From a virus, in the IMG/VR virus record IMGVR_UViG_3300048597_000116, positions 1 to 48,751 of that record: a stretch of DNA of 48,751 nucleotides. One strand, written 5' to 3'. Below the pieces are notes generated by a model. That model did no database searches. It saw only the letters and a list, made by a program, of their open reading frames with translations, and had not been told where the DNA came from. Positions 1-48,751 of this stretch are shown here, one piece after another. Made by a program: the position numbers and the translations under genes. How positions within the stretch are numbered: the stretch's first letter is position 1; the number at the start of each line of letters is the position of its first letter.

Positions 1-127
1 GAGATAGGATGGCGGGTTTTTAAACCGTGTTGCCTGGCCTTCTGGATCGTTGAAACCTTTAACATATGCTCGGTCATTGAGTATCTAAACAAGATCCTCA
101 CTGGCCTACGATATGTTTGGTTTCTGC
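1..127. repeat. Terminal direct repeat, left copy (circular contig overlap)
   Basis: These 127 bases recur exactly at the right end of the window. The copy spans the last codons of the amidase gene and the first part of a 61-residue minus-strand gene whose remainder lies at the other end. Because two genes read straight through the join, the simplest reading is that the molecule is circular or circularly permuted and the assembler left one k-mer of overlap. 127 is a common maximum assembly k-mer length. A true short direct terminal repeat is possible but less likely. Confidence 0.95.
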
Positions 128-714
128 GACATTTCAAGGACTTTTCTAACCTCGCTCATAGGTCGTTTTAACACACCACCAGGATCGTCTTTGCGCCCTT
201 TCGGGAGTGCGCTCTCATCATGCCCGCATATATTTTTGGGATTGATTCCATGGAATATAAACCAGCTTAACATTTTCATCAAACTTGCCTCTTGCGGATC
301 CGTTGCCGCATCCCATATCTCGGCCTTATCCGTTAAGTTTCCGCGTCTTTTTGCCGTTTCTTTTTGTGGGATCTGGACCCCGGTCCACGCTTTACAATCC
401 GCGTCCAAACGACCCCAACTTGCAAGCGCAACGGCGATAAAATGCCTATTAGGTGAGAGACCATTCCATATAGCGTCCCCGGCATGGTTGACCCTCAAAT
501 TAAAGTAGGTCGTCTGGCTGATAGATCCGCTCCTATCTATTATAACATGGTATCCCAAAACCTTGCCTTCGATGAGGGAACGATAGGCCCTCTTGACATC
601 GCGATCAGCAAGATAATGGACGCAAATCCCAAGCGGGCTAAGAGGCCCTTTGCCCATTGCGGTCGGTGTTAAAAGCTCGGTCACATACGGATAAACATCA
701 GGGAACTTGCCCAT
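106..714 (-). CDS. N-acetylmuramoyl-L-alanine amidase endolysin (Amidase_2 type)
   Basis: Predicted zinc amidase that cuts the bond between muramic acid and L-alanine of peptidoglycan at the end of infection. The 202 residues are one Amidase_2/PGRP-like domain. H33 in the segment GICVHYLA and H165 in ICGHDE, with D177 in RKDDPGG, fit the zinc ligands of this family. The YHVIIDRSG strand near residue 55 and HFIAVALASWG near 91 are also typical. There is no signal peptide or wall-binding domain, so it probably needs a holin to reach the periplasm. The start is an ATG with GGAG seven bases upstream. It overlaps a 48-residue single-TM gene upstream, as in a lysis cassette. Its 3' end lies inside the terminal repeat. 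Confidence 0.9.
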   Translation of the reverse strand: MGKFPDVYPYVTELLTPTAMGKGPLSPLGICVHYLADRDVKRAYRSLIEGKVLGYHVIIDRSGSISQTTYFNLRVNHAGDAIWNGLSPNRHFIAVALASWGRLDADCKAWTGVQIPQKETAKRRGNLTDKAEIWDAATDPQEASLMKMLSWFIFHGINPKNICGHDESALPKGRKDDPGGVLKRPMSEVRKVLEMSQKPNIS

Positions 715-844
715 TCCTATTCTCCAAATTATGGATCCTAGCCTCGTGGCTATAGATCAATTTGTTAACATTGTTCATTGTCGTATTGAGATCGCGCAAG
801 GCCATAATGACGAGCAAAAACATGATCGCCATTATGAACTGCAT
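698..844 (-). CDS. Small single-TM protein, candidate holin/spanin-like lysis accessory
   Basis: A 48-residue protein starting MQFIMAIMFLLVIMALRDL. Residues 2-16 form one hydrophobic segment, followed by a polar, coiled-coil-like tail rich in Asn, Arg and Glu. It begins 5 bases after the glycosyltransferase stop and runs 17 bases into the amidase gene. Tight coupling to the endolysin, one N-terminal TM and a short charged tail resemble small holins, antiholins or inner-membrane spanin subunits. I do not recognise a family. The function is inferred from position and topology only. The ribosome-binding site is weak, so translation may depend on coupling from the upstream gene. Confidence 0.6.
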   Translation of the reverse strand: MQFIMAIMFLLVIMALRDLNTTMNNVNKLIYSHEARIHNLENRNGQVP

Positions 845-848
845 GATT

Positions 849-1886
849 TCATGGAATAGGATCAAGTTGATCTGAATCCTCGGATCGTTGACGGAAATAA
901 GCTCTTATTTGATCCCTCAATTTTATGCTACGATCGTCGCCGTGGTCAATCAACTGCCACAATCCTTGGCTATCTCTTTTCACATCCTGATATGGATCAA
1001 AATCGTTAGATTCCAAGATCCGCCATCTATCCCAATAGCGGCGGGAAGTTTTGGATCCATGCCAGTGATGGACGATCATACCGGGCACGTGACCTATATT
1101 TTTGCGGATATGCTTAAGAGCCAAAGTTTCCCAAGCAAGAACCGCCCTCTTGTATCCGTCCGTGACTTTTGGCGGCAGGGATTCATGGCCGCGACCCAAA
1201 AGCCCAAGCGCCATATGATGATCTCCGGCTCCCAAAATACCGAGGTCGTAGAGCCCAACTTTTTCAAGAGCGGATCTGCGCCAAGCCCACGCGAAGCCAG
1301 GATGCCAGTAAACTTTTTTATCGGTTACGCCATACGCGGATTTGCGGCTGAACCGCTTGGGGTTGAGCCGTCCGTCACTATCCAAAAGAGGCGGGATGGT
1401 CACGTTATTAATTGAATTTTGATAACAATAGGCAAATCCGTAATTGGTTCCAACTGGATTTAAGGCTGGCTCAGGCCCCATATCCGTGGCGATGGAAAAC
1501 ATCTGAGCAACGTCAAAATGCTGTAATTGCTGCACGGTTTCTTGAGCCCAGTCCGGGCGGCAAAACGAGATATCAGCATCGACCACCGCCACATATTTCC
1601 AATCCGCTGGCAAACGGTTGATGGCAGCGTTGATCATATTTTCTTTATGCCATAACTCGTGGCGGGTTCTCATCTGGATATGGTTGGGATTCGATGCTTC
1701 GGTGATCTCAAAAGGTCGATCACCGAAGGCAACCTCTATCGTCATAAGATTTACATTGAAACTCTTTATATGAGCCTCAAATTTTCTATAGAGGTTATAC
1801 CGTGATTTAAAACGGACTACGTTTGATATTCCGGTAACCACCCAAAAATTATCGAGCGGCATCGGCGTCAAGTCGGATTTGAACAT
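849..1886 (-). CDS. GT-A type glycosyltransferase-like protein
   Basis: A protein of 345 residues resembling nucleotide-sugar glycosyltransferases with a GT-A fold. A DAD triad in YVAVVDADISF (residues about 103-105) matches the metal-binding DxD motif. The later HPGFAWAWRRSALEKVG and LGAGDHHMA resemble the acceptor and catalytic part of this family, in which a second aspartate follows a glycine-rich turn. The start was placed at the internal ATG preceded by AAGGGGATC, because the longer frame only opens with TTG. Likely substrates are virion proteins, host surface glycans or modified DNA bases, but nothing in the sequence decides which. It lies directly upstream of the lysis genes. Activity is inferred. 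Confidence 0.75.
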   Translation of the reverse strand: MFKSDLTPMPLDNFWVVTGISNVVRFKSRYNLYRKFEAHIKSFNVNLMTIEVAFGDRPFEITEASNPNHIQMRTRHELWHKENMINAAINRLPADWKYVAVVDADISFCRPDWAQETVQQLQHFDVAQMFSIATDMGPEPALNPVGTNYGFAYCYQNSINNVTIPPLLDSDGRLNPKRFSRKSAYGVTDKKVYWHPGFAWAWRRSALEKVGLYDLGILGAGDHHMALGLLGRGHESLPPKVTDGYKRAVLAWETLALKHIRKNIGHVPGMIVHHWHGSKTSRRYWDRWRILESNDFDPYQDVKRDSQGLWQLIDHGDDRSIKLRDQIRAYFRQRSEDSDQLDPIP

Positions 1887-1935
1887 ATTTTTAGATCCCC
1901 TTTTTAAGTACAATATTACGATGGGGAGCCTAAAT

Positions 1936-2100
1936 ATGTCGCTTGAAATTTACGCTTGGACCTGTCTTATCACGTCCTTAATATTATATGTGGCCTTTAT
2001 AAGGGAAATCGAATGGCATTTTAAGATGGCCAATCTGGTATTATTTACCATTACGGTTTCTTGGCTGATTACTTTGGGGATACTATTTTTATGGCAATAG
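1936..2100 (+). CDS. Two-TM small membrane protein, holin candidate
   Basis: A 54-residue protein on the plus strand between two minus-strand blocks. It has two hydrophobic helices, roughly residues 6-21 and 31-52, joined by a short charged linker (REIEWHFK). That is the layout of small class II holins. The start ATG has GGGGAG seven bases upstream, which is why I prefer it to the longer frame opening at 1879. It overlaps the next plus-strand gene by 10 bases. No family is recognised. The amidase endolysin on the opposite strand nearby makes a holin role plausible but unproven, since it would be transcribed separately from the enzyme. Confidence 0.6.
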   Translation: MSLEIYAWTCLITSLILYVAFIREIEWHFKMANLVLFTITVSWLITLGILFLWQ

Positions 2101-2297
2101 TTAACTTTCATACTTGCGACATATGCGGATTTAAATCCGACAACGCCAAATGGTTGCCGGATTCATGGTGGATTGTTAGCTTAAGGCGTGGAACTTTAAA
2201 CAAAGAGTTCCATGTTTGCGAGCAGTGCCTTGATTTTCCCGTCAAAGTGTCTGGTCTTAAGCGGATTTTTAATAAGCTAATGGGACGTTCTAGCTGA
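2091..2297 (+). CDS. Small zinc-finger-like protein (two CxxC knuckles)
   Basis: This 68-residue protein carries C9/C12 (CDIC) and C43/C46 (CEQC), a spacing typical of a four-cysteine zinc ribbon, followed by a basic C-terminus (KVSGLKRIFNKLMGRS). It may bind nucleic acid or a host protein. It starts inside the upstream two-TM gene, so the two are probably co-translated. Its 3' end overlaps the opposing minus-strand gene by 21 bases. Interestingly, that opposing gene also encodes a CxxC...CxxC protein of similar size. No specific function is recognisable. Confidence 0.65.
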   Translation: MAIVNFHTCDICGFKSDNAKWLPDSWWIVSLRRGTLNKEFHVCEQCLDFPVKVSGLKRIFNKLMGRSS

Positions 2298-2471
2298 TCC
2301 ATAAAGCATTTCGAATATGTGATCTATGTATTTTTGGTGAGGGCGGCATAGATCACAAATTGCAAATGGCCTAACGTAGTGCGGTGGTTCATCAACTTTG
2401 ATGGTAATCAGCCATCTAGGTTCGAGACCACCGCACAAGTCGCACTTGGTGAGTTCTTCACCCTTCTGCAT
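2277..2471 (-). CDS. Small zinc-ribbon-like protein
   Basis: A 64-residue protein with C10/C13 (CDLCGG) and C39/C42 (CDLC), suggesting a zinc ribbon. It starts 14 bases before the end of the 58-residue upstream gene and lies last in this short minus-strand run after the fibre genes. Its tail overlaps the convergent plus-strand zinc protein by 21 bases. No clear Shine-Dalgarno precedes the ATG, so coupling to the upstream gene is likely. Function unknown; a nucleic-acid or protein-binding role is inferred from the knuckles alone. Confidence 0.6.
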   Translation of the reverse strand: MQKGEELTKCDLCGGLEPRWLITIKVDEPPHYVRPFAICDLCRPHQKYIDHIFEMLYGSARTSH

Positions 2472-2634
2472 TCGGCACTGGCTTAAGATCGGGCTTAGAT
2501 TGCGGCTCGCCTTTCATAGCATGATAAATATGATTCAACACAAACTTAAGGTACTCATGCTCATCAGCCGTCCCCTTGTATTGGCGGCATACGGATTGTA
2601 AAGCGGTCATTGCTTGATCGAGTTCGAATTTCAT
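2458..2634 (-). CDS. Small hypothetical protein
   Basis: A 58-residue soluble protein, predicted largely helical in its first 40 residues (LDQAMTALQSVCRQYKG, then EYLKFVLNHIYHAMKG) with a proline- and lysine-rich tail. It starts at an ATG with AAGGAAA upstream and lies 27 bases after the C1q-like fibre gene. Small helical proteins of this kind after fibre genes sometimes act as trimming or assembly factors, but nothing here proves that. Unrecognised family. Confidence 0.55.
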   Translation of the reverse strand: MKFELDQAMTALQSVCRQYKGTADEHEYLKFVLNHIYHAMKGEPQSKPDLKPVPNAEG

Positions 2635-2655
2635 TTAGTTTCCTTTGTTGAGTCA

Positions 2656-2684
2656 ATTTTATCAAACTACTTCTAAAATAGTAA
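2656..2684 (-). promoter_or_regulatory. Possible extended -10 promoter (minus strand)
   Basis: Reading the minus strand, TAAAAT is preceded by TGA (an extended -10 form TGnTAAAAT) with a poor -35 (TTACTA) 17 bases upstream. It would serve the two small minus-strand genes below 2634. Weak evidence, from consensus matching by eye. Confidence 0.25.
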
Positions 2685-3237
2685 TTGCCGTTGATTCTGA
2701 GCCGCCGTATATAGTAGCATCACTGCCTTTATTGTGATTGGCAAATGCACTTATATAATCACTTGTTCCATTACAATAAATTAACCCTGAGCAAGATAGA
2801 CTTACATCACTAGACACTGAGCCGGACTGGTCTGCCGCTACGGCAAATCTATTACCACCTATTCCGTTTCTATAAATAAAAATAGCAGCGTACTTCCCGT
2901 CACCTGGTCCAGAGTGTTGCATCATCACATTCACCTGATAGTATCCAGCTTTAGTTGGAGTAAATCTGCCGTTTGCAGTGTTGAACTCACCATTGGTATC
3001 CCAACCTAAACCTGAGGTGCTGTCGTTATTGAATACGATTTCAGTGTCTGTGCCTGTTGTGATTGTGGTGTTGCCTGTTAGGTATGCTCTAACCTTACTG
3101 TTACCAGATGAAATTCGACCTGTAAAAATCTTAGCCCCCGCAAAACTCTGAGCCCCCGTTGTAACGATACCGGATTGGCTAACAGATGCCTCTGCAAAAT
3201 CTTGTAAAACCGTTGGCGTGAAAGCTGAGTTAGTCAT
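2662..3237 (-). CDS. Fibre/receptor-binding protein with C1q-like domain
   Basis: 191 residues. The C-terminal part, about residues 50-190, has the pattern of a C1q/TNF-like trimeric jelly roll: a strand near GWDTNGEFNTANGRFTPTKA, then GYYQVNVMMQHS, an RNG turn, and a final strand with ISAFANHN and TAITILEVV. Such domains cap phage tail fibres and bind surface receptors. The N-terminal 45 residues (SVSQSGIVTTGAQSFAGAK) resemble the shaft or hinge of fibre subunits. It follows three other fibre-like genes with gaps of a few bases. The receptor cannot be deduced. Confidence 0.75.
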   Translation of the reverse strand: MTNSAFTPTVLQDFAEASVSQSGIVTTGAQSFAGAKIFTGRISSGNSKVRAYLTGNTTITTGTDTEIVFNNDSTSGLGWDTNGEFNTANGRFTPTKAGYYQVNVMMQHSGPGDGKYAAIFIYRNGIGGNRFAVAADQSGSVSSDVSLSCSGLIYCNGTSDYISAFANHNKGSDATIYGGSESTAITILEVV

Positions 3238-3246
3238 ATTTTTTCC

Positions 3247-3630
3247 TTATTTTATTTCGTACATGGCGACATAGTTTAGCTGGCTATTAGTCGTTGCACC
3301 GGCTTGCCAAAGTAACTGCAACTTATTAGTGGTTGTATTGCAAGTCACCATGACGGCCGTAGGGCTTCCACTATTATGATAGCCCGCTCCTGTGCAATCA
3401 TCGGAAGAGGTGAAGTCACTAGCAAAAGGCAAGTCGATTTCAATAAGGCATGTCCCTGAAGAAGTAGCTTGAGCGTTAGCGTTACCACTAACCGTGACCA
3501 TGCTTCCAACTCTAGTATACTTCATATCAAAATGGTTAAATCCAGATAGATTACTTGACGCTGATGTTCCTGGCGTGAAATTTCCACTCGATATATTTCC
3601 CTTTGGATCGTCGTTAAATAGATGAGGCAT
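3247..3630 (-). CDS. Tail fibre head protein with RVGxxVTVSG beta domain
   Basis: 127 residues with no TM or signal. The central YTRVGSMVTVSGNANAQ and IEIDLPFASDF are characteristic of a beta-rich domain that recurs in phage tail fibres, where the pattern is Y-x-R-V-G-x-x-V-T-V-S-G followed by a hydrophobic LP element. The protein sits between two other distal tail genes, so it is probably a virion decoration or adhesin subunit. The enzymatic or receptor role is not visible. Gaps to both neighbours are under 10 bases, suggesting co-translation. Confidence 0.65.
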   Translation of the reverse strand: MPHLFNDDPKGNISSGNFTPGTSASSNLSGFNHFDMKYTRVGSMVTVSGNANAQATSSGTCLIEIDLPFASDFTSSDDCTGAGYHNSGSPTAVMVTCNTTTNKLQLLWQAGATTNSQLNYVAMYEIK

Positions 3631-3631
3631 A

Positions 3632-4084
3632 TTAAATTTCCCTTATTAAAAAAGCGTCACAAAACGGAGATGCAGCCAAGGCACTAACCGATTGCGTCAT
3701 TTTCAGCCTGATATAATTTGCCGTCGATGTAACTCCGGTATCGCCTAAGGTCTCGGTGGTCCCGTCGAACCAGTATGGAATCACCGAAGTGATTGCCACG
3801 CCAGATCCAGGGCTTTCACCCGTGGCTATATTCAGGAATCTTAAATAGTATCGACCTGTCGCCGCACTAAAGTTGATATGGAATTTGCAACTTATCGTAG
3901 CGTAATAAAGGTTCGATTGATTGCAATCAAAGATTACAGCTATAGATCCAAGTTTAATATTGCTGGACGCTGGCGCGTGATTCCAATCAATATTCAGTAT
4001 GGTTCCGCTCGGTGATGCAGCAAGACTTGACCGAACCCCCTGAATCGTCCCACTAAAGTTTCCTCTAGTATTTACCAGTGTCAT
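3632..4084 (-). CDS. Putative fibre-associated structural protein
   Basis: A 150-residue beta-strand-rich protein (alternating polar/hydrophobic segments such as GSIAVIFDCNQSNLYYATISCKFHINF). There is no recognisable catalytic motif, TM segment or signal peptide. It lies 4 bases after the S74 fibre gene and 1 base before the RVG-domain gene, so it belongs to the distal tail module. It may be a small adhesin or a fibre-tip partner. Unrecognised family. Confidence 0.6.
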   Translation of the reverse strand: MTLVNTRGNFSGTIQGVRSSLAASPSGTILNIDWNHAPASSNIKLGSIAVIFDCNQSNLYYATISCKFHINFSAATGRYYLRFLNIATGESPGSGVAITSVIPYWFDGTTETLGDTGVTSTANYIRLKMTQSVSALAASPFCDAFLIREI

Positions 4085-4088
4085 ATAT

Positions 4089-6125
4089 TTAAACTCCTTT
4101 ATTTTCTAGTGCTACGAGGCGGGCAGATAGCTCTTGGATTGCTTTTACAAGATATGAAATCATTTCAGATCCACTAACACAAAGAGTTTTGATTCCCTCA
4201 TGTCCTTCAATAGTATCCTCTTGGGTTTGTACTAACCCAGGAAAAACTTGCTCTAACTCTTGTGCAATAAATCCAGCATTCCCTACGTCATATGAATCAT
4301 ATTTTGATTCAAATTTTCTCGGCTTGAGTTTTAGGATTTTTTCAAGCATAGGATCGGCATCGACAATATTTTTCTTAAGTCTTTCGTCCGATGTTTGAAT
4401 AGTTCCGTTTGCGGCAAACACCGCAGCCCAACGGTTTCCAGTAATCCCAAGATTCATATTGTTATCATTGCCCGGTCTAAAACTAGAACCGTTTCCATTT
4501 ACAATATGTCCGGTCGTATTTGTAGTGTCACCTAAAGTCCAAGATCCGGTTGTTTCATTAATTTGCGCGACAATAGAAGCAGTCGTATAATTATAAAAGT
4601 TGAAATTGCCAGGAGCCTCTCCAGGACTTCTTCCTATGGCCCATTTATTAACGCCTCCCACCAAGAAAGCTATACCGGACTCATCACCGGAACTTGTCGC
4701 GTTTAGTTGTAGAAGTGAGTCGCCATTGGCTTTGCCATTTACAGTAAGGATGCCGTTAAAGTTATGGTTAGCGTCAGTACCACCAGGGCCAAACATCCAG
4801 GCACCAGCACTAGTAGCCGAACCTATAACGGTATGGGCAATTACAGTTCCAGCACTTGATGCGTAGTTTTGTTGAGTTGCAAAATTGAATACCGCTGAAG
4901 ATTCTGATGATCCTGAAATCACACCAAGGTAGGTACCGCCTCTATTTACTATCGCATTGCGCCAGGAGCCATCATAATAGCCGCCACCACTAAGATAGAC
5001 ATCTCCAACCCCGCTGCTTGAATACAGTGTATTGCTCTGTGTACTGCCGATATATGGGTATGTAGCTGCCTGTGTAAAAGAGCTTCCAGCGTTCGCAATA
5101 TTTAAAGAGCCATTGAGAGTGTGATTTATCGTTGCCGCATTTGGCCCAACAGTCAAAGCGCCTGTATCACTCCAACTGCCAATCTGCGTCCCACCATTTT
5201 CCTGAAAAACAAACCCGCCAGAATCTTTAGCTTTCAACGTAGAAAACTGGACCAGCGTTGAATCAATGGCAAGAGGCAATGTCACGCCAACGGCTGGCGC
5301 GTTGAGCGCAAAGTTGATCTTGGCCGAAACATAGCCAGCAATGCTAGGCAACGTAGCTTGAATTAAACCGCCTGAGGTCACGCTTAAAGAAAAACCAACG
5401 GGAGGAGTATCCCCCACGTATTGCGGGCTGATGTTATAATCCGTGCCCGCACCATTCTTAGCAAATGGAGCCGAAACATAAAATTTAGAATCCGTGGTGC
5501 CATCGATCTCAACCCATCCGGTTAACTCACCGGCTTGATAAGCCGCAACGGATTGCACGTTGCTAACAGCATTGTTAGCCAAGGCAATCTCGGTCCGAGC
5601 ATTGGTAGATCCAACCACCGCACCTCTAGACGATCGCACATAAAAAACCGTGGCTGATATGGCCACGCCGACCGGCAACGAGACATGTCCCAAAACCGTG
5701 GGCTCGGTTGCCGTGATAAGTCCCGAGGTGATTGGCGATAAGAAATAAACCTCACCCGCCGTGAGCCCTGATAGCCCGGTAACCTTTCCTTCTAGCGTGA
5801 GTTCAAAGGTATCCACATCGATAACCCTGGAAACCATGCCCACGATCTCAGATGTATTTGCGGCATTGGCAAGAGCCCTCGCGTAATCCGTGCCATCAAA
5901 ATATAAAACCTCGCCCTCAGAAAATCCGTGAGCGGTTTGAGTGATCCTATCCACGGTTCCGCCAGCACCAATGGCCGTTTCGAGCCCTGAGCTATCCTTG
6001 ACCTGAAAGGTTCCGCCTCTATTGATAAGCTTATGGGCTCCTGATGGCGGATTGGATACGGATGCAAGTCCGATATCCGTGAGGATCGTTGAGTTAAATC
6101 GTGGGTTGTTTCCAGTGAAAGCCAT
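4089..6125 (-). CDS. Tail fibre/spike with C-terminal S74 intramolecular chaperone
   Basis: 678 residues. The N-terminal 170 residues look like a virion-attachment and hinge region (repeated turns such as TAHGFSEGEVLYFDGTDYARA). The middle is a long beta-rich repetitive shaft. The last ~100 residues form a Peptidase_S74 domain, marked by QTSDERLKKNI, then FIAQELEQVFPGLV and the coiled-coil end SYLVKAIQELSARLVALE. In this family the domain trimerises, guides folding and then cuts itself off just before the serine of S-D-x-R-x-K, which is intact here. It is probably the main host-recognition fibre. Smaller fibre genes follow immediately. Confidence 0.9.
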   Translation of the reverse strand: MAFTGNNPRFNSTILTDIGLASVSNPPSGAHKLINRGGTFQVKDSSGLETAIGAGGTVDRITQTAHGFSEGEVLYFDGTDYARALANAANTSEIVGMVSRVIDVDTFELTLEGKVTGLSGLTAGEVYFLSPITSGLITATEPTVLGHVSLPVGVAISATVFYVRSSRGAVVGSTNARTEIALANNAVSNVQSVAAYQAGELTGWVEIDGTTDSKFYVSAPFAKNGAGTDYNISPQYVGDTPPVGFSLSVTSGGLIQATLPSIAGYVSAKINFALNAPAVGVTLPLAIDSTLVQFSTLKAKDSGGFVFQENGGTQIGSWSDTGALTVGPNAATINHTLNGSLNIANAGSSFTQAATYPYIGSTQSNTLYSSSGVGDVYLSGGGYYDGSWRNAIVNRGGTYLGVISGSSESSAVFNFATQQNYASSAGTVIAHTVIGSATSAGAWMFGPGGTDANHNFNGILTVNGKANGDSLLQLNATSSGDESGIAFLVGGVNKWAIGRSPGEAPGNFNFYNYTTASIVAQINETTGSWTLGDTTNTTGHIVNGNGSSFRPGNDNNMNLGITGNRWAAVFAANGTIQTSDERLKKNIVDADPMLEKILKLKPRKFESKYDSYDVGNAGFIAQELEQVFPGLVQTQEDTIEGHEGIKTLCVSGSEMISYLVKAIQELSARLVALENKGV

Positions 6126-6161
6126 GTGAGTTTTTCCTCATGCGTTATTAAATACGTTTGG

Positions 6162-6308
6162 CTATCTATAAATTTTATTACAAATTTCTATCGGTCGGGA
6201 TTTTAAGCATTCAATCATATCGTCGGAATAGTCTTCACGATAACATTTAAAAAGTTGAAATAGGACTAAGATGATAACGATCCAGGTTATATTGATTTTT
6301 ATATTCAT
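6162..6308 (-). CDS. Small single-TM membrane protein next to the sponge gene
   Basis: A 48-residue protein with one N-terminal hydrophobic segment (ITWIVIILVLFQLF, residues 7-20) and a short charged tail holding two further cysteines (MIECLKSRPIEICNK). The start ATG lies 4 bases after the upstream stop with GGGGA eight bases before it, so it is translated with the Acb2/Tad1-like gene. No family recognised. A membrane-acting anti-defence, superinfection-exclusion or lysis role are all possible. Only topology and coupling are visible. Confidence 0.6.
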   Translation of the reverse strand: MNIKINITWIVIILVLFQLFKCYREDYSDDMIECLKSRPIEICNKIYR

Positions 6309-6312
6309 CGTT

Positions 6313-6546
6313 TCATCCCCGATTTTCTTGCAGCTCCGTCATTTTATTTCTATCGATTTGCTCGTCTCTAATAGCTTTACCAACCCACATATAAGCTTCT
6401 TCTAGCTTTGTGTAGATCAAAGCTTTAGCGCGCCCTGGTGCAAGTTTGTCGACTTCAAATTCCACCGTTTGAAACAAGTCTTTGAAGCCTGCCTGGAGAT
6501 CGTAAGCTATCCCATCGTATTTTACATAATCAAATCGATTACTCAT
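6313..6546 (-). CDS. Probable cyclic-oligonucleotide sponge, Acb2/Tad1 hairpin family (anti-CBASS/anti-Thoeris)
   Basis: A 77-residue helical protein. The segment from R39 to I59 (pattern R-x-K-A-L-x-x-T-K-L-E-E-A-x-M-W-x-x-K-A-I) closely resembles the conserved helical hairpin of the small phage proteins Acb2 and Tad1. These oligomerise and sequester cyclic nucleotide signals of CBASS or Thoeris immunity. Length fits Acb2 (under 100 residues). The second of two adjacent ATGs is chosen because AAGGAG lies seven bases before it. The gene sits inside the tail-fibre module, followed by a tiny membrane protein. Family membership is recognised by eye; ligand binding is inference. Confidence 0.7.
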   Translation of the reverse strand: MSNRFDYVKYDGIAYDLQAGFKDLFQTVEFEVDKLAPGRAKALIYTKLEEAYMWVGKAIRDEQIDRNKMTELQENRG

Positions 6547-6559
6547 CATTTTACTCCTT

Positions 6560-7231
6560 TTAAATTATGAACCAATCCGTTCCATCGTTGACTAAAGTCC
6601 ACGCGCCTAAATCATAGTTCAGGGCATAGCTTGCCGCTACGGTTTCTATTTTCTCGGATCCGGATCTCACAAGAGTGATCGGATTCGTGGATGCTGATCC
6701 GGTCTTATCTTTGATCCAAATGGGCTTAGTGGTCGATCCTGGCGCGGGTAATGTGAGGGATCTTGCTGCCGAGGTATCCACCAAGTGATATTTCCCCTCA
6801 ACCAAAGTGATATTTCCGGCCACGTTAAGCGTCACAAAATCAACTTTTTTAGAGTTGATCACGCCTTGAGTGATCACGATGGCGATATCTTGCGGGGATC
6901 CGGTGTTATTTGTTACCCTAAGCCGTGTCGTGGTAAATGATGGAGTTGCAAGGATAGCGTAATCATCCAACGCGGATTCTGAAACAAGCGTGAGTTCGCC
7001 GGTTCCCGTGTCCCTGAGATACAGGTCATATCTTAAATCGGCAAAAGCGCATTTAAAGTTATGCTCGAAATCCACGGATGCGGCATCGGCCAAGGCATCT
7101 TGCGTGTAAAACCGTGAGTTGGTTTGATCGCCGATCTTTTCATAAAGAGCGGTGATCGATGTTTCAAGGGCAGTACCGCCTGGAGTATTTAATGGTGGAT
7201 GGTCTAAAAGCAATCTTGAAACAATGGCCAT
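6560..7231 (-). CDS. Minor tail / virion structural protein
   Basis: 223 residues, without signal or TM. The C-terminal half (TLNVAGNITLVEGKYHLVD, then LTLPAPGSTTKPIWIKD and GAWTLVNDGTDWFII) has the beta-prism-like cadence common in phage fibre connector proteins, in which a value is initialised, set to zero and rendered as a trimeric strand pattern. It is followed 13 bases later by the sponge gene. It is probably an adaptor linking fibre to tail tip. Family not firmly recognised. Confidence 0.6.
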   Translation of the reverse strand: MAIVSRLLLDHPPLNTPGGTALETSITALYEKIGDQTNSRFYTQDALADAASVDFEHNFKCAFADLRYDLYLRDTGTGELTLVSESALDDYAILATPSFTTTRLRVTNNTGSPQDIAIVITQGVINSKKVDFVTLNVAGNITLVEGKYHLVDTSAARSLTLPAPGSTTKPIWIKDKTGSASTNPITLVRSGSEKIETVAASYALNYDLGAWTLVNDGTDWFII

Positions 7232-7236
7232 AGTCG

Positions 7237-7626
7237 TTATTTCCCATAGGTTGCATAGTTAATTGATATTTCGTCTTTGGCACGAGGCACGATCTTGACC
7301 GTGCCATCACTGAGTACGTCAATCTCTCGCTCACGGGCCACAATCTTTAGGCCGACAATGCGAGAAACCGGAGTCACGGATCCTTTAACAAATGCCGGTC
7401 CCGACGCTATGGCCATCCATTTGAAAACGCAGTAGTCCCATCCATCAACTTCTGCGAGGGTTTTGATTTCCCGTGTTTCAATATGCTTGCCCTCGATCGA
7501 GGCTCTCACAAGTCCCTCTTTAAGAGCAAATGCAGCCATGTCCTCAGGCCGCGTTGCGGACCGGGACCATTGGCCGTATTTAGTTGGATGATTCAAGAAA
7601 TCAAAACGCCATCGCAAAAGATACAT
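7237..7626 (-). CDS. Hypothetical tail-module protein
   Basis: 129 residues with a Trp-rich start (YLLRWRFDFLNHPTKYGQWSRS) and a central segment GWDYCVFKWMAIASGPAF. No catalytic motif, TM or signal peptide. Genes on both sides are separated by 3-5 bases, so it is expressed with the distal tail proteins. It could be a small tail-tip component or an assembly factor. Unrecognised. Confidence 0.55.
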   Translation of the reverse strand: MYLLRWRFDFLNHPTKYGQWSRSATRPEDMAAFALKEGLVRASIEGKHIETREIKTLAEVDGWDYCVFKWMAIASGPAFVKGSVTPVSRIVGLKIVAREREIDVLSDGTVKIVPRAKDEISINYATYGK

Positions 7627-7629
7627 TTT

Positions 7630-8364
7630 TTAACCTAAATAATTAAAAAGTCCCTCGGAAAAACATAAGAAAAGAACCGCCGTATACGCGTAGGCAGTGA
7701 CCCATTCCCATTGCAAGATACCACCATCGGTCTCAGCATCCGCAAGGAAAAACCTCATTTTCAAATGCCCACGATCGCCTAGCACTGCATCTCCAGCTTT
7801 TCCGATGGATCCGGCCACTGGCGTGGTTGCATCAACCTCGGTTCCAGCATTGTTTCGGCTCATTGCATCCTGATGCAAAGTAAAAGCCGTTGCCTCATTG
7901 CGTCCATCGCCGGAAGCCGCGCCGCCGTTATCGCCATATATCCGAACTTGCCCGGTGCCAATCCGTGATGGATTGAATTGGTTGACCGTGGAAACTTGCC
8001 AATCCATATCGATGTGGAGCCCGTTGCCCAATCCATCGCCGTTATTTGCAACCGAGCTTGCCGATGAATCGCCCATGTTTAAAAGCTTGGCAATGTCGGC
8101 TGCAGCGGAGTTAGCTCCACCATAGGTAAAGCCAGTTCCCGATCCAAATTGAGCAACGTATGTGCGAACCTGGCTGATATTATCCACTACCGCATCGTGG
8201 GAAATGTAGATTTCTTGGGCACCAGTGTTGCCTGGTTGTGAAGTGATTGGCGCATATTGCGAATTAATTACATTACCTAAATCAAGTCCGGTTCCGCCAC
8301 CAGCCAAAGCATCAGCAAGTGCAGATCCGGTTAGGGTCTCAGATATCGTTAAAAGAACCGCCAT
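7630..8364 (-). CDS. Putative virion protein
   Basis: 244 residues, rich in Gly, Ala, Asn and Ser, with beta-structure cadence and no cysteines before the last 20 residues. It opens MAVLLTISETLTGSALADALAGG, a pattern reminiscent of structural proteins that list numerical virion or domain properties. The last 20 residues are hydrophobic (AYAYTAVLFLCFSEGLFNYLG), which could be a membrane-interacting or trimer-core tail. It lies between the tail hub gene and the Trp-rich hypothetical gene. Likely an exposed distal-tail protein; no family is certain. Confidence 0.55.
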   Translation of the reverse strand: MAVLLTISETLTGSALADALAGGGTGLDLGNVINSQYAPITSQPGNTGAQEIYISHDAVVDNISQVRTYVAQFGSGTGFTYGGANSAAADIAKLLNMGDSSASSVANNGDGLGNGLHIDMDWQVSTVNQFNPSRIGTGQVRIYGDNGGAASGDGRNEATAFTLHQDAMSRNNAGTEVDATTPVAGSIGKAGDAVLGDRGHLKMRFFLADAETDGGILQWEWVTAYAYTAVLFLCFSEGLFNYLG

Positions 8365-8367
8365 TGA

Positions 8368-10323
8368 TTACTCCTTTGTTATCGTCGATGATTGGCCGCC
8401 GGTGATTCCCGCATAGCCTGGATTCCAAGATTCAAAAGGCACCATTTGAAAAGACCATATTTTGATAGGAAGCTTGAGACCCTCAGGATTATATCCTATC
8501 TCACGGATCATTGCGGGAACCGCCGTCATTTGGACCGATGCTATGTCTATATTGAGGGCCACAAAGTTTCCGATATCAAGCAAGAGAGCCCGCCAGGTCA
8601 AGTTGAGTTCAAAGATTTCTATGATTGCTGATGCCAATCGTAGCACCTCGATCAACTGATACTCAACCTGAGCCTCGACATACATATTGGGAAAAACGAT
8701 TTTCTTAGATATGGCTTGCCCGGTTTGAGTAATGGATGCCTGGTTGCGATAGATCCCGGTTGCTCTTGCGTTTTCGTTGATGATTGGCAGATAGGCAAAA
8801 ACCGCCTGAGCCCGGTTGAAGTTGTTCCGATCATCGATATTGGTTCGAAGGCTATCCTTTTCAATATCCCAATTCTTGACGGTATAGGCTGGCGTCGCAT
8901 CCCAGTCCTCAAAGTGAAGGGCGTTGATCTTGAGCTTCAGGTTGCGGTCAATGAATGCCTCGAGGCGGATCTGCTCAAAGAGCGAGAGGACATAGGCTAG
9001 GGTTCCATTTTGCTCGGCAACCCATATCCGGGTATATATCCCGGCTATATTGCTTTGAGCCGGGGTATTTTTTGCTTGATAAGTTGCCCAACTTGCGTCA
9101 AAATCCGCGTCCACTAATCCGCCAAACGTCTTTAAAAGATCCTTGGCTTGTGCCACGGGATTACTCTCAAAGCCTGAGAGGTCCTTTCCTTGAACCTGGC
9201 AATAGAACTCATCCGCCATATCATATTCATAGGCAACGGTTCCACCGGCTCCATCGTCCACCCATAGACCGGTCTGCTTGACCGAGAAATAGTTAAGCGT
9301 TCCGCCCGGACCGACAAGTTCACTGGATGGCACCGGACTAAAGACTTCACCACGTTTTAAATACACTCCGTTGCTATTAAAGGATGTATTGGCGTTGTCT
9401 GAGACGATAAGGCTAACGTCACGCCTCGAGCTTGATGGATCGGGGAAAAACTGGTGGACCCCAGATTGAGGTCCACCAGAGGAGATGGACACCCCCCCCA
9501 TGGTTAATGATAGCTCGAAATTATCTTGCGAGGCATTGACAACGTAATAGGTGGTCGCTGGCGCAAAGGGAGCGGGCAATGATCCGCTAGTGTCTAGCTG
9601 GATCTTATCATCATCGTCGAGGCCATGTGCGGTGGTATTCAGGTTTGCGCCGCTGATCACCACGACCTTTTCCTTAAAGTTGACCATCGGATCCGAGCCA
9701 TTGACAACTATGGCCGGAACCGCCGCCGGATAGGGATCAAGCTCGACCGTCCAATCCCCATAAATATAGGGGATAATTTTGCCTAGGTTCTTTTGCTCGC
9801 ATTTGGGATAGACCGTGGATGTTATCGCGGTATTAGGAAACTTGGCATTGACGCGATCAAAGTTATCCCGGCTCACGACCACTATACTTTTGACGGTCCT
9901 CTTGAATCCGCCAACTGATGTAACGGTTCCCTTAAAGATCGTGGTGTAGGTCGAGGCTTGCTCGGCAAGGCCAACCTTGACCACAACTTGGCGTCCGACC
10001 CATCCACCATAATCCGCGCCTGATGGCAGGAAATTATTAAACCGCTCATCCACATTGGAAAGCTCAAGGGTTAACGTGGAAAATTGAAGCTCATTGGAAA
10101 GCCATTCCCCAACGGTTCGGTTGATCGTGGGAAAAACCAAGAGGGCCTCATAAAACCGTCCGCCAACGTACTTGTTTCGGTCGCTGGCATAGATGGTCCC
10201 AATCGGCGTGTCGATCTCGCATATCATTTCAAGTCGGCATTCGAGGTTATCATGGCAAGCATCGAGCAACGCCTGGTTCAAAACCGTTGCGGTTAGATAT
10301 GGTCGGCGGTCGGAACTACTCAT
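8368..10323 (-). CDS. Tail hub / tip protein (minor tail protein)
   Basis: 651 residues. The N-terminal 170 residues (ICEIDTPIGTIYASDRNKYVGGRFYEALL ordered as short beta strands, then FSTLTLELSNVDERF and VVKVGLAEQASTYTTIFKGTVTS) resemble the domain of phage tail-hub proteins that describe surface and flux ribbons around the tail tube end. A beta module around residues 215-290 looks inserted. The stop overlaps nothing; the start overlaps the stop of the repeat protein by 4 bases. Following tape measure and the repeat protein in gene order fits a hub or baseplate-like role. A G8 run plus strong hairpin lies within (see 9451..9489). Confidence 0.65.
   Translation of the reverse strand: MSSSDRRPYLTATVLNQALLDACHDNLECRLEMICEIDTPIGTIYASDRNKYVGGRFYEALLVFPTINRTVGEWLSNELQFSTLTLELSNVDERFNNFLPSGADYGGWVGRQVVVKVGLAEQASTYTTIFKGTVTSVGGFKRTVKSIVVVSRDNFDRVNAKFPNTAITSTVYPKCEQKNLGKIIPYIYGDWTVELDPYPAAVPAIVVNGSDPMVNFKEKVVVISGANLNTTAHGLDDDDKIQLDTSGSLPAPFAPATTYYVVNASQDNFELSLTMGGVSISSGGPQSGVHQFFPDPSSSRRDVSLIVSDNANTSFNSNGVYLKRGEVFSPVPSSELVGPGGTLNYFSVKQTGLWVDDGAGGTVAYEYDMADEFYCQVQGKDLSGFESNPVAQAKDLLKTFGGLVDADFDASWATYQAKNTPAQSNIAGIYTRIWVAEQNGTLAYVLSLFEQIRLEAFIDRNLKLKINALHFEDWDATPAYTVKNWDIEKDSLRTNIDDRNNFNRAQAVFAYLPIINENARATGIYRNQASITQTGQAISKKIVFPNMYVEAQVEYQLIEVLRLASAIIEIFELNLTWRALLLDIGNFVALNIDIASVQMTAVPAMIREIGYNPEGLKLPIKIWSFQMVPFESWNPGYAGITGGQSSTITKE
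9451..9489 (-). other. G-run followed by perfect 10-bp hairpin inside the hub gene
   Basis: On the minus strand, eight G (9482-9489) are followed 3' by a hairpin with 10 perfectly paired bases (arms 9451-9460 and 9470-9479, 9-base loop). In the zero frame the run reads ATG GGG GGG, so a G GGG GGG slippery heptamer exists. A -1 shift would end after about 25 codons. It may be a chance arrangement of Gly and Val codons. Confidence 0.35.
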
Positions 10324-11879
10324 AGGCTTTCATCCACATCAACTTTGAGGCTCACGATATCAGCCGCTCGACCTCGGTTTTCATGCTCTTCTTCGGGGAT
10401 ATCAACCAGCTTTCCAAAAACCGCGAACCGGCCAGGATCTTGAGGGTCTGGAACCCAAAGGCATTTGAGAGAGGTCCTCGCGGTTTCAAACACGTTCACA
10501 AGGTTTGCAAAATTGCCCTTGCCATAATCGAGTGAGTTAAAGGAAAGGGATATAGCTCTTTTTATGGCTCTATCATTTGCCACGCTCGTGAACCCTTCCG
10601 TCGAAATTTTATCAGAAAAATGTTTAGTCCTGCGCCGGATCTGATCCACGATATCCTCACCTTGGAAAATGATAGAGGATCCAAAGATGATCGTCCCGAC
10701 TTGAAGGAATCCAGCCGGGTTAGTGGTGTCCGCAATGGAAAGCCGCCAGTAGCGATATTGCTCGGTGGGCAAAGTTGGCGCGATGTAATAGCTATTAATT
10801 GCCGTGGCGGGGATTGGTATCAAGATTCCGATCGTTGCAAAGGTATCCGAGTTGGATCCTTCAAGAGTGACCACCGCACTAGAGGTCCAGTTATGATTGA
10901 GGATTGCAATCGTGTCCGGAGCGGTTCCTTGAGTGATCTCGGTATCGCATGAAAGCGTGGCATTGAGCGCGTTATTTGAACGCCATACCTGCTCGACAAT
11001 ATCCGTGTTTACATTATTAGGGGAAAAATCTCCGGCTAATGTCGAGTTTGAAATCCAGTTAAGCCCTTGCCCTTTGCCTTGACCCCAAGCGTTATTTCCC
11101 GCACCTGCGGTTCCGCGAGATGGGAAATCACAAAGGATCCGAATTTTTTTGGTGTTATAAAGCACAAAACGAACTTGCATCCCCATGGGGAACGCAATGA
11201 TCCGCTGAACCTGGGCGGCTAGGTTCTTAACCGCATTGATGGTCCGCTCAACCTGAGCACCGACCACTTTGGTATCATTGATTTGCCGTTCGACTTGAGA
11301 GCCTAAATAAAATTTTTCTCCGATGGTCCGATTGACTTGGAAACCTGTATGGGCGCAAACCTCAGCCACAAGATATGGTCCCGAAAGGTATGGCGTGGCG
11401 AGGTATCCAAGATCAGGGCAATAGACGATGGCAATATAATTCGATCGGCGGATTTCCATGGCCATATCAAAAGCCGCGTCCACGATATCTCGCTCGACCT
11501 GAGAGCCCAATGGAAACCGCCGTGAGATGGTCCTTTCGACCTGAAAGGCTTGGGCATCGTCCGTGAAAATCGTACGGTCGATCTCCGAGGCTAGGCTCGG
11601 GAGCTCATCCACGGATCTTAGAACCTCAGATCCCAAGAAACCATAATCATTTATGGTCCGTTCAACTTGGGATCCCAAATCGAAATTGGTAACCACGGTT
11701 CGATCAATTTGGGTTCCCAAATCGTTTTGAGTTTGGATACCTAAGTTGACTTGCGATCCAATTGCAGATTCCGCAGTAATTACGCGGTTAACCTGCATCC
11801 CCATTTGCTCGAATACGATGCCGCTCAGATATGGATCCGATAAATAGTTTCTTGATAGGTAACCATATTCAAGCGTCAT
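10320..11879 (-). CDS. Tail-tip protein with two blocks of ~14-residue QVxRxI repeats
   Basis: 519 residues. The first ~245 are built from a repeating unit of about 14 residues with the core L-G-S-Q-V-E-R-T-I, at least 13 copies. There are two blocks, each opened by a Tyr-Leu motif: YLSRNYLSDPYLSG near residue 8, then about nine units; YLATPYLSGPYL near residue 164, then about five. So the whole arrangement is duplicated. The remaining half (from about 250) is a beta-sandwich-like domain with IDIVEQVWRSNNALNATLS and WRLSIADTTNPAGFLQVG. Gene order after tape measure suggests a distal tail or tip subunit. No named family is recognised. Confidence 0.65.
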   Translation of the reverse strand: MTLEYGYLSRNYLSDPYLSGIVFEQMGMQVNRVITAESAIGSQVNLGIQTQNDLGTQIDRTVVTNFDLGSQVERTINDYGFLGSEVLRSVDELPSLASEIDRTIFTDDAQAFQVERTISRRFPLGSQVERDIVDAAFDMAMEIRRSNYIAIVYCPDLGYLATPYLSGPYLVAEVCAHTGFQVNRTIGEKFYLGSQVERQINDTKVVGAQVERTINAVKNLAAQVQRIIAFPMGMQVRFVLYNTKKIRILCDFPSRGTAGAGNNAWGQGKGQGLNWISNSTLAGDFSPNNVNTDIVEQVWRSNNALNATLSCDTEITQGTAPDTIAILNHNWTSSAVVTLEGSNSDTFATIGILIPIPATAINSYYIAPTLPTEQYRYWRLSIADTTNPAGFLQVGTIIFGSSIIFQGEDIVDQIRRRTKHFSDKISTEGFTSVANDRAIKRAISLSFNSLDYGKGNFANLVNVFETARTSLKCLWVPDPQDPGRFAVFGKLVDIPEEEHENRGRAADIVSLKVDVDESL

Positions 11880-14800
11880 ACGTTTCTAACTCCAGAGGCA
11901 TAGACCACGGTTTGACCATCCGCCGAGGCTCTTTTGATTTGCTCTTTAACCACGGGATAAATCTTGTTTCTAATAAAGTTTTCATCGATCGGTTGGGTCG
12001 TGGTGATGTTTAGGGTTACAGTTTGATTGATCGTTTGCGAACCCGTGGATTGGCCACGGTTGATTGCATCGAGAGTTGGGGTTCCGATGGATTGCGCAGC
12101 TTGGCGATTGATCACATACTCGCCGGGTTTCAGCATAGCCGGAACTTCACCGCCCTCGTGAAATTTATTTGATTTGAAAATTTCCATTATCGCTTCAGAC
12201 ACCTTGCCAAAGACACTTTCCCAAAGTTTGGCTGGGTCCACAAGATCCTTAACGCCATCGACGACGACACCGACCGTATCAGACGCAGTTTGAGCAGCCG
12301 CTCCAACCGGATCAGCGATAGTTGCGCGTCCCTTATCCACGACCTGTTTTGCATATCCGCCGAATCCATATCCTGGTAACTCCCCTTTGATGATCTGGTT
12401 GATCAGCTTGGCAATCACTGGATCCTTCATTGCGGATTTTGGAATGATCGCCTCGCCAGGGCTCAAGAGAGCAAGGATCTTGTCGTTCATCTTGGAATCG
12501 CCATCGGTGATCGATTGGCCAGGGACCATGCCGCCGCTTGCGAACGACATAAAAGGCAAATCGATACCGAGAGCCTTTTCCACGGTCCCTTTATTTCCAA
12601 AGGCACCGGTATCAACCTTGAATATTTTTTCAAATATGGCAATTGGGTTAAGCGCGTTAAAAGCACCCGCAAGCAAATCCTTTAAGCCACTCAATCCATT
12701 TTTCAAACCTTCCCAAATTTTCCCACCAATATCAGCAAAAAAATTACCAGCAGCAGAAAAAGCGTTTTTAAGTCCATCGAATATTTTCCCACCGATTTCT
12801 AGGTAAACCCCGACAAGTCGTTGAAAGGCATCAACCACCGCACCAAACACGGATAAGATGCCATCAAATGCAACTTTGGCAACGTTAAATACGCCACTAA
12901 AAACGTTTGCCACGCCCTCTAGATAAACCTTGGCGGTATTGAATACGCTTGAAAAAACCGAGGTGATGCTATTAAAAATAGTTTGCGCTACATTCCAAAC
13001 CGCTTGGAAAGCCTCAACCACATGATCAAAGATGGCACCGCCGATTTTAAAAACCGCGTCAAGGATACTTATCTTGCCTGCAAAAAGATCCATCAAGGTT
13101 TGCCAAATGGTTTGGATCGTTCCCCAAAGGGATTGGAATATGCTCATCATTGCTCCCCAAACCGCTTGGAAAACATCAATGACCGCTTGAAACGCAACCA
13201 AAACCGTGTCCCATACGGATTTTAAAACCTTGATCACGGCATCAAAAGCGATTAGGACCACATCCCATATGGCTTTGAGATAGTTGATCACGGCTTTAAA
13301 GACCACCATAACCACATCCCAAGCCGCTTTTAAAACCACCATAAGCCCATTCCACACGGATTTTAAGACTTCCATAAGGCCATTCCAAATGGTCTGTAAT
13401 ACGGTAAAGAATGGCTTGATGATATTTTCGTATACCATTCGCCATACCATGAGGATTCCATCAATCATCGGTTGAATGATATGGTCCATCACCCATTGCC
13501 AAGCCGCTTTAAGCCCTTTGAAAAAATCCGCGCCGGTCTTATCCAATTTATCAAGCGCATCTTTTCCGGCGTCGGTAACTTTTTTCCCTAGGTCCTTGGC
13601 GGTTTCCGCGCCCTTGGCCGCATCCGTGAGATCCATCACGGCAAAAAGTTTCGATGCCTCACCAGTCAATGTCTTTGCGGCTTGCCTCATGCCTAGAGCG
13701 AGAGCCTTGGGATCAGGCACCAAAGCCTTGGCCGCCTCTTTGAAAGGCTTTTTAAAGGCATCCCTGAGCGCACCAAGAGCCTCTTTGATCCCATTGATAA
13801 GTCCCATGACGATTGCCTTGGGAACCTCGATGGCCATGGCCTTAGCCAAGGCAATTGCAATTTGAGGTCCTTTGGTGATGAGGGCCTTGGCCAAATCGAT
13901 GGCAATCCGTGGCAAGGCAGGGATGATGGCCGATATTAATTTTTCCACCAATTCAGGAAATTTCTCAGCCAGTCCCAAAATCATGTCGGGCAATTTTGCA
14001 AAAAGGTTTCCAAAAACCTCGGGCAATTTGTCGAAAAATGAAATCAAGATCTCAGGCAATTTTGCGAGCATCTCGAAAACCCGTGGAATGAATTTTTCCA
14101 CAAGCCCTAAGATGGCATCGCTGAGCTTAGAAAAGCCCTCGATAATTTTTAGAGGCAACTCGGTGAGGGATAAAAAGATCCCGCTGATTTTGTCTAGCAT
14201 CTGAGGGATGAAATCGATGAGCCCTTGGATCGCATCGGCAAAGGCACCCGCGCCCGCTAGCATCCCTGAAATTGGCCCTTGAAAGGCTTGAGCAACGCTA
14301 GCACCTAGATTACCACCCGCCATCTGAGCCGCTTCAAAATCCGCGTTTGGCGCTCTCTCAGCGGCCATCTTGGATTTCATCTCAAGAAGCGCCTCTTGGC
14401 TATCGAGTTGAGCGAGAGCCTCTTTATTAATTTCCTTATCAAGGGCAAGTTCCTCGCGCCGTTTGGCAATAGCATCTAGCCCGGCTTGTTTTTCCATCTG
14501 GATGCGATCCATGGTGGTCGCGTTCATATCCATGATTTGGTTGGCAAGCTCTTTGGTTTTATTTATTTCCTCGGTTAGGTTCTTTTTCTTGATCTCGCTG
14601 GCTTGCTTGGCCGCGATTGCGTTGCTCACCTCAACGGCTTTTTTTAGTTGCTCGATTTGGATCGGTCTTAGGGCTCGCTCTTTGGCAAGCTTTTGCTCAA
14701 GGAGACCAAGCTCACGGATCCGCTCTGCGTTATTAATTGCGATCTTTTGGCCCTCAGAAGCGCCGACCTCTGAAAGTTCTTTATTAAGCTTGATCAAGGA

Positions 14801-16315
14801 ATCGGCTAACTCTTGAACGAGTTTCTTGCCTTCCTCTGTCATGCCTTTTATTTTTTTAGGGACATCATTGGTGGCATTCGAAAATTGCTCGACCGACTTC
14901 ATGGTCCCGGAAGCGGCATCCGTGGTCTCATTGAACCCTTTTTTAAATCCGCCAAGAGCAGCGGTTGCTTGATTGAGCCCTTCCAAGATCACGCCGGGAT
15001 CTAGATCTTTTCCAGATTCCACCGCACTGGCGGCCAAAGCATCGGCTTCGCTTTTCAGTTTATCAGCGGCTTTATTAAAGCCCACGGATCTAGCTAGGGT
15101 CTCGCCTAATCCTACGAATCCCGTCCTAACAACCGTTAGTCCCGTGGCCAATGTTTTTGGTAAATTTTTCACGTTGGCAATTAATACATCAAGCGCGGTT
15201 ACCACGGTAAATACTGATACCGCCATCAGCGCAAAGTTTGCGGTTGATGCAACGGTTGCAATCCCGAGCTTGACCATAGCCGCTGCCGTTGATCCAAGCG
15301 TAACTAAGAATGCACCAAAAGCCTGAGCATTCATGGCAAGAGCCAAGCCAGCAATAGCCGCGCCGAGCTTAAGGGAAAATTTAAATAGGTTTTCTATCTG
15401 GACTAACAGCGCGGAAAAATCGATAGCTTTGAATGCCTCGATCAATCCGTTGATGGTTGCTCTAATATAAACCAATGTGGTTTGAGCCGGGGTCCTTATT
15501 TGCTCAATGCCTTCTCTTATAAGTTTTAAAGTTGATAATAAAACATTGCCGCTCGATTCTATGTTTAAGCCAATGCTTAATATTTTCCCAATATCTTTTC
15601 CTATATTCCCTAGCTCTTTAAAAGCCTGGATCATCCTGCCTGCAAAAGTCTCGGCCTCACCTTTTCCCATTCCCTTAAGTTTTTCACTTAAAACATCGAC
15701 ACCTTTTCCGGCTTCGAGTTCCTCTTTGGTGAGACCTTGCAAAAGAATCGATAGATCGCCAACGGCTTTTCCGTTGCCCTTTAAAGTTCCGACTAAAGCT
15801 TGAAACGCTGAATCAACTGACCCTCCAGTAGTCGCGGCCATATCGATTGCGGTTTCTATCATCTGGTCGATTTGTGCGGTGGTGAGTTCTAGGCTGGTTC
15901 CCATTTTTGCTAGGGATAAAACCAAATCACCATCAACGGTGGTATTTTGCTCTAGCTGATCCGCCAAATCTTGAAAGTGCTTGACGGTTCCATTTACGTC
16001 CCTAGAACCCATAATTTGAAGGGTTTTGCCTAGGCGGGTAACCCCGTCTTGACTGGCTTGGAAATCTTTAACCATGCCTAATACAGGACCCACTAAAAGA
16101 CGGATTCCTTTTTGAGCAAGCTCAAGAGCCTGGTTCATTTTGACCGCTGCGGCACCGAATCCGGTGAGGGCCTTTGATGATTTGGCGGATGATTTTTCAA
16201 CCGATGCCACGGACTGATTCACTTCCGCTATGGTCGATGAGATCAGCGATAGAGCTTTAACGGCTTCACTTGTGTCGACCTGGATTTTTATCAGCATGTC
16301 TTCGGTTACTGCCAT
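11876..16315 (-). CDS. Tape measure protein
   Basis: 1,479 residues, which sets tail length; at about 0.15 nm per residue the tail would be some 220 nm. The N-terminus (VDTSEAVKALSLISSTIAE) is the usual coiled-coil start. The middle has a coiled-coil KEL/EKK-rich part. Further on is a hydrophobic segment with Trp every 11 or 18 residues (IWNGLMEVLKSVW and kin). The C-terminus carries the familiar FASGGMVPGQ, LLSPGEAIIPKSA and HEGGEVPAMLKPGEYVINR elements. The start is the ATG preceded by GGAGG, 15 bases after the longer frame's ATG. It overlaps the chaperone GT frame by 50 bases and the next gene by 4. Confidence 0.95.
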   Translation of the reverse strand: MAVTEDMLIKIQVDTSEAVKALSLISSTIAEVNQSVASVEKSSAKSSKALTGFGAAAVKMNQALELAQKGIRLLVGPVLGMVKDFQASQDGVTRLGKTLQIMGSRDVNGTVKHFQDLADQLEQNTTVDGDLVLSLAKMGTSLELTTAQIDQMIETAIDMAATTGGSVDSAFQALVGTLKGNGKAVGDLSILLQGLTKEELEAGKGVDVLSEKLKGMGKGEAETFAGRMIQAFKELGNIGKDIGKILSIGLNIESSGNVLLSTLKLIREGIEQIRTPAQTTLVYIRATINGLIEAFKAIDFSALLVQIENLFKFSLKLGAAIAGLALAMNAQAFGAFLVTLGSTAAAMVKLGIATVASTANFALMAVSVFTVVTALDVLIANVKNLPKTLATGLTVVRTGFVGLGETLARSVGFNKAADKLKSEADALAASAVESGKDLDPGVILEGLNQATAALGGFKKGFNETTDAASGTMKSVEQFSNATNDVPKKIKGMTEEGKKLVQELADSLIKLNKELSEVGASEGQKIAINNAERIRELGLLEQKLAKERALRPIQIEQLKKAVEVSNAIAAKQASEIKKKNLTEEINKTKELANQIMDMNATTMDRIQMEKQAGLDAIAKRREELALDKEINKEALAQLDSQEALLEMKSKMAAERAPNADFEAAQMAGGNLGASVAQAFQGPISGMLAGAGAFADAIQGLIDFIPQMLDKISGIFLSLTELPLKIIEGFSKLSDAILGLVEKFIPRVFEMLAKLPEILISFFDKLPEVFGNLFAKLPDMILGLAEKFPELVEKLISAIIPALPRIAIDLAKALITKGPQIAIALAKAMAIEVPKAIVMGLINGIKEALGALRDAFKKPFKEAAKALVPDPKALALGMRQAAKTLTGEASKLFAVMDLTDAAKGAETAKDLGKKVTDAGKDALDKLDKTGADFFKGLKAAWQWVMDHIIQPMIDGILMVWRMVYENIIKPFFTVLQTIWNGLMEVLKSVWNGLMVVLKAAWDVVMVVFKAVINYLKAIWDVVLIAFDAVIKVLKSVWDTVLVAFQAVIDVFQAVWGAMMSIFQSLWGTIQTIWQTLMDLFAGKISILDAVFKIGGAIFDHVVEAFQAVWNVAQTIFNSITSVFSSVFNTAKVYLEGVANVFSGVFNVAKVAFDGILSVFGAVVDAFQRLVGVYLEIGGKIFDGLKNAFSAAGNFFADIGGKIWEGLKNGLSGLKDLLAGAFNALNPIAIFEKIFKVDTGAFGNKGTVEKALGIDLPFMSFASGGMVPGQSITDGDSKMNDKILALLSPGEAIIPKSAMKDPVIAKLINQIIKGELPGYGFGGYAKQVVDKGRATIADPVGAAAQTASDTVGVVVDGVKDLVDPAKLWESVFGKVSEAIMEIFKSNKFHEGGEVPAMLKPGEYVINRQAAQSIGTPTLDAINRGQSTGSQTINQTVTLNITTTQPIDENFIRNKIYPVVKEQIKRASADGQTVVYASGVRNV
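12680..13520 (-). repeat. Trp-periodic repeat segment of the tape measure gene
   Basis: The coding sequence here encodes helices with tryptophan at spacings of 11, 11, 18, 18, 18, 11 and 7 residues (LMEVLKSVWNGLMVVLKAAW and following). At DNA level this gives 33- and 54-base quasi-repeats. The 11/18 periodicity is typical of tape measure proteins packed inside the tail tube. Confidence 0.7.
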
Positions 16316-16721
16316 TATCTTTGCCTCCAAAAATCCTGATCATCCTAGCGTTCCAACGCATCTCCTCGAACCTAGGCGCAAACCAACTCAGATTTTCAAC
16401 CCACCAATCCGGCTGATCGTTAAGTCCACCGGGTTCTAGCATAGCACCTGTAGACGAGGCGATCACCATGAGCCTATACAATTCAATGACCGTCGGGTCC
16501 CAAGTTGCCTTTGCCGGGCAAAATCCATAAAACTCCCCGCCCTTGTTCACATACATTGGCCATGGACCTTTATCTTGCTCAAAGGTAAAGTCCTCGCGAT
16601 CCTCTTGGCATCGTCTTAGTTTCTTGACGTTCACTGGACATGTGGAGCAATCGAAGGACCTTCCTTCATTGCTCAGTTTTTCATGATCAGCAAACGATAA
16701 CTCAAGCAAAGCCGTTAACTT
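16266..16721 (-). CDS. Tail assembly chaperone, frameshifted extension (GT-type T part)
   Basis: The open frame downstream of the chaperone gene lacks an ATG, GTG or good ribosome-binding site near its head; only a TTG at 16709 opens it. It stays open back to the slippery run at 16720-16730, so it is best read as the -1 continuation of the upstream frame. After the slip the sequence runs K-L-T-A-L-L-E-L-S-F-A-D, giving a fusion of about 306 residues. The extension has four cysteines (CSTCPVNVKKLRRC) and a Trp-rich core (PDWWVENLSWFAPR), fitting the T part of G/GT chaperones. Its end overlaps tape measure by 50 bases. Confidence 0.8.
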   Translation of the reverse strand, partial: KLTALLELSFADHEKLSNEGRSFDCSTCPVNVKKLRRCQEDREDFTFEQDKGPWPMYVNKGGEFYGFCPAKATWDPTVIELYRLMVIASSTGAMLEPGGLNDQPDWWVENLSWFAPRFEEMRWNARMIRIFGGKDNGSNRRHADKNPGRHK

Positions 16722-17185
16722 TTTTTTAAATTACCAAGTCCGCTTTCCCGGTCCATCTGGTATTTCCGTGCCCGATACAGATCCGCTGTGATGCCAGCCG
16801 CATCCAAGAGCGCCATCAGATCAGGCATGGCACCGCCCTCGCCATCCCGCCGGAACTTGAGCCATTGATCTTGAGGCAAAGATTGCGGGTTTTTGATATC
16901 CACAAGAGCCGCTTTAACCTCATCGCTGATATGGTTGGTGCCAACGAAAACATCACCATCCGCATAGGTCATTTGCTTGCTTTTGATCTTTTGCGCGAGC
17001 TTATATGGCAATACTTTTCTCAGCACAAAGAACGTGGGCTCCTCGCCTGGCTTGAGCCTTAATAGGCCCTTATCCAGAGTCTTTAGATATTCCTCGTACT
17101 CGTTTTCGGTCATGTCCAAGGCACCATCGCAACTCGCCACAACGTCCAAGGTTCCTTCATTCAGGGCATTCAGTTTTACGGCCAT
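16715..17185 (-). CDS. Tail assembly chaperone (G-type)
   Basis: 156 residues encoded just upstream of the tape measure, the invariant place for siphovirus tail assembly chaperones, which coat the tape measure until the tail tube polymerises. It ends G-N-L-K-K-S-stop on the sequence AAT TTA AAA AAA AGT TAA. The helical body (EYEEYLKTLDKGLLRLKPGEE, then IADLYRARKYQMDRESG ordered as helices) fits this role. The start ATG follows GGAGATAAT. A fraction of ribosomes should slip at the A-rich end to make the longer GT form. Confidence 0.8.
   Translation of the reverse strand: MAVKLNALNEGTLDVVASCDGALDMTENEYEEYLKTLDKGLLRLKPGEEPTFFVLRKVLPYKLAQKIKSKQMTYADGDVFVGTNHISDEVKAALVDIKNPQSLPQDQWLKFRRDGEGGAMPDLMALLDAAGITADLYRARKYQMDRESGLGNLKKS
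16720..16730 (-). other. Programmed -1 frameshift site of the tail chaperone pair
   Basis: The minus strand reads T TTA AAA AAA AG at the end of the G frame. Two overlapping X XXY YYZ heptamers are in frame: T TTA AAA and A AAA AAA. A -1 slip gives perfect P- and A-site re-pairing on the second. The next frame is open with no start codon of its own. A UAA stop follows four bases downstream in the zero frame. Confidence 0.85.
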
Positions 17186-17222
17186 ATATTATCTCCATAT
17201 TATTTGTTAACTCAGACTAACG

Positions 17223-17252
17223 AAAAAAAAAGAGATCCGCTAGGGGATCTCT
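17223..17252 (-). terminator. Intrinsic terminator after the major tail protein
   Basis: On the minus strand an 8-bp perfect stem (AGAGATCC / GGATCTCT, 6-base loop) is followed by a run of eight T. It lies 26 bases after the major tail protein stop and before the chaperone gene. It would lower downstream transcription relative to the abundant tail-tube subunit. Confidence 0.9.
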
Positions 17253-17278
17253 CTCAAGAAGTCTTAAATGAATTATAC

Positions 17279-18523
17279 TTAGAGGAAGCTTGCCGTGATT
17301 TCGTCGCGAGTGTCAAGCCCGGTTTGCAACGCCAAGCCATCAGCAAAAGTGATTGGGATCGATCCGGTTTCAGGGACCGGGACGTTCGGAACGCTGAACT
17401 CGACCTTGGGCAACTCAAGCTCAAACCGGCGTCCGGTTGGGGAACCAAGGACTAGGGTTATATCCTGAGCCTCGAACTCGGTAACGCGCTTAAGCAACTT
17501 GAATGATTCCTTGTTAAGGTTCATTTCCATGCTTGCCGTTGCGGTCAATCGGTCGCCAGCCACAAAGATGGCTCCACCCGCTGAATCCTCGCCATAGCAG
17601 AAATTTTGCAACTCATGGTTGTTAGCCACGGTTAAGCTAAAGGACCGGATACACTGATAGCCGAGCCCGGCAACCGTCACGGATCCGGTGAGCCCGGTCA
17701 CGGGGTTGTTAATTGCTGCAGGTGCGGTGGGTTCATAATATGCAAGATAGATTTCAGCACCGATGCCACTTCCATCAGCATCAGCTAAGACGGCTCCATC
17801 AAGGGTTACCACATCTCCGGCAACGGACACGATCTTGCGAGGGGATCCGTTAGGCGTATCGGCTGATCTTGTGGTTCCATCGGCTTCAATCAGCATCACC
17901 AATCCGCCAACGGCATTGATGAAAAGCTCACCATCGCCGGATGCGAGGGTCACGGTATTGCCGCCATCATTGTCGGTCACGGATTTGCCGATCCCGACAT
18001 AGAGCGCGTCCTTGGCTTGGCCGGACCATTCAACCATGGATTCGCCATCACCGGGAAACTGAAGGACGCCTTGCTGCACAAAGCAACCTCGACCTTGGCG
18101 AGCCCAACGATCACCGCATTCAAGCAAGGAAAAGGTCAAATCCGGCGTGTCGCGAGTATAGACTAAGCCGCTTGATACGACCTCTTTGCCGAGCAAGGAC
18201 CGCCAAAGGACCCGAACCGCTGGATCGATCTCAGCCGCGCCGCCAGATCCAAGGGTTTCATCGATGAAAAAATAGGTCGATATATTCCAATTTGCCTCTT
18301 TTTTCTTTTTGATCTTGTTAACGTGGCCACGACCGGACCGGTGAGGCGAGCTTTCGCTTGGCTGAGTGAACTCAATTGTCCCACCGGCAAGCGTAAAGAA
18401 AAAATCCGAGTTGGTTGGTGCCAAGAGGGATCCGCGTGAGGTTTCCTCTTTAATATAAAAACGCTGCTCAATGGCAACGCTATCCCCAGTAAAGTTATAA
18501 AGATCTTTGTAGTTCTTTGCCAT
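17279..18523 (-). CDS. Major tail (tube) protein
   Basis: 414 residues, beta-rich, without signal or TM. Position between the tail terminator gene and the chaperone pair is that of the tube subunit. The length is larger than the 200-250 residues usual in lambda-like phages, and the central part (GNTVTLASGDGELFINAVGGLVM, GSPRKIVSVAGDVVTLDGA, in separate strands) looks like an added decoration domain. The start ATG has no unusual features. A terminator follows it, as expected for a gene expressed at high level. I infer the assignment from order, length and the beta cadence. Confidence 0.75.
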   Translation of the reverse strand: MAKNYKDLYNFTGDSVAIEQRFYIKEETSRGSLLAPTNSDFFFTLAGGTIEFTQPSESSPHRSGRGHVNKIKKKKEANWNISTYFFIDETLGSGGAAEIDPAVRVLWRSLLGKEVVSSGLVYTRDTPDLTFSLLECGDRWARQGRGCFVQQGVLQFPGDGESMVEWSGQAKDALYVGIGKSVTDNDGGNTVTLASGDGELFINAVGGLVMLIEADGTTRSADTPNGSPRKIVSVAGDVVTLDGAVLADADGSGIGAEIYLAYYEPTAPAAINNPVTGLTGSVTVAGLGYQCIRSFSLTVANNHELQNFCYGEDSAGGAIFVAGDRLTATASMEMNLNKESFKLLKRVTEFEAQDITLVLGSPTGRRFELELPKVEFSVPNVPVPETGSIPITFADGLALQTGLDTRDEITASFL

Positions 18524-18533
18524 TTTTTATCCT

Positions 18534-18977
18534 TTAGCAAGGGCCAACTAATTCTTGGTAATAGTCAATTACAAAATTAATTCTAGCAGTGTAGTAGGGT
18601 CTTAATAAACCCTGATCGGTGATGGATCCCAAAAGTCTAACCTGAATCACCGCCGCAAGTCCAAGCTTTGGGGATTGCATCACGGTTTTCTCGATTTCCT
18701 CGATCAGGTCCCATTGATCCTTTTGGTTAGGAACGTATTGGGTTGATTGCTTGGGACCGATCACAAGTTCGATGGTAACCGGCCATGACTTGCGCCCACG
18801 TTTCATCTCGTGGACATTGGTTTCCTCGTTATCGATGATCTGAACCGCCGGGAGCTCCCATTCATCGAAATCGGATTCTAGCAATTTGATCCGATCAAAG
18901 GTCGAGGTCTTAACGCCAGGGATCAGGGCAATCCTAGCCAATAGCGCGTCAGCAATTTGTGATCTCATTGATGGCAT
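18534..18977 (-). CDS. Putative tail terminator / minor tail protein
   Basis: 147 residues. The order before the major tail protein and after the gp10-like neck protein fits the tail terminator (lambda U-like) position, and the pattern ARIALIPGVKT...ELPAVQIIDNEE...TIELVIGP (short segments) is common in such proteins. Domain: a compact alpha/beta fold, with strands at residues 43-50 and 67-75. The last codon overlaps the preceding gene's start. No catalytic residues are expected. The call rests on synteny. Confidence 0.65.
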   Translation of the reverse strand: MPSMRSQIADALLARIALIPGVKTSTFDRIKLLESDFDEWELPAVQIIDNEETNVHEMKRGRKSWPVTIELVIGPKQSTQYVPNQKDQWDLIEEIEKTVMQSPKLGLAAVIQVRLLGSITDQGLLRPYYTARINFVIDYYQELVGPC

Positions 18978-19438
18978 TATTTTTTGACCCCAAAGGCTTC
19001 AGCGATCCGGTCCGTGATATAGGCTCGGTTGGATATAAAGGCCGGCCTCAGGAATGGGCGAGGTTTCCAATACATATTTTTGATGATGCCCTTTGGCTGA
19101 TAGTCTTTGCCCTTCTTAACCGCAAATATGGCGCGGATCATTCCTGGCGTGACCCGTCCACCAAATTCGTTCATGGCGGCATACCTAACGCCAAAAACCC
19201 CGATCCTGATCCCGTTATTATTTCCGTCTTTAAAGAACTCATAGCCAATCCGTGCTCTCAAGTTCCCACTATCGATGATGCCTTGCTGCGTTGCCTTAAG
19301 CTTGGCCATTGAGGATATCCTAAGCCCGATTTCAGTGAGCGCCTTAAGCAACTCAGGGCTATCGGGCTTGAACGCCGCGCCCTTGTCGCTGATCCGCTTT
19401 AATAGCTCATTGGCGTTGGATTCAATGTGCAGTTGCAT
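18977..19438 (-). CDS. Neck / tail completion protein, HK97 gp10-like
   Basis: 153 residues. The end FGVRYAAMNEFGGRV, a lysine-rich loop, then PRPFLRPAF matches the HK97 gp10 family, where the conserved core is Y-A-x-x-x-E-x-G and the terminal R-P-F-L-R-P. These proteins join the head connector to the tail. The gene overlaps both neighbours by one base (stop/start sharing), so the trio connector, gp10-like and terminator is translationally coupled. Confidence 0.8.
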   Translation of the reverse strand: MQLHIESNANELLKRISDKGAAFKPDSPELLKALTEIGLRISSMAKLKATQQGIIDSGNLRARIGYEFFKDGNNNGIRIGVFGVRYAAMNEFGGRVTPGMIRAIFAVKKGKDYQPKGIIKNMYWKPRPFLRPAFISNRAYITDRIAEAFGVKK

Positions 19439-20046
19439 TAGACGTTCCAGATCGGCGCGTTGACGTTGGGGAACTCGGTCCGCTTGAACTTGTTAAGAGC
19501 CGCGATAATGTGATCAGGCCAAGCCTGGCCATAAGATGCGCTTTCGCCATCCTTGGATTTGTTTGGCCTAGCGATGTTTTTGGTTTCCCACATGCGATAA
19601 TTAAAAGCCGTGATCCATAGGCAAGCTTGCTCAAGGCTCGATGGAACCGTTGAATAGCCAGCGTTATAGATCACGCGGATATTAGAATACCCGCGAGGGA
19701 AAAGGCGGCTCAAAAGAAATATGCAATCACTTGACGCCTCGAGCCGGTAATCATCGGGATCAACCAACGTGTCGGGATCAGTAAAAAAAGAATCCGTATC
19801 GATCCTAAGCTCAGTGATTGAGTTGACGGGAAACTCATGACACAAGATCGCATTAGATCCCCGGCCATGCTGGATTTCCGTATGCGATTGTGCCTTGAGT
19901 TTGCGCTGCGTGTACTGCTCGATATCGTCGCTTGCGGCATTGATGAACATCTCTACCATGCTATCGGTTCCGGTTTCAAGCGTTGGTATTTTTAACCACG
20001 CCTTAGCGTTTGCCAGAGTTGTGAGAGCATTAGCGTTGAGAGCCAT
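19438..20046 (-). CDS. Head-tail connector, gp6-like
   Basis: 202 residues. The N-terminal helix-turn pattern ANAKAWLKIPTLETGTDSMVEMFINAASDDIEQYTQRKL (read as two helices) is the signature of HK97 gp6 or SPP1 gp15 head completion proteins, which form the ring below the portal. The C-terminal LEQACLWITAFNYRMWE also fits. It follows a 73-residue gene by zero bases and precedes gp10-like. It is one of the better-supported connector calls in this window. Confidence 0.8.
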   Translation of the reverse strand: MALNANALTTLANAKAWLKIPTLETGTDSMVEMFINAASDDIEQYTQRKLKAQSHTEIQHGRGSNAILCHEFPVNSITELRIDTDSFFTDPDTLVDPDDYRLEASSDCIFLLSRLFPRGYSNIRVIYNAGYSTVPSSLEQACLWITAFNYRMWETKNIARPNKSKDGESASYGQAWPDHIIAALNKFKRTEFPNVNAPIWNV

Positions 20047-20268
20047 CTATTTAACCTCGCTTGCAACCTTCTCTTTAGTCTCTTTGCCAGGGACCATGAC
20101 TAGGCATTTTGGATATTGACCTAGGATAACATATCCTAGTTCATCCTCGACCTCGATTGATTGACCTATAGAAAGTTTCTTAACAAGGATATTGCCATTA
20201 TGCTCAACGCAAATGACTAATGGATCCTTATCAGATGCCACATTCTTTTTAACCATCTTTAAAATCAT
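20047..20268 (-). CDS. Small hypothetical protein in the head-tail module
   Basis: 73 residues with a beta-barrel-like pattern: PLVICVEHNGNILVKKL, an ELGYVILGQYPKCLVMV strand, and a charged C-terminus. The start ATG has AAAGGA seven bases upstream. Its stop directly abuts the connector start, so the two should be translated together. Such small proteins between capsid accessory and connector genes often plug or stabilise the head. Function is not recognised. Confidence 0.55.
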   Translation of the reverse strand: MILKMVKKNVASDKDPLVICVEHNGNILVKKLSIGQSIEVEDELGYVILGQYPKCLVMVPGKETKEKVASEVK

Positions 20269-20301
20269 AACAGTGTCCTTTCAATGTTTAAACCAAATGT
20301 A

Positions 20302-20988
20302 TCATGTTGGGCTTGGAGTAACAAGTTGCTGCAAGAATGTCATTCCCCACGCGGTTTCCTCATCGGATCCCGAGATGGTAATCGAACAAGGATCCGTCTC
20401 ATTAATTTTTTGCAAATGGATTCTTAGATCAAAATCATGTCCTTCGGATTTATAGGCATCCACATCGCAAGAAAATGGGATGAAAGTCGACCCGACTTGT
20501 GGTGTGGCTTGAGCCACCGTGAACCAAGGCTCATCATTGCGCCATATTTCAATTTGTATCTTGGCCACGTTGACCGGATCTTTAACGGTTATGGTGCCGT
20601 TTGCGTTCCATACACCGTCAATTGGTGGGAAAAATTTAGAGCTGCTTAAATCAAAATCTCCTATTAAATCCCAAAGCTTCCTTATTGCAATTATTATTTC
20701 GGGATCATCTGTATTTATAGATTGATCGTTATTTTCAAGATCTAAAGCAAAAGAGCTTCTAAAATTTTCATCAGATTTTAAAAAGCTAATAGCTTTTTCA
20801 GGGCTTGCTAGTGGCGATGCATTAGCATAGCCAATATCTATAAATCCACTGTCAATTGCTTGGATGAAATCCTCATCTAATTTTAGTGCAAACTTAACAA
20901 GATCATCTAATTCATACCATGTGTCTGCTGTAAATTCCCTACCTTGATAAGATCTTGTTATTAGTTTTGACTGAGCCCAAACTTTCAT
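20302..20988 (-). CDS. Putative virion structural protein
   Basis: 228 residues, acidic, rich in Asp and Ser. The first ~95 residues look helical (YELDDLVKFALKLDEDFIQ; PEKAISFLKSDENFR), the rest beta (NGTITVKDPVNVAKIQIEIW; DLRIHLQKINET). It contains an Ig-like cadence near residues 125-200 that could be a decoration domain. It is separated from the next gene by 33 bases and from the preceding gene by 14. Unrecognised; the place in the operon suggests a head or adaptor component. Confidence 0.55.
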   Translation of the reverse strand: MKVWAQSKLITRSYQGREFTADTWYELDDLVKFALKLDEDFIQAIDSGFIDIGYANASPLASPEKAISFLKSDENFRSSFALDLENNDQSINTDDPEIIIAIRKLWDLIGDFDLSSSKFFPPIDGVWNANGTITVKDPVNVAKIQIEIWRNDEPWFTVAQATPQVGSTFIPFSCDVDAYKSEGHDFDLRIHLQKINETDPCSITISGSDEETAWGMTFLQQLVTPSPT

Positions 20989-21002
20989 GGTTGGTTTTGC
21001 CT

Positions 21003-21485
21003 TTATAAAAGTAGGAAAAAATATACTATTGCCATATCGCTGGGATTATCACCTTGATCGATCCAGCGACCTCTTAGGGCATCGTTTGCAGCAAAATTGA
21101 CATTAGGCAAAAAGATTCCGCCACCATTTTGATTTGTAAATGTTTGCGTAAAAACTACATTTGCCGGATCAGTGGTTCCGTTTTTAAAAAGCCTTATTTG
21201 CCCATCAACGCTTGCGCCGTTCCAAGATACAGAGACTTCTTTTAAAGTCGATGCCCAAGGGATCCTTATCGGAACAATATCGCCAGGGAGCAACTCACTG
21301 TAGCCAAGCCATTGATTATTTCCGATCACTCCGTTAAAAGCCGTGGTAACTGAGGCTCTAGCAAAGCCCGGTGCGGTATCTCTTGCCTCTTGAATTGCGG
21401 CTTGAACTTGGGTCGCTGTAAATCCATTGCCCGTATTATCAAAAGGAATAGATCTAGCGACACTGCTTTTAAAAGGCGGAAACAT
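21003..21485 (-). CDS. Putative virion protein with fibre-like motif
   Basis: 160 residues. The segment RSIPFDNTGNGFTATQVQA near residue 12 is a motif widely seen in phage fibre and head-decoration subunits (S-I-P-F-D-N-x-x-N-G-F-x-A-x-x-V-Q-x-A-I), where it forms a trimeric coiled start. The rest is a beta domain ending MAIVYFFLLL. It overlaps the upstream gene by one base. A head fibre or capsid-bound adhesin is plausible from its position just downstream of the capsid genes. Confidence 0.6.
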   Translation of the reverse strand: MFPPFKSSVARSIPFDNTGNGFTATQVQAAIQEARDTAPGFARASVTTAFNGVIGNNQWLGYSELLPGDIVPIRIPWASTLKEVSVSWNGASVDGQIRLFKNGTTDPANVVFTQTFTNQNGGGIFLPNVNFAANDALRGRWIDQGDNPSDMAIVYFFLLL

Positions 21486-21805
21486 TATGGCACCTCAGAA
21501 ACGATAACGGCGGTATTTGATGATCCGCAGATAAAATACCAGGGTTGGTTACCAACTGGCAAAATAAAGAATTGATCTTTATAAAGAGGAAAACCCTTGG
21601 TTGCGCCTGAAATCGTCACGCCAGAGGTTGGCCCATAGAATATTGTGGCGTTGCCATCATTATAAACCATCAGTGCTTGTCGGTTCGGAACTCGGCTCGC
21701 TCCCGCCTTGATTTCCGTTGCCGATGTTCCCACCGTCACCACGGCTTGCACCGCGCCTGGTCCTTCGAGCACGTCCGTTCGGTTCGGGTTTAGACTTCTG
21801 GCCAT
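21485..21805 (-). CDS. Small putative virion protein (overlapping pair, downstream)
   Basis: 106 residues, beta-strand pattern: VQAVVTVGTSATEIKAGAS, ALMVYNDGNATIFYGPTSGV and PWYFICGSSNTAVIVSEVP in order. This is the cadence of a small jelly-roll or decoration domain seen in many phage virion proteins. The ATG has AAGGA eight bases upstream. The first 146 bases overlap the C-terminal half of the gene at 21660..21962 in another frame, which is unusual. This frame looks the more protein-like within the overlap. Confidence 0.6.
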   Translation of the reverse strand: MARSLNPNRTDVLEGPGAVQAVVTVGTSATEIKAGASRVPNRQALMVYNDGNATIFYGPTSGVTISGATKGFPLYKDQFFILPVGNQPWYFICGSSNTAVIVSEVP

Positions 21806-21962
21806 CAGCTATATCCTTTTCGATCATTGAGCAGACCTTATTAAACCACGCAAAGCTTTTATAAACCTCAATGATCTGCTTTCCTGTGAGACTAAAAGTA
21901 GCCGAGGCAATCTGTTGAGTGAATGCCTCGGCTTGTTTTGCATCATCTATTCCGAATTTCAT
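21660..21962 (-). CDS. Hypothetical protein with low-complexity basic tail (overlapping pair, upstream)
   Basis: 100 residues. The first 53 residues look helical and ordered (DAKQAEAFTQQIASATF; IIEVYKSFAWFNKVCSMIEK). The last 45 are Arg/Gly/Ser/Pro-rich with no hydrophobic core, and these are exactly the codons overlapped by the +1-frame gene 21485..21805. One reading is that the tail is a side effect of constraint from the overlapping gene. The start overlaps the preceding gene by 4 bases. Function unknown. Confidence 0.5.
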   Translation of the reverse strand: MKFGIDDAKQAEAFTQQIASATFSLTGKQIIEVYKSFAWFNKVCSMIEKDIADGQKSKPEPNGRARRTRRGASRGDGGNIGNGNQGGSEPSSEPTSTDGL

Positions 21963-22660
21963 GAAGCCTCTTCGAGAACCCTTACGTCAATTGAAGCCGC
22001 GTCACCAATAGCCCATATTTCCACATCTTCTTCCCATTTGAAAGTCTGTTCGCCTTTTGCTGGGATGAGATAGCCAAGAGCGGCGGTAACATCCTCATCG
22101 ACACCAATCCAAATGTCACGGTTGCCGAGGTTTTGAATGGTGACTTGGGTTCGGTCGGCTAGTGCGGTGGACACGATTTGAGCCGCCGTGGTTCCAACGG
22201 TTTCAACCGTCACCAGAAACGCTTTATAGGAATCCACAACTTTAAGGACACCAGTGGATTTCCAAGATCTCAATCGGTCCCATGTGGTTCCGTTAAACCC
22301 GAGCAAAGCCGAGTTGACATCTTGACCATGAAAATTGGCGGCAACGATAGCATCACTGGAAGCCGCAGCGCCGGTGGTCCTTTTGGTTTGATCGGCATCA
22401 GCCGGTGACGCAGCTCGAACGTGGAAAATTGCGCCCACGTTATCGGGATCCGTATTGTTAACGCCATCATAAATACCATCAAGATTGACGGTAAGTGAGT
22501 TGATGATGTTAACGTCAAGCCCTTCTTTGCCGCCAATGTTTGTGCTGGAAATCCGATCACCATCGGATCCGGCTCTAAGCCATGCGCCCACGTTGTCACT
22601 TGCCAGGATGGTATCAGCGTTGGTGATATCAAACCCTAGACGCCTTCCACTTAAACTCAT
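21959..22660 (-). CDS. Putative virion structural protein
   Basis: 233 residues, mostly beta-like, with no TM. The C-terminal domain (AFLVTVETVGTTAAQIVS, then TQVTIQNLGNRDIWIGVDEDVTA, then EQTFKWEEDVEIWAIGD) resembles a small beta-sandwich decoration fold that is also present in the product of 21485..21805, suggesting the two are related by duplication. It is 3 bases from the upstream gene and overlaps the downstream one by 4. Likely capsid-decoration or head fibre; not firmly assigned. Confidence 0.55.
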   Translation of the reverse strand: MSLSGRRLGFDITNADTILASDNVGAWLRAGSDGDRISSTNIGGKEGLDVNIINSLTVNLDGIYDGVNNTDPDNVGAIFHVRAASPADADQTKRTTGAAASSDAIVAANFHGQDVNSALLGFNGTTWDRLRSWKSTGVLKVVDSYKAFLVTVETVGTTAAQIVSTALADRTQVTIQNLGNRDIWIGVDEDVTAALGYLIPAKGEQTFKWEEDVEIWAIGDAASIDVRVLEEAS

Positions 22661-22663
22661 AGA

Positions 22664-23464
22664 TCACCCCCAAGTTTCTATTTCAATTGCCGTGTTGGGT
22701 TTATTTGATTGGATCTTAAACGACCATAAGGTAAATGGATCCAGGTTCATTTTACTATATTCGGATCCCGAATACACGGTCGTGTAGGACGTATTGGCCA
22801 TCCATTTTAATTTGAGTTCAGCGTTTGGGGTTGGTGTTTTTATCCATAGGGCTTTTGAGCCATTTGGCAAGTTAAAAGTTGTATCCGTATTGGCATTTGC
22901 AATGGTCAAATTATGTTGTAAAACCGTGTCAAAAGGATCCGTGTTTGCAACCACCGCACCAACGATTTCAACTTGACCAACCCCGTTATCACCGCGCCAC
23001 GCATACCATTTGCCATCTGATCCCAGGATCATGAATGGCGATCCTTTATCCACATCGAGATCCGCCGTGGATCCATCAAGGAGCGCGGGTTCCATCGGAA
23101 AATCCGTGACCACGGCGATATGGATGCCCAGCGTTGCGGATCCGCCGGTAACTATGATCTCGATGCGAGGTTTGTTTGAGATCCTTGTGATGATCCTGCG
23201 TTCGGATATTGGTGCGGTGGTGATGAGCTTATGTCCCTCAAGCTCGATCCTCTCGCCAGGTGTATCCCCGCCGCCTGGTCCGCTATCCCAATAGTTAACC
23301 TTGACGGTTGCACCCACATCCAGATCTTGAACGAACAACGTGGATAAGAGCGAGTTACCGGCTGGCATCCCCATATAAAAATCATAGGTGCCAGCCGCAA
23401 AGATATCTATTGGGACCACGGTTTTGGCTTCATAGAGGCCAATGCGAAAGGGGATCTCAGCCAT
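22664..23464 (-). CDS. Putative virion protein downstream of major capsid
   Basis: 266 residues with two parts. Residues 1-120 look like one beta domain (FRIGLYEAKTVVPIDIF, TVKVNYWDSGPGGG). Residues 140-266 form another (KWYAWRGDNGVGQVEIVGA; AIEIETWG at the end). The final strands resemble the C-terminal pattern of the next two genes. Separated from the major capsid gene by 70 bases holding a terminator, so it is expressed at a lower level. A head-decoration or head-fibre role is inferred from position. Confidence 0.55.
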   Translation of the reverse strand: MAEIPFRIGLYEAKTVVPIDIFAAGTYDFYMGMPAGNSLLSTLFVQDLDVGATVKVNYWDSGPGGGDTPGERIELEGHKLITTAPISERRIITRISNKPRIEIIVTGGSATLGIHIAVVTDFPMEPALLDGSTADLDVDKGSPFMILGSDGKWYAWRGDNGVGQVEIVGAVVANTDPFDTVLQHNLTIANANTDTTFNLPNGSKALWIKTPTPNAELKLKWMANTSYTTVYSGSEYSKMNLDPFTLWSFKIQSNKPNTAIEIETWG

Positions 23465-23480
23465 AAATAAAGACCTCTAA

Positions 23481-23510
23481 AAATAAAGAGAGAGCAAAGG
23501 CCCTCTCTTT
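23481..23510 (-). terminator. Intrinsic terminator after the major capsid gene
   Basis: On the minus strand an AAAGAGAG / CTCTCTTT stem (8 bp, 10-base loop that can add a GC pair or two) is followed by TTTATTTTT. It lies 25 bases after the capsid stop. Confidence 0.75.
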
Positions 23511-23534
23511 TCTATCACAAGTTCATGTCAAGGA

Positions 23535-24932
23535 TCACTTAGGCACTTCAAAGCCGTAAATCACTGAGGTCTCAGTTGCGGACTGAGTATGGCCTTTGAA
23601 ATCTTTACGCTGGTAGGAAGCCAAGAGGACGCGATCTTGGTTAGGCAAGTCAACCATCATCTTAACGCGGATTGGCCGGCGTTGGCCGTAATAGAACCGG
23701 GTTGTATTCACGAGGACGATCCCGCCAAAGGTTGTGGTCACGCCATCATAAACGCCCGAGGCGTTCAGGTCTTCGCGCATATAAGCCGAGTTGACGATTC
23801 CAATGCCCTGATAGTTGGCCAGTACGCCTCTGAAAACGGTCGCTTGAGGGCCGAATACATCTAGGGTCTTCACCTCATCGAGAGCCAAGAATTGGGTATA
23901 GACGGATGGTCCGACAACCCAAAGCAATTGAGTAGGATCAGATCCAAACTTGCCAAGGCGAGCCCGCATGGTCCTGAGCAATGCTGGCGTGAATGCACCA
24001 CCGAAATCAACCGTGCTGCCGTTGGCTGAGTTGGCAATTGCGAGAGCGCGGAGCCCGTTCCAAATCTTTTCGGCCACGTCTGCGGCTTCGGCTTGGGTAT
24101 CGCTATCGATGTGGGTTCCAGTTTTGCCGTTGATGGTTGCTGCCTCAACCGCTCTGAATTGAGCCCTCACAACCTCATCGCGACCTGCAGCCATGAAATC
24201 AGGCGCGGAGTCTTCGTTAAGCTCTTCTGGGAGTTCATAGTACTCACCGAGCTTAGTGGCGCTCATGGTTATTTTTGTGGTGCTAAAATTGTTTGATGTG
24301 ATCGCGGTATTTTCAGTTGCCTTGCGAGCCTTGGTAACCCCGGTCATAACTGGTAACTCAAAAGGGTTGGTGGGCATGGGCAAGGTTCTCATCTTGCGCT
24401 CAAGCACATACTCAAGCTCGTACTCCTCGATGTAGCTCGAGGCGATTGCGGTTGGCACCCATTCATCTCCGGCACCGACAACCGTGGATCCGAAAGCCTT
24501 GATCATTGGTGCGAGGACTTGCTTGCCATAGTGATGGTCAAGAGCGCCTTTAACTCGACCAGGGATCAACTCGCCATCACCCTTGGTGACTTGATCTTGA
24601 GGTTGACCGTGGAACAACTGAGCGATCCATCGGCTCGTGTCCACGGATTTTTTCAGATTAAGCACGAGGTGCTTAAGATGATCAGGGACGCGAGCATATT
24701 TTTCGTGGCATACGTTGATTTCTAAAAGATCCTTCACATCGCGAGCGCCGAAATATGTGAGAGCCTTTTGCTCATCACTATTGGATCGGTTGCCAACGGG
24801 ACCATAGTTCCCCTTGGCAATGAGGTTGGCTTTTTCTGATTCCAGGTCGGCAACCTTTTTTTCGGCGGCTACAACGCGGTCACTCAGTGCTTTGGTTTCG
24901 GCGATTTGAGCCTCTAAAGTTTCTTTATCCAT
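23535..24932 (-). CDS. Major capsid protein (HK97 fold)
   Basis: 465 residues. A predicted N-terminal coiled coil (residues 1-40, ETLEAQIAETKALSDRVVAA) is followed by the HK97-type body. The segment AFGSTVVGAGDEWVPTAIAS, the P-loop-like FELPVMTG, the helix EELNEDSAPDFMAAGRDEV and a C-terminal strand region with TRFYYGQRRPIRVKMM are typical of HK97-like capsids. The N-terminal delta region of about 110 residues is presumably removed by the protease encoded just upstream. It is bounded downstream by a terminator. The start follows GGAGA nine bases away. The assignment is supported by order, length and sequence cadence. Confidence 0.9.
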   Translation of the reverse strand: MDKETLEAQIAETKALSDRVVAAEKKVADLESEKANLIAKGNYGPVGNRSNSDEQKALTYFGARDVKDLLEINVCHEKYARVPDHLKHLVLNLKKSVDTSRWIAQLFHGQPQDQVTKGDGELIPGRVKGALDHHYGKQVLAPMIKAFGSTVVGAGDEWVPTAIASSYIEEYELEYVLERKMRTLPMPTNPFELPVMTGVTKARKATENTAITSNNFSTTKITMSATKLGEYYELPEELNEDSAPDFMAAGRDEVVRAQFRAVEAATINGKTGTHIDSDTQAEAADVAEKIWNGLRALAIANSANGSTVDFGGAFTPALLRTMRARLGKFGSDPTQLLWVVGPSVYTQFLALDEVKTLDVFGPQATVFRGVLANYQGIGIVNSAYMREDLNASGVYDGVTTTFGGIVLVNTTRFYYGQRRPIRVKMMVDLPNQDRVLLASYQRKDFKGHTQSATETSVIYGFEVPK

Positions 24933-24956
24933 GTTACATAGTCTCCGTAAATTTTT

Positions 24957-26210
24957 TTAATAACCCATGCGCTGTAGTCGTTGATTAATATTTTGCTGAA
25001 AAGTTGTTAAGATTTCAAGTCGCTTAGACATCTCGCCATCTGTTTCCTCAACTTCTGGCTCCTCTTTTTCAACCCCGGCACCATCCATCTTAGCACTCAT
25101 TTTCTGGATCTCGACGATCAACGAACCTAGCAAGGCGTTAGTTTGTTTGGCTAAAAGCAGATAAGGATTTTCATCAGCGCCGACCGCATCCGTGCCAGAG
25201 GCCATAGGCGGGAGCGGCAAACTTTTTTCTTGTTCCTCTTGATCAGGTTCGATCTTATCAGATGGCGCTTGAGATATAAAGCCAGTCATTCCGTTTCCTA
25301 GCTCGACCACGCCAGATTTTTCGGCATCGCCCTCGGCTTGGGCAAACATCCAAGCATCGTCGGTTTCGCTCATCTTGTCGGATTTGAACCCTTGCGCCTC
25401 GACAAACTTGCAAGCCTCATCTTGGTTTTCGAACTTGGCTTTTGGCACCGAAACCGAGATCAAGGCCATCTTTGGCTTATCCATTTCAGATCCTTTTAAA
25501 ATTAAAATGAATGATTTTAAAACCTTTGGCGGCATGGGAATGATATCACCGTTCATTGCGGCATGGACGATATCCGCAGGCGTTTGCGCCATCTTTGCGA
25601 CACGTTTAAACAACGTGGTTTTATCAGCGTTAGAGCCCATGCATTTAAAGATTAGATTATGCGTCATGGCGGCGTCCACCGCACCTTTGGCCTGGAGCCT
25701 TTTCTCTTGGCAAAACATCTGGCCAAAAGAATTGTTTGCAAACCTCTTTTGCAAAACCGCGAAGGTTGAATCCTGGTTCATCGGGATTGGGACGATGGAT
25801 TGCTCGATAAGCTCGAATGCAGTTATCACCCGGTTACCTGAATTATCCTTATCATCTTTGAGGCTTTCGAATCCGATGGAAAAGGTTTTAAGGATCCCTT
25901 CCTCGACCAGATCCCTCACGGCTGAAATCTTTTCGGTCTTTGAGTTGCTGATCTGGATCTTGGTATAGATCCCCTTATCCGTGGGCTCAATGACCAGTGA
26001 CTTGCCAACGGGCATATTGCCGAACGCGATATCACGGCCATGATCGAAAAGGACTATGGGATTCTTTTTATAGTTTTCATAATTGCCGCCTTTCGGATCG
26101 ACCCGCTCTTTGCCTCGGTCCATCACGTTGGCGTTGCTATAGCCCTCGATGATCAGAGAGCCATTAGACGCGGCCTTTTTTTCAAATGGAAAATAGATGT
26201 GGGCTAGCAT
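24957..26210 (-). CDS. Prohead protease, HK97 (U35) type, with long scaffold-like extension
   Basis: 417 residues. The first ~150 form a U35 serine protease: H57 in VLFDHGRD and S111 in LKTFSIGFES, with the conserved GYSNANVMDRGKERVDPKG start. The remaining ~260 residues are not protease. They include a KPKMALISVSVPKAKF module near 240, a Pro-rich stretch and a helical end (LLAKQTNALLGSLIVEIQK; LEILTTFQQNINQRLQRM), probably the scaffold. A fused protease-scaffold removes itself during head maturation. The start overlaps nothing; one base separates it from the portal stop. Confidence 0.85.
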   Translation of the reverse strand: MLAHIYFPFEKKAASNGSLIIEGYSNANVMDRGKERVDPKGGNYENYKKNPIVLFDHGRDIAFGNMPVGKSLVIEPTDKGIYTKIQISNSKTEKISAVRDLVEEGILKTFSIGFESLKDDKDNSGNRVITAFELIEQSIVPIPMNQDSTFAVLQKRFANNSFGQMFCQEKRLQAKGAVDAAMTHNLIFKCMGSNADKTTLFKRVAKMAQTPADIVHAAMNGDIIPMPPKVLKSFILILKGSEMDKPKMALISVSVPKAKFENQDEACKFVEAQGFKSDKMSETDDAWMFAQAEGDAEKSGVVELGNGMTGFISQAPSDKIEPDQEEQEKSLPLPPMASGTDAVGADENPYLLLAKQTNALLGSLIVEIQKMSAKMDGAGVEKEEPEVEETDGEMSKRLEILTTFQQNINQRLQRMGY

Positions 26211-28520
26211 TTATCCCTCGGTGGTTTGATCAGCGGTTATATCGCTTTCGTTTATTTTACTCATTTCCTTGGCTGGTAGCATAATCCAGGTGCATCGGCA
26301 ATTGATTGCCATCCCTGGCGTGGAACCCGGAGCCCTCGGGTATTGGACTTCCTCGCCCGTGAGCGGCTCGGTAAACGGTTCGGCGGACTTTCGGATCTGG
26401 CCATGCATCTCAGCGTGACTTTTCTTATCCGTGGACTTGAGCCCTCGGACTCGATCGTCCTGAGCGGTGAGCCACATCTTTTGCAAATCCGGCACGACCT
26501 TGGCGGCGTCCTGCATCGCGGCGGCTTGCCCTAAAGAAACCGCCGTTAGCACCTCAGTCCTTGCGATGGTCTGAGCGCGGCTATCGATGTTTTCCACGTT
26601 GGCGAACTTATCCGCAATTGATCGAGCGATCTCATTGATGGTCTTATTTCCCTCGATCCCCTTATCGATGATCGCCATGATTTCCTCGGTTGAGGTCTTA
26701 GTCATATCATCAAAGGTTGCCAAGCCTCGTGCGGCTAGCGTCAACCGGCGATCCTTGGCACCGCGTTCCTTTGCCGCTTGGATGGTGTCCTTGTCGGGAA
26801 AGTCGAATGGGATATCGAGCGCCACATCATAGCCAAGGTCGATAGTTTCATCTAGTGCAGCGGTATAGTCTTTTTTCCATTGATCCTTGAGGCTATTGAG
26901 AGCCTCGGTGATTGCCTTTTGAACCTTTTTGCGATCCTTGATTTTGGCCTTGGTTGCCCAAGAGATCCGCTTGCCCACGCCATCCGTTTTCAGATAGGAC
27001 TTGGCGGAGATGTATCCCTTCTCATCGTCGAGATATTTCTTAACCGCTGGAATCACCTTGACCACCTGATCCCCGAATAGCTCGACCGAGGCTTTATAGA
27101 TCGCGGGCTCGGACTTTCCGGTAACCCGTCTCACATTGGATTCCCTCTTGTCAAACCAGGATGAGTTGGCTTTAAGGAAATGATCCGCCTTTTCCTTTTG
27201 GCTATTCGATGGCATCGGCAAATCTTTGGTAACCTGAACCGGATCCGCGCTGAATTGGGAAAAAGGAATTGCTGGCGCAGCGGGTTTGCCCGGCAAGCTG
27301 TCGCCGCCCTCAAGCGGTGGATCCGCCCATACGTCCTCGCGGGTTTCGTTCAGCGTTCGGGTATTAAGCATAACCGTGGCCAGGTCCGCCTTGGCCTTTT
27401 TATCCTCTTGCAGGATATCAACGTCCGATAGATCGAACTCAAGGAAATGATCCTTGCCAAGCGCGTTCCTAAAGGCGTGGGTCATGGTCCCGGCAATGAG
27501 CCTCATGGTGGGCTTGAGGGTCGATGCCCAAAAGTTCTTGAGCGCGGTTTTGTATTCCTCGGATCCGAGTGATCCGGCCTTTTGGATTCCGACCTCGTGC
27601 GGTGGGACTTTGAGCAAGGCCAAGATGGTCTCGCGGTTCTGAGCGATATAGTCCTTGAGTTGCTGATCCGCGAGGCTATGGCTCATAGGCTTCGCGGTCA
27701 CGCCTTTAGGCAAGATCATCGTGCGCCGTTGATTCCGGCGTCCCGTGTATGCCATCTCAAAAGACCTGAGCAACTTGGCGGTATGCGTTTCGTTGGCATC
27801 TTGGCTCAACTCTAGAGCCATGCTTGGCGATGCGCCCTTTTGATAGAATCCGTTGAGATACTCTTGGCTCCAGCGGTTAAACAAAAGGCACCGTTGGCCA
27901 GGGATGAATGGGCTTAATCCCCAGATCATTGAGCCTGGATTAGGCCTACGGACATGGATTATATTGGCCGGGTTAAAGATCCAGTTGGTGCGCTTGACCG
28001 GGAACCCGTCCTTATCAACCACCTCATAGGAAACGTATCTGGTTATGTTTCCCACGCTATCGAAATCGATCTGAACCGATTCGGTTGGGATGTTAAAGAT
28101 CTGCCAAGATGGTCCCTCTTTAACCCATTGGATGCCGTTGCCGGTTAGGGTTAGATCCACAACGTGGACGTACATCCACGAGTGATAATCCTGGAACTCA
28201 TTAGGTCGATCCAAAACCGCTTGCAATGGATGGTCCTCGGCTGGCTCAATCGAGGCAACGCCATCCTCGATCACTTGCCTCATGACCCTCAAAGCCTGGC
28301 TGGATATTTTCATGGCGATCAAATCCACCACGATATAAACCCAGTCCTCACTCTCAAAGAGAGCCTTGAGGTGGTGCGGGTCTAGTGCGGTGGTATCATC
28401 TGTTTGCCATGCGCCTGTTAAATCATTTTGCACGACCTGAGACAACGATGAGCTTTTAGTTTCAAGTCTGGCAATGTCATGGACTAGATTTTCGACCTCA
28501 TTATTCATCATCATCACCAT
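26211..28520 (-). CDS. Portal protein fused to Mu gpF-like minor head protein
   Basis: 769 residues. Residues 1-420 are an HK97-family portal: SEDWVYIVVDLIAMKISS, EYLNGFYQKGA, LLKVPPHEVGI and a helical stem. Residues from about 480 form a MuF-type minor head domain with SRAQTIARTEVLTAVSLGQA (residues ~660), AEMHGQIRKSAEPFTEP and APGSTPGMAINCRCTWIM at the end, the usual R-x-E-V, H-x-x-x-x-G-Q and C-R-C marks. Most phages encode these as two adjacent genes, so this is a fusion. The start region overlaps TerL by 20 bases and carries four Met in the first five codons, making the true start uncertain. Confidence 0.9.
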   Translation of the reverse strand: MVMMMNNEVENLVHDIARLETKSSSLSQVVQNDLTGAWQTDDTTALDPHHLKALFESEDWVYIVVDLIAMKISSQALRVMRQVIEDGVASIEPAEDHPLQAVLDRPNEFQDYHSWMYVHVVDLTLTGNGIQWVKEGPSWQIFNIPTESVQIDFDSVGNITRYVSYEVVDKDGFPVKRTNWIFNPANIIHVRRPNPGSMIWGLSPFIPGQRCLLFNRWSQEYLNGFYQKGASPSMALELSQDANETHTAKLLRSFEMAYTGRRNQRRTMILPKGVTAKPMSHSLADQQLKDYIAQNRETILALLKVPPHEVGIQKAGSLGSEEYKTALKNFWASTLKPTMRLIAGTMTHAFRNALGKDHFLEFDLSDVDILQEDKKAKADLATVMLNTRTLNETREDVWADPPLEGGDSLPGKPAAPAIPFSQFSADPVQVTKDLPMPSNSQKEKADHFLKANSSWFDKRESNVRRVTGKSEPAIYKASVELFGDQVVKVIPAVKKYLDDEKGYISAKSYLKTDGVGKRISWATKAKIKDRKKVQKAITEALNSLKDQWKKDYTAALDETIDLGYDVALDIPFDFPDKDTIQAAKERGAKDRRLTLAARGLATFDDMTKTSTEEIMAIIDKGIEGNKTINEIARSIADKFANVENIDSRAQTIARTEVLTAVSLGQAAAMQDAAKVVPDLQKMWLTAQDDRVRGLKSTDKKSHAEMHGQIRKSAEPFTEPLTGEEVQYPRAPGSTPGMAINCRCTWIMLPAKEMSKINESDITADQTTEG

Positions 28521-29862
28521 AGACTAGGTTGTAAATATTAGAGTTATCCTCTTTTATCGCCGCATCAAGCAATATCACTTCCATATTACTTTGGAGTTGC
28601 TGGACACCATACCATGCTAACAGAAGTGCGCTGATCGTGTCGTCATGTCGTCCCGTTTGTGCAGCATAGAATAGCATACCAATGGCATTCGTTCTAACCT
28701 CATAAAATTCGAGTTCCTCAAGCAAGGTGGGCCACCTTGGAAGTCGGATCTCCTGGTTCTCGATTCCCACTATTAATTGGCTCACCATGCTGGTCTTTAG
28801 GGTATTGGTGAACGTGATTCCGGTTGATGGGTATGGCAGTGACTGAACCATCTCATCTATTGCTACACCAACCCCTGTTTTGTCATGAATTATCTGGTCA
28901 ACCTGTCCGAATGACCCTGCGAAATGATACAAACGCCGCATTGCATTTTGATAGGTCTCTCGGTTGAAGCGCTCATATCCCACGACCCGCTTTTGTTTAA
29001 CGTCTATCGCGATAAATACCGTGAAATCGACGCTTTTTGCCCAGTCCACGCCGATGATTACTTGTGAGTTGCTTGACTCAGGTGATCGCCACCTTTCCCT
29101 GCGTCCATAAACATCAAAATCAGATGGATCACCAAATAAACACGCCTCGGTCCCAATGAAAACCGATCCATCGTCAAGGAATTCTGCAAGGAAGTACTGC
29201 CTATATAATCGGTCAGGCAATGTCCTTTTTGCGAATGCAATCGTATCACGAGGAACGTGCGGATTATCTGCGGTTGGCGCGGTGATCGCGATCATCTGCG
29301 GCGGTCGATTTTCGTGCTTTGCCCGTTCCATTTCCTCTCGCGCCTCGAGGAATTTTTTATAGAACCAATTCTTGCCAGATGGCGTTGAGCAAAGAGCCAT
29401 GGGACCACGGGTAACCGTGGTTGTGGTCTTTGATGCGGCATAGACCTCATATTCAAGCTTGGCGCATTCATCAAGCACATAGCCCGAAACGGCTTCGCCC
29501 TCAAGACTCCCGGCATTGCGACCATGAAAAAACTGGATCATGGTATCAATGGACGGCATCTTGAGGCTGAGGTTCGAGTTGTTAGTTAATACAAACGGTT
29601 TTCCTGGAAGGATCCGCGAGCAATATTTGAACCCAATCTTGGACTGGCTATAGATCGGGCTCACCCATCGCCAAAGGGCTTGCCTCTTGCGGGGAGCGGC
29701 CAATACCAAGGCACTAGCCGCGCTGATCGATTTCCCATACTTGGTTCCGCAAGCGATCACGATCTCTCGGAGTTCCGGCGTGATCAGCGCGTTCATGATC
29801 TGTCTTTGGGTTTCGGAATGTGGCGAGGGAACAACGATCTCAACTATCTTATTTGTCGCCAT
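28501..29862 (-). CDS. Terminase large subunit
   Basis: 453 residues, the DNA-packaging motor. Walker A GTKYGKS (residues 39-45) uses the terminase-type deviant form. Walker B is GYVLDE (D131, catalytic E132). The C-terminal nuclease shows D273 in IIGVDWA, D345-region in QIIHDKTG, and a late aspartate in GRHDDTISAL, together the RNase H-like triad. Length is normal. It overlaps TerS by 14 bases and the portal by 20, the standard compact terminase-portal arrangement. With no cos site seen, headful packaging is compatible with the circular assembly. Confidence 0.93.
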   Translation of the reverse strand: MATNKIVEIVVPSPHSETQRQIMNALITPELREIVIACGTKYGKSISAASALVLAAPRKRQALWRWVSPIYSQSKIGFKYCSRILPGKPFVLTNNSNLSLKMPSIDTMIQFFHGRNAGSLEGEAVSGYVLDECAKLEYEVYAASKTTTTVTRGPMALCSTPSGKNWFYKKFLEAREEMERAKHENRPPQMIAITAPTADNPHVPRDTIAFAKRTLPDRLYRQYFLAEFLDDGSVFIGTEACLFGDPSDFDVYGRRERWRSPESSNSQVIIGVDWAKSVDFTVFIAIDVKQKRVVGYERFNRETYQNAMRRLYHFAGSFGQVDQIIHDKTGVGVAIDEMVQSLPYPSTGITFTNTLKTSMVSQLIVGIENQEIRLPRWPTLLEELEFYEVRTNAIGMLFYAAQTGRHDDTISALLLAWYGVQQLQSNMEVILLDAAIKEDNSNIYNLVYGDDDE

Positions 29863-30292
29863 CCACTTCGCCCTCGACGATCATATCCCTCACGACCTCG
29901 CCGCCATCACCAATCCGCGTTTGGAATACTATCTTTTCGGTGCCCTCGATCCTGGCCAAAGGTCCACCAAGGCGGTTAGAGGCAAAGAGAGGGAATAGGA
30001 TCACTTTGGCCGCCTCTAGTGCCATCTTATCATTGGATCCCTGGATCATCTGGATAATCCGCCGAATGGCAAGCTCTTGAGCCTTTTCGGTCAACTCAGG
30101 GATCCTCATGAGTTGCTCGCTCAACGCTTTTTTAAACGCTGGCCTATTCAGCCTTTCCTTGAGTTCGCGCTCATCGATCTTTTCATCAAGAGCCCTAAGC
30201 AAGTCTTTTTTCGGAATGCCAGGGAACTTGATCGATAGCTGAATGATCTTTTTATCGATCTCATCGATGGCCCATTCATTGATCTTTTTCAT
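29849..30292 (-). CDS. Terminase small subunit (putative)
   Basis: 147 residues of alpha-helical protein with an HTH-like N-terminus (DEIDKKIIQLSIKFPGIPKKDLLRAL) and a central oligomerisation helix pair (LNRPAFKKALSEQLMR; EKAQELAIRRIIQMIQ). Size and place directly upstream of TerL fit TerS, which recognises the phage packaging site. It overlaps the upstream 54-residue gene by 17 bases and TerL by 14. The C-terminus (EGTEKIVFQTRIGDGGE) is beta-like. Family recognition is moderate; position makes it likely. Confidence 0.8.
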   Translation of the reverse strand: MKKINEWAIDEIDKKIIQLSIKFPGIPKKDLLRALDEKIDERELKERLNRPAFKKALSEQLMRIPELTEKAQELAIRRIIQMIQGSNDKMALEAAKVILFPLFASNRLGGPLARIEGTEKIVFQTRIGDGGEVVRDMIVEGEVDGDK

Positions 30293-30440
30293 GTGGCCAA
30301 GGCCCTCCGCATACAGGGCAGCGTCCCATTGCCTTGGTTACCAAAGCCGCAATGAACTTCGTATAGTGCTTTAGTTTTTTGAGTTCCTCTTTTTGATCCT
30401 TGTCGATCGCGAAGGAAACTGTTTCCTTTTTGTCATTCAT
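30276..30440 (-). CDS. Small RHH-like protein with zinc knuckle, possible operon autoregulator
   Basis: 54 residues. The start KKETVSFAIDKDQKEELKKL followed by HYTKFIAALVTKAM reads as strand, helix, helix, the ribbon-helix-helix pattern of Arc/MetJ-type DNA-binding proteins. The C-terminus CPVCGGPWPH (C41, C44, H50) resembles a zinc knuckle. The ATG at 30440 was chosen because the longer frame starts only with TTG inside the promoter. That promoter's +1 should fall at about 30441, so the mRNA would be leaderless. It is the first gene of the packaging/head operon. It may bind the direct repeats overlapping its own promoter. Confidence 0.6.
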   Translation of the reverse strand: MNDKKETVSFAIDKDQKEELKKLKHYTKFIAALVTKAMGRCPVCGGPWPHEKDQ

Positions 30441-30442
30441 GA

Positions 30443-30463
30443 GAGATATTATGGAGATATTAT
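30443..30463. promoter_or_regulatory. Tandem GAGATATTAT repeats, operator candidate
   Basis: GAGATATTAT occurs at 30443-30452 and 30454-30463, an 11-base period near one helical turn, in the divergent gap between the head operon and the methylase operon and overlapping the minus-strand -10. This is the usual place for a repressor operator, possibly for the RHH-like product encoded next to it. Confidence 0.45.
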
Positions 30464-30476
30464 TTGAGAGGTGCAA
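30448..30476 (-). promoter_or_regulatory. Promoter of the packaging/head operon
   Basis: On the minus strand TTGCAC, then 17 bases, then CATAAT. These are four and five matches to TTGACA and TATAAT at ideal spacing. The +1 would lie at about 30441, one base before the ATG of the RHH-like gene, implying a leaderless transcript. Confidence 0.6.
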
Positions 30477-30484
30477 GGATTTTT

Positions 30485-30937
30485 ATGATTTGCTTTTTCG
30501 ATAAGGTTCGAGACAAGGTAACCGGGTTTGAAGGGGTCGTGACCGCAATCCACGATCCCATGACATCCGCTTATCAATATGGATTGCAACCACCGGTCAA
30601 GCCGGATGGCAACCTACCCGAGATCGTAACGTTCGATGCGGATGCTTTTGAGATCTTGGAAAAGAAAAATCAGGATCAACGCGTTCCATTCGAAAATGCA
30701 CTATACAATTACCGCGATCAGGTCAAATGCATCATCACTGGTTTCCAAGGCCAAGTCGTTTCAAGAACCGAGTTCTTAAATGGATGCATCCAATACCGCG
30801 TTCAAGGTCCTTTAAAAAAGGATGGAACCATCCCAAGCCCTGAGCGGTTCGCTGAACGCCAATTGATTTTAGTTAAGCCAGCACCTAAAAAAGCCGTGGT
30901 TAAATCCGGCGGTCCCATTATGAGAGGTCCTTTGTAA
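30485..30937 (+). CDS. Protein with two tandem beta-barrel (KOW/SH3-like) repeats
   Basis: 150 residues with an internal duplication. DKVRDKVTGFEGVVTA and a D-G-x-x-P-E near residue 50 are echoed by RDQVKCIITGFQGQVV and D-G-x-I-P-S near residue 118. Each half therefore repeats a V-x-G-F-x-G-x-V core like a small beta barrel. It opens the plus-strand operon containing the ParB-like and methylase genes. The start ATG is preceded by AAGGA at 5 bases; the earlier ATG at 30464 lacks a site. Its stop overlaps the next start (TAATG). DNA or protein binding is plausible; no enzyme motif. Confidence 0.65.
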   Translation: MICFFDKVRDKVTGFEGVVTAIHDPMTSAYQYGLQPPVKPDGNLPEIVTFDADAFEILEKKNQDQRVPFENALYNYRDQVKCIITGFQGQVVSRTEFLNGCIQYRVQGPLKKDGTIPSPERFAERQLILVKPAPKKAVVKSGGPIMRGPL

Positions 30938-31488
30938 TGAAAATAAATATGATCCCCACAGCTGATATCAAGCCCTATGAAAAGAATCCGCGCATCAATG
31001 CTGAGGCGGTCCCTCAGGTGGTCAAGTCCATCAAAGAGTTTGGTTTCCAGCAACCCCTGGTGGTTGACAAGAATATGGTGCTGATCGTCGGGCATACCCG
31101 CCTTTTGGCGGCAAAAGAGCTAGGGCTCACCGAGGTTCCCGTGGTGATTGCGGATCTCACGGATGCCAAGGCCAAAGCCTATAGGCTGATGGATAACCGG
31201 ACCCATGAGCGGTCGACGTGGGACGATACTCTTTTGATCCAAGAGGTCATGGAACTAGGGGATTTCTATACGCCTGAGTTTTTAGATTTTGACCATCTGG
31301 ATTTCCCAAAAGAGGATGAGCAACCCCAAGGCGATCCCGATGAGGTCCCAGATGAGGTGCCAGCGATTACCAAGCCTGGCGACCTATATTTGCTGGATCC
31401 GTATTATGAATGCTCAGTTTGCAAGAAAATCTATGCCTATGAAATCGGCAAGGACCTAAAGGAGTGTACTTGTGGCGTTGCAGCTTAA
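30937..31488 (+). CDS. ParB N-terminal-domain protein with C-terminal zinc ribbon
   Basis: 183 residues. Residues 1-85 are a ParB/sulfiredoxin-type nuclease domain (IKPYEKNPRINAEAVPQVV; then GHTRLLAAKELGLTEVPVVI). The tail from about 155 (CSVCKKIYAYEIG and CTCG) has a C-x2-C ... C-x-C zinc-ribbon pattern. In many phages this domain is fused to the DNA methylase that follows, joined by the K-P-G-D-L-Y-x-L motif that also occurs here at about residue 146. So this gene looks like a split or domain-inserted version of that fusion. It overlaps the methylase start by 17 bases. Confidence 0.8.
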   Translation: MKINMIPTADIKPYEKNPRINAEAVPQVVKSIKEFGFQQPLVVDKNMVLIVGHTRLLAAKELGLTEVPVVIADLTDAKAKAYRLMDNRTHERSTWDDTLLIQEVMELGDFYTPEFLDFDHLDFPKEDEQPQGDPDEVPDEVPAITKPGDLYLLDPYYECSVCKKIYAYEIGKDLKECTCGVAA

Positions 31489-32227
31489 GGGTCGGCATAG
31501 AGTTTTGTGCGGGGATTCAACCTCGTTGAGCGAGGTCGAGAGTCTCATGGATGGGGATAAGGCGGATCTTTGGATAACCGATCCGCCATATGGCGTTTCA
31601 TATGCTGATAAAAATGAATTTCTCAATGCGCTTGGTAACGGAGTTCGCCTTACCAAGCGCATTGAGAATGATCATATGTCAATCGAAGACATGGCGATTT
31701 TTTGGGAAAAAATAGCTTTGAATGCCCACTTCGCGACATCTGAAAAATCCGCCTATTATTGGTTTGCATGTCAAGGCGGTGATCAGATGATGATGATGAT
31801 GATGATGATGAGCATATCTCGTGCCAAATGGAAGGTTCGTCATGAATTAATTTGGGTAAAAAATAACCATGTCTTAGGTCGATGTGACTACTCTTATAAA
31901 CACGAGCCAATTCTTTACGGCTGGAAAAAAGATGGAACGCATAAATTTTATGGCGGATTTCAAACATCAGTCTTAGAGTTTGATAAACCGACATCATCTA
32001 AGCTTCATCCAACTATGAAACCAGTTGAGCTTATAGAAAAGTTAGTCACAAATTCGAGCATAGAAAATCAATTAATATTTGAAACTTTTTTAGGCTCCGG
32101 CTCAACCCTCATAGCTTGCGAAAAAACCGGGCGACGATGTTTTGGAATGGAAATCGATCCTCATTATGTCGATGTGATCATCGAGCGATATAAGAAATTC
32201 TGCGGAAAAGAGGTGATCAAATGCTAG
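31472..32227 (+). CDS. DNA methyltransferase (N6-A/N4-C type), ParB-linked
   Basis: 251 residues, beta-class amino-methyltransferase. Motif IV TDPPYG lies near residue 37 and precedes motif I-like FETFLGSGSTLIACE near residue 209, with a central WVKNNHVLGRCDYSYKHEPILYGWKK read in pieces. Starts with GTG after AAAGGAG at 7 bases. Residues 106-113 are eight consecutive methionines encoded by an (ATG)8 tract. Modification may protect phage DNA from host restriction. It overlaps the second methylase by 7 bases. Target sequence unknown; GATC is a common motif in this genome but that is not proof. Confidence 0.85.
   Translation: MALQLKGRHRVLCGDSTSLSEVESLMDGDKADLWITDPPYGVSYADKNEFLNALGNGVRLTKRIENDHMSIEDMAIFWEKIALNAHFATSEKSAYYWFACQGGDQMMMMMMMMSISRAKWKVRHELIWVKNNHVLGRCDYSYKHEPILYGWKKDGTHKFYGGFQTSVLEFDKPTSSKLHPTMKPVELIEKLVTNSSIENQLIFETFLGSGSTLIACEKTGRRCFGMEIDPHYVDVIIERYKKFCGKEVIKC
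31787..31810 (+). repeat. (ATG)8 trinucleotide tract in the methylase gene
   Basis: Eight ATG codons in a row encode a Met-8 run just before the S-I-S-R-A-K-W segment. Length changes would be in frame and would not switch the gene off but could tune a loop between the catalytic motifs. Confidence 0.7.
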
Positions 32228-32910
32228 TCCTCAAGTCGAGGCATAAGATCATTTGCGGATCCTTTTTCGATTTCAAGCCCAATGGCATCGATGCGGTCGT
32301 TGCGGATCCGCCCTATGGATGCAATGAGGTCACAAATCGAGCCACGAACAAGCGAGGCAAATTAGCTAAGAGCCAGGATTTTAAACCCGTGGCTGGCGAC
32401 GATTCGAACGAAACCGCCAGATCAGCTTTTGCCTATCTAGCTGGCGTTAAAGAGCAGGTCTGGTTCGGTGCCAACTTTTACCCGGTTCCGCCAAGCCCTA
32501 GCTGGATCGTATGGGATAAGCGAGGCGAGGTTGCATCGGATGATAACGGGGATTGCGAGCTTGCATGGTCGAACCTTGGCGGACCGATCCGGCAATTCAC
32601 GCATCTTTGGAAGGGTTGCATCAAAAAGAGCGAGCATGGGGAAAAGAAAATCCATCCCACGCAAAAACCCGTGGCTTTATATAGCTGGCTATTTGAAAGG
32701 ATCGAGGGGATTGAGGTTTTAGATCCATTTTTGGGGTCGGGATCATCCTTGATCGCCGCTCATCTGGCTGGGAAAAACATGGTGGGAATCGAGATCGAGC
32801 CGGAATACGTGGATCTAGTCCTTGCTAGGTTTCAAAGAGTATGTAAAGCCACCGTCCTTAAGTTTCCGTCTCTTGAGCTTTTTAGCCTGAACCGCCCTGA
32901 GAGCGATTGA
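32221..32910 (+). CDS. Second DNA methyltransferase (amino-MTase)
   Basis: 229 residues. Motif IV ADPPYG near residue 28 and the later DPFLGSGSSLIAAHLAG near residue 166 mark the beta-class order. The middle (WIVWDKRGEVASDDNGDCELAW) is the family's variable region, and HPTQKPVALY near 145 is the conserved block before motif I. It overlaps the first methylase by 7 bases, so the pair is co-translated. Its 3' end overlaps the convergent minus-strand gene by 96 bases. It may have a different target than the first enzyme. No restriction endonuclease is encoded beside them, so both look solitary. Confidence 0.85.
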   Translation: MLVLKSRHKIICGSFFDFKPNGIDAVVADPPYGCNEVTNRATNKRGKLAKSQDFKPVAGDDSNETARSAFAYLAGVKEQVWFGANFYPVPPSPSWIVWDKRGEVASDDNGDCELAWSNLGGPIRQFTHLWKGCIKKSEHGEKKIHPTQKPVALYSWLFERIEGIEVLDPFLGSGSSLIAAHLAGKNMVGIEIEPEYVDLVLARFQRVCKATVLKFPSLELFSLNRPESD

Positions 32911-33237
32911 GGACCAGAATTTAAGGTTATCATCCTTAAGGCCAGCCTTTTCCATCATCTCATAAGGCGTGAGGGTTTCGTGGTGAGCCAAGAGGTCAAA
33001 CATGATTTCGGTTCGGCCAGTCTTTTCTTTGGACTTGGGTTCAGCGGTTGGCTCAACCTTAACGGGTGCTTTGGATTTTGTAGTCTCAGACTTAGCGGCG
33101 TTGATCTCAGAAAAGAACTTTTGCAACTGAATATATGAATCCCAAGCTCCCGCAAGCGTATCAGTTGCGTTCAGAGTCACCTCAGCGTTATTAAATTTCA
33201 TTTTGAATAGCCCGTTTTCGAGTTTGATAATTTTCAT
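32815..33237 (-). CDS. Hypothetical protein with winged-helix-like C-terminus
   Basis: 140 residues. An N-terminal ~45-residue beta/alpha module (MKIIKLENGLFKMKFNNAEV) is followed by a Lys/Pro/Glu-rich linker and a C-terminal segment (EIMFDLLAHHETLTPYEMM; LRAVQAKKLKRRKLKDGG) that reads like a winged helix. The start with AAGGAGAT five bases before ATG is strong and lies inside the upstream gene's end; the longer frame is rejected. The last 96 bases overlap the opposite-strand methylase gene. Possibly a DNA-binding regulator; unconfirmed. Confidence 0.6.
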   Translation of the reverse strand: MKIIKLENGLFKMKFNNAEVTLNATDTLAGAWDSYIQLQKFFSEINAAKSETTKSKAPVKVEPTAEPKSKEKTGRTEIMFDLLAHHETLTPYEMMEKAGLKDDNLKFWSSIALRAVQAKKLKRRKLKDGGFTYSLKPSKD

Positions 33238-33238
33238 T

Positions 33239-33388
33239 TTAGATCTCCTTTCCAATTTGTTTAAATTCACTCACATGCATATAAACCAATTTTTCACCAC
33301 CATCTCTCTTGTAAATGATCGCAACCTGATCGCCATAAAAGTTGATCGATACGACCGAATACCATGATCCTAAAAATTCGATTTTCAT
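33239..33388 (-). CDS. Small hypothetical protein (KTSC-like cadence)
   Basis: 49 residues: MKIEFLGSWYSVVSINFY, then VAIIYKRDGGEKLVYMHVSEF. The pattern S-x-x-S-x-x-Y ... L-x-I-x-F ... Y-x-Y-x-x-V is reminiscent of the small KTSC domain but I could not be sure. GAGGAGATC lies seven bases before the ATG. One base separates its stop from the next start. It lies downstream of the terminator at 33.47 kb, so it should have its own promoter, which I did not locate with confidence. Confidence 0.55.
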   Translation of the reverse strand: MKIEFLGSWYSVVSINFYGDQVAIIYKRDGGEKLVYMHVSEFKQIGKEI

Positions 33389-33471
33389 TTGCTGATCTCC
33401 TCTCTTGACTCCTTATCGGAACAACCAGAAAAAACTTTAGCCAAACCTTATAACCTATTGACTCCATAAGC

Positions 33472-33499
33472 AAAAAAGCGACTCCGCCGGGAGCCGCTT
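33472..33499 (-). terminator. Intrinsic terminator ending the accessory operon
   Basis: Minus-strand stem of 10 pairs (arms 33476-33485 and 33490-33499, one G-U wobble) with a 4-base loop, followed by six T. It follows the small lipoprotein gene by 8 bases. Confidence 0.9.
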
Positions 33500-33507
33500 G
33501 GCAATTC

Positions 33508-33768
33508 TTACTTACATCTTACGACCCAAAAATAATCCCTCTCATTGATCAAGATCCCCGCCATCGTCGGCGGATGGCGACCCTCATATTCAATAGAATA
33601 GCCCTTGGGACACGTTTTGGATGCCGTGGTTTTAAGGTCCCTTTGGTATAGAGCCTCACCATATCGGCCAGCGTTGACGCCTATGGTTTTTAGATCTGGC
33701 TGATCGCGGACCACGCGAGCCGTGGTTGAGCAACCAGCCGCCAGGAAAATTGCAAAGATTATTTTCAT
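33508..33768 (-). CDS. Small lipoprotein
   Basis: 86 residues with a short Sec signal and a lipobox (IFLAAGCST, lipid Cys at 13). The mature part is polar (VRDQPDLKTIGVNAGRYGEALYQR) with two further cysteines. Phage-encoded lipoproteins often sit in the host envelope and block superinfection or act as outer spanins. Here it is last of the accessory operon, remote from the lysis genes, so exclusion or envelope remodelling is a more natural guess. Start overlaps the upstream gene by 4 bases. Confidence 0.65.
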   Translation of the reverse strand: MKIIFAIFLAAGCSTTARVVRDQPDLKTIGVNAGRYGEALYQRDLKTTASKTCPKGYSIEYEGRHPPTMAGILINERDYFWVVRCK

Positions 33769-34019
33769 TTTTGTTTTTCCTTTAGTTCTAGATCCGTAAA
33801 TACAAAATCACGATTGCCAAGATTTTTCTCGACAAGATCCAAATAATTTCTTGCAAATAATATTGCTTGCAATTGTGATTCCCTATCGGTTCCCATTTGG
33901 ATTATAAAGCCGATTGCATTCATGCCCTCAGCAACCGCTAAATGTGGATCACGTTTTCCGACCTTATGGAGATGTGATACGGTTTCCATGATTTTATGGG
34001 CTTTTTCTTTAGATTCCAT
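33765..34019 (-). CDS. Hypothetical helical protein
   Basis: About 84 residues from the second of two adjacent ATGs, which has GAGAGG at a normal distance; a longer frame reaching back to 34079 overlaps the upstream gene and is less likely. The sequence is helical (KEKAHKIMETVSHLHKVG; ESQLQAILFARNYLDLVEKN) and contains AVAEGMNAIGFIIQMG, which could bind a small ligand. It overlaps both neighbours by a few bases. Unrecognised. Confidence 0.55.
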   Translation of the reverse strand: MESKEKAHKIMETVSHLHKVGKRDPHLAVAEGMNAIGFIIQMGTDRESQLQAILFARNYLDLVEKNLGNRDFVFTDLELKEKQK

Positions 34020-34233
34020 CATCAACCTCTCTCGGCTCAAACGTGTCAATGATCCAAGCCGCAAGGCGTAAAGCCTCATGTGGAGCTATAGCCTCGCCTT
34101 CCATAAGAAACAAATTGCCATCCATATCAACGCCAGCAAAAGGGATATCGGGTTTATCCAGATAATAAATACCGGCTTTTGATTCTAATAATTCAATTTC
34201 CTCTTTAAACAATTGAGCTTTTGATTTTTTCAT
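34009..34233 (-). CDS. Hypothetical small protein
   Basis: 74 residues. An N-terminal charged helix (KSKAQLFKEEIELLESKAG) precedes a mixed segment (GVDMDGNLFLMEGEAIAPHEALRLAAWIIDTFEP in pieces). No TM or signal. Start is shared with the preceding stop (ATGA) and the stop overlaps the next gene start. Unrecognised; it belongs to the tightly packed accessory operon. Confidence 0.55.
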   Translation of the reverse strand: MKKSKAQLFKEEIELLESKAGIYYLDKPDIPFAGVDMDGNLFLMEGEAIAPHEALRLAAWIIDTFEPREVDDGI

Positions 34234-34373
34234 TTTTCGTCCCTCACCTTCTCAAAAGCCTCGATCACTTTTGCCGCAAATTTTGAATCGGGCGCGAGTT
34301 CGATAAGAGCCGTGGCTAGGTCCTCAGCCGCATCCAAAAGTTTTTTATATTTCCATTCAAGTTCTTTGCTCAT
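34230..34373 (-). CDS. Very small helical protein
   Basis: 47 residues, nearly all helix-forming and charged (SKELEWKYKKLLDAAEDLAT; FAAKVIEAFEKVRDEK). Its ATG shares bases with the previous gene's TAA (TAATG) and its TGA shares bases with the next ATG (ATGA), so translation is coupled on both sides. Real gene status is argued by that coupling. Unrecognised. Confidence 0.5.
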   Translation of the reverse strand: MSKELEWKYKKLLDAAEDLATALIELAPDSKFAAKVIEAFEKVRDEK

Positions 34374-34582
34374 TAGAGTTCCACCTCAATCCTATATAAA
34401 TCAAAATTGCCCATGCTATCTGGCACAGTTTCATACCTAGTTTCAAATTTTTGTATGACCGCCTTTTTTATCCTTAAAAAAGTCTCAACGTCCTCGATCC
34501 GCTCAAAGCTTGAAACGTTAATCCATGATCCTGGAAAAGGACCGCCATACTCAAATCTTGATTTTAAAACGTGATAGATCAT
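34373..34582 (-). CDS. Hypothetical small protein
   Basis: 69 residues, start MIYHVLKSRFEYGGPFPGSW, with a predicted helix DVETFLRIKKAVIQKFETR and a C-terminal strand MGNFDLYRIEVEL. This alpha/beta size suits a small binding protein. It abuts the next upstream gene without gap. No family recognised. Confidence 0.5.
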   Translation of the reverse strand: MIYHVLKSRFEYGGPFPGSWINVSSFERIEDVETFLRIKKAVIQKFETRYETVPDSMGNFDLYRIEVEL

Positions 34583-34771
34583 TTAACCGCCTGGATAAAG
34601 TTTATTTTTTACATCAATCCAAAGTTCTGAAACCCTAATTTTACTGCCATCGCTCATTAAAAATTCAACTTGGCCTAAACTAGTCAACTCCACGGAACAT
34701 ACCAAATTTAAATTAATTAATATTTGACTGCTGCCAAATCCAGAATTAAAAACCATAAATTTAGGTAGCAT
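34583..34771 (-). CDS. Hypothetical small protein
   Basis: 62 residues of beta-like sequence (FGSSQILINLNLVCSVELT; QVEFLMSDGSKIRVSELW). The ATG at 34771 overlaps the upstream stop in an ATGA arrangement; two earlier starts (TTG, GTG) of the longer frame are less likely. Its length and strand pattern suggest a small beta barrel. Unrecognised. Confidence 0.5.
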   Translation of the reverse strand: MLPKFMVFNSGFGSSQILINLNLVCSVELTSLGQVEFLMSDGSKIRVSELWIDVKNKLYPGG

Positions 34772-35214
34772 CACCAAGCCCTCGATTGCTCACAAATCCG
34801 AAATGATACAAAAGTCCCGATTGCGCCGCTCATCGCTGAACCCCAGGGACCGCCCAACTCCGTGCCTAATATCGTCGCGCCAGCAACGCCAGCGGCCACG
34901 CACGAGGCCATGTATTCCGTTCCGGTTCCCGATGCCTCGGCTTGAGCCCAAGTCCCGGCGTTGAACCGCCCTTGCAAAATCGGTTTTAATTTGCCGCTGG
35001 CATAGTCCACCGCACCATCCCACATTTTGCATGAGGCTAGTTTTACCGTCTCACAAGCCGCATATTCCACGGGCTCGCGACCCTTGCATTTTCTGCCAGG
35101 ATTCCCAAAAGTCGGGCACGGATACTTAAATTCAGCGGCTTTTCCGCAATCCGAATTGCAGTCATATCCGAATGCGTTGGTTGAGAGCAATAGACTAAAC
35201 AAAATCCTTTTCAT
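34771..35214 (-). CDS. Secreted cysteine-rich protein with glycine-zipper-like end
   Basis: 147 residues with a Sec signal (MKRILFSLLLSTNAFGYD, cleavage after residue 16 or so). The mature part contains ten cysteines in the periplasmic segment, with CNSDCGKAA and RKCKGREP near the front, so disulfides are likely. The last ~45 residues (VAAGVAGATILGTELGGP; WGSAMSGAIGTFVSF) are Gly/Ala-rich and resemble a glycine-zipper membrane motif. A periplasmic or outer-membrane inserted role such as superinfection exclusion or host envelope modification is plausible. I do not recognise the family. Confidence 0.6.
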   Translation of the reverse strand: MKRILFSLLLSTNAFGYDCNSDCGKAAEFKYPCPTFGNPGRKCKGREPVEYAACETVKLASCKMWDGAVDYASGKLKPILQGRFNAGTWAQAEASGTGTEYMASCVAAGVAGATILGTELGGPWGSAMSGAIGTFVSFRICEQSRAW

Positions 35215-35528
35215 TATCCGACCTCTTTTAATTTGACTTTTAAAGCGTCAAGTAATTGGTTCAAAACATCCCGACCTATGATCATCCGCTCACCACCGAG
35301 CAACTCGGGCAATTGGGCTATATCGTGGGTTGTTAGTTTTCCCGCCGCGCTCTTATAATGTATGACCGTATGGTCACCGATCATGGCTTTAAAAGCCGAG
35401 CATTTTGCGTTAAGGAAAAGCGCCAGTTCGCCTTTCTTTAAATCAAACTCCCCGATTTGCTCAGTGAGCCCTTTGTGTGATTTCTGCAAATTGATATTTA
35501 AAAAAACCGTGGCGCATCGAATTTTCAT
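35214..35528 (-). CDS. Hypothetical phage protein
   Basis: 104 residues: MKIRCATVFLNINLQKSHK, then GELALFLNAKCSAFKAMIG, IHYKSAAGKL and LPELLGGERM. The cadence (a strand, a G-E-L-x-L-F-x-N turn, then a Y strand) occurs in several unnamed phage proteins of about 100 residues. No TM or catalytic motif. Overlaps both neighbours by 1-4 bases. Function unknown. Confidence 0.55.
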   Translation of the reverse strand: MKIRCATVFLNINLQKSHKGLTEQIGEFDLKKGELALFLNAKCSAFKAMIGDHTVIHYKSAAGKLTTHDIAQLPELLGGERMIIGRDVLNQLLDALKVKLKEVG

Positions 35529-35773
35529 AGTCCAAGTATCCTCTTGATATTTGCCAATCCAGAATTTATCTGAGCGAGCGAATCCGCTAGGGATGGATGT
35601 TTGACTACCGTTGGATCGACGATCCTAACAACCTTTTTTTGGCTTTTTTTTGCGGCCATTCGATTCTTTGCCGAGTAATATGCGCCTCTTGTGCATCCCA
35701 CGGCTTTCATAGCCTCATCGATCCCGCAATTATTTTTTTCTTTATAATCTTGCACTTTTTCATAGACGTTCAT
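35525..35773 (-). CDS. Small protein with HTH-like start
   Basis: 82 residues. The first 40 (KVQDYKEKNNCGIDEAMKA, then VGCTRGAYYSAKNR) read as a helix-turn-helix of the homeodomain-like or transposase-type, preceded by a helix. A basic linker (AAKKSQKKVVR) follows. It probably binds DNA or an XRE partner, since the next gene upstream is an XRE-type regulator and the stop overlaps the start of the following gene. Unconfirmed. Confidence 0.6.
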   Translation of the reverse strand: MNVYEKVQDYKEKNNCGIDEAMKAVGCTRGAYYSAKNRMAAKKSQKKVVRIVDPTVVKHPSLADSLAQINSGLANIKRILGL

Positions 35774-36195
35774 GGTTTTCTCCTAGTTTCCCAAACGATA
35801 GCTTCCGCTATCTGGACATCAATACACTCAGCCATATTCAAAATCTGCGCGGCTTTTTCCGCGCCAGCACCTCCCAACTCAGGATGCAATTTAAAGACCT
35901 TTTGCATGGTCCAATTGTCCTCGTTTTGCCAATACAACTCATTGATCACGGCCACAAGATCCGGCTCAGGTCGATCCTCAATGCGGATTTCAAACTCGTA
36001 GCCTAGGGATTTGAAAACCCGCTGATAAGTTTCTAACGAAACAAATCCGGTTCCATCCTCAATCGAGCAAAGGGCGTTGAGCCCTATTCCGGTATCATTA
36101 TAAATTGCCATCTTGGAAACTTTTTTTTGCGACCGGATCTTGACCAGGGCTTCACCAATTTTTTTCTTAAACTCATTTTTTATAGTGATCCGCAT
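35770..36195 (-). CDS. Cro/CI (XRE) family transcriptional regulator
   Basis: 141 residues. Residues 10-65 form an XRE-type DNA-binding domain: GEALVKIRSQKKVSKMAIYN, then TGIGLNALCSIEDGTGFVSL, ETYQRVFKSLGYEFEI. The remaining half is a helical part ending AQILNMAECIDVQIAEAIVWE. It lies in the accessory operon, overlapping the neighbours, and could control the early promoters. No protease-cleavage hinge is visible, so an SOS-inducible repressor is not implied. Confidence 0.8.
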   Translation of the reverse strand: MRITIKNEFKKKIGEALVKIRSQKKVSKMAIYNDTGIGLNALCSIEDGTGFVSLETYQRVFKSLGYEFEIRIEDRPEPDLVAVINELYWQNEDNWTMQKVFKLHPELGGAGAEKAAQILNMAECIDVQIAEAIVWETRRKP

Positions 36196-36316
36196 TGCGC
36201 CTCAACTTGTCGTGCAACCATTCATCATCTGAGCGCCGAGTGAAAGCCCGGCAGATCAAAACCGTGATTGCATATGGCATGAAAAACATAATAGCCGCCA
36301 AAATCCAAAGGTTCAT
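36173..36316 (-). CDS. Very small single-TM protein
   Basis: 47 residues with one N-terminal hydrophobic segment (LWILAAIMFFMPYAITVLIC, residues 3-22) and a charged tail (RAFTRRSDDEWLHDKLRRN), so a Nin-Cout type. The ATG overlaps the previous stop (ATGA), and AAAGG is about 8 bases upstream. It overlaps the XRE gene start by 23 bases. Function unknown. Confidence 0.55.
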   Translation of the reverse strand: MNLWILAAIMFFMPYAITVLICRAFTRRSDDEWLHDKLRRNADHYKK

Positions 36317-36633
36317 TCCTTGAGCCTTTCCGCTTCTTCTTGTGTAAAGAAATAAGCTTTGCCTCTTTTCTCAAACTCGACTTTTCCATCCCTGATCCAT
36401 CGAGCTAAAGTCCTCTTATTAATTTCCAAAAACTCGCACAAATCATCCGCGTTGAGGTAACCATCAGGCGTCTCAATCTTAGCTATGGTCTTAGTCGGAT
36501 TTTCCAACTTGCCGAGCTTTCGATATTTGCCATCAGGCATCTTTTGCCAATGCTCGCCATACTCATCGACTATGAACTTTTGATGGGGCGTATAAGAGTT
36601 TTCCTTGAGCTTGCGCTCTTTTTTTTTATTCAT
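36313..36633 (-). CDS. Excisionase/MerR-like small HTH protein
   Basis: 106 residues. The last 45 (YLNADDLCEFLEINKRTLARW, then IRDGKVEFEKRGKAYFFTQEE) match a MerR/excisionase-type winged HTH. The first ~50 residues are charged and may interact with a partner. It starts within the 30-residue gene (ATGA) and couples to the single-TM gene. No integrase was found in the window, so the excisionase-like fold is more likely a regulator here. Confidence 0.7.
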   Translation of the reverse strand: MNKKKERKLKENSYTPHQKFIVDEYGEHWQKMPDGKYRKLGKLENPTKTIAKIETPDGYLNADDLCEFLEINKRTLARWIRDGKVEFEKRGKAYFFTQEEAERLKE

Positions 36634-36722
36634 ATGGGCTCATGTTTTTTAAGGATATGATGGGCGTAATGAGGCTTTGTATCCTTAAGAGCCAAGGCAA
36701 TGTCCTCTATCTCTCGATTCAT
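36630..36722 (-). CDS. Micro-gene (30 residues) coupled on both sides
   Basis: Sequence MNREIEDIALALKDTKPHY followed by AHHILKKHEPI. Only 30 residues, but it starts on the ATGA shared with the preceding gene's stop and stops on the ATGA shared with the HTH gene. Such ordered coupling makes it more than a chance frame. No function can be assigned. Confidence 0.45.
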   Translation of the reverse strand: MNREIEDIALALKDTKPHYAHHILKKHEPI

Positions 36723-36958
36723 AAAACCCCACCTTTAAAGACGTTGTGGTTCCAGCGGCGCGGCTTGCCGGAATAGTGATAAGTCGAACCAAAGCAGGGC
36801 CTGAGTTCCACGCGCTCTTTAAACCGCTCGCTTAATAGTTGACCGATCTCAGCTATTGAGCCGTCAAACTCACCAAGATCCTCTCGCTCATTGCTAATCC
36901 GGTGAACTCGAAATACATGCCAGCGATTGCCTGAAATCCTCTTAATTTCTATAACCAT
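36719..36958 (-). CDS. Hypothetical small protein
   Basis: 79 residues from the ATG that follows GGAGGTG at 8 bases; the longer frame's ATG overlaps a promoter -10 and is rejected. The protein is Arg- and His-rich: IKRISGNRWHVFRVHR, then FDGSIAEIGQLLSERFKERV and YHYSGKPRRWNHNVF. No TM or motif. It should be the first gene read from the internal promoter at 37 kb. Unrecognised. Confidence 0.55.
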   Translation of the reverse strand: MVIEIKRISGNRWHVFRVHRISNEREDLGEFDGSIAEIGQLLSERFKERVELRPCFGSTYHYSGKPRRWNHNVFKGGVL

Positions 36959-36987
36959 AATTGTGACACCTCCAAATGGATGCCACA

Positions 36988-37016
36988 AATTTAAAACACT
37001 GTTACCACCTTGTCAA
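36988..37016 (-). promoter_or_regulatory. Sigma70-like promoter inside the accessory operon
   Basis: On the minus strand TTGACA, 17 bases, TAAATT: perfect -35 and a four-of-six -10 at ideal spacing. The start would be at about 36981, just upstream of the gene at 36719..36958. Confidence 0.7.
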
Positions 37017-37271
37017 CTCAATCCATCCCCTTTCAGGATCAAAATCGAAAATTGCCAAGTTGCCGGTAAGGTCCCGCCCTATACCGTAATTGTGTATAGC
37101 ACTATGATGGCTCACGCCGGATGAGATGCCGGGCGCGTCAAAAGGCGGGGTTGAGATGCGATCCGCCAAGGCTCTAAGAGCCTCGGCAAGATCCTCGGAT
37201 TCGCAAAAATAATAGGCATCAAGCCTTAGGAGCCTCAACTTTTTTGCATTTGTATCCAGCGCATTTTTCAT
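37002..37271 (-). CDS. Hypothetical protein
   Basis: 89 residues with a helical N-terminus (DTNAKKLRLLRLDAYYFCE, then DLAEALRALADRI) and a strand-rich end (LTGNLAIFDFDPERGWIEL). The start region overlaps a 47-residue gene by 53 bases, and no clear ribosome-binding site precedes the ATG, so the true start could be further in. Its last codons lie inside the 37.0-kb promoter. Unrecognised. Confidence 0.5.
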   Translation of the reverse strand: MKNALDTNAKKLRLLRLDAYYFCESEDLAEALRALADRISTPPFDAPGISSGVSHHSAIHNYGIGRDLTGNLAIFDFDPERGWIELTRW

Positions 37272-37362
37272 AGGACCACGCGAAAGGGAATAGTGCGATC
37301 ACCACGGTTTCTAATAAAATGAATACTAACGATTTGCCCAAACCTTTAAAATCCGGCTTCAT
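37219..37362 (-). CDS. Very small single-TM protein
   Basis: 47 residues starting at an ATG with a strong GAGGAG site. A central hydrophobic segment (SLVFILLETVVIALFPFAW, about residues 11-29) is followed by YEKCAGYKCKKVEAPKA with two cysteines. It overlaps the next gene by 53 bases. The clear Shine-Dalgarno supports a real gene. A membrane-linked role such as exclusion is conceivable. Confidence 0.55.
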   Translation of the reverse strand: MKPDFKGLGKSLVFILLETVVIALFPFAWSYEKCAGYKCKKVEAPKA

Positions 37363-37373
37363 AATAACTCTCC

Positions 37374-37655
37374 TCAAAATTTTGATTTAACGATCTCGAT
37401 GATGTCATCGTACCGCTTTTTATCTTGAGGCAAAAGTTGATCATACGGCAAGAGCCGAGGATCCGTGCGGTTGTCAAAAGTGAATCCGTATTGAAAGCCG
37501 TTGGCCATCATGGTGGCGCACCAAACTTGATGCATTCGCTCGGGCTTAACGTCCGGCGCGTCCGCAAAGATAACCACGACGATAAGAGCCTCTTGGCGGT
37601 CGGGCCTTTCGCCGACCACCGCACGAACCCGCCTCATGGTCTCACTCAACGTCAT
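37374..37655 (-). CDS. RyR-domain protein
   Basis: 93 residues. The C-terminal half (MHQVWCATMMANGFQYGFT, then DPRLLPYDQLLPQDKKRYDD) has the RyR-repeat pattern: W at the start, G-x-x-Y-G, then a P-x-L-x-P-Y-x-x-L core and a basic helix. RyR domains occur in many phage and prophage proteins and have been proposed to bind nucleotide-derived ligands. The first ~40 residues are a basic helix and a valine-rich strand (ALIVVVIFADAP). It overlaps both neighbours in the operon. The link to immune signalling is inference. Confidence 0.75.
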   Translation of the reverse strand: MTLSETMRRVRAVVGERPDRQEALIVVVIFADAPDVKPERMHQVWCATMMANGFQYGFTFDNRTDPRLLPYDQLLPQDKKRYDDIIEIVKSKF

Positions 37656-37845
37656 AAGGGATCGCTCTCACATCGTGACTACAATAGATCTCAGATCCAT
37701 CCATACACTCGGTCAAATTGAGCCCACAAACGCTTTGATAAGAATCCGTGCATTGGATTACCTCTCCGGTCCCAAGCTCAAATAGCCTTGGTTCTGAGGT
37801 CACGCATCCGCTGAGCAAGATGGTTATGGTGAGTAGGATCCTCAA
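37642..37845 (-). CDS. Small cysteine-rich lipoprotein
   Basis: 67 residues with a Sec signal and lipobox (ITILLSGCVTS, lipid Cys at 14). The mature part has four more cysteines in CTDSYQSVCGLNLTECMDG and YCSH, suggesting disulfides in the periplasm. It overlaps the next gene by 14 bases. Functions of phage lipoproteins include exclusion and outer spanins; here no lysis gene is close. Unrecognised. Confidence 0.65.
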   Translation of the reverse strand: MRILLTITILLSGCVTSEPRLFELGTGEVIQCTDSYQSVCGLNLTECMDGSEIYCSHDVRAIPYDVE

Positions 37846-38045
37846 AAGACGATCCTTGTAACTTTGGTTACAGGCAAGCGGCGACCTTTGATAATGGTCG
37901 GGTCGACATGCTCGCCAGCGTGGATCAAAGCCAGCAATCCTTTTTTAGAATCCGCCTCGAGGAAGGTTCCATCGGCGCACACGGCAATGTAATTGGCGGT
38001 CGGTCTCTTGCGGTCCTCGACCACATCATGGGCTAGTTCGGTCAT
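37842..38045 (-). CDS. Hypothetical protein, first gene of the accessory operon
   Basis: 67 residues; AAAGGA precedes the ATG at a normal distance. It includes NYIAVCADGTFLEADSKKG and LLALIHAGEHVDPTIIKGR, a small alpha/beta pattern with no known domain. It is the first gene after a strong promoter, so it should be the most abundant early product of this block. Its stop overlaps the lipoprotein start. Confidence 0.55.
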   Translation of the reverse strand: MTELAHDVVEDRKRPTANYIAVCADGTFLEADSKKGLLALIHAGEHVDPTIIKGRRLPVTKVTRIVF

Positions 38046-38077
38046 TGGATATCCTTTCGAAAGGGTTGATAGCCATG

Positions 38078-38105
38078 ATCATACATTTTTGTTTCAGTGA
38101 GTCAA
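38078..38105 (-). promoter_or_regulatory. Strong sigma70-like promoter of the accessory (probably early) operon
   Basis: On the minus strand TTGACT, 16 bases, TATGAT: five matches at -35, five at -10, near-ideal spacing. It lies 33 bases upstream of the first gene's ATG. Confidence 0.8.
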
Positions 38106-38351
38106 TATTTTGTCATTTTTGGCAATTGCTCAAAATTGGATTTGGCTGAGTTACCAACTTTAGGGAAGGTAAACAAGTTTTTACATGAATTTCTAAATCA
38201 ATCTGAGTTGGAATATCCAAAAAAAAGGTCAATGATACCGAGTTATCCATGTTATCCACGGTTATCCACGGGCATGTGGATAACGTAACCTACCCATAAT
38301 CATTGGGAAATAGTGCCATTTTCTTATGTTATCTATGTTATCCATGAAAAA

Positions 38352-38385
38352 GAGAGAGAGAGAGAAAAAAAAAAAAAAAAAAAAA
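38352..38385. repeat. (GA)n run and A21 homopolymer
   Basis: A GA dinucleotide run (38352-38364) leads into 21 A residues (38365-38385). It forms part of the terminator's U-tract on the minus strand and an A-rich unwinding candidate between the opposed boxes. Confidence 0.7.
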
Positions 38386-38404
38386 CTACCAAGCGGTAGT
38401 TTTT
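38365..38404 (-). terminator. Terminator after the primase-helicase gene
   Basis: A perfect 10-bp stem (AAAAACTACC / GGTAGTTTTT, loop AAGC, 38381-38404) with a run of T beyond it on the minus strand. The symmetric A/T ends make it potentially bidirectional. It lies inside the origin candidate. Confidence 0.85.
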
Positions 38405-38535
38405 CTTAACGTCTATATTTTTCGTGGATAACCGTGGATAACGGGATAACAGAATCATTCTATCAGGTTAGAACCAAATCCGAGATGGATAACCGTGGAT
38501 AACCATGGATAACCCAATCATTTCTAAGGGCGGCG

Positions 38536-40971
38536 TCATACAAGTTCCAGTTTAATTGCCTTAAAAACATTGCCACCTCGACCGCCGGATCCAATCGTCG
38601 AACGTCTTGCGTTAGGTAATCTTATCAAAGAGCGCGACCATTGGGATGCCCACCTGGTCTTGCTATAGATCTTTTCAAGCTCAGCATGAGCATTCGAAAT
38701 CCACAGCATCTTTTGTTTTAACACGATCCCATAGTTCTTTAAACCCTCGATTTCGAACTCGGTCACATAAGTCTGAGACCCCAAGATCCTTTCAATCGTG
38801 GTTTCGCATAGGTCGCCATTTGATTTGCGAAAAGACAATTTCCAGGTTAGCAAATGCTGTAAACATTCTTGCTCATCCGTCAACTTGGAATCCTCAATTT
38901 CATATTTAAGATCGAGTTCAGAAATGAGGGCCATAGCCTCGGATTCGCTGATAGGGCGGTCATGCTCAAGGGACCAGAATCCAGCCAAGAGGGTCCCAAC
39001 TTGCTGGCCATAGCGTTGGCTCACCCGGCCAGCGAGCGCGGTTCCTAGGATCCGCTGAGAGGTCCTGATCACGTTCACAAGGCGGGTTCCCCTCGCAAAG
39101 AGCGCGTCACCATAATCTGTATCGATTGTGGCCATCATCTTTTCCACGGCTTTCCACCGCACGATATCGTTGCCATGCGGTTTCAACTCAAGGACCGAGA
39201 ACCTGGACCGATCCGCATCGTTATCCAAGTTGACGCGGACGCTTGAGACCAGGGCGGGAAAGGCAAGCTCGAACTCAACGGCATTGCCGTTGGCGGATCC
39301 TTTAACAATCTTGCCTTGAGACGCGCTCCAGGACACCCTCAGGAGCTCCACAAGATTTTGGACCCTAGCCTTGGATAGATCCCCGGTGGTTTCAAACTCA
39401 TCAAAGATCACCGGCAGGCTGGATGATTTTATCGTCTGGCGGATCCCCGCCTCGGTCGAGGATCCGTGGAGATGGATTTTCCCCTTGGCGGATCCTAGAG
39501 CCGGTGCGATGAGGTTATTCATCACGGTTGACTTGCCAGTCCCGGATCCGCCGGTCAACCAAATGTGAGGGCGGATATCCAGGGCTCCCGCGATCCGGGC
39601 AATGGCGAGCCATCCGGCCAAAAGGTAACCCGACTTGGGATCAACCCAAGAGAGGGCTAGGCAGCAATCAATGAGGGCCTTGCCGCATTTGAGCGGTTCA
39701 GCCATAGGCGGAATACGGTTTCTTGTCTGGACGTAAATATACCAGCTTTTTGCCCGCGAGAGCCCTATCTCACGGTTGTCCATAATCAGGCTATGTCCGG
39801 TATTGATCACGATCCGTCCCTCATCGAGCCAAACCCCGGTTCCCCTCACGCGGTTGGAATCGAAGGGCCCTACAGCTCGACCCATTTGGACCAGGGCATC
39901 CGTGGCGGCAGTCCAGTCCACGCCCTTTTCATTCTGATACCGAGCCGCCCAATACTCACCAGGAGCCAGCTCAAAAAGTTGATGCTTGGCAAACGATGTA
40001 ATTCGAACGATATCTTTGCTTTTGATTTGGTAAAAAAAGTATACGGATTCGTCATAGCCCAAAGGCAAGAACCCGACCTCAGGATCCCTCTCACATTCAA
40101 AGAGAGCCTTAACCGCATCGATCCCTTTTTGGAGCTCCAGGTCGTTAAAGTCGGTTCCCTCGGTTGATTCAAACTCAGGAAACACCAAAGCGCCATGGGA
40201 TAAGAGGGACGCTTTACCCGCCTTATCCCTTCCGGTATTCGGTTCTTTTTGGCGATCATCATCACCACAAATTGTGATTTCAAGATCAGGATATTTTTCA
40301 TGCAGCAACTTGGCAACCTTAACCAAGTTACCGGCATCGATTGCAACGATCACGGTTTTTCCGGTTGCCTTAAAAAGCGTGACGCCGGTTGCAAATCCCT
40401 CACATATCAAAACATCAAGATGTATTTCCGGTCCAATGCGATGAAAGTTGCAATCAACTTTTGCGCCCGTGTTAAACCTCTTAGTTCCATCCGGCCAGAT
40501 GTATTGCACCGACCATAGTTTTCCACTAATATCCCGTAATGGAACCACTAGCCTTTCCTCAAAGATCTTTGCTCCGTAAAGGGCATCGATTTTTTTTCGG
40601 CTCATGTATTCCGTCTCACCATATTCGAGAGACTTAGCCCAAATGATTTCTGCCTTCTCACTCGCCTTGATGTTTCTCTCGATCCTATCCTGATCTAACT
40701 TTTTTTGAGCTGCCCGACTTTGGGCTTTGATTGCATCAAGATCAATCTTGCTCAATCCTTGCGGTTTGTATTCGTGCTTTTCACGGGTTCGCCAATCACC
40801 AAAAGTTGCATATTGATAAGTTTTGCCGCTAGAAACCGCATGATTCTGGAACCCCACAAACCAAGCGTTATCGCGTCCACCATTGCGCCCAAATCTTATC
40901 AACTCACCATCAAGCCTGATTTCAGGCAATGCGAAGCCATGGCTTGCCAAGGCAGCTACCAATTCATCCAT
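38536..40971 (-). CDS. Toprim primase fused to P-loop helicase/ATPase
   Basis: 811 residues. The N-terminal ~100 carry an RNA-polymerase-like start (ALPEIRLDGELIRFGRNGG). A Toprim domain follows: E191 in VLICEGFATGV, a mid-strand IVAIDAGNLVKV, and D237/D239 in ITICGDDD. A P-loop GGSGTGKST begins near residue 474, with a Walker B-like VIFDEFETTG about 45 residues on. Such fusions prime and unwind during phage replication. The last ~80 residues are basic (SKTRWASQWSRSLIRL). Its start at 40971 is close to the nuclease stop. The origin candidate lies directly after its 3' end. Confidence 0.85.
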   Translation of the reverse strand: MDELVAALASHGFALPEIRLDGELIRFGRNGGRDNAWFVGFQNHAVSSGKTYQYATFGDWRTREKHEYKPQGLSKIDLDAIKAQSRAAQKKLDQDRIERNIKASEKAEIIWAKSLEYGETEYMSRKKIDALYGAKIFEERLVVPLRDISGKLWSVQYIWPDGTKRFNTGAKVDCNFHRIGPEIHLDVLICEGFATGVTLFKATGKTVIVAIDAGNLVKVAKLLHEKYPDLEITICGDDDRQKEPNTGRDKAGKASLLSHGALVFPEFESTEGTDFNDLELQKGIDAVKALFECERDPEVGFLPLGYDESVYFFYQIKSKDIVRITSFAKHQLFELAPGEYWAARYQNEKGVDWTAATDALVQMGRAVGPFDSNRVRGTGVWLDEGRIVINTGHSLIMDNREIGLSRAKSWYIYVQTRNRIPPMAEPLKCGKALIDCCLALSWVDPKSGYLLAGWLAIARIAGALDIRPHIWLTGGSGTGKSTVMNNLIAPALGSAKGKIHLHGSSTEAGIRQTIKSSSLPVIFDEFETTGDLSKARVQNLVELLRVSWSASQGKIVKGSANGNAVEFELAFPALVSSVRVNLDNDADRSRFSVLELKPHGNDIVRWKAVEKMMATIDTDYGDALFARGTRLVNVIRTSQRILGTALAGRVSQRYGQQVGTLLAGFWSLEHDRPISESEAMALISELDLKYEIEDSKLTDEQECLQHLLTWKLSFRKSNGDLCETTIERILGSQTYVTEFEIEGLKNYGIVLKQKMLWISNAHAELEKIYSKTRWASQWSRSLIRLPNARRSTIGSGGRGGNVFKAIKLELV

Positions 40972-40988
40972 GAAACGGTTTCCTTTGT

Positions 40989-41420
40989 TTAGTCGGATTT
41001 AAAAGAAATTGTAGCGGGGTCGTAAACCGACTTAACCGACCCACCATCGCGAATGGCTGCTACAATTTTCAAACACTCTATAGCGTCCTCAGATGATCGC
41101 GCAACACAATAGATCCCGCCCATTTTTTTTATCATGGCCTCGAATCTAACTTGACCTTCGGACTGAGTTGCCTTGCCGGTTTTTACCTCTATTTCCACGC
41201 GAACACCATACGTTGTGATTCCAGTTATATCAGCGCATCCCACGAGCCCATACTTGATCAGCCGGTCACCACGATAAGCCGCGCCGGTCGGCTGTTCCCA
41301 AAACCGCCCAAGGTTAAGTCGATTCAAATCCAATAGAATCTGGCGAACTAGATTGTCGTGACGCCGCGTCAATTGCGCTCTTGATAGTGTCCCATTCCCG
41401 CTTTGCATGAGTTGCACCAA
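40989..41420 (-). CDS. VRR-NUC / PD-(D/E)xK nuclease
   Basis: 143 residues. The core KYGLVGCADITGITTYGVRV then EIEVKTGKATQSEGQVRFEA and IYCVARSSEDAIE has the VRR-NUC order: G-x-x-D, then E-x-K (in VEIEVKTG) and a Q motif. These nucleases cut branched or flap DNA. The frame starts inside the helicase end, so the first ~35 codons overlap it by 107 bases; the domain begins near residue 20 and an internal TTG with AAGAG before it is an alternative start. A partner of the helicase in resolving replication intermediates is plausible. Confidence 0.75.
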   Translation of the reverse strand: MVQLMQSGNGTLSRAQLTRRHDNLVRQILLDLNRLNLGRFWEQPTGAAYRGDRLIKYGLVGCADITGITTYGVRVEIEVKTGKATQSEGQVRFEAMIKKMGGIYCVARSSEDAIECLKIVAAIRDGGSVKSVYDPATISFKSD

Positions 41421-44400
41421 ATTCCGTTTTTATCCGATGATAGACCCAACCCGGTTGGTATCCAAAATTGATCGCACGATTGATAAGTGATTTCACTTTT
41501 GACTTTACACGTTGTGCATTCAAGATTTCAACGTCTTTTATCTCAACCAGGTCAATATCGGTGCGGTGGATTGGTGCCTCGCGCTCTTTTTTGGGATTCA
41601 CAAAGCCGCATTGGGGACATTCATCAGCGGGTTTTTCATAGACATAATAGCATTGTTTGCAAGTCTCATATTGGATGAGGTCCTCGACCTTTTCCTTTTT
41701 GCCGGATCCGTCAAGATCGCATTCCTTTTCCATCTCGATGAACCCATGGCGGACCACGTTCTTGCCGTGGTCGAGGACAATGAAATTTGATTTTCCTGGA
41801 TAAATTCTAGTTGCTCTGCCTAGTTGCTGAATCATTAAGTTATAGCTAGCGGTTGGCCTGGCCATAATTACGCATGAAACATAGGGCATATCAACCCCGG
41901 TGCAAAGGATGCCCACGTTTGAGACAATCTTTACAACGCCGGTTTCTAGATCTTTAAGAGCCTTTTGGCGTTCATCCCAAGAGTTCTTTGCCTCGATGTG
42001 CACCGCTGGAATCCCTGCCGCAATGAATTGATCCACCATGCCAAGTGAGTTGGCCACGGATGTGGCAAAGCATATGGTCGGGCGGTTTTCCCCTTTTTCC
42101 AGCCAGGTCTTAACGATATCGCCGACGATCTTTGCCTCACCCATAATGCCGTCAATTTGATTGGTATAGAAATCCCCGGTCTTTTTGTCGATCTTGAGCT
42201 TTTCAAAATCCGTTTCGGATGGCATAGAAAAATATTTTGGCGGGACTAAATAGTTTTGCTTGATGAGATCTGAAATGGTGATCGGATAGACCACCTCATC
42301 AGCAACGTGTCTCAGCCCTTGGGGAACGTGAGGCGTGGCGGTTACTGGCAAGAAAAAGGTTTCAGGCGGATATTGCTCGATCAGCCAACGAAAGGATGGT
42401 GAGGCTGCATAATGACAGTTTCCAATTGCAACTGCCATTCCGCTTCTACGAACGATAATGTTTCCTTTAGGGACGGTGACGCAATAAACGTAACCTGAAT
42501 ATTTAGATTCCTCTCTTTTTATCTGTTGAAATGTGCATGTGCTTGCGGCTTTCCTAACAAATAAACGATGCGCCGTACTAAACGATTCACTTCTGTTATC
42601 GACTTGGGTCGTGATGTTTGAAGAGTATCCAGCCAATGTCGCTACAATTTGATAAAAATCAGCGTTACTTTTAATTACGCTTGAATAGTAATAGGTAATA
42701 TCGGATATTCGGCTACCATCCCAATTAACCATGTATTCAATAATTGCCCGACACTTTGAAACAGACAGAGATTTTATGTCAAAAACTTGATCTATGTATT
42801 TAGTTTTATAGGAGCATCCAACTGAAAATCGTCTTTTTTTAGGATGGGATGATTTTATTTCTCTAAATTCAAAGTTTCCTTCATTCATGAGATCGATAAA
42901 CATATCTATTTTCCGCTGTTTTGTAAAAGTAAAATGGGCACGTCCAACCGATTGATCGTGCCCATCGGCTTGAAATGCAATGGCCAGTTTTTCTTTTGGA
43001 GACAAAATTTCGTCGCTGCCAACCGCTATTCCGGATTTAAATATAGACTTATAAGCGCCCTGTTTTAAATCCTTGGCCTTAATCTTTTGTACTTTTCCTC
43101 CAGAAATAATTACCATTTCATGGTTTTCGGTGACGGTAACATCTATTTTTTTATCGCTTTTAAAAGTAATCATGTTATGGTTCTCAACTAATTTTTTTAC
43201 ATGCCTGATTGGCGTGCAAAAGCTAATTTCTTTTGTGTTTTGATCAAACTGGGCAATCAACTCATTGCCAGATAAATTGTCAAATCTAATGAATCCTTTT
43301 TCAGTCATTATCTCCATATCAGGCGTAAAACATTCATCGATCACCACAAGTTGCGCCTCGGGAACCAATGCCCTGGCTCTTAGCGTGTCTATCGAGCAAA
43401 CTTGGATATTTTCATGGGGTCGGCGGTTCCAGTGACCGGCCATCAAAACGCCGTGCGGAACCTTTTCCCTAAAGAGCCGTTGAGATGCCTGATCAACTAA
43501 CTGTTTACCGCGCACGACCATAATGGCTTTTTTTTTGCGCTCATGGACGCCCTTTAGGACCTCGGAAAAGATCACGGTATTATGGGAAACCGTGCCATCA
43601 TGCAGCAAAAAGTACGGATCTTGCTTGAGAGTAAAACCAAAATAGTCACCGGGTCCAAGCGGCTTGACGGAAAACTGGCTAAATTGATCCCAAATCCTCA
43701 CGGGCGTGATCTTTAGATCCGTGCGGCGGATTGGTAACTCCCATAGCTCGCCCGATATACTTGCATATTTGATATTACTCATTTCATCAAATTGAAACCC
43801 TAAACTAAGAGCTATTTTTTTAATAGCCGCTTTTATATAATCATTTTTAAATTTTAATAATATATCGCGGTTTTTAAGGACCCCGGTGCCATCTATAAAG
43901 CCGCTTAGAAACTTGGCCTTAATAGCCTCGCGAGCAATGATAAAATCCGCCTTTGGTGCGGATCCTCTTAACGAGCTTAAAGAGTCATAAATTTGTGTAT
44001 CGGGTTTAATAATAAGGCCATCCATACATCCTTTCATTTGGTTCGATAAATGATCTCTTAATTGCGCTGCCGGATGAGTAAATTCCATTCTGTCATGATC
44101 CGCCTGAGCAAGGAAAAATCCAGCGAGCCACGGATCTATCAGGGGATCATAGCGCCATTCATGATCCCATTTAAAACGCATGATATAGAAATAGCTTTTG
44201 GATCGCTCATTGAGCGCCAAAAATTCTTTAACCGACATCACAAAAACCTTTTTATGTGATGAATGCCAAAGCACCAACTGATGGTTGAGGTTGCATTTAA
44301 AGGACGCGCCTTTTTTGGGGACGATCTCAAACATGTGATCGATGCCCTGAGTGATTGCGACCACGGTTCTTGGTTTGGAATCGGGTCCCAATAGCCGAGC

Positions 44401-44583
44401 GCCTGGCTTAATATCCTCAACAGCAATCGGATTAGGTCCTTTATAGGTTAGGATCATAGTCCCTGGTGCGTGGCATTTCCCACCGCCAGTCGCGAGATGC
44501 AACAGGACTTTCCGGCGTCCGGCGGCATAGTGAGCGCGGATCTGATCAAGGGCATCTTGCTGATATGGTCTAAGAATCGTCAT
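41314..44583 (-). CDS. SF2 (DEAD/H-like) helicase interrupted by two inteins
   Basis: 1,089 residues before splicing; about 485 remain after removal of both inteins. The extein motif I is L-A-T-G-G-G-K|T (intein between K36 and T336) and motif II is V-V-I-D-E|C-H (intein between E417 and C723). Then FLPVTATP, the helicase C-domain, and the QQLGRATRIYPGK arginine-finger motif. A CxxC...CxxC zinc element (CKQCYYVYEKPADECPQCG) precedes the C-terminal helical end. The helicase is therefore an enzyme that must splice twice to work. It likely acts in replication or recombination with the nuclease encoded next. Start ATG overlaps a 53-residue gene by 14 bases. Confidence 0.92.
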   Translation of the reverse strand: MTILRPYQQDALDQIRAHYAAGRRKVLLHLATGGGKCHAPGTMILTYKGPNPIAVEDIKPGARLLGPDSKPRTVVAITQGIDHMFEIVPKKGASFKCNLNHQLVLWHSSHKKVFVMSVKEFLALNERSKSYFYIMRFKWDHEWRYDPLIDPWLAGFFLAQADHDRMEFTHPAAQLRDHLSNQMKGCMDGLIIKPDTQIYDSLSSLRGSAPKADFIIAREAIKAKFLSGFIDGTGVLKNRDILLKFKNDYIKAAIKKIALSLGFQFDEMSNIKYASISGELWELPIRRTDLKITPVRIWDQFSQFSVKPLGPGDYFGFTLKQDPYFLLHDGTVSHNTVIFSEVLKGVHERKKKAIMVVRGKQLVDQASQRLFREKVPHGVLMAGHWNRRPHENIQVCSIDTLRARALVPEAQLVVIDECFTPDMEIMTEKGFIRFDNLSGNELIAQFDQNTKEISFCTPIRHVKKLVENHNMITFKSDKKIDVTVTENHEMVIISGGKVQKIKAKDLKQGAYKSIFKSGIAVGSDEILSPKEKLAIAFQADGHDQSVGRAHFTFTKQRKIDMFIDLMNEGNFEFREIKSSHPKKRRFSVGCSYKTKYIDQVFDIKSLSVSKCRAIIEYMVNWDGSRISDITYYYSSVIKSNADFYQIVATLAGYSSNITTQVDNRSESFSTAHRLFVRKAASTCTFQQIKREESKYSGYVYCVTVPKGNIIVRRSGMAVAIGNCHYAASPSFRWLIEQYPPETFFLPVTATPHVPQGLRHVADEVVYPITISDLIKQNYLVPPKYFSMPSETDFEKLKIDKKTGDFYTNQIDGIMGEAKIVGDIVKTWLEKGENRPTICFATSVANSLGMVDQFIAAGIPAVHIEAKNSWDERQKALKDLETGVVKIVSNVGILCTGVDMPYVSCVIMARPTASYNLMIQQLGRATRIYPGKSNFIVLDHGKNVVRHGFIEMEKECDLDGSGKKEKVEDLIQYETCKQCYYVYEKPADECPQCGFVNPKKEREAPIHRTDIDLVEIKDVEILNAQRVKSKVKSLINRAINFGYQPGWVYHRIKTEFGATHAKREWDTIKSAIDAASRQSSSPDSIGFEST
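42418..43332 (-). other. Intein 2, in helicase motif II (DECH)
   Basis: Residues 418-722 (305 aa). Begins with C418 (CFTPDMEIMT; block A), has a T-x-x-H-like block B (VTVTENHEMVI) near 482-492, and ends with the block F/G pattern VYCVTVPKGNIIVRRSG then AIGN|C. The penultimate residue is Gly rather than His, seen in some active inteins. The +1 extein residue is Cys723. A LAGLIDADG-like endonuclease is indicated by KLAIAFQADGHDQ near 532-544 and MVNWDGSRIS near 618-627. Splicing residues (Cys start, Asn end, Cys +1) are intact. Confidence 0.92.
43579..44475 (-). other. Intein 1, in helicase Walker A (motif I)
   Basis: Residues 37-335 (299 aa). Starts with C37 (CHAPGTMILTYKG; block A), block B near CNLNHQLVL (residues 97-105) and ends GFTLKQDPYFLLHDGTVSHN with penultimate H334 and N335, followed by +1 Thr336. 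The homing endonuclease is LAGLIDADG type: DPWLAGFFLAQADH near 150 and FLSGFIDGTGVL near 225. The catalytic splice residues are intact. Insertion directly after the Walker A lysine splits the P-loop, so splicing is essential. Confidence 0.95.
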
Positions 44584-44731
44584 GGACTGTAAAATCCTTA
44601 TAAAAAAAGTTAATATAACCCACTAAATCGCCATCAGTGTCATAGATGGCAATCCTATTTTTCGACGAAATTTTTAAATCGTTGTCTAACGAAACGTTTT
44701 CTAACAGGTCGATGAGTTCGAAAACTTTCAT
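44570..44731 (-). CDS. Small protein upstream of the helicase
   Basis: 53 residues: MKVFELIDLLENVSLDNDL, then NRIAIYDTDGDLVGYINFF. A GGAGG site lies 4 bases before the ATG, giving strong support. The fold looks alpha then beta hairpin. It overlaps the helicase start by 14 bases, so is coupled to it. No family recognised. Confidence 0.6.
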   Translation of the reverse strand: MKVFELIDLLENVSLDNDLKISSKNRIAIYDTDGDLVGYINFFYKDFTVHDDS

Positions 44732-44740
44732 AGAGCCTCC

Positions 44741-44775
44741 AAAAAAAGCCGTGATACTAAAATCATACCACGGCT
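44741..44775 (-). terminator. Terminator between SSB-like gene and helicase operon
   Basis: On the minus strand AGCCGTG and CACGGCT (7-bp GC-rich stem, 15-base loop) are followed by seven T. It is 15 bases after the SSB-like stop. Confidence 0.8.
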
Positions 44776-44790
44776 ATTTTGGAGATCTCT

Positions 44791-45270
44791 TTAGAATGGA
44801 ATATTATCGAGCTTGGGTTCCGGCTTTGGCTTATAACCCGTGGCTTTCCTGAGCGCCGCAAGTTCGCCCTGGATATTCATGCCATTGAGCCGTTGCGCGG
44901 CTTCCGCTCTTGACAAGAGGTTGGATAGCCCTGGCTCATTGATCCAGGCCACGCGGTAATAAGTCTTGCCCTCGTAATGCTCAGGCTCAACCGTGATCAT
45001 CAGATCCTTTTGCAAGTTAAGGGTTCCGCTTTCAGGACCATCCGCCATTGCGGAAACGTCACGTTCGAGCCCACAAATCAAAAGCGTCTTAAGGGTGTAT
45101 TGAGTTGCTTGGCCAGCGAATGCGCCGCGCCATAATACTCGATGCGGATCCCCTTCGGTGTCCTTGTATTCCATCTCAACCAACGCCATCACGCCGTTAT
45201 TTTTGGAATCCCTCAGACCATAGTTAACGATCCGCGCCATATATTTTCCGGGATGAATTTCAGTTGCCAT
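44791..45270 (-). CDS. SSB-like protein
   Basis: 159 residues. It has the beta-barrel cadence of OB-fold proteins (GKYMARIVNYGLRDSKN; MALVEMEYKDTEGDPHRVLW; YEGKTYYRVAWINEPG) and ends KLDNIPF, matching the acidic/hydrophobic C-terminal tip of single-strand binding proteins (D-D-I-P-F). That tip binds partner replication and recombination enzymes. It is located between the Sak4-like ATPase operon and the helicase. Some phage proteins of this type are called DUF669-like. The tip strongly supports the SSB call. Confidence 0.75.
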   Translation of the reverse strand: MATEIHPGKYMARIVNYGLRDSKNNGVMALVEMEYKDTEGDPHRVLWRGAFAGQATQYTLKTLLICGLERDVSAMADGPESGTLNLQKDLMITVEPEHYEGKTYYRVAWINEPGLSNLLSRAEAAQRLNGMNIQGELAALRKATGYKPKPEPKLDNIPF

Positions 45271-45448
45271 CTTTTGCGATCCTTTTTGTATTCATTTCGT
45301 TCCAGGTAAATAGGGCAACCAATTTTTGGATTACCCATTCTTTAAAAGCCGCCTCTTTGTCTTCCTTCATAACCATGGTATAGGCTTCGTATTTGCGCCA
45401 TTCGCTAGTTATTTCCTTTTCCCATTTTAAAAAGAGTTCATCCGTCAA
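45260..45448 (-). CDS. Small hypothetical protein (TTG start)
   Basis: 62 residues of acidic and aromatic helix (ELFLKWEKEITSEWRKYEAY; AAFKEWVIQKLVALFTWNE). The start was moved to the TTG that lies seven bases after AAGGAG, which is inside the upstream gene's stop region; the longer frame starts at another TTG. It overlaps the SSB-like gene by 11 bases. Unrecognised; it may tie SSB and the annealing ATPase together. Confidence 0.5.
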   Translation of the reverse strand: MTDELFLKWEKEITSEWRKYEAYTMVMKEDKEAAFKEWVIQKLVALFTWNEMNTKRIAKDGN

Positions 45449-46352
45449 TGGTTGGCTCCTTAATATCAAGCCGCTCTTTTAACTTGGCCTCAATCTTCAA
45501 TAGTTGAGGCAAATAATCTTGAGCCTTGCCCACGGTTTCTATAACCAGCTTGCGGAACGCATCATCAAATTGCTCGGACTTTAATAGATCATCAATCCGG
45601 TTTCTTGCCGATTGCGCGTTATCGTTTCCGATCGCCGCGACATAGGCATCCCAACTAAGATCGATACACTCGGGCAATCCGAGGCGGTTCTTGGCATCGT
45701 ATCCAGGGCGTCCCTCGGTCCAAATTTTCCTAGCGCCTGAGCCAAATGCCTTAAGCTCTTTGCCTTCGGTTTTTGCAAAAACCTCGAAATTTGCGAACAA
45801 TACCGAGTCAACCCATTCCCTAAATTTAGGTGCGGATTTTTTATGGAGCTTTAGCTGGAACTTATCATAGGTGATTTGGTTGGCCGCATCACTATGCTGA
45901 GTGAGTTCCGAGTGAGCGATCAAGATCACGTTCATTTGGCGATCAATCCGCAATCGGTTTATGTGCTTGATGAACGCTTCCCACCGCACTGCCGCTTCGA
46001 CGTAACCCTTGCCATACCCGCCAGCGGCTAACTCTATCGACTTGGCACCATGCTCTTTACAAATTTCCGCGTATAATAAAGGTTCAAGCCAATCTAATGA
46101 ATCGATAACAAGAGTTTTATAATCATGCTTTTCTTTATATAGCTCTTGGATCGCCATGCCCACATCAGGCCAACTTTCAGGACATGGAAACCGCGCCACA
46201 TCCAGATGATCCGTTCCATCCTCGGTTCCTAGGAATATGGGCTTTGGCGCACCCGCGGCAAAACTCGATTTCCCGATACCATCAACTCCATAGATCAAAA
46301 GCAAATGCGGCTTTTTGATCTTGCCAGTTGTAACTCTGTCAAGCATTCCCAT
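45438..46352 (-). CDS. Sak4-like RecA-fold recombination ATPase (AAA_24 type)
   Basis: 304 residues. Walker A GVDGIGKS (residues 22-29) and Walker B LVID (81-84, then SLDWLE) are in a RecA-like NTPase frame. Sequence around NVILIAHSELTQHSD (about residue 140) resembles sensor motifs of Sak4/RecA-like recombinases. In phages such proteins promote single-strand annealing together with an exonuclease and SSB, both present here (YqaJ-type and SSB-like). It overlaps the HTH gene upstream by 14 bases. The Sak4 label is inferred from length and context; some relatives are only called AAA ATPases. Confidence 0.75.
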   Translation of the reverse strand: MGMLDRVTTGKIKKPHLLLIYGVDGIGKSSFAAGAPKPIFLGTEDGTDHLDVARFPCPESWPDVGMAIQELYKEKHDYKTLVIDSLDWLEPLLYAEICKEHGAKSIELAAGGYGKGYVEAAVRWEAFIKHINRLRIDRQMNVILIAHSELTQHSDAANQITYDKFQLKLHKKSAPKFREWVDSVLFANFEVFAKTEGKELKAFGSGARKIWTEGRPGYDAKNRLGLPECIDLSWDAYVAAIGNDNAQSARNRIDDLLKSEQFDDAFRKLVIETVGKAQDYLPQLLKIEAKLKERLDIKEPTIDG

Positions 46353-46524
46353 TTTCAGACTCCTTCTTGATTAATTCCTTAACTCGATCCTCTTGATGCC
46401 TTGGGATCCGACCCCTCTTGATCCATTGATGAATGGTGTTAGAGCTGCGGTATCCTAAAGCTAGTGCTAAATGCGTTGGGTTGTTTGCTTTAACCCAAGC
46501 CTCTAGGTCTTGTAACGTGGTCAT
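46339..46524 (-). CDS. Cro-like small HTH regulator
   Basis: 61 residues. LEAWVKANNPTHLALALGY, then RSSNTIHQWIKRGRIPRH form a Cro/YdaS-type helix-turn-helix. It sits first in the minus-strand replication operon, right beside a divergent promoter region with a small inverted repeat. That arrangement suggests it autoregulates and controls the plus-strand Lar/exonuclease operon. Its stop overlaps the next gene's start by 14 bases. No repressor partner such as CI is found in the immediate neighbourhood. Confidence 0.75.
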   Translation of the reverse strand: MTTLQDLEAWVKANNPTHLALALGYRSSNTIHQWIKRGRIPRHQEDRVKELIKKESENGNA

Positions 46525-46563
46525 ATATTTTTGAATCCCTTGAGAAATTGATTTGATAGATAT

Positions 46564-46613
46564 GTTTTAATTTCATTTGAATATTGTGTCAACAATTTAA
46601 TTTGTGCTAGAAT
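46564..46613. promoter_or_regulatory. Divergent promoters with operator-like inverted repeat
   Basis: Minus strand: TTGACA at 46592-46587, 17 bases, TAAAAC at 46569-46564. Plus strand: extended -10 TGCTAGAAT at 46605-46613 with a poorer -35 near 46584. The inverted repeat ATTGT-GTCA-ACAAT (46583-46596) covers both -35 elements, an ideal operator for the adjacent Cro-like protein. Confidence 0.65.
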
Positions 46614-46634
46614 AGAAAAAAATGAGGGCAAAGC

Positions 46635-46856
46635 ATGTGGTCTAATTTTTTAAGGATGTTTAAATCATCCAAGATGGTTTTACGAGTTAGATCATGTCCA
46701 TTTTGCAATTCATCAAAATTGATTTTAAGGAAACTAGAGGACACCGGTTTAACATTTGTAAATTGCGCCTCGTGCTGTGCAAGAGGTCCGCTCGCGGATG
46801 GTGAGCTTGAATCGATAAAACGCTGGAATAGGATGGCAACTAAAGATGAACCGTGA
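46635..46856 (+). CDS. Lar-like zinc protein (restriction alleviation family)
   Basis: 73 residues. C21/C24 (SCPFCNSSKLI), C44/C47 or C48 (NCASCCARGP) and the end ADGELESIKRWNRMA match the Lar pattern C-P-F-C-G ... C-x-x-C-x-A-x-G-P ... A-I-x-x-W-N. Lar proteins reduce type I restriction. It begins at an ATG with GAGGG seven bases before it and overlaps the exonuclease by 11 bases. It would be the first early gene of this plus-strand operon. The N-terminal ~15 residues are basic. Confidence 0.8.
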   Translation: MWSNFLRMFKSSKMVLRVRSCPFCNSSKLILRKLEDTGLTFVNCASCCARGPLADGELESIKRWNRMATKDEP

Positions 46857-47442
46857 TGAATGGCATGATTGGCGAGGCAAGGGATTAGGCGCATCGGATG
46901 CACCAATCGTGCTAGGCGTGAGTCCGTGGAAAACAAGGCAAGAATTATGGCTAGAAAAAACAGGCCAAGTTGCAAAAGAATATAAAACCAATTGGGCAAT
47001 CGACCGAGGAAACCGCCTTGAGCCGTTGGCCAGGGCTCATTATGAATTGATGGTGGGCTTTGATGCACCGGCTCTTATCGTCGAGCATCCTAAATATCCA
47101 TTTATAAGAGCCTCGCTTGATGGCTATTCCAAATCAAATAGCCGCGTCCTTGAGATCAAATGCCCTGGAAAGGCTGATCATGAAAACGCGCTCAAGGGAA
47201 AAGTCCCTAAAAAATATTATCCCCAGATCCAGCACCAACTTTTTGTTACTGGCGCAAAGAGCGCGGATTATTTTAGTTTCGACGGACACAATGGATGCAT
47301 CGTGACGGTCCCGCCCGATCGGGCTTTTATCGTTCACATGGTCAATCTATTGATTGAGTTTTGGGATTGCGTCCTGAAAAAAGAAAAACCGGCTGATAAG
47401 ATCGAGCCGGTATCATTCAATGCGGATTTAGTCGCTATCTGA
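46846..47442 (+). CDS. YqaJ/lambda-type exonuclease
   Basis: 198 residues, a PD-(D/E)xK 5'-3' exonuclease of the YqaJ family. GLGASDAPIVLGVSPWKT is the family start; RGNRLEPLAR near 54-63; D92 in ASLDGYS, then E103-x-K105 in LEIKCPG give the catalytic triad; PQIQHQLFVTGA near 126 is also typical. Such enzymes feed single strands to an annealing protein (here the Sak4-like ATPase and SSB). Plus strand, with the Lar-like gene, divergent from the replication operon. Confidence 0.93.
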   Translation: MNRDEWHDWRGKGLGASDAPIVLGVSPWKTRQELWLEKTGQVAKEYKTNWAIDRGNRLEPLARAHYELMVGFDAPALIVEHPKYPFIRASLDGYSKSNSRVLEIKCPGKADHENALKGKVPKKYYPQIQHQLFVTGAKSADYFSFDGHNGCIVTVPPDRAFIVHMVNLLIEFWDCVLKKEKPADKIEPVSFNADLVAI

Positions 47443-47481
47443 GGTCATAATAATCACTGTTAAAATAACGATGATAATGAA

Positions 47482-47502
47482 ATTGATTTGAATCAAATCA
47501 AT
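47482..47502. other. 21-bp palindrome between convergent genes
   Basis: Two 10-base arms (ATTGATTTGA and its complement) around one central A. It lies between the exonuclease stop and the CAP lipoprotein stop. AT-rich with no U-tract, so an operator or a weak bidirectional terminator are both possible. Confidence 0.45.
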
Positions 47503-47513
47503 CATTGCATCGG

Positions 47514-47996
47514 CTATTTTCTGAATATAACCACCCAATAGTTGCCCGCCCTATAGCCACCGATAAATCTTTGTTTAGGATCATAGATAATTTGAGCATG
47601 GCTGGGGTCGTTTGTCCAATCGGTCACCACGGATGCCGCATCGGTATGGCCGCAAGCAATCACCTCGCCGCTGGCCACGCCACCGCACCTTTTGGCCCGT
47701 TGCCAAAATTGGGAAAGGTCGCTCCCTGTATGAGAGCAACGCTTGGTTTTATTAATATCGATGGCGTGAATCCTTGCGGCGCAAGCAAGCGCGGGGTCAT
47801 TGGCTAAAGCAAATAATCCGCGTTTTGACCTTTCATAATTGATGATTCCCAGCACCTCAGCGGATCCGCCAAGATCATCACCGGATCCCGGACACGGCTC
47901 GGCGGGGATCGGCGCGGGATCTGGCATAGGATTAGGGCTTTGTGAGTTTGCCTTGCACGAAACTAGGGCCAAAAGGAATATACAAATCCACTGCAT
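47514..47996 (-). CDS. CAP (SCP/CRISP) superfamily lipoprotein
   Basis: 160 residues. A Sec signal ends with lipobox LALVSC (lipid Cys at 14), followed by a proline-rich linker. Residues ~45-160 are a CAP domain: VLGIINYERSKRGLFALAND, then AARIHAIDINKTKRCSHTG, GEVIACGHTDAASVVTDW, PSHAQIIYD and YWVVIFRK. CAP folds with a conserved His/Glu pair bind divalent metals or lipids; H77 in RIHAIDI, H91 in CSHTG, and H139 in PSHAQ are candidates. A lipid-anchored CAP protein is unusual in phages. It is close to the lysis genes and could act on the envelope or block later phages. GAGGTG lies before the ATG. Confidence 0.8.
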   Translation of the reverse strand: MQWICIFLLALVSCKANSQSPNPMPDPAPIPAEPCPGSGDDLGGSAEVLGIINYERSKRGLFALANDPALACAARIHAIDINKTKRCSHTGSDLSQFWQRAKRCGGVASGEVIACGHTDAASVVTDWTNDPSHAQIIYDPKQRFIGGYRAGNYWVVIFRK

Positions 47997-48000
47997 AAAT

Positions 48001-48543
48001 TCACCTCGATGCTAAATTTTGAACCTTGCTATACTTGACCACCTTAGCAATATGCTTAGATACATGTCCATTTCCCCATTTTCCATCAGCAAAATCCTTG
48101 CCGGTCCTTATGTATTGAACCGCGCCGCGCTCGCCTTGCCGGTGGTATAGGGCCAAAAGCTCGATATCGGACCAACCTTTGGTTTGCCCACGGATTTTAT
48201 AGATCCATGGCGCGACCATCAAATTATAATAAACGTCAAACATCTCATCTTGTATCACCGCCATCTTAGCCTTGAGCTTGGACTTGCAGGAAGGGACCAC
48301 GCTGGCCCAAGTCCGACCATAGTTTTTCAGAAAAAAAGAGTTCCAAGCTTTCATGAATTGATACTTTCCAGATGCTGAAGTTGTTGGATTCTTAGCACAC
48401 GGATTACCCGCGCTTTCCACGCGGGCAATAGCCTCGCGAGCCGCAAGATATGCAGCGCTTTTATCCGCAAACCGTGGCAACGCCATGGCTAGGTCGGACA
48501 CTAAAAAAATAAAAAGAGCGATGATAAAATACCTCACGCTCAC
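48001..48543 (-). CDS. Secreted lytic transglycosylase / lysozyme-like protein
   Basis: 180 residues, starting with a GTG. A Sec signal (RYFIIALFIFLVSDLAMA, likely cut near residue 21) leads to an SLT/lysozyme-like domain. E43 in IARVESAGNPCA is the predicted catalytic acid; SGKYQFMKAWNSFF (residues ~58) is the typical following motif; LALYHRQGERGAVQYI marks the C-terminal part. It cuts the glycan strand in the periplasm. It overlaps the small upstream gene by 4 bases (GTGA) and lies in the lysis block with the amidase, so a two-enzyme lysis is likely. Confidence 0.85.
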   Translation of the reverse strand: MSVRYFIIALFIFLVSDLAMALPRFADKSAAYLAAREAIARVESAGNPCAKNPTTSASGKYQFMKAWNSFFLKNYGRTWASVVPSCKSKLKAKMAVIQDEMFDVYYNLMVAPWIYKIRGQTKGWSDIELLALYHRQGERGAVQYIRTGKDFADGKWGNGHVSKHIAKVVKYSKVQNLASR

Positions 48544-48725
48544 CTCTCTAAAAAAATGTAAACGAACGTCCTCTTGGACCAGTAAACGACGATACCACTG
48601 TAGTATACCACGACCACCTTACCTGAGATAGGATGGCGGGTTTTTAAACCGTGTTGCCTGGCCTTCTGGATCGTTGAAACCTTTAACATATGCTCGGTCA
48701 TTGAGTATCTAAACAAGATCCTCAC
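48540..48725 (-). CDS. Small protein crossing the circular join
   Basis: 61 residues (GTG start; an internal ATG at residue 9 is an alternative). The first third (residues 1-33) is inside the 127-base terminal repeat, so the window shows its N-terminal half twice. Basic: KARQHGLKTRHPISGKVVVVY, then a hydrophobic end YSGIVVYWSKRTFVYIFL. It starts 5 bases after the amidase stop (across the join) and overlaps the transglycosylase GTG by 4 bases, so it is part of the lysis operon. Function unknown; a membrane-associated lysis helper is conceivable. Confidence 0.55.
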   Translation of the reverse strand: MRILFRYSMTEHMLKVSTIQKARQHGLKTRHPISGKVVVVYYSGIVVYWSKRTFVYIFLER

Positions 48726-48751
48726 TGGCCTACGATATGTTTGGTTTCTGC
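48625..48751. repeat. Terminal direct repeat, right copy
   Basis: Exact repeat of bases 1-127. Removing it leaves a circle of about 48,624 bp in which the amidase and the small 61-residue gene read through unbroken. Confidence 0.95.

Follow-up and report, generated by a model that had tools for sequence, protein, structure and literature searches.

How can a phage helicase function when both of its nucleotide-binding motifs are interrupted, and how did two insertions come to share one gene? This question is raised by a gene on the minus strand (41314..44583) of the window analysed here, a 48,751-nucleotide stretch that constitutes a whole metagenomic IMG/VR virus record. No Rfam match and no tRNA gene were found in the window, and its terminase shares no more than 30% identity with known phages. 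The gene codes for a 1089-aa precursor of a phrog_16/RadD-like SF2 helicase containing two in-frame inteins. Removal of residues 37-335 and 418-722 leaves a continuous extein of 485 aa, which matches the phrog_16 DNA helicase profile (5.6e-73). The extein can only be termed RadD-like, since its match to the RadD model (2.4e-28) lies far under the equivalog cut-off. According to the alignment with homologues, the 36-aa N-extein (44476..44583, minus strand) ends with the Lys of the P-loop (LATGGGK). The middle extein (82 aa; 43333..43578, minus strand) runs from the Walker A Thr, which is the +1 residue of intein 1, to the Asp-Glu of motif II, and the C-extein (367 aa plus the stop codon; 41314..42417, minus strand) starts with CHYA and carries motifs III to VI as well as a zinc-ribbon-like CxxC...CxxC segment. 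Walker A, the DEx(H) motif II, the SAT-like motif III and motif VI are all present and invariant in the alignment with intein-free homologues. An SF2 helicase split at Walker A and motif II had been proposed in a sequence-only reading of the window, whose boundaries, lengths and coordinates proved exact.

The surrounding genes encode a TOPRIM primase-helicase (38536..40971, minus strand), an endonuclease/Holliday-junction-resolvase-like protein (40989..41420, minus strand; phrog_93, 1e-8; phrog_5702, 2e-7), a Sak4-like ssDNA annealing protein (AAA_24; 45438..46352, minus strand) and a YqaJ/RecE-like exonuclease (46846..47442, plus strand), the first and the last two assigned by family matches. 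These neighbours place the helicase within a replication/recombination module.

Intein 1 (residues 37-335, 299 aa; 43579..44475, minus strand) occupies site a in the P-loop (GGGK↓T, the arrow marking the insertion point), with junctions reading ATGGGK↓CHAPG...TVSHN↓TVIF. Pfam Hom_end_hint covers it from end to end (1e-12), and the Prp8 and PI-SceI inteins were recovered as PDB sequence matches. Its AlphaFold model (mean pLDDT 92.7), built like that of intein 2 from the window and IMG/VR sequences, retrieved PI-SceI (1.8e-19) and the Prp8 intein (TMt 0.91) in Foldseek, and the predicted structure is a Hint fold of the PI-SceI/Prp8 type. The residues of a class 1 intein (Cys1...HisAsn↓Thr) are complete, namely C1, N62xxH65 in block B, H298, N299 and T+1. 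The Asn and His of block B are invariant across the 73 non-redundant members of the family set that we assembled for this intein.

Intein 2 (residues 418-722, 305 aa; 42418..43332, minus strand) lies at site b in motif II (DE↓CH) and follows the pattern Cys1...GlyAsn↓Cys, with junctions VVIDE↓CFTPD...AIGN↓CHYA. Its match to Pfam Intein_splicing (8e-7) is under the curated cut-off, and a TIGR01445 (intein_Nterm) match begins at the N-junction. The AlphaFold model (mean pLDDT 92.5) retrieved the TliVMA, PI-PfuI and PI-SceI inteins in Foldseek (1e-13). Its Hint domain is class-1-like: C1, T68ENH71 (the TxxH of block B), N305 and C+1 are present, while the penultimate residue is Gly304 rather than His, as in 19 of 19 aligned kin. 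This Gly is not disqualifying, since penultimate-Gly variation is known among splicing phage inteins, one of which splices fully (PMC5050341). Because the best PDB sequence match, the AceL NrdHF intein, belongs to class 3, we considered a class 3 mechanism, which is characterized by a position 1 devoid of a nucleophile and by a WCT triplet (PMC7891396). It was rejected: Cys1 is present and the W and T of the triplet are missing, the block-B +2 position being Met and G:5 being Ile, with Cys284 in block F. The start Cys, terminal Asn and +1 nucleophile announced for each insert by the earlier reading are thus all in place, and the intein-profile search that it recommended found matches in both.

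Intein-free homologues (41-44% identity), such as that of Bdellovibrio phage phi1422 (L012; 42%, 482 aa) and the IMG/VR sequence L001, align unbroken through sites a and b; a comparison of the extein with intein-free phage helicases had been recommended by the sequence-only reading. Closer pairs of alleles exist among other phages. Xanthomonas phage FoX3 carries 942 bp inserted at site b (GGGATGAA↓TGTCAC), while in FoX2, whose extein is 99% identical, the site is empty and the codons are rejoined exactly at DE↓CH, the flanking bases being identical at 150/150 and 146/150 positions. Vibrio phage PS65A.1 and K389 form an empty-site pair for site a. Precisely rejoined intein-free alleles, as expected of inteins, are therefore available for this helicase family (phi1422, L001, FoX2/FoX3 and PS65A.1/K389). 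Close relatives of the window gene were found neither in IMG/VR scans with each intein alone nor in a genome-contig scan with the extein, and the nearest relatives (about 46% identity for intein 2 and about 35% for intein 1) are so distant that they provide no recent empty-site pair for this phage itself.

Starting from the established boundaries, families, folds, catalytic-residue states and recurrence of inteins at the same sites, we consider it very probable that the gene encodes a recombination/repair SF2 helicase with two independent inteins, the first immobilised and the second probably mobile, both of which excise. The 1089-aa precursor would be translated first, and each Hint domain would then remove itself through an acyl shift at Cys1, transfer to Thr+1 or Cys+1 and cyclisation of the terminal Asn. 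We infer that splicing of both inteins would yield the 485-aa helicase, with the GGGKT and DECH boxes restored, and that the ATPase would be blocked until both are out. Intein 1 would be a resident member of a P-loop intein family, its homing endonuclease decayed and its splicing residues preserved, and intein 2 would belong to a lineage that enters motif II of various SF2 helicases at DE↓C.

The two inteins differ in the state of their endonucleases. A LAGLIDADG-type endonuclease had been attributed to each insert, and this stands for intein 2, in which both catalytic Asp residues, D123 (FQADG) and D205 (NWDG), are aligned across 19 kin, cleavage itself being only predicted. For intein 1 it stands for the fold alone: the LAGLIDADG domain is degenerate, its motifs read LAGFFLAQAD and FLSGFIDGTG, and both catalytic acidic residues are replaced (D to Q and D to T). 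In the intein-1 family the block C Asp is found in 66/73 members and the block E Asp in 70/73, against Gln and Thr in the window copy. Identity to the family has dropped to 0.187 versus 0.352 in the endonuclease domain (z = -6.2) and to 0.461 versus 0.558 in the Hint domain (z = -3.2), and conserved positions have been lost at 11/21 sites of the former and 6/37 of the latter, with Cys1, the block-B His, His298 and Asn299 all retained. The endonuclease of intein 1 is thus almost certainly dead, judging from these substitutions. A decay centred on the endonuclease domain, with the splicing residues kept, suggests that intein 1 is probably immobile yet still under selection to splice. Its branch in the family tree is very long (4.19 versus a median of 0.56), and we set aside its tree position as evidence for this reason.

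Base composition also distinguishes the two elements. GC content falls from 47.9% in the extein to 42.8% in intein 1 and 36.1% in intein 2, a value as low as which is reached by no 900-bp stretch elsewhere in the window. Such a low GC is consistent with a later arrival of intein 2 without proving it; as dating evidence it is weak, because the gene at 20302-20988 of the window is also low (38.9%). Taken together with the two conserved catalytic Asp residues, this foreign composition suggests that intein 2 is probably the younger, still mobile element. In haloarchaeal MCM, two inteins home together into an empty allele only inefficiently (PMC10643990), which by analogy makes a sequential arrival, with the P-loop intein preceding the motif-II intein, the most plausible order.

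No BLAST similarity was found between inteins 1 and 2, and a profile comparison related them with a probability of 15% only. That they come from unrelated families supports their independent acquisition. The earlier reading had reached this conclusion from their different +1 and penultimate residues; the conclusion holds, but these arguments do not. The +1 residue belongs to the extein and is fixed by the motif (GKT or DECH), and the penultimate Gly is a trait of the whole intein-2 family.

Two inteins at the catalytic motifs of a single helicase had been called rare, which proves overstated. The two-site architecture is not unique, as other phages already have inteins at the same two sites, and multi-intein helicases have been published (PMC6195587, PMC10643990). 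Vibrio phage 13VV501A (OQ622096) has mini-inteins of 147 and 143 aa at the two sites, and Vibrio phage PS65A.1 (MW824434) also has both filled, with a full-length intein of 349 aa at site a. These phages share with the window the helicase family, the GK↓T and DE↓CH sites and the site-a intein family. Unlike in the window, their site-b mini-intein belongs to another family and ends in VVVHN rather than GN; double occupancy must therefore have arisen at least twice. They differ further in that the endonuclease is absent from both sites of 13VV501A, whereas in PS65A.1 the two endonuclease motifs of the site-a intein are intact. Site b alone is filled in K389, and likewise in K391 and 1.027.O with a different insert. 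Site a (K↓T) is filled in Klebsiella JD001, Pseudomonas Touem01, Vibrio 1.009.O and Escherichia Bas95, and is displaced to TG↓SGK in PJ16 and YX3973. JD001, Touem01 and 1.009.O resemble the window in intein family, K↓T site and helicase family, but bear one intein each with intact endonuclease motifs (LGDG/DSDG or equivalent). None of the SF2 helicases that harbour one of the 80 best relatives of intein 1 in IMG/VR was found to carry a second intein at site b. Beyond this gene family, mycobacteriophage TerL1-a (P-loop, K↓T) and TerL1-e (Walker B) are phage inteins in the same two ATPase motifs, although of a terminase and not a helicase (PMC5050341), while the haloarchaeal MCM-a and MCM-d inteins also share one helicase, but an archaeal MCM in which both endonucleases are active (PMC10643990). 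What makes the window gene instructive is the combination of one decayed and one apparently intact endonuclease, the two-intein helicase itself being already known. The gene provides a natural case of a decayed and an apparently intact homing intein at the two ATP-site motifs of one protein, and in public phages its family is represented by alleles with one site filled, with both filled and with empty sites, on which to test how two inteins come to share a gene.

Other readings of the locus have to be weighed against this account. The metagenomic source of the record and the fall in GC within intein 2 could evoke an assembly artefact or a chimera of reads from different viruses. To this we give next to no credence, since both insertions preserve the reading frame and fall exactly between codons, at sites that hold inteins in independent isolates, and a chimera would not be expected to join homologous sites exactly twice. 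One or both inteins might instead be dead for splicing, leaving the helicase inactive or replaced by another phage activity. The long branch of intein 1 and the loss of conserved Hint positions speak in this direction; yet no core splicing residue is missing, the reading frame is open over 1089 codons, the helicase motifs are intact and the decay is concentrated where it would be expected if splicing were still selected, which makes this reading improbable.

A role for the inteins as a conditional switch, already raised by the sequence-only reading, deserves a closer comparison with Mycobacterium smegmatis DnaB. There, of two inteins (DnaBi1 and DnaBi2), one lies in the P-loop and has no endonuclease activity while the other has an endonuclease, as appears to be the case in the window, but the host protein is a cellular DnaB-family replicative helicase, the second site lies in motif H4 (the DNA-binding loop), the P-loop intein is of class 3, and conditional splicing has been demonstrated (PMC6195587). 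By this precedent, slow, signal-responsive (e.g., redox) splicing of the P-loop intein might time helicase activity during infection, and the loss of the endonuclease with retention of the Hint domain in intein 1 is compatible with domestication. Hint retention, however, is equally needed just to keep the helicase working. Moreover, K389 and K391, which are close kin of the other double-intein phages, lack an intein at site a, so that neither intein is a fixed regulator there, and the same has been argued for MCM from how often its inteins are lost and gained (PMC10643990). We therefore hold a switch to be quite unlikely. Its more specific form, in which a domesticated P-loop intein gates the helicase through rate-limiting, conditional splicing and the motif-II intein is a mobile parasite that splices rapidly, has an equally slim chance of being correct.

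The account of two independent inteins, one immobilised and one probably mobile, also exposes how each lineage seems to follow one nucleotide-binding motif, the P-loop or motif II, across different ATPases. In the intein-1 family, whose IMG/VR scan relied on intein-internal peptides only, 68/73 members occupy a P-loop, 50 of them at K↓T/S and 18 at TG↓sGK. The tree shows 13 host switches between SF2 helicases and other ATPases, of which starred branches force at least 5. A preference of inteins for P-loops was already known (PMC5050341, PMC5874633), and a limited literature search found no description of motif-II intein lineages. The nearest kin of intein 2 (IMG/VR sequences L105, L106/L107 and L129-L132; 35-46% identical) all end in GN↓C at DE↓C(H/Q) in motif II of SF2 helicases, which span UvsW-like, SNF2-like and phrog_16 subfamilies. 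In a tree computed with long rows present, a branch with a support of 94/92 separates these seven sequences from those at NAMPT and other sites. Unlike the window gene, L105, L106, L129 and L130 have an intein-free P-loop, a motif that was not found by pattern in L131 and L132. Two such motif-following lineages make motif-guided retargeting of homing endonucleases testable.

Site b requires a Cys at the third position of motif II. About one third of the SF2 helicases bearing an intein of the intein-1 family have DECH; the rest have DEAH, DEGH or DEAQ.

The relatives of the intein at the P-loop of the window helicase were sought in IMG/VR, where 440 contigs were confirmed to carry a member of the family, the best 80 being kept (L024-L103). 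Among these, 68 of the 73 non-redundant members are inserted in the P-loops of many different ATPases. This near-exclusive location across so many ATPases suggests a spread between non-orthologous genes guided by the motif. One viral contig (L079) bears two inteins of this family in separate ATPase genes, at 658-1671 and 4001-5044.

Motif II of SF2 helicases from several subfamilies likewise holds, at DE|C, an intein lineage ending in GN (L105, L106, L107, L129-L132), whose kin include NAMPT and DNA polymerase inteins. A phage family-A DNA polymerase (L133, ORF from 2426) apparently contains two inteins, the second Hint/LAGLIDADG-like insert lying downstream of the first in the protein and ending at LTGN|SAYGRG. 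The motif II intein of Vibrio phages K391 and 1.027.O contains a long charged low-complexity insert in which no LAGLIDADG motifs are recognisable, and which is possibly an endonuclease of another type or a remnant.

Elsewhere in the window, a CAP/SCP-domain protein (47514-47996, minus strand; PF00188, 1.3e-11), uncommon in phages, is encoded next to a transglycosylase-like gene and perhaps has a role in lysis or at the envelope. On the strand opposite to the structural genes, two genes for N6/N4 DNA methylases come after a ParB-like gene (30937-32910, plus strand), and a low-GC gene (38.9%) inside the structural module (20302-20988, minus strand) was possibly acquired recently.
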